The notes under the pieces are model-generated. The model made no database searches, was not told where the DNA came from, and worked only from the letters and a program-made list of their open reading frames with translations. A stretch of DNA of 33,271 bases from a virus, in the IMG/VR virus record IMGVR_UViG_3300045912_000570, positions 1-33,271 of that record. One strand, 5' to 3'. Numbering within the stretch: the stretch's first letter is position 1; every line of letters begins with the position of its first letter. Shown piece after piece: positions 1-33,271 of this stretch. The position numbers and the translations under genes were made by a program.

Positions 1-180
1 TGGCGCGGGGATCGAGTCAACCGCACGTTGTGGCGTGGGAATCGAGTCAACCGCACGTTGTGGCGTGGGAATCGAGTCAACCGCACGTTGTGGCGCGGGG
101 ATCGAGTCAACCGCACGTTGTGGCGTGGGAATCGAGTCAACCGCACGTTGTGGCGTGGGAATCGAGTCAACCGCACGTTG
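1..180 (+). repeat. six 30-bp tandem repeats, coding
   Basis: Six head-to-tail 30-bp units fill positions 1-180 and probably continue upstream. Two versions alternate: units 1 and 4 read gcgcgggga where units 2, 3, 5 and 6 read gcgtgggaa. The rest of each unit is identical. They are in frame with the gene ending at 680 and contain no spacers, so this is not a CRISPR array. Confidence 0.95.
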
Positions 181-680
181 TGGGCAGCGGTTACGCGCAG
201 TTGTCACTTCGCGGCAGAATTGTCGGCAAAGCGTCCGCCAACGTCGCGGTTTTGATTCATGGAACCAAAGCTAAAATAAAAGGCGGCAAGCAAACGAAAG
301 TCGTAATCAAGTCGCCGGCCGACTGGTGCGAATACTACGGCGTGCCGGTTAAACGTGGCGTTGCGATCCTCTACAAGGGTCTCAACGATCAATTCATCTC
401 GCCGCGTGGCGGCAAATATCAACCGGGCGAAATTCTTGGCGATGCCCCTGACTGGGACGGCGGTAAAGAAGAATGCGGCGGTGGTTGGCATTTTTCTCCG
501 CATCCGAAAATGACGCTCGAATTCAACAAAGAAGCTACGAAGTTTGTCGCGGTTCCGATCAAACTCAAAGACTTCGTTGTGCATCCCGACGGTGAGTATC
601 CGCAAAAGGTCAAAGGAAAATGCGGATGCGCTCCGATGCTTGAGGTTGATCAGAACGGAAAGGCCGTGGAGTCGAATTGA
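1..680 (+). CDS. 5'-truncated repeat protein with conserved C-terminal domain
   Basis: The reading frame is already open at base 3, so the true start lies upstream; the GTG at 30 is only an internal codon. The first ~60 residues are a decapeptide repeated six times, alternating AWESSQPHVV and ARGSSQPHVV. A globular C-terminal part follows, with the motifs ADWCEYYGVPV, GVAILYKGLN, FISPRG, PDWDGG and CGGGWHFSPHP. This pattern recalls a widespread phage and actinobacterial family of unknown function (DUF7666-like) whose N-terminus carries GNAHVVA-type repeats, probably a solenoid. There is no catalytic assignment. The stop TGA overlaps the next start, so the two genes are probably co-transcribed. 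Confidence 0.75.
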   Translation, partial: ARGSSQPHVVAWESSQPHVVAWESSQPHVVARGSSQPHVVAWESSQPHVVAWESSQPHVVGSGYAQLSLRGRIVGKASANVAVLIHGTKAKIKGGKQTKVVIKSPADWCEYYGVPVKRGVAILYKGLNDQFISPRGGKYQPGEILGDAPDWDGGKEECGGGWHFSPHPKMTLEFNKEATKFVAVPIKLKDFVVHPDGEYPQKVKGKCGCAPMLEVDQNGKAVESN

Positions 681-1012
681 ACCAACCCTCGCTATTCGTC
701 GAAACCGCCCACGGCTGGCAAGCGCCGCCGAAGTTTCACGGTTCGACCTTTGACGAAGCACGCGACCGGTTACGACTGACTGGACAACTTGGCCGGGTGT
801 ACGAAGTGTTGAAGTGTGGCCGCTGGATGACGTTGCCGGAAATTGAGGAAGCGATTAGGTCGCGGTGGCCGGACACGAATGACATCGTTTCGGCGATTTC
901 GGCGCGGATACGGCAACTGCGAACCGAATGCGGCGTGCCGGTGGAGAAAGAAAACCGGGGCGGTGGAACATGGGTGTATCGGTTGGGCGGGTCACAGGAA
1001 ACACAATTATGA
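677..1012 (+). CDS. winged-helix DNA-binding protein
   Basis: This 111-residue protein looks like a small winged helix-turn-helix domain. The core (about residues 35-107) has the helix GQLGRVYEVLKCG, then MTLPEIEEAI, a recognition-type helix VSAISARIRQLRTE and a wing ending GGGTWVYRL. Such folds are common in phage regulators, but the target is unknown. The best start is the TTG at 677, overlapping the upstream stop. The stop TGA lies inside an ATGA that starts the TnpB/Cas12-like gene, so the two are translationally coupled. That makes it a candidate regulator or accessory factor of the RNA-guided unit, which is inference. Confidence 0.7.
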   Translation: MNQPSLFVETAHGWQAPPKFHGSTFDEARDRLRLTGQLGRVYEVLKCGRWMTLPEIEEAIRSRWPDTNDIVSAISARIRQLRTECGVPVEKENRGGGTWVYRLGGSQETQL

Positions 1013-2220
1013 CCACGATTTGTAATAACTGCGGATTGCAACGCGACGGCGAAAAACTTCCGCGCGGTTGGAAGCGGATCAATAACGCCGCCTACTGCGG
1101 CGCGTGCATGAAAACCGCATGGATCATTAAGTCGGTGGCGCTGCGCGTGGCCGAGATAATCGACATGCAAGAAGGTGACACGTTTTTTTCGCCGTTCTCG
1201 AAGGCGTGGAGGTTGTCCACTGACTTAGCCAACTGGGCGCAGTTGGAATTGTTGAAGCGGGAACAGCCGCGCTTGCCGTCGATGACAAAGATGCCGAAGG
1301 CTGAGCCGTTTAATTTGTATGGTCATTTCACGAAACACTACCCGGAACGGTCGGCCTGGGACGGGGCCGCTGGATCGGCGTCGGCGATATTACAAGCGGT
1401 GTATCAAGGGTGGGTTGGCAAGTCGAATCGGAATCGGTTTAGCGTGATATGGAAGGGTGATGCGAGCGCGGCCTATTTCCGCTGGCCATACCCGTTCGTC
1501 GTCCGCAGTGCCGAAACAAAAATCGGTTGGACCGATCATGAAGGTGGCCGGTGGCCGTGGGTTAGCGTGACGTTGCCGGGTCGCCGGCTGATGTTGCGGT
1601 TAGCGCAGGGAACGGATTGGATTCGTTCGCTCCGCGACTTCGACAAGTTGTGTGACGGGTCGGCGTTGCTCGGTGACACAAAAATATGCGCCAAGTTCGC
1701 GGGTGGCAAGTTGAAAGGCGTCATGGTTCGTATTGCGGGACGATTCCCACGAACAGTATCCGCAAACGCTGGCAAGGTGGCCACGGTTTCGACGCAACCG
1801 AATGCGTTACTGCGATGCGATATTGAAGGATCGCAACGCGAATGGTGGTTACATATGCCGCACTTACGCGGGCTGATTGAGCGGTATGAAGTCCGTCGCG
1901 CGGAATTGGCGGACGACACGAAATTTGAGAAGCGATGGCCAGCGAAGAAACGAGCCAAGATTATCGGGAGCGGCAAGCCGCGCATGGAACGAATGGACGA
2001 CAACATTAAAACAGTGATCCAGCAAGCGGCCGCGCAGACGGTGGGCTATGCTGTCCGCAACGGTTGCGGGTCGATTGTGTATGACGATTCGTGCCGCGAT
2101 TTCTTGCCGACGTTTCGCTGGTTCGCTTTAGCGGAAAGATTCAAGCAAGTGGCCCATGCGAATGGGCTAGGGTTCACGGTTTTGAAAGGTGGTGAATCGA
2201 CACAAACTGATGCGGCCTGA
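1009..2220 (+). CDS. TnpB/Cas12-like RuvC-fold protein with N-terminal zinc ribbon
   Basis: The ATG at 1009 is chosen because it overlaps the upstream stop; this gives 403 residues. A zinc ribbon opens the protein (C5, C8, C30, C33). A helical part (35-140) and a beta-rich wedge-like part (145-248, with VSVTLPGRR) follow. The C-terminal half looks like the RuvC fold of TnpB/Cas12: strands at 256-283, a long basic helix (285-350), the strand SIVYDD at 355-360 in the RuvC-II position and an FRWFALAERFKQVAHANG helix. In TnpB and Cas12f the zinc finger and the RuvC-III Asp lie after this point; here the protein ends TDAA at 403. D271 could be a RuvC-I residue, but this is ambiguous. A CRISPR-type array begins 17 bases after the stop. 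Likely role: RNA-guided DNA binding, possibly without cleavage. The fold is fairly convincing; the function is inferred. Confidence 0.65.
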   Translation: MTTICNNCGLQRDGEKLPRGWKRINNAAYCGACMKTAWIIKSVALRVAEIIDMQEGDTFFSPFSKAWRLSTDLANWAQLELLKREQPRLPSMTKMPKAEPFNLYGHFTKHYPERSAWDGAAGSASAILQAVYQGWVGKSNRNRFSVIWKGDASAAYFRWPYPFVVRSAETKIGWTDHEGGRWPWVSVTLPGRRLMLRLAQGTDWIRSLRDFDKLCDGSALLGDTKICAKFAGGKLKGVMVRIAGRFPRTVSANAGKVATVSTQPNALLRCDIEGSQREWWLHMPHLRGLIERYEVRRAELADDTKFEKRWPAKKRAKIIGSGKPRMERMDDNIKTVIQQAAAQTVGYAVRNGCGSIVYDDSCRDFLPTFRWFALAERFKQVAHANGLGFTVLKGGESTQTDAA

Positions 2221-2237
2221 TTACTTGCAGGTAGTCG

Positions 2238-2471
2238 GGTGCGAGAGACATGGGAACGAGAGCAAGGCGCAGGCATAGAGCAATCCGAAGTTGAGAGCCT
2301 TGGGGTGCGAGAGACATGGGAACGAGAGCAAGGCGCAGGAAAGCTCCACTTTCCGGTATTCGACAAGGTGGTGCGAGAGGCAGGGGAATGAGAGCAAGGC
2401 GCAGGGCTGTCGTCAACGTGAATCAACTACCGATCAATGCGAGAGGTATGGGAATGAGAACCACAAAGGGA
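2238..2471 (+). CRISPR. mini CRISPR-type array: 4 repeats (last one decayed), 3 spacers
   Basis: Repeats of 36 nt start at 2238, 2304, 2370 and 2436, an exact 66-nt period. The first two are identical (ggtgcgagagacatggg, then aacgagagcaaggcgcagg). The third differs at three positions (2380, 2383, 2389). The fourth keeps about 19 of its first 24 bases and then diverges. The 30-nt spacers (2274-2303, 2340-2369, 2406-2435) are unrelated to one another. Decay increases away from the effector gene, which is normal polarity with the leader side upstream. Only 17 bases separate the array from the gene stop, so it is probably transcribed with the effector. No cas1 or cas2 is present. No convincing reading frame runs through it. 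Confidence 0.85.
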
Positions 2472-2620
2472 ACGGCTGACGTATTTCGGCGGCTGCTACG
2501 CCGAGGGCTGGTAACGGCTCCCCGCTCTCAGGGAGACACGGCCGGCCAGACTGGTCCAAGACGAACCGCACCGAATCCAGTGCGGGCCTTGCTCAGTCAG
2601 CCGTTCCTTTTGTGGTTTTC
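2456..2620 (+). ncRNA. structured RNA, tracrRNA-like candidate
   Basis: Bases 2456-2480 and 2596-2620 pair over 25 consecutive positions (23 Watson-Crick, G-U at 2458:2618 and 2468:2608), closing a ~165-nt domain. Inside are short perfect hairpins: 2486-2491/2499-2504, 2518-2522/2531-2535 and 2566-2571/2580-2585, with CTGG/CCAG (2508-2511/2546-2549) probably enclosing the second. The left arm starts inside the decayed terminal repeat. Between the last hairpin and the right arm lies a 9-nt segment complementary to the CRISPR repeat. This architecture fits a tracrRNA or omega-RNA-like scaffold. It could also be a processed transcript end. Expression is unproven. Confidence 0.7.
2586..2594 (+). 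other. anti-repeat segment
   Basis: GCCTTGCTC is the exact reverse complement of repeat positions 23-31 (GAGCAAGGC), the spacer-proximal end of the repeat. A further six-pair match, including one G-U, is possible between repeat GGGAAC and 2603-2608, after an internal loop. The second match competes with the 25-bp stem, so the RNA may switch pairing. This is what a type V tracrRNA anti-repeat looks like. Confidence 0.6.
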
Positions 2621-2690
2621 GATTATCCGGAATTGAACGGGCAGCGATAGTCGGCATCACGCCGGCAGGGATGGGAAGGGAGTCAGGACC

Positions 2691-3470
2691 GTGGGACGCA
2701 TACGAACGATCAAACCGGCGTTCTTTACTAACGATGAAGTCGCCAATTGTGCGCCACTGACGCGCATTTTGTTCATCGGATTGTGGACATGCGCGGACAA
2801 AGAGGGCCGATTAGAGGAACGACCGAAGAGAATCAAAGCGGAAGTGTTGCCTCTCGATGACGCCGACGTCGTTGCGATGCTCGATGAATTGGAAGCCGCC
2901 AGCCTGATTGTCCGCTATACGGCCGATGATCGTAAGTACATACAGATTACCAACTTCGCTAAGCACCAACGCCCCCATCCGAAAGAGCCCAAATCGACGA
3001 TTCCGGAGCCGTGTTTTTCCACGGCGAAACACGGAAAGAAACGGCGGGCCGTGAAAAAGTCATCCGTACTTCAGGAAGGGAAGGAGTCTCAGGAAGGAGT
3101 CTCAGGAAAGGAACAAGTAAATACATGCTCGGAGCCGGCCGAGCCGGCATCCGAGCCGTCCGCATCGCCACCTATCCCGATTCTTGAATTTCCGACCGTC
3201 GGAAAACCAAAACGGAATTGGTCTTTGACTGCGGCCAAGCTCGCCGAGTGGGTCGAGGCGTACCCTGGAGTGGACGTAATCGCCGAATGCCGCAAGGCGT
3301 TGCAGTGGTGTCGAGACAACCCAACCAAGCAAAAAACCTTCGCCGGAATGCCGAAGTTTCTCTCAGGCTGGCTGGGTCGTTGCCAGAATCGTGGCCAGGC
3401 CCACGGTCCGGCGCCGCCCCGTGAATCGACGCTGGATAAGGCAAATCGATTGATGGGGATCGGAACATGA
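2691..3470 (+). CDS. replisome organizer / replication initiation protein
   Basis: A GTG start at 2691 follows a purine-rich ribosome site (gggaaggg) by about 10 bases and gives 259 residues. The N-terminus (MGRIRTIKPAFFTNDEVA, then LFIGLWTCADKEGR, RPKRIKAEVLPLDD and ITNFAKHQRPHP) is the winged-helix domain of phage replication initiators of the replisome-organizer/DnaD-like type. The C-terminus (WRDNPTKQ-type region, then KTFAGMPKFLSGWL) resembles the helicase-interacting tail of that family. It should bind the phage origin and recruit helicase or its loader. The stop overlaps the next gene's ATGA, and that gene may be the loader. No iteron-type origin was recognised inside the gene. Confidence 0.75.
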   Translation: MGRIRTIKPAFFTNDEVANCAPLTRILFIGLWTCADKEGRLEERPKRIKAEVLPLDDADVVAMLDELEAASLIVRYTADDRKYIQITNFAKHQRPHPKEPKSTIPEPCFSTAKHGKKRRAVKKSSVLQEGKESQEGVSGKEQVNTCSEPAEPASEPSASPPIPILEFPTVGKPKRNWSLTAAKLAEWVEAYPGVDVIAECRKALQWCRDNPTKQKTFAGMPKFLSGWLGRCQNRGQAHGPAPPRESTLDKANRLMGIGT

Positions 3471-3847
3471 TCACGCGCGAACAGCATCGGGATTGGATGA
3501 CCAACTACGGCAATCGCGTTGGCTTGAACGCCGACGGCGGCATGGAGATGTTGGCGTCGTGGTTTTTCGATTTCGAGCGCATGGGTTTGACGATCGACCA
3601 GGTGAAGGCCGCCAGCGAAATCGCCATTCGCCGGATCACCGACAACCCGCCGCGCATGCGGGAACATCACCGGTCGATTTTCTTCGCGGCCATCAAGAAC
3701 GTGGTGCCAACCGGAGTTATCGCAACGCGGGAATTGATCGAAAAAAACAAACAAGTCGAGACGCCGGCGGACTACGCCGAGTTTCGCCGTGAACTGGAAA
3801 AACGGGGATGGCGCCGGCCATCCGTAACCACCAAACAGGGAGAGTGA
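3467..3847 (+). CDS. small helical protein, possible helicase loader
   Basis: This 126-residue, mostly helical protein is translationally coupled (ATGA at 3467) to the replisome organizer. The pattern of a buried W/F, GLTIDQVKAASEIAI and a PPRMREHH motif recalls the small helicase-loader proteins of phages such as SPP1 (G39P type, about the same length). The resemblance is in size, context and pattern, not clear identity. The C-terminus (about residues 85-126) is charged and probably flexible. If correct, it would deliver the host DnaB-type helicase to the phage origin. Otherwise it remains a conserved-looking replication-module protein. Confidence 0.45.
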   Translation: MITREQHRDWMTNYGNRVGLNADGGMEMLASWFFDFERMGLTIDQVKAASEIAIRRITDNPPRMREHHRSIFFAAIKNVVPTGVIATRELIEKNKQVETPADYAEFRRELEKRGWRRPSVTTKQGE

Positions 3848-3852
3848 ATCGC

Positions 3853-4536
3853 ATGGTCCGAACAGCATCGCGTCGCGGCGGTACGCCGTCGAAAACCAAG
3901 AAGCCAAAAACCCATCGGCCGAAACCCAAGACACCGCGGGTCAAGATGCCGGCGAAATCCAACGCGCCGGCCAAAACCATTCCAGCCGATCCGCAGCTCG
4001 CGACCGAGGCCCTCGAGCGCATCGCACTGGCCGAACGTGAATTGCAGACGGTCGAGGAGTAATACAAGTCGGCCAAGGTCGAGGCCCGCGAATTCAAAGC
4101 GCAGATGGAGAAGAAACGCAAACGCCTACACGAAATCATCGACGAAGAAACGGGCAACACGCCCAACCTGTTTGCGGCCAAAACGGCGGCGGCCGTGAAA
4201 GCGGGCAACGCCGAGGATGAGTCCTGGCGTGATGAGCCAATGTCGGCGCTGGACATCGCCGAGGGCACCGTGGCCAAGCTAGCGGCCGAGCACATTACCA
4301 CCGTCGGCGAGTATTGCGACTATCTGAAACCGCAGGCCAACGGATTTCAACCGCGTTTGACCGACATCAAAGGCATCGGAGCAGCAGCCGTCACGTCGAT
4401 CGAGGATGCGATCGAGAAGTTTTTCGCCGAGCGGAAAGCGCGGGCGGCGGAGATTGTGGAGGACGTGGCGGAGGCGACAGACCCGGAAGCTCAGGACGAC
4501 GACGAAGAGTTACCGGAAGGCACAGAGGCAGAATAG
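3853..4536 (+). pseudogene. coiled-coil / helix-hairpin-helix protein interrupted by an in-frame TAA
   Basis: An ATG at 3853 with the upstream site aggga opens a frame that would run to 4536 but for TAA at 4060-4062. Both sides are in the same frame. The heptad-rich segment continues across the stop (LAERELQTVEE, stop, YKSAKVEAREFKAQMEKKRKRL), so one ~227-codon gene has been broken. The N-terminus is a basic PKTHRPKPKTPRVK tail. The middle is a coiled coil. The C-terminus (LAAEHITTVGEYCDYL, then LTDIKGIGAAAVTSIEDAI) is helix-hairpin-helix-like DNA binding, followed by an acidic tail. TAA ends other genes here (for example 10455), so code reassignment is unlikely. A nonsense mutation, readthrough or a base-calling error remain possible. 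Confidence 0.65.
4105..4536 (+). CDS. C-terminal helix-hairpin-helix fragment (possible reinitiation product)
   Basis: This is the part of the interrupted gene that could still be made if translation restarts at the ATG at 4105. It has 143 residues: a basic helix (MEKKRKRLHEIIDEE), a linker, the LTDIKGIGAAAV helix-hairpin-helix-type segment around residues 88-115, and a very acidic end. No ribosome site is visible before this ATG, so independent expression is doubtful. Confidence 0.45.
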   Translation: MEKKRKRLHEIIDEETGNTPNLFAAKTAAAVKAGNAEDESWRDEPMSALDIAEGTVAKLAAEHITTVGEYCDYLKPQANGFQPRLTDIKGIGAAAVTSIEDAIEKFFAERKARAAEIVEDVAEATDPEAQDDDEELPEGTEAE

Positions 4537-4548
4537 AGGGCTCTGATC

Positions 4549-4812
4549 ATGGCGAAGTGGATTGAGTTTCGATTGGTCGAACAGAAAGCCGGCGACAAAC
4601 GGACTACCAAGTCTTGGGAAGTCGTCTCGAAGCAGCAGCAAAAAGTCATCGGCTGGATCAGTTGGTTCAGTGGATGGCGCAAATACTGTTTCTTCCCCGA
4701 TGCTGCGACAGTCTTTGAACAAGTCTGCCTGCGTGATATTGCCGACTTTTGCGAACGCGAAACCAAGGCCCATTACGCCACCGTCAAACAACAACGAGCA
4801 CCGGTCGCATGA
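4549..4812 (+). CDS. small conserved-looking protein, function unknown
   Basis: The 87-residue product has an aromatic core (ISWFSGWRKYCFFP) followed by TVFEQVCLRDIADFCERET. That signature looks like a small phage-encoded protein I have seen only as hypothetical. It has no signal peptide or membrane segment. It sits between the interrupted helix-hairpin-helix gene and a nuclease-like gene, and its stop overlaps the next gene's ATGA at 4809. The context points to DNA metabolism, but no activity can be assigned. Confidence 0.65.
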   Translation: MAKWIEFRLVEQKAGDKRTTKSWEVVSKQQQKVIGWISWFSGWRKYCFFPDAATVFEQVCLRDIADFCERETKAHYATVKQQRAPVA

Positions 4813-5198
4813 GTTCACCAACGCAAAGGACGTTGAAGCTGCTCCGCAAATGCGGCTACCTCTGCGCGGTCGTGGAAAAATGGAACGCCCACGCCGGTAT
4901 TCGACAAGACCTTTTCGGGTTCGCCGATATCATCGCCGTTCATCGTTTCCGCGAGCCGCGCATGTTGTTGATCCAGGCCACCGGACACACGAATGTTGCC
5001 GGCCGGTTGGCCAAGGTCAAGCCGATGTTGCCACTGCGGATTTGGCTGGGAGCCGGCGGAGCGTTCGAGGTGTGGGGTTGGAACGGCAAGAAACTCCGGC
5101 GCGTGATTGTGACGGAGCGCACGCTGGCCGGCGTGCCGGTGGAGTTGAAGCATCGGCGGCGGATTAAGCAAGCGGAACAAAAGGGGCTATTCGCATGA
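4809..5198 (+). CDS. PD-(D/E)XK nuclease-like protein with altered active site
   Basis: The 129-residue product has the layout of a small PD-(D/E)XK or Holliday-junction-resolvase-like fold: an N-terminal helix (TLKLLRKCGY), WNAHAGIRQDLFGFADIIAV with D34 and D40, then strand MLLIQATG, where Q56-A57-T58 stands in place of the usual E-x-K. The C-terminal region (IWLGAGGAFEVWGW) supplies further strands. Related phage proteins often show this Q-x-T variant, so activity may be lost or changed. It probably acts on phage DNA during recombination or replication. Start and stop are both coupled to neighbours through ATGA overlaps. Confidence 0.6.
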   Translation: MSSPTQRTLKLLRKCGYLCAVVEKWNAHAGIRQDLFGFADIIAVHRFREPRMLLIQATGHTNVAGRLAKVKPMLPLRIWLGAGGAFEVWGWNGKKLRRVIVTERTLAGVPVELKHRRRIKQAEQKGLFA

Positions 5199-5656
5199 CC
5201 TGCCGCCACTGCCACCAACGAGACGCCAACCGCCCGCGTGGCTTGTGCTGGGGTTGTTACTCTCAGCCGAGAGTGCGCGAACTGTATCCGCCCGGAACCG
5301 CGAATCCAGCGACTGCAAAGTTTGCGAAGGGCAGTAATTACGAACCAACCGAGGAAGAACTTGACGCGATGATCGCGGAGCAGCTGTTGATCCATGCCGG
5401 CAAGTCGCGATCGAGAATCGGGGATTATGGGGAAGGTGAGCCCAGCGAATCGTCGCTGGTCTTCGGCGCCATCCTCGGCCGGGTCGAGTTGGTCGATTGT
5501 GTCCGGGTCGAGCGGGTCGCCGGCCAGCCATTCGCCGAGGGGCCCTGGTGTTGGATTCTGCGGAATCCGGTCGCGTTTGATGAACCGGTCCCATATCGTG
5601 GTGCTCAAATGCTTTATGATGTGCCAGACAACCTTATTCCGCAGTTGGTACAGTGA
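5195..5656 (+). CDS. zinc finger fused to a truncated ASCH-like domain
   Basis: Residues 1-30 form a CxxC...CxxC zinc finger (CRHCHQ, then RPRGLCWGCY) typical of small planctomycete proteins, continuing to YEPTEEELDAMIAEQ. From there the sequence turns into the C-terminal portion of an ASCH domain: LLIHAGKS, SSLVFGAILGRVELVDCV, PFAEGPWCWILRNP and FDEPVPYRGAQMLYDVP. ASCH proteins normally begin about 30 residues earlier with a PWAW-type strand, which is missing here. The gene therefore looks like an in-frame fusion near base 5383. ASCH domains are thought to bind RNA or modified nucleotides; the function here is unknown. Confidence 0.6.
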   Translation: MTCRHCHQRDANRPRGLCWGCYSQPRVRELYPPGTANPATAKFAKGSNYEPTEEELDAMIAEQLLIHAGKSRSRIGDYGEGEPSESSLVFGAILGRVELVDCVRVERVAGQPFAEGPWCWILRNPVAFDEPVPYRGAQMLYDVPDNLIPQLVQ

Positions 5657-5675
5657 TAGGCCATGAGGCTTAATA

Positions 5676-6287
5676 ATGTCGGCACGAGTGAAGCCTGCTC
5701 GAAAACACAAGATCATGGAACGTCGTGCCGAAGTGGCCCGACGGTATCTCCAAGGCGAAACGCAAATCGGCATCGGGCTGGCCCTGCGCGTGAGTCAGGC
5801 TACAGTGTCGATCGACTTGGCTCATTTACGCCAAGAATGGCGAGCCAACGCCGCCCTCGACATCGGCGAGTTGCAAGCCCGCGAGCTGGCCCGGCTGGAT
5901 CAAGTCGAGTCGGAGGCATGGGCTGCCTGGGAACGGTCGAAGCAGTCGCGAGAAACGCGTACGACTGGCACCGATGGCGACAAATCGCACGCCAGAATTC
6001 GGAAGGAAGACCAATGCGGCGATCCACGTTATTTGATCATCGTGCAAAACTGCATCGAGCGGCGCTGTGCGTTGTTTGGATTGGACAAGCCGACGAAGTC
6101 GATGGTCATGGTGGGCGGATCGGTGACAACAAATGACAACCGTCTTAGCCTCACCGCCGCCGACGTGCTCGCCGCTGAACAAATCATCGTTGAAGCGGGT
6201 TCAGGAATACATTCAGACGGTGGATCGCAATCCCTGGATCCCGCACTCGCCGCATCCGAGGCAGAGACAATTCCTGCTCCTGAATGA
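5676..6287 (+). CDS. terS: terminase small subunit-like protein
   Basis: This 203-residue protein lies directly before the terminase large subunit. Residues 10-55 carry a helix-turn-helix (RRYLQGETQIGIGLAL, then VSQATVSIDLAHLRQEW), which would bind the packaging site. A helical stretch follows (ARLDQVESEAWAAWERS), then GDPRYLIIVQNCIERRCALFGL, a pattern seen in small terminases of this kind of phage. The last ~50 residues are low in complexity and overlap the start of the large subunit by 155 bases in another frame. The role is inferred from the helix-turn-helix and position. Confidence 0.7.
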   Translation: MSARVKPARKHKIMERRAEVARRYLQGETQIGIGLALRVSQATVSIDLAHLRQEWRANAALDIGELQARELARLDQVESEAWAAWERSKQSRETRTTGTDGDKSHARIRKEDQCGDPRYLIIVQNCIERRCALFGLDKPTKSMVMVGGSVTTNDNRLSLTAADVLAAEQIIVEAGSGIHSDGGSQSLDPALAASEAETIPAPE

Positions 6288-7533
6288 CGTTCGCGAAGTC
6301 ATGTACGGCGGAGCTGCCGGCGGTGGCAAATCCGATGCACTGTTGATGGCGGCCGCTCAATATGTTCACTTGCCCGGTTACGCTGCCTTGCTGCTGCGGG
6401 CCACGTTTCGCGACCTGCAACAACCCAACGCGCTCATTCCACGATCTAAAGCCTGGTGGAGCGGCAAAGCCCAATGGCATTCGAAGGATATGCGCTGGAC
6501 GTTTCCCTCCGGCGCGACGATCACGTTTGGTTACCTCGAGCGCGACGACGACGTTTACCAATATCAAGGTGCCGAATTGCAATTCATCGGCATCGACGAG
6601 CTCACTCAGCATTCGGAATGGCGCTACCGGTATCTGTTCTCGCGTCTTCGCAAGCCGGTCGATGGTCACTTAGCCAACGTGCCGCTACGGATTCGGTCAG
6701 GTTCGAATCCCGGCGGCGCTGGGCACGAGTGGGTTTACAAGCGGTTTATCGACCAACGGACCCGGGCGCCGGGGGCTGTGTTTCTGCCGGCGTTGCTCCA
6801 AGACAACCCGTCGCTCGATCGTGAACAATATCTGGCATCGTTAGCCCATCTCGACCCAATTACGCGCAAGCAATTGGAAGAGGGTGACTGGAATGCGATC
6901 GCTGGCGGCCGATTCAAAAAGGAATGGTTGCGTTATTACGAGCGAATCGGCACGACGTTCAAGCTCGGCGAGCGAATGTACCCGATTGAAAAGGTCCGCA
7001 CTTGGTTCCTGACGGTCGATCCGGCGGCCAGCGTGAAAGAAACGGCCAAGGATGATCCCGATTACACCGTTATCAGCGCGTGGGGTTACACCAGTGATGG
7101 CCACCTGTTGTGGTTGGGCTGCGACCGTGCGCGGCTTGAGATTCCGGACATCCCGCCGCGCATGCACACCAACTACCTGCGGCATCGAGCACAAAAGGCG
7201 TTCGTCGAAGGGGGCGGCATGCAAAAGGGCGTGGGGCAGTCCGCTCGGCGGTTTATGCCGCCGATGAACGTCGTCATCGTGTCGGCCGACAAAGACAAAC
7301 TCGTCAAGGCGACGCCGTTTTTGAACATGGCCGAGGCTGGCCGGGTTTGGCTGCCGGCGCCCGGTGTGCAGCCAGGGTTTCCGCTCGAAGACGTGGAATC
7401 CGAGTTGCTGCGGTTCACCGGTGACCCGAAGCAGTCCGGGCATGATGACATCGTTGACGCCGCCGGCATTGCGGGGCGCGTGGTCACCAATCGGCTGGCT
7501 GGGCCGAGCCAGGCACCGCAGGTGTTACGATAG
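6133..7533 (+). CDS. terL: terminase large subunit
   Basis: This 466-residue protein is the packaging ATPase and nuclease. The start region is normal for the family (PWIPHSPHPRQRQFL at 34-48). Walker A is GGAAGGGKS (59-67, K66) and Walker B is FIGIDE (D155-E156). A coupling-type SGSNPGGAGHEW follows. The C-terminal RNase H-like nuclease begins at FLTVDPAAS (D296) and ends with a GHDDIVDAAG motif holding further acidic residues. It powers DNA into the prohead through the portal and cuts concatemers. The ATG at 6133 lies inside the small-subunit gene; a later start is not obvious before the conserved N-terminus. Confidence 0.93.
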   Translation: MTTVLASPPPTCSPLNKSSLKRVQEYIQTVDRNPWIPHSPHPRQRQFLLLNDVREVMYGGAAGGGKSDALLMAAAQYVHLPGYAALLLRATFRDLQQPNALIPRSKAWWSGKAQWHSKDMRWTFPSGATITFGYLERDDDVYQYQGAELQFIGIDELTQHSEWRYRYLFSRLRKPVDGHLANVPLRIRSGSNPGGAGHEWVYKRFIDQRTRAPGAVFLPALLQDNPSLDREQYLASLAHLDPITRKQLEEGDWNAIAGGRFKKEWLRYYERIGTTFKLGERMYPIEKVRTWFLTVDPAASVKETAKDDPDYTVISAWGYTSDGHLLWLGCDRARLEIPDIPPRMHTNYLRHRAQKAFVEGGGMQKGVGQSARRFMPPMNVVIVSADKDKLVKATPFLNMAEAGRVWLPAPGVQPGFPLEDVESELLRFTGDPKQSGHDDIVDAAGIAGRVVTNRLAGPSQAPQVLR

Positions 7534-7567
7534 GGCCGACATTTTGAGACCAACACGAGGGTTGAAC

Positions 7568-7819
7568 GTGGATGCCGTCAAACCATTGCCGTTTCGATTC
7601 GAAGTCTGCGGCGAGCCCGCCAAGCTGTATTACGTCGAGGATGGCGGCAACCGGGAAGTCCCGATCTTTCAATGCGCCAGCCGAATCGCCAGCGACATTG
7701 AGGTTGCACTGTGGGCACGGTTGCAGATGGCCGAAACTCAACTCGGGGCCATGAATCGGGTCAGCGAGCGGACTGATCGAAGCAGGGGTAAAGAGAAGCC
7801 GGTTGCTGCTGAAGTTTAG
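7568..7819 (+). CDS. small protein downstream of terL, function unknown
   Basis: The GTG at 7568 follows an acgaggg ribosome-site-like run by about 7 bases; TTG at 7562 is an alternative. The ~83-residue product begins with a beta-rich region (PLPFRFEVCGEPAKLYYVEDG), then IFQCASRIASDIEVALWARLQM, a likely helix. No catalytic motif is evident. Its position between terL and head genes suggests a virion or packaging accessory, but this is a guess. It converges with the minus-strand gene at 7816 and overlaps it by 4 bases. Confidence 0.6.
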   Translation: MDAVKPLPFRFEVCGEPAKLYYVEDGGNREVPIFQCASRIASDIEVALWARLQMAETQLGAMNRVSERTDRSRGKEKPVAAEV

Positions 7820-9165
7820 ATCGAACCTGTTACCAGCGTTTCACTAATCGTCGGACTGGCCGCACTCGGCAATTGAAACCCATATTTCTGCCGAAAGAAC
7901 TTTTGAAAGTAGCCGGCGTCGTCTTGGGTCAGGGCCACCGAGAATTTGTCATCGACAACAAACGGTGTTGACCCAGGAACCACAACCGCGCCTACCCCGC
8001 CGTGGTAAGGAACTTCGACAAAGTACACGTCGTCGAGGTAAACCGACTTGGCATTGTCCAAGGCTCCGGTGATCTTTAGTTCCAACAACAAATCCGACGG
8101 CAAAGATGACGGCGTGAGGATGAACGCCGAATGCAATACCCACGAAGTGGTAAGCGATGCGGCCACGACGTTGATCTTCTCGGTGCCGCCAGGAGTGTAT
8201 CCCGTGCCCGAAAGTTGAATCGTCAAATCGCCAACCGAAGGCGTGGCCGAGGCCTTAACGCGCGCCGTTAGGCAATACATTCGCCGGGCTTTGAGGTTGC
8301 GCGGCACCTGCGTCAACCGAATGGGATTTTGCGAACCGTTACCCGTGAGCTTCAACGCTGACGATCCGCGGTAGTATTGGCCGCTTGTGGTTGTTTGAAA
8401 AACGTGCGTGCCGGCCGTGCCACTGGCGATGGTCCAGCTCGTCGGCGTGTTGCTGGAAAAGCTCTCGAAATTAGAGTTGGTCAACAGTGACTTGTTGTTG
8501 ATGGCCGACAGCGCCGGGCCTTTGCCGCTGCCTTCGCCGAGGTGGCTGAACGGCGCGTTGAGCTTTTCGCCGTCCCAAGAGAATGTCTCGGCGCCGGCTG
8601 TGGCGCCGTCGCGGTAACTGTCGCGGATGCACTGGAATCGCATTGTTTCCGTGACGGCCAATTCGGAACTCAGACCGGCATACCGCGTGCACGCTTGCGA
8701 ACGTCCGGCCGGCTTGTTGTAACCGTCGAGCAATTTGGTCACAAGAATAGTGCCATTGCCCACGTTACCGCTGCCGGCGGTGACACTTCCCACCGTAACC
8801 GTGTTGCGTTTGACTGTCTTGCTATCGGACTCCATTTGCCGGAATAAGGCATCAAGCACCTGGCTGATCGTCGGGTTCGCCAATCCGAGTTGCTCGGCCA
8901 CACTGACCCGATCCAGCAAGATGCGATCGAAAAATGATGCCAGTGCGTTCTGGTTAGCCGTTTCTTGGCTCTGCATTCCCGCGATGGCGCCATAAAGCCC
9001 GGTGATTTGGTCCGTCATATCCGCGGCTTCAAACGGGTCGGCAATGGTCAATAACTGCGCGGGCAAATCGATCGTGGCGTTGTCGTAGTGGGCGCCGAGT
9101 TGACTAATGATCCGCCCGCCGCGGTAAAAAATGCCTGTGTCAACGCCGTCATAATCGAGTGCCAT
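7816..9165 (-). CDS. virion-like protein with carbohydrate-binding jelly-roll
   Basis: This 449-residue protein is the only minus-strand gene in the structural region. Residues 1-120 are mixed (MALDYDGVDTGIFYRGG, then helices around 40-115). Residues 120-220 are beta-rich and low in complexity. From about 228 to 395 the sequence (LLTNSNFESF, SSALKLTGNGSQ, YCLTARVKAS, LDDVYFVEV) looks like a CBM4/9-type jelly-roll that binds glycans. It may be a fibre, spike or decoration that touches host surface sugars. It has its own upstream region shared divergently with 9247. The glycan-binding fold is moderately supported; virion location is inferred. Confidence 0.65.
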   Translation of the reverse strand: MALDYDGVDTGIFYRGGRIISQLGAHYDNATIDLPAQLLTIADPFEAADMTDQITGLYGAIAGMQSQETANQNALASFFDRILLDRVSVAEQLGLANPTISQVLDALFRQMESDSKTVKRNTVTVGSVTAGSGNVGNGTILVTKLLDGYNKPAGRSQACTRYAGLSSELAVTETMRFQCIRDSYRDGATAGAETFSWDGEKLNAPFSHLGEGSGKGPALSAINNKSLLTNSNFESFSSNTPTSWTIASGTAGTHVFQTTTSGQYYRGSSALKLTGNGSQNPIRLTQVPRNLKARRMYCLTARVKASATPSVGDLTIQLSGTGYTPGGTEKINVVAASLTTSWVLHSAFILTPSSLPSDLLLELKITGALDNAKSVYLDDVYFVEVPYHGGVGAVVVPGSTPFVVDDKFSVALTQDDAGYFQKFFRQKYGFQLPSAASPTISETLVTGSI

Positions 9166-9203
9166 GATTCGCCTCGGGTTGAGTTGTTGGCACCAAGTCT
9201 ATG

Positions 9204-9239
9204 CGATGCATGTTGACAAACCGGTGCATCGTGTACGAT
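9204..9239. promoter_or_regulatory. divergent intergenic promoter/operator candidate
   Basis: The 81-base gap between the minus-strand gene and the protease gene holds a perfect inverted repeat, CGATGCA (9204-9210) and TGCATCG (9225-9231). TTGACA lies between the arms at 9213-9218 and TACGAT at 9234-9239. The 15-base spacing is short for a sigma-70 promoter, so this is tentative. The dyad overlaps the putative -35, as an operator would. Confidence 0.4.
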
Positions 9240-9246
9240 CGCGGCC

Positions 9247-10455
9247 ATGAAGTTTTGGAAGGACTTATTGCCGGCCGGCGAATTCACTGTTGGTGGACAA
9301 CGCTACGTATTCACCGAGGCGGACATCCAGCAAATGCTCCGCAACGGCGACGCCGCGTTGCAGAAACGTCAGCCCATTCCCGTCGGTTGGGAACATCATC
9401 CCGACCTGGTCGCCATGTCGGCGGCCAAGAGTCATTCCGAGGCCGATCGCATTGCCAGCCGATCGAAGTTTTACACCGGGCCGGTCGAGGGGTTTCGGTT
9501 GTCGCCGGACGATCCGACGATGCTGCAAGTCCTCGTCGATGCCAAAGACGACGAGGCTGATCGCGTGCAGCGTGTAGGATTTGTCTCGCCCGGATTGGTC
9601 CGCGACTGGACCACTGGCGATGGCACGCGGTATCCCGGCTGGTCGGTGGCTCATGTGGCCGTGACAGCCCAGCCCGTGAATAACCGCCAAGGCGGATTTG
9701 TGCCGCTGTCGCTGCCGGCAAACTTGGTTTGCTTGAGCCTTAGCGACAAGGAGGATCCCAAAGTGAATGACGACACAAAGCCCGACGATGACACGCCAGC
9801 GGCTGAACCCAAAGAAGAAAAACCGGAAGAAACTCCGGACGAACCAAAAGAACCGGTGATCATTGCACCTGGCGGCCCGCTCAAGGATGCTGTCGAGTTG
9901 GCAACCCAGCTCGGCCTGGTGATGGGCGATGACACCAGCGAAGCGACCTTCCTCGATCGCTTCGTTGTGGCGGCCCGAACCTTCTTAGCTACGCGCGATG
10001 TGGCCGCCACAACCGACCCCGCCGATCCCGGCACGGCGCCCGACGATGCTCAGCCGGTTCCCGTTGGCACGGGCGGTGTGCAAATGAGCTCGGCCCACAG
10101 CCAGCGATTACTGCAGCTCGAACGCGACGAATTAGCTCGTCGGATCCAAGGACTCACGGCCAGCGGCCGCATTTTGCCCGTCGTGGAAAAAGACCTGTTG
10201 AACCAACTCAACTCGGTCAATTTGTCGCTGACGACCGAGGCCAAGATTGCACCGTGTAAACTGCTGGATCGATTGGAAGCCTACGAGGCGCTGCCCGAGC
10301 AAAGCACGGAGTTTAGCGGCCAGTCGCGCGTCAACTTGTCGCAAGCGAATGTGATTGCCCGACCGCCCGACGGTCCGCCAAGGACGAAGGAAGAGGCCGC
10401 CAAGTCCGTGGATGGCCTTTTGGAATTAGCTAACGGCAAAAAGGCCCGCAAGTAA
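9247..10455 (+). CDS. head maturation protease / scaffold
   Basis: The 402-residue protein begins the head module. Residues 1-165 (PAGEFTVGGQRYVFTEADI, PIPVGWEHH, FYTGPVEGFRL, VGFVSPGLVRDW, WSVAHVAVTAQPVN, GGFVPLSL) follow the pattern of Mu gpI-like prohead proteases. H138-type and S-type catalytic residues cannot be fixed by eye. An acidic, Pro-rich linker (about 170-205) leads to a helical C-terminus (LLQLERDELARRIQG and onward) suited to an internal scaffold. It would direct shell assembly and be removed by proteolysis. The next genes are the decoration and capsid proteins, which supports the role. Confidence 0.75.
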   Translation: MKFWKDLLPAGEFTVGGQRYVFTEADIQQMLRNGDAALQKRQPIPVGWEHHPDLVAMSAAKSHSEADRIASRSKFYTGPVEGFRLSPDDPTMLQVLVDAKDDEADRVQRVGFVSPGLVRDWTTGDGTRYPGWSVAHVAVTAQPVNNRQGGFVPLSLPANLVCLSLSDKEDPKVNDDTKPDDDTPAAEPKEEKPEETPDEPKEPVIIAPGGPLKDAVELATQLGLVMGDDTSEATFLDRFVVAARTFLATRDVAATTDPADPGTAPDDAQPVPVGTGGVQMSSAHSQRLLQLERDELARRIQGLTASGRILPVVEKDLLNQLNSVNLSLTTEAKIAPCKLLDRLEAYEALPEQSTEFSGQSRVNLSQANVIARPPDGPPRTKEEAAKSVDGLLELANGKKARK

Positions 10456-10505
10456 CTAGGTTCTGAGACACTCGGCGGGCCTGCCCCGCTGCATGGAGAA
10501 TGCCA

Positions 10506-11279
10506 ATGTCGCTTGTCAATTCAGTGGAAATGCCGGGGCCGAGTGCGGTCCTATCCGAATCGCAACGGCGGTTGGTTCGCGGTTATCCGTCGAGCCTCAT
10601 CCTGCATGGTGTGGCCATTGCTTCGGCCACCGTGGACGCGGGCAACACGCCGACGACCGAGTTGCGCGCTGGCTTGTTAATGGGCAAGATCGCAGCCACG
10701 GGCCTATTCAAGCAATACGACCCCACTGCCACCGATGGCAGCCAGTACCCAATCGGTCCGTTGTACGAAGAGCGCAACATGCTCAACGCGGCCGGGACCG
10801 CGCAACAAGTAACCGGCCGAATCGTCATCGGCGGCTACCTGGTCGCCTCGCAAGTCATCAATCTGGATGCCCGGGCCCGACAGATGCTCTATGGCCGCAT
10901 CATTTTCGACGACATGATCCCGGGAGCGGCGCCCGGTTGGTTTGGTCCGGTCGTTAAGACGGCCGACTACACGTTGGTCGCTGCGGATTCGGGTTATTGC
11001 TTCACGACGCGCGGTGCGGCCGGGGCAGTGATCTTCGACCTGCCCACCACGATCCCCGCCGGCTTCCGAGCATTGTTCAAGAACGAAGCGGATCAAAACA
11101 TGACCGTGCGGTGCACGTCGAAGCTGGTGGCGTTGCATAATCTCACGGCGACCTCGGTGGCATTTTCCACCTCGTCGCAAAAGATTGGCGGCGGCATTGA
11201 AGTCATCGCCAATGATAACCAGACCAAGTACCACGTGATCAATCAATCGGCTGGTGCGAACACGATCACCGTAGCGTAA
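10506..11279 (+). CDS. head decoration protein with extra C-terminal beta domain
   Basis: The ATG at 10506 is preferred over 10500 because ggag lies about 8 bases upstream. About residues 35-140 resemble lambda gpD-like decoration proteins (GVAIASATVDAGNT, ELRAGLLMGKIAATGLFKQYDP, ARQMLYGRIIFDD). Residues 150-257 form a separate beta-rich domain (YTLVAADSGYCFTT, VIFDLPTTIPAGFRA) of the kind found on fibres and surface proteins. The N-terminal part would sit on capsid three-fold positions and stabilise the shell. The extra domain would be displayed outward. It lies between protease and major capsid protein. Confidence 0.7.
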   Translation: MSLVNSVEMPGPSAVLSESQRRLVRGYPSSLILHGVAIASATVDAGNTPTTELRAGLLMGKIAATGLFKQYDPTATDGSQYPIGPLYEERNMLNAAGTAQQVTGRIVIGGYLVASQVINLDARARQMLYGRIIFDDMIPGAAPGWFGPVVKTADYTLVAADSGYCFTTRGAAGAVIFDLPTTIPAGFRALFKNEADQNMTVRCTSKLVALHNLTATSVAFSTSSQKIGGGIEVIANDNQTKYHVINQSAGANTITVA

Positions 11280-11281
11280 TT

Positions 11282-11295
11282 CGGCTGAAAAGCCG
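11282..11295 (+). other. small hairpin before the capsid gene
   Basis: CGGCT, GAAA, AGCCG form a perfect five-pair hairpin with a GNRA tetraloop, two bases after the decoration gene stop. No T-run follows, so it is not a clear terminator. It may be an RNA processing or stability element. The remaining ~117 bases to the capsid gene show nothing else clear. Confidence 0.4.
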
Positions 11296-11412
11296 GAGGA
11301 AGGTTTGGGCTAGGCTGATCACCGAAAAGCGGCATGTCTCGGCCGCCTGCCATCAAACCGATCAACAGAGACAAGACTTACCCCACCGGGACAGGGGCCG
11401 GAACCATGACCA

Positions 11413-12546
11413 ATGGCTATTTTGCGCGACCTTCTGGCCCCGTCAGTAGTCACGGGGATGATTACCCGCGTGTTCGGCGGCTCGGACACGCTGCAACGTT
11501 TCTTCGGCATGGAAATCGGATCCAGCCAAAGCCAGCCGGTTTCCGGTCGGCAGTACAGCTATGACATCTTTGATCACACGCGGTCGATCGCTCTCGGCAG
11601 CCGACCGGGCACCGCGCCGGCGGTGATCGCTCCGTTCCCCGTGGCGAAGCAAAACCAGACTTTTCCGCGGGCCTACGAAAAGATGTCACTGGATTACGAA
11701 AAGCTCCACAACTTGCGCGAGCTGGGTTCGAATGCCGGTGTGCGCGACCGCATCGGGGCCAAGTACCTCGAAGAGCAGATGAAGCAAATGAAGCGGCGGC
11801 AAAACGCCTTCCGCGAAATGCAATTGGTCGGCTTGTTCCAACAAGGCGTCATTTATTACCAATACCAAGAACCGAACGAATTGATCCCAGTGCTGTCACT
11901 CGGCGGCAATCCGGGCGATACCTATGATTTCTTGATTCCGGCCGGCAACAAGTCGCAACTCAATATGTTGGGATCCGGCAACATCCTCGATGTCGCCTGG
12001 GATAACGTGGCGTCGCGTATCGATACCCACGTTTTCAACATCAATGCCGCGTTCCAGAACCTCGTCGGCCGGCAGTTGGAACACATCTGGCTGACTTCGG
12101 TGATGTGGCTGCACGTTTTGCAAAACACCGCCGTCCGCAACCTGGCCGGTTCCGCAAATCAGCCGATGGCTTCATTCACGGTAGTCAGCGAACAAAACAC
12201 CGACGGCCAACAAACCGCGCACTTCACGGCCCGATTCAATTGGTGCCCGTGGATTCAATGGCACGTTTACGACGGCACGATCGACATCAATGGCACGGTG
12301 ACCAAGTGTTTGAGCGACACCAAGGCCGTGTTCCATGTCGGCACCGATGGCGGCTGGATCAAAGGCGTCGAAGGATCGGAAATGCGGAAGATCAACCCGA
12401 TCGCGCTGGCCGAGGAAGTGTTCGGCTTCGACTCGTGGATCCGCGAATGGGACGAACCGGCCCGGGTGGAGTTGCATTCGCTGCAGAACTTCCTGGTCGA
12501 GGTCAACACGCCCAAAGGCATCGCCATCGGCACGGTGGACTTCTAA
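11413..12546 (+). CDS. major capsid protein (lambda gpE-like)
   Basis: This 377-residue protein has the features of the phage major capsid protein E family: an N-terminal region (MAILRDLLAPSVVTGM), the QYSYDIFDHTRSIAL strand, TFPRAYEKMSLDYEKLHNLRELG, a long basic helix (EEQMKQMKRRQNAFREMQL), and a C-terminal KINPIALAEEVFGFDSWIREWDEPARVELHS region. It forms the icosahedral shell with the HK97 fold. It directly follows the decoration protein, as in lambda. The length is normal. It was identified by pattern and context. Confidence 0.85.
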   Translation: MAILRDLLAPSVVTGMITRVFGGSDTLQRFFGMEIGSSQSQPVSGRQYSYDIFDHTRSIALGSRPGTAPAVIAPFPVAKQNQTFPRAYEKMSLDYEKLHNLRELGSNAGVRDRIGAKYLEEQMKQMKRRQNAFREMQLVGLFQQGVIYYQYQEPNELIPVLSLGGNPGDTYDFLIPAGNKSQLNMLGSGNILDVAWDNVASRIDTHVFNINAAFQNLVGRQLEHIWLTSVMWLHVLQNTAVRNLAGSANQPMASFTVVSEQNTDGQQTAHFTARFNWCPWIQWHVYDGTIDINGTVTKCLSDTKAVFHVGTDGGWIKGVEGSEMRKINPIALAEEVFGFDSWIREWDEPARVELHSLQNFLVEVNTPKGIAIGTVDF

Positions 12547-12562
12547 GCCGCCGGAGGCTTCG

Positions 12563-13045
12563 GTGGCTGGACCCTACTGCACGGAATCTGACCTCAGCGC
12601 GCGACTTAGTTCCGCTGGGGTCACTTTGCGTATCGACGATAGCGGTGCGAGCACCGCCGACGCGATTGCCGACGCTTCCGAGTGGGTCTACTTCTATTGC
12701 GGCACACGATATAGCGATGCCGCTTTACTGACGTCCAATTGGATCAAATATAGGACCCGCGATATTGCTGTATTGTTTCTGTGCGCCCGCCGGCTGAACG
12801 CGATCCCGAAAGCTGCTCAGGCCCTTTACGATGCAGCGATCGCGGCGTTGGAAAAGGTCCAGGCCGGAACGTTGAACATCGCCGGCGTGCCGCTGCGTAA
12901 GTCGGCCGGCCCGGTGATCAGTCAACCGCGCGTGCAACTCTGGCCGACCCCGCACACGGTTATTGAGCGAAATCGATCGACGGGTCAGCCAGCGGGTTAC
13001 ACGCCGCGGGATGATCCTTATGAGCCGCCCTATCCGGGCAATTGA
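12563..13045 (+). CDS. head-tail connector, gp6/DUF1320-like
   Basis: A GTG start at 12563 sits five bases after a ggaggc ribosome site and gives 160 residues. The sequence (YCTESDLSARLSSAGVTL, then ADAIADASEWVYFYCGTRY, helical IAVLFLCARRLN) follows the small helical adaptors that attach below the portal ring, such as Mu gp36 (DUF1320) or HK97 gp6. The C-terminus is Pro-rich. Position after the capsid protein supports this. The exact ring protein it equals is uncertain. Confidence 0.65.
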   Translation: MAGPYCTESDLSARLSSAGVTLRIDDSGASTADAIADASEWVYFYCGTRYSDAALLTSNWIKYRTRDIAVLFLCARRLNAIPKAAQALYDAAIAALEKVQAGTLNIAGVPLRKSAGPVISQPRVQLWPTPHTVIERNRSTGQPAGYTPRDDPYEPPYPGN

Positions 13046-13053
13046 GGTGAATT

Positions 13054-13515
13054 ATGGGCTTTCGACAATCCTCGAAAAACCTCAAGTTCAATCCCACGCT
13101 GCAAACCAGCTACGTGTCTGGTCGCAGTATGGGCGGCGTGTTGACGTTGAGCGACGCGGCCATCGACCAAGGGGCGGGCATCACGATCTTATCAGTGGCC
13201 GTGATCGAAAAAGGTTCAAACAAAAACGGCCTGACGGTGGTGTTCTTCGACGAGTTGCCGTCGGGAACGTACACGGACAACACGGCAGTCACGATCGCCG
13301 ATGCCGACATTCCCAAGATCGCCGGATTTGTGACCGTAGTAACTGCCGATTATGTGACCGTTGGCGGCGTCAGTGTTGCCCGCATCCAGATTCCGCCCAT
13401 GGTGGTCAAATTGAATACGGGCAAACCGTTGTATGCCTTAATTGTGGCCGATGGCTCAATCACACTGGGAACCACGACGGCCCTGCGGATCAATGTGGGA
13501 GTGCTGCAAGACTAA
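13054..13515 (+). CDS. virion structural protein, beta-rich
   Basis: The 153-residue product is beta-rich, with repeated hydrophobic strands (GVLTLSDAAIDQGAGITILSV, NGLTVVFFDELPSG, VTVGGVSVARIQIPPMVVKL, TGKPLYALIVADG). It has no enzymatic motif or signal peptide. Proteins with this exact style occur in phage structural modules and are usually annotated only as virion components. It lies in the head-tail joining region and its stop overlaps the next start (TAATG). A role at the head surface or connector is likely but unproven. Confidence 0.65.
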   Translation: MGFRQSSKNLKFNPTLQTSYVSGRSMGGVLTLSDAAIDQGAGITILSVAVIEKGSNKNGLTVVFFDELPSGTYTDNTAVTIADADIPKIAGFVTVVTADYVTVGGVSVARIQIPPMVVKLNTGKPLYALIVADGSITLGTTTALRINVGVLQD

Positions 13516-13796
13516 TGTTGGGCAATCGGCGAGCGATATTGTCGGCGGTTCAGCGCGTGGAAGCTGGCGGCGATCTCGCGCACACCATTCTGACCATCAC
13601 CGATAACGGCGGCGGCCTCCCTTTAGTGACAACGGCGGCGGCGCATGGGTTGGGTGGTTCCGGCTCAGGTTTAACGATCGCCGGCACTACGCTTTACAAC
13701 GGCAGCTTTAGGTGGACGGTAATTGACCCCACCAGTTTTCAACTTGTAGATCACGAATGGATTGGCGACGACACCGGCGGCACTTGGTCAATATGA
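13515..13796 (+). CDS. small structural protein with FCCH-like repeat domain
   Basis: The 93-residue product begins with a short helix (RRAILSAVQRVEAGG), then a beta segment (LVTTAAAHGLGGSGSGLTIAG, NGSFRWTVIDPTSFQL). That second part is the 'TTATAHGL...TISG...NGTWTV' motif common in phage tail and virion proteins (E1 FCCH-like fold). It is shorter than most proteins with this domain. Starts and stops overlap both neighbours. Probably a minor head-tail or tail component. Confidence 0.55.
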   Translation: MLGNRRAILSAVQRVEAGGDLAHTILTITDNGGGLPLVTTAAAHGLGGSGSGLTIAGTTLYNGSFRWTVIDPTSFQLVDHEWIGDDTGGTWSI

Positions 13797-14440
13797 ACGC
13801 CACAATTTATGTTCGCGGATCCCGATTTGACGCCGAGCGATTCCTCCGATCCATTCCCAGCATGATCAGCGGCCTGGTGCCCGATCCCAACGGCGTAGCG
13901 ATCGGCGTACAAATCGCTTGCGGGACCGCGTTGCTGTCCAAAATCCAACAAGACTTTATCCGCAAGAGTCGGCGCGAACCGTCCGAGGATGGCATCGTTT
14001 GGCCGGAGCTGCAGCCGGAGACCGTGCGGCGCCGAATTCTCAAAGGCATGACGCCAGCCCAGCGACGGCGGCAGCGTCAATCGGGCCAGCCGCTTGATGT
14101 GAATCCGCGCCAGGTAGACATTCTCCGCGACACGGGTTTGATGCTCCGGTCGTTTTCGCCGGGTTACTTTGACTTGACGACAGTGGCGCTCAACATGCCG
14201 AGCGTGGAGTTTCAGGTCTTCTCAACTTTGCCCGGGCAAGTGATTGTCGGCACCAATCGCCATCCGTGGCATCACTTCGGCAATCCGGAAACCAATTTGC
14301 CCGCGCGTCACCTGTGGCCACCCGATGGCAACCTGCCGGACGTTTGGTGGTCTGACATTCTCGAAGTCGGGGTGCAAGCCTTGATGCAAAGCATCATCAA
14401 CGTGTTGACGACCGGTGTTTCGCCGATGCCGCCGATGTAG
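13793..14440 (+). CDS. phage virion morphogenesis / tail completion protein (Mu gpG-like)
   Basis: Starting at the ATG in the ATGA overlap (13793), this 215-residue protein has a basic central region (RRRILKGMTPAQRRRQRQSG) and the characteristic segment ILRDTGLMLRSFSP, followed by QVIVGTNRHPWHHFG, LPARHLWP and LPDVWWSDI. This ordering is that of Mu gpG-like virion morphogenesis proteins, which complete the tail so it can join the head. It is placed correctly between the connector and tail genes. A short region at 14441-14458 separates it from the next gene. Confidence 0.75.
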   Translation: MNATIYVRGSRFDAERFLRSIPSMISGLVPDPNGVAIGVQIACGTALLSKIQQDFIRKSRREPSEDGIVWPELQPETVRRRILKGMTPAQRRRQRQSGQPLDVNPRQVDILRDTGLMLRSFSPGYFDLTTVALNMPSVEFQVFSTLPGQVIVGTNRHPWHHFGNPETNLPARHLWPPDGNLPDVWWSDILEVGVQALMQSIINVLTTGVSPMPPM

Positions 14441-14458
14441 CGGTTATAGTCGTTCTTC

Positions 14459-15004
14459 ATGGCGATCACGGCGTCGAGAGCAAATCGGGCGTTGCGGCTG
14501 GCGGTGAAAAGTCAGCTCATTACATCATTGTCCTTGAATGCCGACGGCCGTGAATGTGCCTGCACCGTGGACGGCCGGCCCTGGCCGATGTGCGGGCAAA
14601 AGTTCGTGGCCGTGCATCCGGGTCCGGTCTCCAACCGCGGCACCGATCACCATGACGAGCTGCATTCCGTCCTCGTGACAGTGACGTTTCGGTCGCCGGT
14701 TTATCCGACCGATCGCGAGGATCAGTTACTCGACCTCGACGAGCAACTCGACGAGTATTGCGACAAGGTGGCTCAATTGATTCATGACCTGGCCACGGCC
14801 GATGCCATTCGGGTTGCGGCCAATGTGACGTTGGCCGCCGAAGACGCAACGCAAAACGGATTTACTGAGCCATTGAGGTATCGAGGCACGTCGCAGCCGG
14901 CCTACCGAGGCCCGGAGTGGTTTCGATCGGAGCCGGGCAATGAGGCCGACGGAGTGTCTCGAACAATGGTGTTTCAAGAAGCGCGGCGCCTAATTCGCGT
15001 TTAG
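14459..15004 (+). CDS. minor tail / tail terminator-like protein
   Basis: This 181-residue protein has a central pattern typical of tail terminator or completion proteins: a long helix (MAITASRANRALRLAVKSQL), HSVLVTVTFRSPVYPTD, then LDLDEQLDEYCDKVAQLIHDL. The C-terminal segment is beta-rich (SRTMVFQEARRLIRV). It follows the morphogenesis protein and precedes the tail tube, the usual place for a ring that stops tail tube growth. The assignment rests on context and secondary structure more than identity. Confidence 0.5.
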   Translation: MAITASRANRALRLAVKSQLITSLSLNADGRECACTVDGRPWPMCGQKFVAVHPGPVSNRGTDHHDELHSVLVTVTFRSPVYPTDREDQLLDLDEQLDEYCDKVAQLIHDLATADAIRVAANVTLAAEDATQNGFTEPLRYRGTSQPAYRGPEWFRSEPGNEADGVSRTMVFQEARRLIRV

Positions 15005-15016
15005 GGGTAACGACTC

Positions 15017-15412
15017 ATGACCATGTATCGTTGTTACAACGAAGACTGCACCGAGCAACCGAATGGGCGGCTCGGCTTTGACTTTTCGGGGACCGTGCCG
15101 ATCTGTCCCAAGTGCCAGTGCGATGGCCGCCAACCGGAGTTTGCGGTCATGATCCAAGAGTTGTCCACGATTCACTTGGTCGTCAAGGACAAAGCCGGAC
15201 CGATCGTAACGACGATGGGCCGTCGCCGCGTCGCATGTCAGCCGACGGCCACTAAGTACCCGGACAATGCCACCGACGATCCGAATGCCGTCAACTGCCC
15301 CGAGTGCCAACAATCAACGGCGTTCGCCGAGGTCGTCAAGCAACGCACGCCACCGGAGCCGGTCAAAGCAGTTCCGCAAGAAGGTCAAAAGCTCGCCCAA
15401 GTGATGGATTAA
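15017..15412 (+). CDS. zinc-ribbon protein, function unknown
   Basis: The 131-residue product contains two pairs of zinc-binding cysteines near the N-terminus (MYRCYNEDC and ICPKCQCD) and another CPEC around residue 96. The rest is charged. A small zinc-binding protein at this location may be a minor virion component, since the neighbouring genes are all structural. No catalytic or DNA-binding motif is certain. Confidence 0.55.
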   Translation: MTMYRCYNEDCTEQPNGRLGFDFSGTVPICPKCQCDGRQPEFAVMIQELSTIHLVVKDKAGPIVTTMGRRRVACQPTATKYPDNATDDPNAVNCPECQQSTAFAEVVKQRTPPEPVKAVPQEGQKLAQVMD

Positions 15413-15416
15413 CGCC

Positions 15417-15433
15417 GCGCGGTTTATCCGCGC
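15417..15433 (+). other. hairpin ahead of the tail tube gene
   Basis: GCGCGG and CCGCGC pair perfectly around the loop TTTAT and are followed by gatttt. The weak T-run could make it a partial terminator that tunes expression of the abundant tail tube gene. It may also be an RNA processing site. Confidence 0.45.
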
Positions 15434-15453
15434 GATTTTGGGAGAACAGAACC

Positions 15454-15936
15454 ATGGCGCTCGACACGTTTGTTGCAGGCCCCTACTCAGCCACGTTCGA
15501 CGCGGCCGACGTCGGCATCACGGAAAACGGCTACGAGTTGCAGCAAGAATGCAACTTGCAGGAAATCAGCGGTTCCGACGCCTACGGCGATTCGGTCATT
15601 GATGCCGTGTTTCGCGGCGGCAATGTGCATTTGCAATTCGAGTCGAAAGCCTACAAAGCCGGCTCAATCGCTGCCGCCTGGCCCTACGCCGCCCAGGGCG
15701 TTTTGTGCGCAACGACCGGCGTCGGCACTTTGGTTTCCGACAACTTAGCCAAGGCCACGGTGTTGACCAAGCGACTGTCGGCCACAGCGCCAGCCACGCT
15801 GACCGCGTCCAAATCGGCACTCGCGCCCAACTTTCCCGTGCGTCTGTTGTTCGATTCGCGGTTGCGGCAAGTACCGGTCCGCAAACGTTTGTATCCGTAC
15901 GTTTCGACCAATGTGATTTTCTTCTCGTTGACCTAA
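15454..15936 (+). CDS. tail tube protein
   Basis: The ATG at 15454 follows a gggagaa ribosome site. The 160-residue beta-rich product (FVAGPYSATFDAADVG, ENGYELQQECNLQEISGSDAYGDSVIDAVFRGG, VHLQFESKAY) resembles tail tube proteins of siphoviruses and similar virions, which stack as hexamers. It directly precedes the tape measure protein. The sequence lacks the frameshifted chaperone pair that usually separates these two genes; that pair may be at 19082-19605. Confidence 0.65.
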   Translation: MALDTFVAGPYSATFDAADVGITENGYELQQECNLQEISGSDAYGDSVIDAVFRGGNVHLQFESKAYKAGSIAAAWPYAAQGVLCATTGVGTLVSDNLAKATVLTKRLSATAPATLTASKSALAPNFPVRLLFDSRLRQVPVRKRLYPYVSTNVIFFSLT

Positions 15937-15948
15937 TCGGCGGGACCG

Positions 15949-17289
15949 ATGCCTGATGCCGCAACATTGACCGTCGTGTTCCAGGATGAAAGCCGCGGAG
16001 CTGGCGCGGCGCCCTCGATGGCGAGTCCACCGCCGACAACGTCAACGGCGGGGACGCCGACGGGGCCGAGTGCTCCATCGGGAGGCGGTTACGCAAACGG
16101 GGTGCCGCCGGCGGGAATGAATTGGGCGTCGATAGTGTTGCCGACACTTGGACCGAACGGTCATCGCGCTGGTGGACCGCCGGTAACCGGGTCGAATGAT
16201 AATCGGGCATTGGGGTCACCGGGAGCCTTGGTGCCAATGAACAAACAACTGGCAAAAAATAGTTCACCGTTTGGCCAACCATCAATCAGTGATTCCTCGA
16301 TGATCGTGGGCGGGTTGGGGGCCATCTATCGGTTGCTGTTTGATTGGCACAGTGAATGGATTTCCGGCGCTGGAGCAAAAAAGCAGGCCGAGGCGTTACC
16401 GGGGGGCAAGAAAAAGGAAGACGAATTCGACGCCGTGGGCTTTGGCAAGGTAACGTTGGCGGTGACCGCATTATCAGCTGGAATTACGAAGGCGATCTCC
16501 GGATTTAATTCGTTGCAAAACCAAACCAATTCGATTCAGGCGGCGACGATCGTCAATCGCCAAGTGCTGGAAGGGCAAGCGAAACTCGGGAAGGCTCAGG
16601 CCGAGCAAGTTGGATTCTGGAGTCGTTTGGCTGGCGCCGGGATGGCGGCGGTCGGAACCGGGCTGATGTTTGTGCCGGGCGGACAATTGCCCGGTGCGGG
16701 ATTGATTGCCGGCGGGGCGGCCGTTGCTGGGTCCGGATCAATGTACGAAGCGGCGGGCACGGCGACCCATGATAAGACTCTTCGTGACATCGAGACGCGG
16801 CAGGCGCTGATGCAACGCATTCGCGACCTGGCGATGTACAGTCCGATGTTGTCGTATCAAGTGGCGATCGATGAACAGGACAAGATGATGCGTGATAGAC
16901 AACAGGCGAATGATCCGAGATTTCAGAACCAAGCATCGGCGCTGATGAACACCAATCGGACATTGGCCGGGATCGAGGGGGTGTATCAGCGAATGCAGGA
17001 CGAAAAGACGATGCGCGAGCAACAAAAGGCGGACGCCGAGGCGATCAATGAAATGCATCGGAAGTTTTACGACGAAATGAAGAATATGAATGAGGAACAG
17101 AAGAAATATTGGGCCGAACAGTTGCGGTTGGCAAAAGAACAAGTTGACCAACAAAAGGCAAAAGAGAAAACGCCGTTGGATGAATTCTTGGATGGTTTGA
17201 GAATGCCCGGCGATCAACTTCAGGACAAGAACGACGCCGTGCGGAAGCTGCGGGACGCCGAGATCATTAAGCCACTTTTGGGGAATTAA
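15949..17289 (+). CDS. tail tape measure protein (short)
   Basis: This 446-residue protein has a Pro/Gly-rich N-terminus, then hydrophobic helices (about residues 122-135, 166-182 and 222-262, the last Gly-rich) and a long coiled-coil C-terminus (KADAEAINEMHRKFYDEMKN, then AEQLRLAKEQVDQQK). This is the layout of a tape measure protein: membrane-active centre and extended helices. At the usual ~0.15 nm per residue it implies a tail of about 65-70 nm, which is short. It lies just after the tail tube gene. Confidence 0.65.
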   Translation: MPDAATLTVVFQDESRGAGAAPSMASPPPTTSTAGTPTGPSAPSGGGYANGVPPAGMNWASIVLPTLGPNGHRAGGPPVTGSNDNRALGSPGALVPMNKQLAKNSSPFGQPSISDSSMIVGGLGAIYRLLFDWHSEWISGAGAKKQAEALPGGKKKEDEFDAVGFGKVTLAVTALSAGITKAISGFNSLQNQTNSIQAATIVNRQVLEGQAKLGKAQAEQVGFWSRLAGAGMAAVGTGLMFVPGGQLPGAGLIAGGAAVAGSGSMYEAAGTATHDKTLRDIETRQALMQRIRDLAMYSPMLSYQVAIDEQDKMMRDRQQANDPRFQNQASALMNTNRTLAGIEGVYQRMQDEKTMREQQKADAEAINEMHRKFYDEMKNMNEEQKKYWAEQLRLAKEQVDQQKAKEKTPLDEFLDGLRMPGDQLQDKNDAVRKLRDAEIIKPLLGN

Positions 17290-17291
17290 CC

Positions 17292-19085
17292 ATGCTGCCA
17301 GCGGTAGCCAACATCCAATACAACGGGTACACGTTCAATGGGACGGCACGATCCCGATTGGTTGGGACGCCGGTCTACGATCGGGCCGGCCGTCGCATCA
17401 CGCATACCGAATACGCCTTGGCCGTGACTTGGCTCGTTTACGAATCCAGCGCGGGAGCCGGATGTGCCACCTTGATGGAGGAAGCCCGGTACAAATTGCA
17501 GGAACCGGGGGGCGTGCTCGTTTACAAAGACAACGGTTTCGGCGACTTGGAAATCAATTCGGGGTCCATCGAGTCGGACTTAGTTTGGGGACCGAAACCG
17601 CAAAAGGTGGAGGCTAAGCCGGTGGGCTGTCGGGCGTGCTGGGAGTTGACCTGGACCTGTACCTTTGCGATTTCCGAATGCACGTTTGTCAATCTGCACA
17701 ATGGTTCCGAACTGCCGATCATGGCGTTCAACTTTGCCGTCGATTATTCCATTGACGAAATGGGCCTGACTACGCGGACCTACAACGGTTATTTGCAGGT
17801 GCCGACGACTGAGCACGGCGGCATGACGGCGGACGATTTCCGTGAGCGGTTGGCGATTCCGGTTCCGGTGGGATTCAAGCGGGTCAATCAAAACTTCAGA
17901 TTGGACGAAGCCAAAACCACGTTGAATTTTACGGTGATTGATCAGGAGGTGTTGGCTGAAGGCTTAGCCGTTGGCTGTGTGGAATCCGATGGACAGCATT
18001 CGATTCGCAACACTGGTCCGATGAAACTCAACAATTGGAATGGCCGCATCGCCGCGCAATACACCGTGGCCCCCAACCAAGAACGCCGAAAGGCGTGGGA
18101 TGCCTTTTGGGCGCTGTGTCGCGATCGACTGAAGGCGACAATTGATTTTCACCAAGAGCAGGCGCAGCAAAATAATGGCCCAAACAATCAAAAAGCCGGA
18201 TTGCAGCCGTTTATCGTCGGTTTGGAATTCACCGAAGGCCTGTATCAATCCAACCGACACATGTCGTTTGAATTGACGTACACATTCATCTCGCCGTTCA
18301 AGGACATCGTCAAGGCCTCGGGCATCTGGCGACCGGTACCGAACACGGACCCGGCGGAATGGATGCAAAGCGTCGGCGACCTCTACCATCCGCGCGGCCT
18401 GGCCAAGTTGCGGTTTGATCCGCAAACCGACGTGCTCATCGACCTGTGTGACCAAGGGGAGCCGCGCTGGACCGAGGATCAGAGTGAAAACCAGGGATCG
18501 TCCGGCGAAGATGCCGACATCCTTTATGGTTCCGGCGGCTACTTGGCCTACCAGAATCAAATCGAAGTCATCGGCGAGAGCGGTTATTCGCCGGCCCGGT
18601 TGCTTACCGACAACGATCGCCGTTATTGGGGCGGGATTGAAACCAAGGCCGATGTTCGCCCCTATGAATCGGCGACCTTAGGTCAGGAGTTGCCCAATTT
18701 TGTGCCGGAGCCGCCGGACAATGTGGAGGCAACGGAGAGCATCCAGGCCAGAAATGCGACCAGTTTCCGGGTGCGGATGTACGGTTACGCGGCGCGCGTG
18801 TGGAAACCGATTCCGGCGCCGAAGCTGAAAGAGTATGGCGGCAAAAAAGCCATCCCGATTGGCGAGCAGAATTTCAAACAACGTCGCGTCGGTGAATTGA
18901 TGGGCACGCCCATCTATCAGGCGACATGGGACCAAGAGTATTGGATTGACGCCGCGGACGTGGATCCCGACTTCTACGCGATCGGTGACCGCAACGTAGA
19001 CACGTCATTGCCGGGATTTGAAAACGAATTGGTCACCAATGGCCTGGTGCCCCCTGAATTCGCCTTCCCTGAGGATCCGCAATGA
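17292..19085 (+). CDS. large tail protein, distal tail/hub candidate
   Basis: The 597-residue product is mostly beta-structured with scattered aromatic residues (VANIQYNGYTFNGTARSRL, GGVLVYKDNGFGDLEINSGS, LTWTCTFAISECTF). It has no signal peptide, collagen repeat or clear enzyme site. Several sections resemble the stacked domains of distal-tail or baseplate hub proteins. Placed after the tape measure, it is most likely a tail-tip component that helps start the tail tube. A closer family name cannot be given from the sequence alone. Confidence 0.55.
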   Translation: MLPAVANIQYNGYTFNGTARSRLVGTPVYDRAGRRITHTEYALAVTWLVYESSAGAGCATLMEEARYKLQEPGGVLVYKDNGFGDLEINSGSIESDLVWGPKPQKVEAKPVGCRACWELTWTCTFAISECTFVNLHNGSELPIMAFNFAVDYSIDEMGLTTRTYNGYLQVPTTEHGGMTADDFRERLAIPVPVGFKRVNQNFRLDEAKTTLNFTVIDQEVLAEGLAVGCVESDGQHSIRNTGPMKLNNWNGRIAAQYTVAPNQERRKAWDAFWALCRDRLKATIDFHQEQAQQNNGPNNQKAGLQPFIVGLEFTEGLYQSNRHMSFELTYTFISPFKDIVKASGIWRPVPNTDPAEWMQSVGDLYHPRGLAKLRFDPQTDVLIDLCDQGEPRWTEDQSENQGSSGEDADILYGSGGYLAYQNQIEVIGESGYSPARLLTDNDRRYWGGIETKADVRPYESATLGQELPNFVPEPPDNVEATESIQARNATSFRVRMYGYAARVWKPIPAPKLKEYGGKKAIPIGEQNFKQRRVGELMGTPIYQATWDQEYWIDAADVDPDFYAIGDRNVDTSLPGFENELVTNGLVPPEFAFPEDPQ

Positions 19086-19417
19086 GTTTGGTGATTTCTA
19101 TTCCTGACGGTCTGACGACGTGCAAACTGTCGGATGGCCGCGAATTCCGCATCAGCTTCATCGAGGCGATGACGGCTTACGAGCAGATTCTCGAAGAGTG
19201 TCGCAAAAACCCGTCGAACGACTTTGCTCACACGAAAAAGTTCGCTGACTGGCTCAAGGATAAAACCGGCGTCGAACTGACACCCGATCAAGCCGATTAC
19301 CTCATTGACCGCATCAATTGCGAGTATGCCAACGCAAAAAAAGAGGTAAGGGCTTTGCTGAACTCTGTGAGTTCTATGGAGCCGCCGTCGGGCTCCTCGA
19401 CGACGAAGCCCGTCTAA
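19082..19417 (+). CDS. tail assembly chaperone-like protein, short (zero-frame) product
   Basis: The 111-residue zero-frame product (SIPDGLTTCKLSDGREFRI, then KKFADWLKDKTGVELTPDQADYLIDRI) is mostly helical after the first strand. A run of seven A at 19336-19342 sits over its codons AAA AAA. A minus-one slip there joins it to the frame ending at 19605, as in lambda gpG/gpGT. This short form would be the majority product. The domain resemblance to known chaperones is weak; the call rests on the overlapped frames and slippery run. The start overlaps the preceding stop. Confidence 0.55.
   Translation: MSLVISIPDGLTTCKLSDGREFRISFIEAMTAYEQILEECRKNPSNDFAHTKKFADWLKDKTGVELTPDQADYLIDRINCEYANAKKEVRALLNSVSSMEPPSGSSTTKPV
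19336..19342 (+). other. -1 frameshift slippery heptamer
   Basis: AAAAAAA in zero frame reads A AAA AAA, the classic slippery pattern. After a -1 slip the next codon starts at 19342 and the frame stays open to 19605. No strong pseudoknot was worked out downstream. Confidence 0.6.
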
Positions 19418-19605
19418 ACCTTTGGACCAATCTCCCGGCGATGGAAGCCGTGCGGACGTTGCGAGCGGTGCGCCTCGGCACCGCCACTGTCTCGGCCGAT
19501 GGGCTTTATGATTTGATTCTGACGGCAACGGGCAACGAAACCATGGCCGCGGCAGCGCTCAAACAACGAGTCGCCGCCGATCTGCGGGCGGGCCGGGAAG
19601 TGTGA
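19342..19605 (+). CDS. frameshift extension of chaperone-like gene
   Basis: After the slip the frame reads RGKGFAELCEFYGAAVGLLDDEARLNLWTNLPAM and continues to 19605, adding about 87 residues to the first 87, for a product of about 174. The extension has helical character (AMEAVRTLRAVRLG, DGLYDLILTATGNE). Its stop is followed by a short gap to the portal gene. It has no good start of its own, which supports expression by frameshifting. Confidence 0.5.
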   Translation, partial: RGKGFAELCEFYGAAVGLLDDEARLNLWTNLPAMEAVRTLRAVRLGTATVSADGLYDLILTATGNETMAAAALKQRVAADLRAGREV

Positions 19606-19632
19606 CCGGTTGCATCGGGTAAGTTGTTGGCC

Positions 19633-20961
19633 ATGAGCCAACAAGACGGCCAGCATCCATCGCAAGCATTTCTCCGCCAACCGCTGACGGCGAATTACAA
19701 GCCGCGCGTGTTCGGCTGGTTTCTCGACTACAACGATCCGCGGCCGTGGTTTCGCCTGCATGACGTTGAACGCATGCGCAGGGATCCCAAGATCCGGCTC
19801 GGGTTGCGAGTGCTGCGAGCTCCGGTCCGTCGGGCCAAATGGGAAGTGCGCTCAGCCGATTCGCAGGTGGCTGCCTTCGTTGACCAAATGCTCAAACGGA
19901 TTTGGAAGCGCTGCTTGGGCCGCGTGCTCAAAATGCTGGAGTATGGTTGGTGTGCCGGCGAGTGGACCTATTGCACGGAAAATGGGCAACTCGTTGTCGA
20001 TGATCTGCTCGACACCTATCCGCTGGATGCCGACCCGCTGGAAATCGAAAACAAGATCGTCGGTTGCCAGGTAAAGGGGTCCGGCGGCGTGATTCGGTTG
20101 GGATCGCCCCGGTTTTTGTGGCTGGTGAACGAACCGGAATACGACCGGTATCGCGGACTCAGCCGGCTTTCGAATGCCTGGACGCCCTGGATGGAGAAAA
20201 CCGGCCGGCATGGTGCGCTCGAGGCTCGCCGGTTGTGGTTCATCAAGAACGCTTACTTGGGCACCACCATCTATTACCCGCTGGGAAACACCGAAGTTGA
20301 CGATGGCGCCGGTGGCATTCGAGTCATGGACAACCAAGATTTGGCGCGCGAGATCGCCGAAAAATTGGAAACTGGCGGTCTGCCTGCGCTGCCGAGCACT
20401 CGCGATGAACACGGCCAGCGCATGTGGGAGCTCGATCCGCCCCGTATCAACGGCAACGCCACCGAAATGCGCGAGTATCCGAAAGATCTCGACAAAGAGA
20501 TTCTGGAGGGCATGGGCATTCCGCCCGAAGTGATTCAAACAACCGGCGATCCCGGCAGTGGCTACGCGGGCCGATCGATTCCGGCCGCCGCGTTTTATGC
20601 CAGCGAAGACGACATCGTGGCAACGGTCGTCGATGGAGTCGATCGGTCAGCCATCTTTCCTTTGGTGCGCGCCAACTTCCATCACACCAAATACGAGATT
20701 GAAGTCAAGTCGTTGCTCGATTCCGAAACGCCGCCCCAAGGCGAAGTGCCGGGTGAATTGGACGACGATCTTCCGGCGCCGGGCTTATTGTTGCCGAGCC
20801 TGAAACCAACGCCGAACCAACCGAACAACCGGGCTCCGATGCCTGGCGCCGAGCTCCGTATGTCGTTGGCGGAAACAGTCGCCGCCGAGGCTCGCCGCCG
20901 ATTCCCGATTGTCTCGGTTCAGATGCCAGGCGAAGCTCCTGAAACGATCGACCTCGAATAA
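19633..20961 (+). CDS. portal protein (Mu gp29/DUF935-like)
   Basis: With the ATG at 19633 the product has 442 residues. It contains portal-like motifs: WFRLHDVERMRRDPKIRLGL, RAPVRRAKWEVRSADSQ, MLEYGWCAGEW, FLWLVNEPEYDRYRGLSRL, then MGIPPEVIQTTGDPGSGYAGRS and SIPAAAFYAS. This matches the DUF935/Mu gp29 class of portal, the twelve-fold ring for DNA entry. The gene ends in TAATG, overlapping the MuF-like start. Its location after tail genes is unusual; most phages have the portal next to terL. Confidence 0.8.
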   Translation: MSQQDGQHPSQAFLRQPLTANYKPRVFGWFLDYNDPRPWFRLHDVERMRRDPKIRLGLRVLRAPVRRAKWEVRSADSQVAAFVDQMLKRIWKRCLGRVLKMLEYGWCAGEWTYCTENGQLVVDDLLDTYPLDADPLEIENKIVGCQVKGSGGVIRLGSPRFLWLVNEPEYDRYRGLSRLSNAWTPWMEKTGRHGALEARRLWFIKNAYLGTTIYYPLGNTEVDDGAGGIRVMDNQDLAREIAEKLETGGLPALPSTRDEHGQRMWELDPPRINGNATEMREYPKDLDKEILEGMGIPPEVIQTTGDPGSGYAGRSIPAAAFYASEDDIVATVVDGVDRSAIFPLVRANFHHTKYEIEVKSLLDSETPPQGEVPGELDDDLPAPGLLLPSLKPTPNQPNNRAPMPGAELRMSLAETVAAEARRRFPIVSVQMPGEAPETIDLE

Positions 20962-22052
20962 TGCGACATCCGACCGACCCAATCAGTCATCAAGCCATCA
21001 TCGCCGCGCTGGCGATTGCCAACAACATGCGCGGAGAACTCAATCGAGCCTTGGAAGCGGCACGCAATTGGTTTGACTTCTATCAAACAGCGGTCGGCGT
21101 TGTGTTGGCCCATGAGTCGATGAGCCAGGACGTCATTCGCGATAGCACTTTGGCCGGATTCTTGGCGGCGACAACGCCAATGATGCAACGATTGCCCATC
21201 GCCAAGGTGTTCGATCCCAAACCGGAAACCGACGCCGAGGTTTCGGCCATCATTCGCCCCATTCTGCGGCCGCGCGTGGATCCTGGCCCGACGCCGGCCG
21301 CAGCGACCGGCCCGATCGTTACACCGCCGCCGTCTGGCCGTCCGAGCGGTCCAGCAGCTCCGGCGCCCGAACCGGTGATTCGGTTTCCGATCATCGAAAA
21401 GGCCGCCCGCAACCTGGCCGAACGCAACGTCATGACGCGGACCGATTTTGATCGGTTGGACGCGGAAGCTCGACAAAGGGCCTTCACGGTAGCGCGGGTC
21501 AATAGCCTCGAAACGTTGCAGCAGATTCGCGACAAACTCGCCAAACAAGTCGCCGAGGGCGGGGCCGGCGGCACTCTGCACGCATTCAAGCGTGACATGC
21601 AGCCGGTGATTCAAGAGGCGGGCCCTGCCCTCTCGAAAGCGCACATTGAAAACGTTTACCGCACCAACATTGCATCGGCCTATTCCAGCGGCCAAAAAGC
21701 CGTGATCGATGCGCCGGTGATTCGTTCGCTCTTTCCCTATGTGTTGTGGACGGCGACCCATGACAACCGAACGCGGGCGGATCATTTGGCGATGGAGACG
21801 GCCGGCATCGACGGGACGGCGATTTTTCGTGCGGACGATCCTTTATTACGGAAGGTCTGGCCGCCTGCGGGTTACAACTGTCGCTGCCATGTGATCATGT
21901 TGACGTTGCGCGATGCCGCTCGACGTGGCTTGAAAGAGGCGATTGCCTGGCTCGAAACCGGGAAGCCGCCCGCGATGCCAAGTTGGGTTCAATCGGTTCC
22001 GATCAAGTTGCCGCGGAATTGGTCAGCCGGCGGGCAAACGATTGCCGTTTAA
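20961..22052 (+). CDS. MuF-like minor head protein
   Basis: The 363-residue protein starts at the ATG overlapping the portal stop. Residues 1-90 are helical. A Pro-rich linker (about 100-140) follows. The second half has the MuF/SPP1 gp7 signature: VYRTNIASAYSSGQ, LWTATHDNRTRADHLAMETAGIDG, then WPPAGYNCRCHVIML with Cys and His near the end. MuF-like proteins are packaged in the capsid and help head assembly or are ejected with DNA. The portal pairing is standard for the family. Confidence 0.85.
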   Translation: MRHPTDPISHQAIIAALAIANNMRGELNRALEAARNWFDFYQTAVGVVLAHESMSQDVIRDSTLAGFLAATTPMMQRLPIAKVFDPKPETDAEVSAIIRPILRPRVDPGPTPAAATGPIVTPPPSGRPSGPAAPAPEPVIRFPIIEKAARNLAERNVMTRTDFDRLDAEARQRAFTVARVNSLETLQQIRDKLAKQVAEGGAGGTLHAFKRDMQPVIQEAGPALSKAHIENVYRTNIASAYSSGQKAVIDAPVIRSLFPYVLWTATHDNRTRADHLAMETAGIDGTAIFRADDPLLRKVWPPAGYNCRCHVIMLTLRDAARRGLKEAIAWLETGKPPAMPSWVQSVPIKLPRNWSAGGQTIAV

Positions 22053-22061
22053 GGGTGAACG

Positions 22062-23414
22062 ATGGCCGTCAAATTCGGCGATGCTCCCTGTGTTGACCCG
22101 ATCAAGCTCTACGATGAATGTCTGCGCTCAAAAACTCCGATCGGCGATTGGTGGAAGCAGGCCAACCATTTCAAATGCCCGTTAGGCCATTTGCCTGGCA
22201 CTGGAATCATCTTGCTCCGCAAAGGCGACATTGATCGGCTTGGCATCGATGATCCGCACGATTTGGTGTTCAGCGAATTCGGCACCGAAGTCCGCATCCG
22301 CAATGTGCTCATTACCAGCGCGAAATGCGTAACACCTGGGGCCCGCGACGATCCGAACGCGGTCTATCAGGTTCAAATCGCCGACGCACGGCACACGTTG
22401 GGTGAGATCATCCTCGGCCAGCGTTACAACATGGTGCAAAACGACGGCGACAATTACCAAGAAATCACCGTCATCAATGACACGGACTCCGATTCGGATT
22501 CCGAGGCTGTCGGCTATCGAGCGTACACCTGGCAGGAAATGCTCGACAGTATTTGGAGTCTCGCCTCGCTCAATTCAACAACGCCGACGCTTGATCCGGT
22601 GCCTCACGGCACGCCGGAAAACTTCGATTTCGACACCGACTCGGCGTTGTACGGGTTGGGCGTTGTGCTCGATCGCCTGGGCCTGGCGTTACGCTGGACC
22701 CCATGGGCCGAATCCGAGGCCTTCGACATTGTGACCATCGGCGACGAGCTCACCGACTCCGAGGATTTGGAAGTCACACCAAAGGCTCGCCGCTTCGACA
22801 GTATGTCGGTATGGGGCAACGCGGCATCGATTCCCGGCTCGGTGCGCGTGGTGTTCGCCGTTTGCCCACCGTCTTGCACTTATGGTCCAACGTGCGCAGT
22901 GACCGTGTCTCGGCCCAATCCGCCGGCCGACGAGGTGCGCAACGAGGCGGCTCAGAAAGTCATCTTCGATGACCTCATTGGCCGTTATTCCACCGACGGC
23001 ACCAGCGACTCAGATTCCGACTCGGACTCGGATTGCTCGGGCTCCGGTTGCACCGGCATGACGAACAGCACGGCCTTGCTCAATCGGGCGTGCGAACGGG
23101 CGCGGGACTATTACCGGATGCTCGTCGATGGTGGCCAGCGGTTTTTACAAGTCTTGGACGGGGCCCATCAAATTCGGCCCAACGCACGGTATAAGGTGGT
23201 CTCTTGGGAAGACCGTGGCCAGGGTGTTGTCACGACGGTTTACGGTGGGCCGGATGTCCTTCGACCGTTGGAATTGTGGCACCAATGGCATCGCAAGATG
23301 GCGGAGCGAAACCTCTGCGGTTGCGACGACTACATCGAAGAGGATTACATCACCGGATTCTGTTTGGTGCTCGGTGAACCGGAGCCGAGCTCAGATAGCG
23401 AATCAGCAGCATAA
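22062..23414 (+). CDS. tail hub-like structural protein with Ser-Asp runs
   Basis: This 450-residue protein is beta-structured with two acidic Ser-Asp runs (DTDSDSDSE near residue 145 and TSDSDSDSDSDCSGSG near 315). Such runs are flexible and may bind calcium or act as spacers on surface proteins. Other parts (ALYGLGVVLDRLGLALRW, HQIRPNARYKVVSWEDRGQG) recall hub or baseplate domains. A CxxC pair near residues 267-281 and a terminal CGCDDYIEEDYITG are also present. It is probably a tail-tip component. It follows the MuF gene with a small gap and a gggtgaac ribosome site. Confidence 0.5.
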   Translation: MAVKFGDAPCVDPIKLYDECLRSKTPIGDWWKQANHFKCPLGHLPGTGIILLRKGDIDRLGIDDPHDLVFSEFGTEVRIRNVLITSAKCVTPGARDDPNAVYQVQIADARHTLGEIILGQRYNMVQNDGDNYQEITVINDTDSDSDSEAVGYRAYTWQEMLDSIWSLASLNSTTPTLDPVPHGTPENFDFDTDSALYGLGVVLDRLGLALRWTPWAESEAFDIVTIGDELTDSEDLEVTPKARRFDSMSVWGNAASIPGSVRVVFAVCPPSCTYGPTCAVTVSRPNPPADEVRNEAAQKVIFDDLIGRYSTDGTSDSDSDSDSDCSGSGCTGMTNSTALLNRACERARDYYRMLVDGGQRFLQVLDGAHQIRPNARYKVVSWEDRGQGVVTTVYGGPDVLRPLELWHQWHRKMAERNLCGCDDYIEEDYITGFCLVLGEPEPSSDSESAA

Positions 23415-23425
23415 AGGGCACGAAC

Positions 23426-23845
23426 ATGGCGACTTTCAACAAGTTCAATTCATTCGTCGAAGCCGTGGCCGAAAAGGTCCACAACTTGGGCAGCGACACT
23501 CTCAAGGTGCTGTTGACCAATACGGCACCGGTCGCTGGTAACTCGGTGAAAGCCGACCTGACCGAAATCTCGGCGGGCAACGGTTACACCGCTGGCGGCA
23601 CTGCGGCGTCCATCACATCGTCGTCCCAATCCAGCGGCACTTACAAACTGGTGCTTGGCGATGTTGTGTTCACGGCCAGCGGCGGAACGATCGGACCATT
23701 CCGCTATGCCGTGCTTTACAACGACACCGCGACCAATGATGAACTCATCGGCTGGTGGGATTACGGCTCGGCCGTGACGTTGAACGCTGGCGAAACCTTC
23801 ACTGTTGACTTTGATGCGTCGGCTGGTGTTTTGACGATTGCGTAA
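23426..23845 (+). CDS. small conserved virion protein
   Basis: The 139-residue protein has a sequence I recognise as a recurrent phage structural type: MATFNKFNSFVEAVAEKVHN, TLKVLLTNTAPVAGN, then ISAGNGYTAGGTAA and TIGPFRYAVLYNDTATNDELIGWWDYG. It is a beta-sandwich-like virion component without enzymatic residues. It is often near the capsid or tail tip. The start has a modest ggg ribosome site. A specific role is not assignable. Confidence 0.7.
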   Translation: MATFNKFNSFVEAVAEKVHNLGSDTLKVLLTNTAPVAGNSVKADLTEISAGNGYTAGGTAASITSSSQSSGTYKLVLGDVVFTASGGTIGPFRYAVLYNDTATNDELIGWWDYGSAVTLNAGETFTVDFDASAGVLTIA

Positions 23846-23856
23846 GGCGGTGCGGC

Positions 23857-25614
23857 GTGGCGAGTCAGGGACCGAATAGTCCAAGCGCATCAAGCGAAGA
23901 TTCATCAGTCGGCACCGTTGTTTGGTCGTCGCTGTCGAATGTTTATTCAAGCAATGATTCGCGGGCGATCAGTGGATCACTCGGCGGCACCGCGCCGGTA
24001 ATAACAAGATACTTGGTTGCAACGGGATTTGGATTTTCGATTCCTTCGGGAGCGACCATTGATGGCATTGTTGTTGGCATTGAGCGACGATACTCCGGGG
24101 TCGGCACGATAAGAGATTATCGAGTTCGCATTGTTAAAGGCGGAAGCATTGGAAGTACCGACCGGGCAACATCCACCAACTGGACGACCTCAGACGTTTA
24201 TGAAGACCACGGCGGATCAACCGACCTGTGGGGAGAAAGGTGGACCACCTCCGACATAAATTCGTCTAATTTTGGCGTCGCGATTTCGGCTCAAAAATTT
24301 TCTGGTGTTGGCTCGCCGACAGTAGGTATTGACCACATTCGCATCACCGTTTACTACACGGCTAGTAGCGGATCAGCCACCATCACCGCTAACGCCGGAT
24401 CATTCACTCTCTCTGGTCAATCCGCCACACTTACACGCGGGCTGAAAGCCACTGGTGGAACTGGCACGTTCACGTTGTCCGGTCAATCCGCCAATCTGTT
24501 ACGTGGGCTGAAAGTTACTGGCGGCACCGGCACGTTTACGCTGTCGGGGCACGCCGCGACGTTGCTCCATAATCACGTTGTTGGCGCGGGGGTTGGTTCG
24601 TTCACGCTCAGCGGTCAGGCCGCGACTCTGGTCAAAAGCTACCCGCTCTCGGCTGGGACCGGATCATTTACACTCACTGGCAATGACGCGACTTTCACGC
24701 GGACCTATGTCGTGGGTGGGGGCACCGGATCATTCACGCTTGGCGGTCAAGCGGCCGGGCTATTGCGTGGACTCAAAGTCGTGGGGGGAGTGGGTTCGTT
24801 CGCGCTGACGGGGCAGGCGTCCGGGCTGATTCGTGGCTTTCGGCTCGACGCTGGAGCGGGTTCATTCTCGTTGACCGGACAGGTATCCGGCTTACTGGTC
24901 AATCGGAAGATCAGCGCGGGCTCAGGCGCATTCGAAGTCAACGATCCGGACGCGCCGGGCGGCCCTGAGGGCGGCGGTGCAACCTCGTTACGTGTCGATC
25001 GCTTGCCGGCCGACCAGACCTGGCACGCCGTCATCGAAGTCACCACCATCCGCCATCGCCGGCATACTATTCTCGACGAGTATTGCAGCGCGGACAATGA
25101 TTGCGAAAATTGCGACTCTCCATTGCCGGACCCCGTGTCGAGCGACTCGGACGACAGCAGTGATTCGGGCGAATCGAATTGCTCGCATGATTTCGCCGAG
25201 GGCGGCGATTTACCGGACCCGAATTTGCCGCCGCGGTGGTATGTGCAATCACTCTTAGACTGGTGCAGTTCCATCGCCGCGCCCATTCGCCCGCCAATAT
25301 GCGAGTCGTTATCCGCCGCCGCTTCGCCGTGTCTCGCCGATCCTTTATTGACGACCGACCAGCAGGTGTGGGATTGCATTGTGGCCGCTGATACCGTGGT
25401 GGCCACTTACATCCTAAGCCGGTGGCAGCAATGGTTGCAAAATCATTACGGATACGCGGCGGCCCTTGGCCTGGGCATTGACACCGGCGACCCCAACACG
25501 GTGCCCGAAATCAAACTGCAATGGGCGCGGGGGCATTGGAAAAATGCCCGCGTTGTGCGTCGGCGTTGTTTCGTGCTCACCGCCGAGGAGGTCTGTGCGC
25601 TGTGCGATATTTGA
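23857..25614 (+). CDS. repeat-bearing tail fibre or adhesin-like protein
   Basis: A GTG start at 23857 gives 585 residues. Residues 1-175 form a beta-rich domain (ATGFGFSIPSGATIDGIVVGIE, and later GIDHIRITVYYTA) typical of phage fibre proteins. Residues 181-356 are eight 22-residue repeats of the type GSFTLSGQAATLLRGLKV, with a ninth partial. A Cys/Asp/Ser-rich stretch (CSADNDCENCD, SDSDDSSDSGESNC) comes next. The C-terminus (DPLLTTDQQVWDCIV, WLQNHYGYAAALG) is a distinct compact domain. This is likely a fibre whose length varies by repeat number. Confidence 0.65.
   Translation: MASQGPNSPSASSEDSSVGTVVWSSLSNVYSSNDSRAISGSLGGTAPVITRYLVATGFGFSIPSGATIDGIVVGIERRYSGVGTIRDYRVRIVKGGSIGSTDRATSTNWTTSDVYEDHGGSTDLWGERWTTSDINSSNFGVAISAQKFSGVGSPTVGIDHIRITVYYTASSGSATITANAGSFTLSGQSATLTRGLKATGGTGTFTLSGQSANLLRGLKVTGGTGTFTLSGHAATLLHNHVVGAGVGSFTLSGQAATLVKSYPLSAGTGSFTLTGNDATFTRTYVVGGGTGSFTLGGQAAGLLRGLKVVGGVGSFALTGQASGLIRGFRLDAGAGSFSLTGQVSGLLVNRKISAGSGAFEVNDPDAPGGPEGGGATSLRVDRLPADQTWHAVIEVTTIRHRRHTILDEYCSADNDCENCDSPLPDPVSSDSDDSSDSGESNCSHDFAEGGDLPDPNLPPRWYVQSLLDWCSSIAAPIRPPICESLSAAASPCLADPLLTTDQQVWDCIVAADTVVATYILSRWQQWLQNHYGYAAALGLGIDTGDPNTVPEIKLQWARGHWKNARVVRRRCFVLTAEEVCALCDI
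24397..24924 (+). repeat. eight in-frame 66-bp repeats within the fibre gene
   Basis: Each unit encodes 22 residues of the form GSFTLtGQaatLlrglkvtgGt. Units 1-2 and 6-7 share RGLKv or RGFRL, while 3-5 diverge more. A ninth unit (GAFEVND) is cut short. They probably form a beta-rich shaft. Confidence 0.9.
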
Positions 25615-26681
25615 CGGCCAAGCATCGGATCGCACGCATTCCTGGCTTTCGGGTGATGGAGCGATGGTGCGCCCCGGCACGCGGGTTATGCTGCGCCAAC
25701 ACGTCGGGCAGCACATCCGCGCCGCCGGCGTGTAGTGATTTTCCTCCGTTGCCGACAGAGTTGATGGTAACGATCAGCGCTTTTTCCGGAACAGGTTGTC
25801 GTTTGGAATTTTCACCAGTTGGCGCGGCGTCGCTGTGTGTCTATGGGTCACCGACGCCACCGACATTGAATGCTGCGAACTTGTCCGCTAACGCTTGGGC
25901 AAACGGTAGTTATCGGCTTAATTATTTTGCTCAGCATCCATCGTTTAGCGACACGGCGATGTACATTCTTGCTGACAGTGTTTTGACCGAATACGCATGG
26001 ACCGGTCCACCGCGCACAAACGCCACGCCAACGGCGCGAGGGAGTGGGGGCGGCGATCCAGGAATTCTTGCCGCGACACCAGTTCCCTACCAATGCAGCG
26101 ACGGTACGTCAGGTTGGTGGTATTTGGGGCCACCGACTTGCACATTGCCGGCCAGGCCATTGTTGTCGCCAACGTCATGCCGCTATGCCGTGCCCTGTGA
26201 TTATGATGTCGTTGAATCCGCTGGTGCTCCTTGCTTTTTATCCATGCGGGAGACCGCGTGGAATCAATTAGTAGCGGCGAATGTTGTATTCTTGGGCGGC
26301 AGCAATGAATTTTTGCCGGATGGCATCAGTGCGGCCGACGTCACGGGCATTTCTTTGAGCACGCAGGTCTATCGACAATTGGTCGCGTCGATTGGTTGCT
26401 CAGTTCCAGTTGAATGTGCGGCGACGGGAGAGATGGGGCTACCGGTTCAACTCGAATTTTTTACAGTGGTTGTGTCAACTCGATTAGTTGTCGTGGATTC
26501 CGTTCCCTACATCGCGTTGCAAATTGTGCCTGTTTACGAGCCGCACTTTTTTATCGGCAGCTTCCCAATCTACACCCATCCCAACACTGTCTTGGTGCCA
26601 TCGGGAACCGGCTGGCAGGTCTGCGATTTAGCGGCAACCGTCGCCGGTGGATTCGATGCCAACATTGAGATCGCGGTATGA
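25602..26681 (+). CDS. hypothetical structural protein, tail-tip region
   Basis: The GTG at 25602 is chosen because gaggagg at 25585-25591 lies ten bases upstream. The 359-residue protein begins with a basic Cys-rich segment (RARIPGF-like, then CAPARGLCCANTSGS), followed by beta-rich sequence (VTISAFSGTGCRLEFSPVG, YVILADSVLTEY-like) and a conserved-looking end (EPHFFIGSFPIYTHPN, TGWQVCDLAATVAGG). No enzymatic site was found. It overlaps neither neighbour's core. It probably belongs to the adhesion device, given neighbours. The DNA here is more A+T-rich than around it, which may reflect transfer. Confidence 0.5.
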   Translation: MRYLTAKHRIARIPGFRVMERWCAPARGLCCANTSGSTSAPPACSDFPPLPTELMVTISAFSGTGCRLEFSPVGAASLCVYGSPTPPTLNAANLSANAWANGSYRLNYFAQHPSFSDTAMYILADSVLTEYAWTGPPRTNATPTARGSGGGDPGILAATPVPYQCSDGTSGWWYLGPPTCTLPARPLLSPTSCRYAVPCDYDVVESAGAPCFLSMRETAWNQLVAANVVFLGGSNEFLPDGISAADVTGISLSTQVYRQLVASIGCSVPVECAATGEMGLPVQLEFFTVVVSTRLVVVDSVPYIALQIVPVYEPHFFIGSFPIYTHPNTVLVPSGTGWQVCDLAATVAGGFDANIEIAV

Positions 26682-28021
26682 TCCGTCACAAACCCGGTCA
26701 GTGTAACGGCTGGTGGCTGACGGTCCACGTCGATAATAGTGGCCAATGCTACGAATGTTGGAAGGTCGGGAACAAGGCCACACGCAAGCCGGATCCACGC
26801 GGAACACTGCCGACGGCACCGCCAGCCGAACGAGCTGCGCGGCGATCGTCCGCGGCCGAGCGTCGGTCGCGTTTTGTTCGGTCGATCGACTGCATTGACC
26901 TTGGAACGCCATTCAACGGCCAAACCTGTGGCTGTGCGGAAAAACTACGTGAATGTGCGACGCACGGAAAATGCACAACCGGAACCCAACGCGACGGCGT
27001 CATGTGTTGCGCGAAATGCGACGACTACGACCCCAACTGTTCCGACGAGAAGATCGAGCTTCATCCCGACATGAGCCGCCGAATGGTCGAGCGACTTGTC
27101 GCAATGGGACCGCGTGAATGGCCGACGGAGGCCTTGGCCTGGCCCGTGCTGCGGCGCACGATGAAGGCCCTTGCCGAAAACGCCATGTTGCGAATGATTC
27201 CGATGCCCACCTTGCACGGCCGCGGCATCGTGACATGTGGCGGCGGCCGCTATAACGCTTCGCTGTACGTGCTCATTCGCATGATTCGGCGCACCGGTTG
27301 CACGTTGCCGATTCAGATTTGGCACCATGGCCCGACGGAACCGGTTAATCCTCGAGTATTGGACCTGCCCGGAGTGACCGCCCACGACACGGCGAAGATC
27401 CCGGGCCTGCGGCGCCGGACCGGTTGGCCGATGAAAACTGTGGCTTGGACAAATTGCCGATTTGCCGAGTTTCTATTCTTTGACGCCGACGCTTACCCTT
27501 TGATCGATCCGACGACATGGTTTGACCATAACCCAAACGGTTGCGTTGTCTTTGGTGACTTCGACAACAACGACCGGTATTTGAGTCGAGCAAGCTATCC
27601 GGCCGCGAATTGGTCAAAGGCCCCGCCGACAATCAACGGTGGCCATTACGTCATCGACGCCGCGACGACCTGGCCGGCCATTTCGTTGGCCCATCATTTC
27701 GATCAACATGACGACTATTGGCACCAATTTCGACGCCAGGGCCAATTTACGGGCGTCGGTGGCTATTCCGACCAGGATCAATTTCGGGCGGCACTCGCCA
27801 TCACCGGTACTGGCTGGTCCATGTGGCCCAGGAAGTTTGAGCACCGGCCGGGCGCGTTCTTGCAGTTCGGGCCTGACGGCGAGCCGGCAATCGTGCACCG
27901 GGTTGGTGCGAAGTTCGCTGAACCTGGGGCCTGGAGAAAAGGCCCGCGGGTGCTCGATTGGTTGCCCGAGGAGTCGGCCGCGTGGGAATTTTTTCATAAG
28001 TGGAAAACCCTTAGAAATTAG
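26678..28021 (+). CDS. glycosyltransferase, GT8-like, with Cys-rich N-terminus
   Basis: The 447-residue protein starts at the ATGA overlap at 26678. Its N-terminus has zinc-type cysteines (CNGWW, CYEC, CGCAEKLREC, CCAKCDDY). The catalytic region starts near residue 181 with GRGIVTCGGGRYNASLYVLI and PIQIWHHGP, then GWPMKTVAWTNCRFAEFLFFDADAYP with D269-A270-D271 as the DXD metal and nucleotide-sugar site. GGHYVIDAATTW follows. This is a GT-A fold near GT8 or alpha-mannosyltransferases. It may modify phage proteins, host surface glycans or the fibre. The donor and acceptor are unknown. Confidence 0.75.
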   Translation: MIRHKPGQCNGWWLTVHVDNSGQCYECWKVGNKATRKPDPRGTLPTAPPAERAARRSSAAERRSRFVRSIDCIDLGTPFNGQTCGCAEKLRECATHGKCTTGTQRDGVMCCAKCDDYDPNCSDEKIELHPDMSRRMVERLVAMGPREWPTEALAWPVLRRTMKALAENAMLRMIPMPTLHGRGIVTCGGGRYNASLYVLIRMIRRTGCTLPIQIWHHGPTEPVNPRVLDLPGVTAHDTAKIPGLRRRTGWPMKTVAWTNCRFAEFLFFDADAYPLIDPTTWFDHNPNGCVVFGDFDNNDRYLSRASYPAANWSKAPPTINGGHYVIDAATTWPAISLAHHFDQHDDYWHQFRRQGQFTGVGGYSDQDQFRAALAITGTGWSMWPRKFEHRPGAFLQFGPDGEPAIVHRVGAKFAEPGAWRKGPRVLDWLPEESAAWEFFHKWKTLRN

Positions 28022-28056
28022 GGGTAAAAAATTTTCAGAATTCCGATATTTTCTTA

Positions 28057-28085
28057 TTGACTTCCGAACTAGGACCGATTACACT
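28057..28085 (+). promoter_or_regulatory. sigma-70-like promoter
   Basis: TTGACT at 28057-28062 and TACACT at 28080-28085 are separated by exactly 17 bases in an A+T-rich gap after the glycosyltransferase. The first transcribed base would be near 28092. It would drive the small genes from 28162. It is the best promoter I can see in the window. Confidence 0.7.
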
Positions 28086-28092
28086 AGTATTG

Positions 28093-28112
28093 TCAAGTTA
28101 AGAGTAACTTGA
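28093..28112. promoter_or_regulatory. operator-like dyad at the transcript start
   Basis: TCAAGTTA and TAACTTGA are perfect 8-base arms around AGAG, starting about where transcription would begin. A repressor could block the promoter here. In RNA it would also form a 5' hairpin that protects the transcript. Confidence 0.6.
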
Positions 28113-28161
28113 TCGCGGCCCACCGGTGAGCAGGTGGGAGGGTTTTCAAGAGGGTGTAGAA

Positions 28162-28341
28162 ATGGCGACTGCAAACAAAATCGACCGCACTGAATTGGCT
28201 ATATGGGCCGAGGGAACCGACTACACGACTGACCAGTTGGTTGCCGAGTACCGCGAGTATTGCGAAATGGAAATCGCCGCTGGCCGTGAGCCGACCACTG
28301 AGGGTAAATGGGCCAACCGAGTCAAAGGGCTTCCGAACTAA
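28162..28341 (+). CDS. small protein of the promoter-proximal module
   Basis: The ATG at 28162 follows an agaggg ribosome site. The 59-residue product (KIDRTELAIWAEGTDYTTDQLVAEYREYCEMEIA, then GREPTTEGKWANRVKG) is mostly helical and acidic. It is the first gene after the promoter and operator at 28057-28112, so it may be highly expressed. No known domain is seen; size and position fit an early regulator or host-takeover protein. Confidence 0.6.
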   Translation: MATANKIDRTELAIWAEGTDYTTDQLVAEYREYCEMEIAAGREPTTEGKWANRVKGLPN

Positions 28342-28354
28342 CTAACTAATTCAT

Positions 28355-28401
28355 GGGGCCGGGCCAGTCGCAAGGCTGGAAGGTTACACCCGCCCGGCCC
28401 C
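28355..28401 (+). terminator. strong branched hairpin, terminator or RNA element
   Basis: GGGGCCGGGC (28355-28364) pairs perfectly with GCCCGGCCCC (28392-28401). A nested six-pair hairpin with a GCAA tetraloop lies inside (about 28364-28379, with one G-T pair). The sequence accctttt follows. The T-run is short, so it may be a leaky terminator between the small gene and 28423, or a stable RNA element. Confidence 0.55.
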
Positions 28402-28422
28402 ACCCTTTTCGGATTCACTTCT

Positions 28423-28755
28423 ATGATTTGGACTCCCGCCGAAATCCAACTACTCGGAACCATGCCCGATTCGCACGTTGCGGCTAAAGTCGGCCGCGAC
28501 TCGAAAACTGTGGAATGGAAACGAACATCTTTAGGAATCCCCGCGTTCCGCTCGCGTGACCGCGTGTGGTCCAAAGCGGAATTGAAACTTCTCGGAACCA
28601 TGCCCGATGCCGCCGTTGCCGCACAACTCGGCATCAGTCGCCGTTGCGTTTTGAAAACCCGCGAGCGGTTGGGAATTGCTCCATTTTCACCGGCGAATAC
28701 ACCGAAGTTTTTACGGAAGAAGTTGGCGATGCGGCGGCATCGGGTCTCGCAGTAG
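28423..28755 (+). CDS. tandem Myb/SANT-like DNA-binding protein
   Basis: The 110-residue protein has two copies of one ~45-residue domain. The first is WTPAEIQLLGTMPDSHVAAKVGRD and RTSLGIPAF; the second is WSKAELKLLGTMPDAAVAAQLGIS and RERLGIAPF. Each copy has a W-x-x-x-E-x-x-LLGT-x-PD start and a helix-turn-helix, like Myb/SANT-type bacterial domains. It is probably a DNA-binding regulator, and a candidate for the dyad at 28093. The C-terminus is basic (FLRKKLAMRRHR). Confidence 0.7.
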   Translation: MIWTPAEIQLLGTMPDSHVAAKVGRDSKTVEWKRTSLGIPAFRSRDRVWSKAELKLLGTMPDAAVAAQLGISRRCVLKTRERLGIAPFSPANTPKFLRKKLAMRRHRVSQ

Positions 28756-28774
28756 CAATGTGTATCATGTCTCC

Positions 28775-29092
28775 ATGCCAGCCGTGATCATCACCGATCC
28801 GCAAGCAATCGTCGATCGCGAGTACAAGAACGCTTTGTGCCTCGACAACAAAGACGACCGTAAAGAGTTGTACTACTTGCTCGGCAAAGTGAGCCCGGCC
28901 CACCGGCTGAGTTTCCTGGCTTGGTGTTGCGCTCAGTGCCAAGGGGTGTTGCGGCCCAAGGTATCGGTCAATTCGACGGGCTCGGATTTGGAAGTGTTTT
29001 TTGATCTATGGGCTCTGTCGCTTCATTACGGACTGTGCCTCGACCGCGCCGCCGCCGAGCTGGAGCGCCGAGTGTCCGTTTGGACGCGGTGA
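28775..29092 (+). CDS. hypothetical protein
   Basis: The ATG at 28775 is used; a GTG at 28760 is also possible. The ~105-residue product (IITDPQAIVDREYKNALCL, ELYYLLGKVSPAHRLSFLAWCCAQCQG, EVFFDLWALSLHYGLCLDRAAAELERRV) is helical with a Cys cluster CCAQC. No family is recognised. Its last 125 bases overlap the minus-strand gene, which ends at 28968, so the two genes converge. Confidence 0.5.
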   Translation: MPAVIITDPQAIVDREYKNALCLDNKDDRKELYYLLGKVSPAHRLSFLAWCCAQCQGVLRPKVSVNSTGSDLEVFFDLWALSLHYGLCLDRAAAELERRVSVWTR

Positions 29093-29483
29093 ATTGCCGC
29101 ATTCGCTCGGCCTCGCAGATCTTGCATCTGGTGGCGTATCCATCTTTTTGATTGCGGTTTCGAGCGAACTCGGCGAGACTGCGATTCTGCCCGCACTTCA
29201 TGCACATCTTGGTTTCGACAGTGCCGGTCAACGATTGCAGCATGGCAAGCAGGGTATCCTGATCAGCACTGATAACCCTGCCATTGACCACCATCTGGCC
29301 CTGACAGCGAATCACTCCCTCGTCTTTAAAAGTCCACCAATGTAACGAGCCAGATTCAGCGCTATCGACGCACTGACGGAGCGCCGCGCCGACCCGATCA
29401 TCATGCTCGGGGCTGGTAACCGGCCAGACCCGTTTGTGCATCCGGTAGCATCCTTGTCGGCAATTGGCCCGTCCGTGGGCCAA
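28968..29483 (-). CDS. zinc-ribbon protein on the minus strand
   Basis: The frame opens with TTG at 29483; an ATG at 29441 is an alternative start and gives a ~157-residue protein. The central region has CMKCGQNRSLAEFARN, then DGYATRCKICEAERMRQF, a CxxC...CxxC ribbon of the kind that precedes HNH or RNA-binding functions. The N-terminal part includes SGSLHWWTFKDEGVIRCQGQMVVNG. The C-terminus is basic and poor in structure. A TATAAT on this strand (29497-29502) could be its -10. Direction opposite to all neighbours suggests separate control. Confidence 0.6.
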   Translation of the reverse strand: MAHGRANCRQGCYRMHKRVWPVTSPEHDDRVGAALRQCVDSAESGSLHWWTFKDEGVIRCQGQMVVNGRVISADQDTLLAMLQSLTGTVETKMCMKCGQNRSLAEFARNRNQKDGYATRCKICEAERMRQFTASKRTLGAPARRRRGRGTVRNEATEPIDQKTLPNPSPSN

Positions 29484-29514
29484 GGCTTCCAGCGAGATTA
29501 TAGGACGGCGGCCT

Positions 29515-29709
29515 ATGCCGCGGCACAGCGATGACGATGCTCGGCCCGAACCAGAACCGACGTATGAACTGCCGGGACTAGATCGAGTTGCGGTTTATGC
29601 CGAGCGCGTTCGCCGGGGACAAAAACTGTTTTCCGAGCACGACCGCAATATGAGCGACGAGGTGCAGCTCGAAGCATTCGCAACGATCGGTCGGCGCATG
29701 ACGAGGTAA
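29515..29709 (+). CDS. small hypothetical protein
   Basis: The ATG at 29515 gives 64 residues: an acidic, Pro-rich N-terminus (DDDARPEPEPTYELPG) and a helical end (RVAVYAERVRRGQKLFSEHDR, then QLEAFATIGRRMTR). No known domain is seen. It is divergent from the minus-strand zinc-ribbon gene and its stop overlaps the membrane protein start (TAATG). Confidence 0.45.
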   Translation: MPRHSDDDARPEPEPTYELPGLDRVAVYAERVRRGQKLFSEHDRNMSDEVQLEAFATIGRRMTR

Positions 29710-30272
29710 TGATCATCCGATTCTTACTCATCTGGCTGATCTTTGTCGCCGCTGCTTTCGGCAGCGGGTTGGCCATGTACCACAACTACCTTGACGCCAA
29801 CAAAAAGGTCGCTCAACTCGGCCCATTCAATCCGTTTGGCCCGCGACCACCGCGGCCGCGCCCCGACCCTGAACCGCCACCGGCACCGCTGGAAGAATCC
29901 GACGCCCGGCTCTTTGCCCGTCTCCGTCTCCACATCGAGAAGGCCGCCGACGAACGAGCCAGCAAGAAGATCGAAGCCGCGTTCGACGAAGCGACCCGCA
30001 AGATCGAACAGACCAACCCCGACGGCTCGATGGTCGTGACCGACGAACCATCGCAGTTCATCGGCACGTCGTTGTTTGCGAGCGCGTTGGTCGGCTTCAT
30101 CTGGAAGGCGGTCAAGTTCGTCGTCATGGCGGTCGTAGGGTCGTGCATCATCGCGCTGTTTTGGATGTACTGGCAGTGGATAGCGATTGGCTTCACGGTC
30201 GCGGTGACGGTGATTTGTTGGCCGATTGCGTTCGCCGCGGCGAAGTTAGCCCAACCATCCAAGGAGAAGTAA
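29709..30272 (+). CDS. three-helix membrane protein
   Basis: The 187-residue product has a hydrophobic first helix (IIRFLLIWLIFVAAAFGSGLAM), a Pro-rich linker (RPPRPRPDPEPPPAPL), a charged helical segment, then two more membrane helices near the end (about residues 122-143 and 150-178). It should sit in the inner membrane. It lies just upstream of secreted-type and peptidase genes. A spanin or other lysis role is possible but not shown. Confidence 0.6.
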   Translation: MIIRFLLIWLIFVAAAFGSGLAMYHNYLDANKKVAQLGPFNPFGPRPPRPRPDPEPPPAPLEESDARLFARLRLHIEKAADERASKKIEAAFDEATRKIEQTNPDGSMVVTDEPSQFIGTSLFASALVGFIWKAVKFVVMAVVGSCIIALFWMYWQWIAIGFTVAVTVICWPIAFAAAKLAQPSKEK

Positions 30273-30986
30273 ATGCTGCCACTCGTACTGGCAACGTGTT
30301 TGTTCATCGGCGAGCGGGAAGTGCAGATCGAGAAGCCGGCGCCCGGCTCGGACAAGCCGCACCTGCAACTACCGGCTCAGGTCCAAGCGCAGCCGATGCT
30401 TCCATTCAAGGTCGTCGCGGAGACGAACCTCAAGTGGATGCGTTGGACCATTCCGGCCGGACTCACCCGCGTCGATCCGAAGGACACGGCTTACGGAGAT
30501 AAAGCCTTCGTCGGGTATGGTCCCGCCGGCGTGTATGAATTCAAAATCGAGGGCACCGTCAACGACCAGTTCGTTGAGGCCAAGTGCATCGCCTTTATCG
30601 GTCAACCTTCTCCGCATGGTCCTGATGGCCCTCCCAAGCCGCCAACTCCTGTGGACGATCCGCTCTTTGCCGAGTTGCAGCGATTGTACTCGGCGGATCC
30701 CAACCCTCAAAAGGCCCTACACCGCGACCGGCTCATCATCGCCTACGAGGTCGCCGTCGAGAAGGCCCTGAAAGACCAAACCTTGACGACGACGCAAGAA
30801 CTATTCGCCAAGGTCCGCGAAGTATCGGCGGGCATGGTCGAGGGCAATCTGCAAACGGTGCGTGAGAAACTGCGCGAGACGTGTGCGGAGTTCGCCACGG
30901 AGAACAAGCCGCTGACGCCGGCCAGCCGCGATAAGGCGGCCGAGTGCTTCCGACGGGCGGCGAAACTGTTGCGAGGGCTGCAATGA
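30273..30986 (+). CDS. hypothetical protein, probably exported or membrane-associated
   Basis: The 237-residue product starts with a short hydrophobic stretch (MLPLVLATCLFIG), which may be a signal or a remnant of one. The middle is beta-rich (FKVVAETNLKWMRWTIPAGL, VYEFKIEGTVNDQFVEAKC). The linker is Pro-rich (PDGPPKPPTPVDD), and the C-terminal third is helical (TTTQELFAKVREVSAGMVEGNLQTVREKL). I recall similar proteins only as hypothetical. Its stop overlaps the next gene's ATGA. Confidence 0.55.
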   Translation: MLPLVLATCLFIGEREVQIEKPAPGSDKPHLQLPAQVQAQPMLPFKVVAETNLKWMRWTIPAGLTRVDPKDTAYGDKAFVGYGPAGVYEFKIEGTVNDQFVEAKCIAFIGQPSPHGPDGPPKPPTPVDDPLFAELQRLYSADPNPQKALHRDRLIIAYEVAVEKALKDQTLTTTQELFAKVREVSAGMVEGNLQTVREKLRETCAEFATENKPLTPASRDKAAECFRRAAKLLRGLQ

Positions 30987-31306
30987 GTTGGCTACTGTCG
31001 GCGATGATTGCATGGAACAGCTTTGCCAGCGGCAATGATGTCTGGGTCACATTGCCCAGCGAATCGGTCGTGGCGTTCTACCACGATCAGGGCTTTAATT
31101 TTGTCGGCGTGTACTCCGCTTACATTTGTCCGCGATCGGGAAAACTGCGCGTCGAAACTGGCGACGGTGGCTGTGACCTTGCCATCGGCTGGGACCAACA
31201 AACTGTCTGGCTGCAATGGAGCCCGAAGGTTCTGGGAATGAACGAAGATGGCGAGTTCATTATGACCCAACCGGATTGCGCCATCGTTACGTTGTGGGAA
31301 TTCTAA
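30983..31306 (+). CDS. small secreted-type protein
   Basis: The ATG at 30983 overlaps the previous stop. The 107-residue product starts with a likely signal segment (WLLSAMIAWNSFASG) and then has a beta-rich body (DVWVTLPSESVVAFYHDQGFNFVGVY, LAIGWDQQTVWLQWSP). Two Cys near residues 50 and 64 may form a disulfide. Function unknown. It overlaps the next gene through TAATG. Confidence 0.5.
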   Translation: MSWLLSAMIAWNSFASGNDVWVTLPSESVVAFYHDQGFNFVGVYSAYICPRSGKLRVETGDGGCDLAIGWDQQTVWLQWSPKVLGMNEDGEFIMTQPDCAIVTLWEF

Positions 31307-32439
31307 TGTCGTGGCTCAGTGAAGCAAAAAACAAGTTCCTCACCTTCCCGACGGTCGTTCGGGTCGCGGTGATTGCCTTCTTTGTCGGGGCCATTGTCGG
31401 CGGCATGACCTGCCGGGCGTGGCGCAAGGCGGTCATCGAAGAACCGCCGCCGGTCGAGGAACAATTCGGCCAAGGCTGGATCGACGATCCCGAGCGCGTG
31501 ACCAAGATCGTCGCCACATTCAAGACGCCATTCTTCGGCGATGCGGCCAAAGGAATCATCCAACAAGAGCAAGACAAGGACGCGCTGCTCTACAACATTT
31601 ACCGCAAGGTTCACGGCCATCCCTGGAAGCCGCACAATCAAGGCTCTGTCGGCTCATGCGTCGGTCATGGCGCATCCGGCGCGACCGAACTGCTCTCATG
31701 CTGCCAAATCGCCAACGGTGAACACGACGAGTATCAACACGTCTCCGCCGCCGCCATCTACGCATTGTCCCGCGAAGTCGATAACTTCCTCGGCAATCAA
31801 GATGGTTCAACCGGTGCGGCGGCGGCCAAAGCGATGATGGAGTACGGCCACCTGTTCTGCAAGGACGCCGGGGACGACAACTACGACACGTCTATTGGTC
31901 CGCCGTTGTGCAAGAAATGGGGGCGGACAGGGCTACCGAAAGACCTCAAGTCCATCGCTGCGAAGTACCGCGTCAAGACCGCCGCCAAAGTGCGGACACC
32001 TGAGGAAGTGCGGGCCGCCCTGGTCAACGGTTATCCGGTCACAATCGCCTCCTCGGTAGGCTTTGAAGGCAAGGGCGGCCACAAGCGGGATGCCGACGGG
32101 TTCTGTTATGCCGGTGGCACGTGGGCGCATCAAATGTTCGTCGGCGCATATCGCGCGGACAAAAAGGCGTTCCTCGTTTTCAACTCCTGGGGCCCGAACA
32201 TGCCCACAGGTCCGAAGTCGCTCGATCAACCCGATGGCACGTTCTGGATCACTTGGAAGGACATGCAGCGGATCACGACTTCGGGCGAGTGTTATGCGCT
32301 CTCCGGTTTCGACGGCTTCCCGCAACAGAACATCGACGTGTTTATTCAACGGCCCCAGCGCCGCGAATATACCTCGCTTTGGAAAACATTAAGGGTCAAG
32401 CCATGCGTGGAACTAGCATTCTCTCCGTCCTCGTTCTGA
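31306..32439 (+). CDS. membrane-anchored papain-like cysteine peptidase
   Basis: The 377-residue product has a single membrane helix (about residues 17-34), a linker and a C1-family peptidase fold. The active site reads NQGSVGSCVGHGASG with Q112 and catalytic C118, then GTWAHQMFVGAYR with H275 and VFNSWGPN with N293. All four papain residues are present, so it should be active. The catalytic domain probably faces the periplasm. Roles could include lysis, cleavage of host surface proteins or phage defence. Its end overlaps the next gene by 37 bases. Confidence 0.8.
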   Translation: MSWLSEAKNKFLTFPTVVRVAVIAFFVGAIVGGMTCRAWRKAVIEEPPPVEEQFGQGWIDDPERVTKIVATFKTPFFGDAAKGIIQQEQDKDALLYNIYRKVHGHPWKPHNQGSVGSCVGHGASGATELLSCCQIANGEHDEYQHVSAAAIYALSREVDNFLGNQDGSTGAAAAKAMMEYGHLFCKDAGDDNYDTSIGPPLCKKWGRTGLPKDLKSIAAKYRVKTAAKVRTPEEVRAALVNGYPVTIASSVGFEGKGGHKRDADGFCYAGGTWAHQMFVGAYRADKKAFLVFNSWGPNMPTGPKSLDQPDGTFWITWKDMQRITTSGECYALSGFDGFPQQNIDVFIQRPQRREYTSLWKTLRVKPCVELAFSPSSF

Positions 32440-32981
32440 CGGCCATTGCGTTTGGCCAATCGCCGAGCCGAGCCCGCCAACGCGCGGAAGTGGAATGGTT
32501 GTGGTCGCACACAAAATGCGTCGGCAACATCTGCTACGCCGACGACGATTCTTATGTACGGGCTCAGGCGGAATGGTTGTGGATGAGCATCAAGCCGGAC
32601 CATCCCGACGATCTACCTGTCAAGGAATCCTTAAGAACTGACTGTCGCTGCGGCCCCGACTGCGGCTGCGGCCACGGTGGCAATTGCCAATGCACGCAAG
32701 CCGACTGCTACGAGAAACTCCGGGCCAGAGCGATCAAAGAGAACAAGCCCCTCGTCGTTGGGGTGGGGTGCGAGCCTCCCCGTGTCAGCGGATGCCTCGC
32801 GATGCGGTATGACGACCTGGCGGGGTTCTTGAAGCCATCCATCGTGGTCGCGCGGCCGCAAGGGAAAGAGTTGTTTCAAGCCGGGGTGTTGTCCACAAAG
32901 GCCAGCGACTTGCCGGGTCGCATCAAAGAGATGGCGTTCCCGAAACCAGTCATGTCGGGATCTATCGTCGTGGATCGCTGA
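32403..32981 (+). CDS. secreted Cys-rich protein with thioredoxin-like end
   Basis: The 192-residue product starts with a signal peptide (MRGTSILSVLVLTAIAFGQ). It contains a metal-binding-type Cys cluster (TDCRCGPDCGCGHGGNCQC around residues 80-98). After it comes ENKPLVVGVGCEPPRVSG, which looks like the start of a thioredoxin-type fold but lacks the CxxC pair. It is probably periplasmic. It overlaps the peptidase gene by 37 bases in another frame. Confidence 0.55.
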   Translation: MRGTSILSVLVLTAIAFGQSPSRARQRAEVEWLWSHTKCVGNICYADDDSYVRAQAEWLWMSIKPDHPDDLPVKESLRTDCRCGPDCGCGHGGNCQCTQADCYEKLRARAIKENKPLVVGVGCEPPRVSGCLAMRYDDLAGFLKPSIVVARPQGKELFQAGVLSTKASDLPGRIKEMAFPKPVMSGSIVVDR

Positions 32982-33018
32982 ACCGGCCCCAACTGCCCTC
33001 CCGTGTGGAGTCCGTGAC

Positions 33019-33219
33019 ATGCGTTTGTTTTGTTTCATCATCGTCGTGACGTGCATCCTGATCGCGGGCGGCATCCTGCTCATCGACCTGTGGAAGATTG
33101 TCGATTGGTCAGAATACCATTACCGCATTTTCTGGACCTGCGGCGTCGTTGGGCTATCGGCGTTTCTGATTGGCATTGCGCAACAAGCATTGCTGGATCG
33201 AAAGGACGGCGCGGCATGA
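33019..33219 (+). CDS. two-helix membrane protein, holin-like
   Basis: The 66-residue product has two membrane helices (residues 3-24 and 36-56) and a short charged end (LLDRKDGAA), the size and layout of a class II holin. A holin would control the time of lysis. No endolysin is visible in the window; the next, cut gene could be one. Its stop overlaps that gene's ATGA. Confidence 0.55.
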   Translation: MRLFCFIIVVTCILIAGGILLIDLWKIVDWSEYHYRIFWTCGVVGLSAFLIGIAQQALLDRKDGAA

Positions 33220-33271
33220 GAGCCTACTCGCCAAAATCATTCCTGCTCAAGCGCTTCGCCGAAGGTTGGCG
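33216..33271 (+). CDS. start of a gene cut by the window end
   Basis: The ATG at 33216 overlaps the previous stop. Only about 18 residues are visible (MRAYSPKSFLLKRFAEGW). The position after a holin-like gene suggests a lysis or accessory protein, but nothing more can be said. Confidence 0.5.
   Translation, partial: MRAYSPKSFLLKRFAEGW

What the first reader, a model, noticed from the sequence alone, without database searches (positions are those of the whole stretch)
1009..2220. RuvC-like protein that may be nuclease-dead, with zinc ribbon moved to the N-terminus
RuvC-II-like SIVYDD (355-360) and its following helix are clear. The usual zinc finger and RuvC-III Asp downstream are absent; the protein stops at 403. 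RuvC-I is uncertain: KVATVST (256-262) has no acid, while D271 is a possible one. The N-terminal C5/C8/C30/C33 ribbon may replace the missing finger. Nuclease-dead TnpB/Cas12 relatives (TldR, Cas12m-type) act as repressors.
Basis: partly seen in the sequence, partly recalled or inferred. Interest (0 to 1): 0.8.

Follow-up and report, generated by a model that had tools for sequence, protein, structure and literature searches.

The report
Nuclease-dead phage mini-CRISPR (Cas12f-like) system
A bacterial virus carries a tiny relative of the CRISPR protein Cas12f whose DNA-cutting site is broken, directly followed by its own short CRISPR-like array, so it probably uses guide RNAs to bind and silence other DNA rather than cut it.

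Summary
The 403-aa protein has no family hit alone, but one remote full-length homologue turned up in another virus (P0003 in L057, 30% identity). P0003 and the two-sequence profile hit Cas12f (PADLOC E 5e-6; PDB E 6e-5), and Foldseek with weak models returns Cas12f first. Aligned to TnpB, RuvC-I Asp is Ser261 (Arg in P0003), the RuvC-II acid survives (Asp359 / Glu355), and both proteins stop after strand beta5, without the C-terminal zinc finger and RuvC-III Asp.

P0003's gene also has a repeat pair downstream.

Best reading: a phage-encoded, nuclease-dead Cas12f-like (V-F/V-U) effector with its own mini-array, acting as an RNA-guided DNA-binding repressor. Kinship and dead triad are supported; RNA guidance and targets are inferred. 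'Zinc ribbon moved' is not supported.

The parts
1009..2220 (+). Cas12f-like effector gene, 403 aa: N-terminal zinc ribbon (C5/C8/C30/C33), helical REC-like part (~26-135), beta WED-like part (~170-242), truncated RuvC (~250-394)
1774..1794 (+). RuvC-I strand KVATVST (256-262); the catalytic Asp position is Ser261
2071..2088 (+). RuvC-II strand SIVYDD (355-360); D359 at the catalytic Glu position (Glu355 in homologue P0003)
2173..2220 (+). beta5 (FTVLKG) then end of protein: TNB zinc finger, RuvC-III Asp and alpha4 absent
   Evidence: TnpB layout from PMC10097598
2237..2273 (+). CRISPR-like repeat 1 (37 nt)
2274..2302 (+). spacer 1 (29 nt)
2303..2339 (+). repeat 2, identical to repeat 1
2340..2368 (+). 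spacer 2 (29 nt); its 15 nt CCGGTATTCGACAAG also occur at 4894-4908
2369..2405 (+). repeat 3 (33/37 identical to repeat 1)
2406..2434 (+). spacer 3 (29 nt)
2438..2459 (+). degenerate terminal repeat 4: keeps the 22-nt 5' core, lacks the 3' GCAAGGCGCAGG
2456..2620 (+). highly structured element (25-nt arms closing internal hairpins), candidate tracrRNA or processing/termination structure
   Evidence: (z -5.5); no Rfam match
2586..2594 (+). candidate anti-repeat GCCTTGCTC, exact complement of repeat nt 24-32, in a partly unpaired stretch of the element

Best explanation
Window 1009-2620 is a minimal phage-encoded CRISPR system: a nuclease-dead, C-terminally shortened Cas12f-like (type V-F/V-U) effector, its own three-spacer array, and possibly a tracrRNA directly after it. 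Shown: the family relationship by profile and fold search, loss of two of three catalytic acids in two divergent members, and repeats (an array here, a pair in the other) directly 3' of the effector gene in two different viruses. Inferred: the operon is transcribed rightwards, crRNAs are released (each of repeats 1-3 supplying the 5' handle of the spacer that follows it), the effector binds crRNA with or without the structured RNA, unwinds a matching target and stays bound, blocking transcription or replication of a rival phage or a host gene. No adaptation genes were recognised, so spacers are probably fixed or change only by recombination.
For: Homologue P0003 in L057. Cas12f/Cas12u3 model hits for P0003, E 5.3e-6 and 2.8e-5. 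Pair profile to OsCas12f 9nzq E 6e-5, with two stretches, one covering RuvC-II and its following helix. Foldseek top 8 hits of the P0001 model are Cas12f or Cas12m; the top 17 of the P0003 model are Cas12f, the first being a dCas12f-gRNA complex (9n9c, E 1.2e-6). RuvC-I Asp replaced by Ser/Arg and both proteins end after beta5. Array: repeats 33-37/37 identical versus spacers 5-9/29, period exactly 66 nt, degenerate distal repeat. Repeat pair also downstream of P0003's gene, with a different sequence. Structured element z -5.5; 9-nt anti-repeat reached by 6/500 shuffles.
Against: Only two family members are known. Both AlphaFold models are weak (mean pLDDT 42), so active-site geometry could not be tested, and TM-scores of the Foldseek hits are about 0.2. 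P0001 alone hits no family. The array is short, and the L057 pair would make only one spacer. The anti-repeat duplex is only moderately unusual: about 1% of shuffles reach it, and it ranks about 7th among distinct sites of the window; none was found in L057. No convincing protospacer was found.
Confidence: 0.7

Rival explanations
1. The repeats are not a CRISPR array for this protein but replication iterons or protein-binding sites upstream of the replication-type gene at 2691; the dead RuvC protein would then be an ordinary DNA-binding protein.
For: Four copies of a 22-nt core at exact 66-nt spacing upstream of gene 2691-3470, whose replication role is my inference. An exact spacing that is a multiple of 11 bp fits protein-bound direct repeats.
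Against: Conservation covers 37 nt with an abrupt change to unrelated 29-nt stretches, the usual CRISPR dimensions; a Cas12f-like gene ends 16 nt away; and the homologous gene in L057 also has a repeat pair just downstream with different sequence and 71-nt period.
Confidence: 0.13
2. The array is a mini-array that serves a host CRISPR effector, and the adjacent protein is an independent TldR-like repressor or a decoy.
For: Phage mini-arrays that borrow host effectors are known (PMC11656645).
Against: Such arrays carry the host's repeat and usually one or two spacers (PMC11656645); here repeat and effector are adjacent and the pairing recurs in a second virus. The host is unknown, so the repeat could not be compared.
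Confidence: 0.1
3. The effector still cleaves or nicks, with D271, D359/D360 and perhaps D401 forming an unusual active site.
For: D271 is acidic in both members (D/E) and the RuvC-II acid is kept.
Against: D271 aligns to the strand after RuvC-I, not to the catalytic column. D401 is absent from P0003, which ends GARE. The RuvC-III helix is missing altogether.
Confidence: 0.07
4. A degenerating remnant: a Cas12f gene that lost its 3' end and has no function.
For: The terminal repeat is degenerate and the C-terminus is missing.
Against: Two members at 30% identity end at the same place and keep blocks such as DDTKFEKRWPA; no frameshift or stop occurs inside the ORF; repeats 1 and 2 are identical.
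Confidence: 0.05

Closest known systems
Cas12f (type V-F, Cas14) and V-U3
   Same: Size class, REC-WED-RuvC order, sequence and local structure similarity, array beside the gene, an N-terminal zinc finger, possible tracrRNA
   Different: RuvC-I Asp replaced; TNB finger, RuvC-III and alpha4 absent; zinc ribbon at the extreme N-terminus; phage-borne
dCas12f (nuclease-dead Cas12f, PDB 9n9c/9n9m)
   Same: Dead Cas12f; top Foldseek hit of the P0003 model
   Different: I recall dCas12f working with a sigma factor in bacterial genomes (memory, not tested); no sigma factor was identified here, though not every neighbouring ORF was scanned; that dCas12f lacks the RuvC C-terminus in the same way was not tested
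TldR (TnpB-like nuclease-dead repressors)
   Same: Phage-encoded, RuvC inactivated, expected repressor (PMC13418256)
   Different: TldR uses one gRNA beside the gene without a CRISPR array; TldRs descend from TnpB, this is closest to Cas12f
Cas12m (V-M)
   Same: Compact type V effector that binds and silences without cutting; MGE-borne (PMC10442227, PMC11656645)
   Different: Cas12m2 keeps a full RuvC with an H-D-D triad and its TNB; this protein lacks the third part. Cas12m2 ranks third, below Cas12f
Type V-like effectors near arrays in landfill phages (PMC12607003)
   Same: Small viral proteins beside arrays, some lacking RuvC-III or all RuvC motifs, no adaptation genes

Membership tests
Cas12f / type V-F | Sequence similarity to Cas12f effectors | tested here: met
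   P0003 E 5.3e-6 and pair profile E 6e-5 to PDB Cas12f; P0001 alone gives none
Cas12f / type V-F | REC-WED-RuvC fold | tested here: inconclusive
   Models pLDDT 42; Foldseek ranks Cas12f first at E down to 1.2e-6 but with TM about 0.2
Cas12f / type V-F | D-E-D catalytic triad | tested here: not met
   Ser261 / Asp359 / absent
Cas12f / type V-F | C-terminal TNB zinc finger inside RuvC | tested here: not met
   Both proteins end after beta5
Cas12f / type V-F | CRISPR array next to the gene | tested here: met
   2237-2459; repeat pair in L057
Cas12f / type V-F | tracrRNA | tested here: inconclusive
   Structured element with 9-nt anti-repeat, about 1% of shuffles
Cas12f / type V-F | Asymmetric dimer, RNA-guided DNA binding | not testable with these tools
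   Needs biochemistry
TldR | Dead RuvC in a TnpB-like protein | tested here: met
TldR | Single gRNA with one guide instead of a CRISPR array | tested here: not met
   Three spacers between repeats
Cas12m (V-M) | Full RuvC with non-canonical triad and TNB | tested here: not met
   RuvC-III and TNB absent

The most novel reading that the evidence does not exclude
A separate, phage-confined lineage of nuclease-dead type V effectors that discarded the last third of RuvC together with its zinc finger, keeps an N-terminal zinc ribbon, and runs an all-in-one operon (effector, array, tracrRNA placed after the array) for RNA-guided silencing in phage-phage or phage-host conflict.
Probability: 0.4. Interest if true: 0.75.

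Novelty: new variant of a known kind. Interest (0 to 1): 0.62.

Why it matters
It would be one of the smallest and most reduced type V effectors with its own array, showing that RNA-guided DNA binding can survive without RuvC-III and the TNB finger. It adds an independent case of nuclease loss in a phage, next to TldR, Cas12m and dCas12f, and offers a compact natural CRISPRi protein to test.

Tried and rejected
Single-sequence searches of Pfam, PHROGs, PADLOC, NCBIfam, PDB, INPHARED and PLSDB: nothing for P0001. IMG/VR by whole-protein peptides, by repeat pattern and by a YDD..LP.F.W motif: no relatives; the repeat-pattern hits were REP-like CTCGTTCCCAAGC repeats. GTDB genomes by peptides and by the motif: none. 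Profile search of about 1,500 genomes of four phyla: none; one Chloroflexota hit with three internal stops was chance. The 30-nt tandem repeat at 1-183 was considered as a second array and rejected: it encodes decapeptide repeats in ORF 30-680. Spacer targets: no convincing match in phages or plasmids. Spacer 2's 15-nt match to window 4894-4908 (1/3000 shuffled spacers reach 15) covers only the PAM-distal end and lacks the conserved Trp-Asn codons of that gene family, so it is left as suggestive. L003's weak tblastn match was spurious. The L057 stretches 10427-10546 and 10650-10850 gave no significant anti-repeat.

Full report
Observation. The window is itself a linear IMG/VR virus record of 33,271 bp. 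The ORF 1009-2220 codes for 403 aa. The start is plausible: ATGA overlap with the gene at 677-1012 and AGGAA upstream. Other genes are those of a tailed phage: terminase, capsid protein E, portal, minor head protein.

Family. P0001 alone has no relative in Pfam, PHROGs, PADLOC, NCBIfam, the PDB, INPHARED or PLSDB. Using only the RuvC half as query gave one relative in IMG/VR, L057 (IMGVR_UViG_3300027513_000003, 46 kb). Its protein, P0003, aligns over the full length at 30% identity, with the N-terminal cysteines, LxRGWKR, KAWxxSTxLANW, WxGxAS...FRxPxP, DDTKFEKRWPA and LPxFxWF in common. P0003 hits the PADLOC Cas12f and Cas12u3 models at 5.3e-6 and 2.8e-5. The two-sequence profile hits PDB Cas12f 9nzq at 6e-5, in the REC/WED part and around RuvC-II. 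AlphaFold models are poor (pLDDT 42), yet Foldseek puts Cas12f or Cas12m in the first eight places for P0001 (best E 5.8e-4) and Cas12f in the first seventeen for P0003 (best E 1.2e-6). TM-scores are about 0.2, so the global fold is not shown by the models; local structure plus sequence carry the signal.

Active site. Against six TnpB proteins, hhalign (E 0.0015, probability 16.5%, columns 251-399) and a joint MAFFT alignment agree. KVATVST / KVLVLRR sits on the RuvC-I strand KVIGIDLG, so the catalytic Asp is Ser261 in P0001 and Arg258 in P0003. IVYDD / VVYEN sits on the RuvC-II strand, with D359 / E355 at the Glu position. Both proteins end after the next helix and strand. In TnpB the triad is D191, E278, D361, and the TNB zinc finger is inserted between beta5 and alpha4 (PMC10097598), so the family lacks TNB, RuvC-III and alpha4. 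D401 is not conserved. The dead-nuclease reading rests on two members ending at the same point, not on one truncated gene.

Zinc ribbon. C5/C8/C30/C33 is matched by C3/C5/C29/C32 in P0003. Known Cas12f has a zinc-finger domain between WED and REC besides the TNB finger (PMC10097598, PMC10606334). Whether the ribbon here corresponds to it is untested; 'moved from the C-terminus' is not needed.

Array. Sixteen nt after the stop codon begin three 37-nt repeats (two identical, one 33/37) at exact 66-nt period, with 29-nt spacers that share only 5-9 of 29 positions, and a fourth repeat that keeps its first 22-nt core and loses its 3' twelve bases. The core has no other match in the window, and none is expected by chance. 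A degenerate far-end repeat fits transcription in the direction of the gene. In L057 a 28-nt repeat pair with 71-nt period lies about 120 nt after the stop; 71 is not a multiple of three, so it is not a coding repeat.

Structured RNA. The segment 2456-2620 has 25-nt complementary arms closing several hairpins (fold of 2440-2640: z -5.5, no shuffle as stable) and no Rfam match. GCCTTGCTC at 2586-2594 is an exact complement of repeat nt 24-32, a length reached by 6 of 500 shuffles, and its bases are unpaired with probability 0.34-0.75. The longer duplex (-39 kcal/mol) is reached by 9/1000 shuffled repeats and 15/1000 shuffled elements, and sites elsewhere in the window reach similar energies. 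The terminal repeat, which has no spacer of its own, is the one lacking this stretch. A tracrRNA is therefore plausible, not shown.

Targets. No spacer had a convincing match in phages or plasmids. Spacer 2 shares 15 nt with gene 4809-5198, which may hint at a homologous gene in a related phage, but only at the PAM-distal end.

Mechanism and context. Inactivation of Cas12 RuvC has occurred many times, and several such effectors silence by binding (V-C, V-M; predicted for V-O, V-P; PMC12669027). TldRs are phage-encoded dead relatives that repress host flagellin (PMC13418256). Landfill phages carry type V-like proteins beside arrays, some without RuvC-III or any RuvC motif (PMC12607003). By analogy this system most likely blocks transcription or replication of a rival phage or a host gene. 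This step is inference.

Membership. It is Cas12f-like by sequence but fails two defining features (triad and TNB), so I do not file it as Cas12f proper; it is a dead, reduced variant on the Cas12f/V-U side. Only two members are known, no bacterial genome among about 1,500 sampled from four phyla had one, and Planctomycetota, a guessed host group, could not be searched.

Noticed in passing
window 1-183: Six copies of a 30-nt tandem unit at the contig edge; in ORF 30-680 they encode decapeptide repeats (VVAWESSQPH-like), not a CRISPR array.
   Followed up: partly
window 4809-5198: Small gene with GIRQDLFGFADII motif; relatives in Methylophilales phage Venkman and Xanthomonas phages at 37-40% identity. 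It holds 15 nt identical to spacer 2 (4894-4908).
   Followed up: partly
window 24403-24545: 66-bp tandem repeat inside ORF 23857-25614, probably a protein repeat.
   Followed up: no
L057 10423-10701: A second ORF starts on the stop codon (ATGA) of the homologous effector and runs CLPCG...RHLC through the repeat pair; it could be a small zinc-binding peptide or chance.
   Followed up: no
L057 8953-9255 and 11061-12389: The homologous effector is flanked by a VRR-NUC-like ORF (overlapping start) and a cytosine DNA methyltransferase-like ORF, both judged by eye from the translation.
   Followed up: no
window 6133-7533: Terminase large subunit has only remote IMG/VR relatives (34-46% identity, L002-L007); the held records show no effector homologue.
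   Followed up: partly
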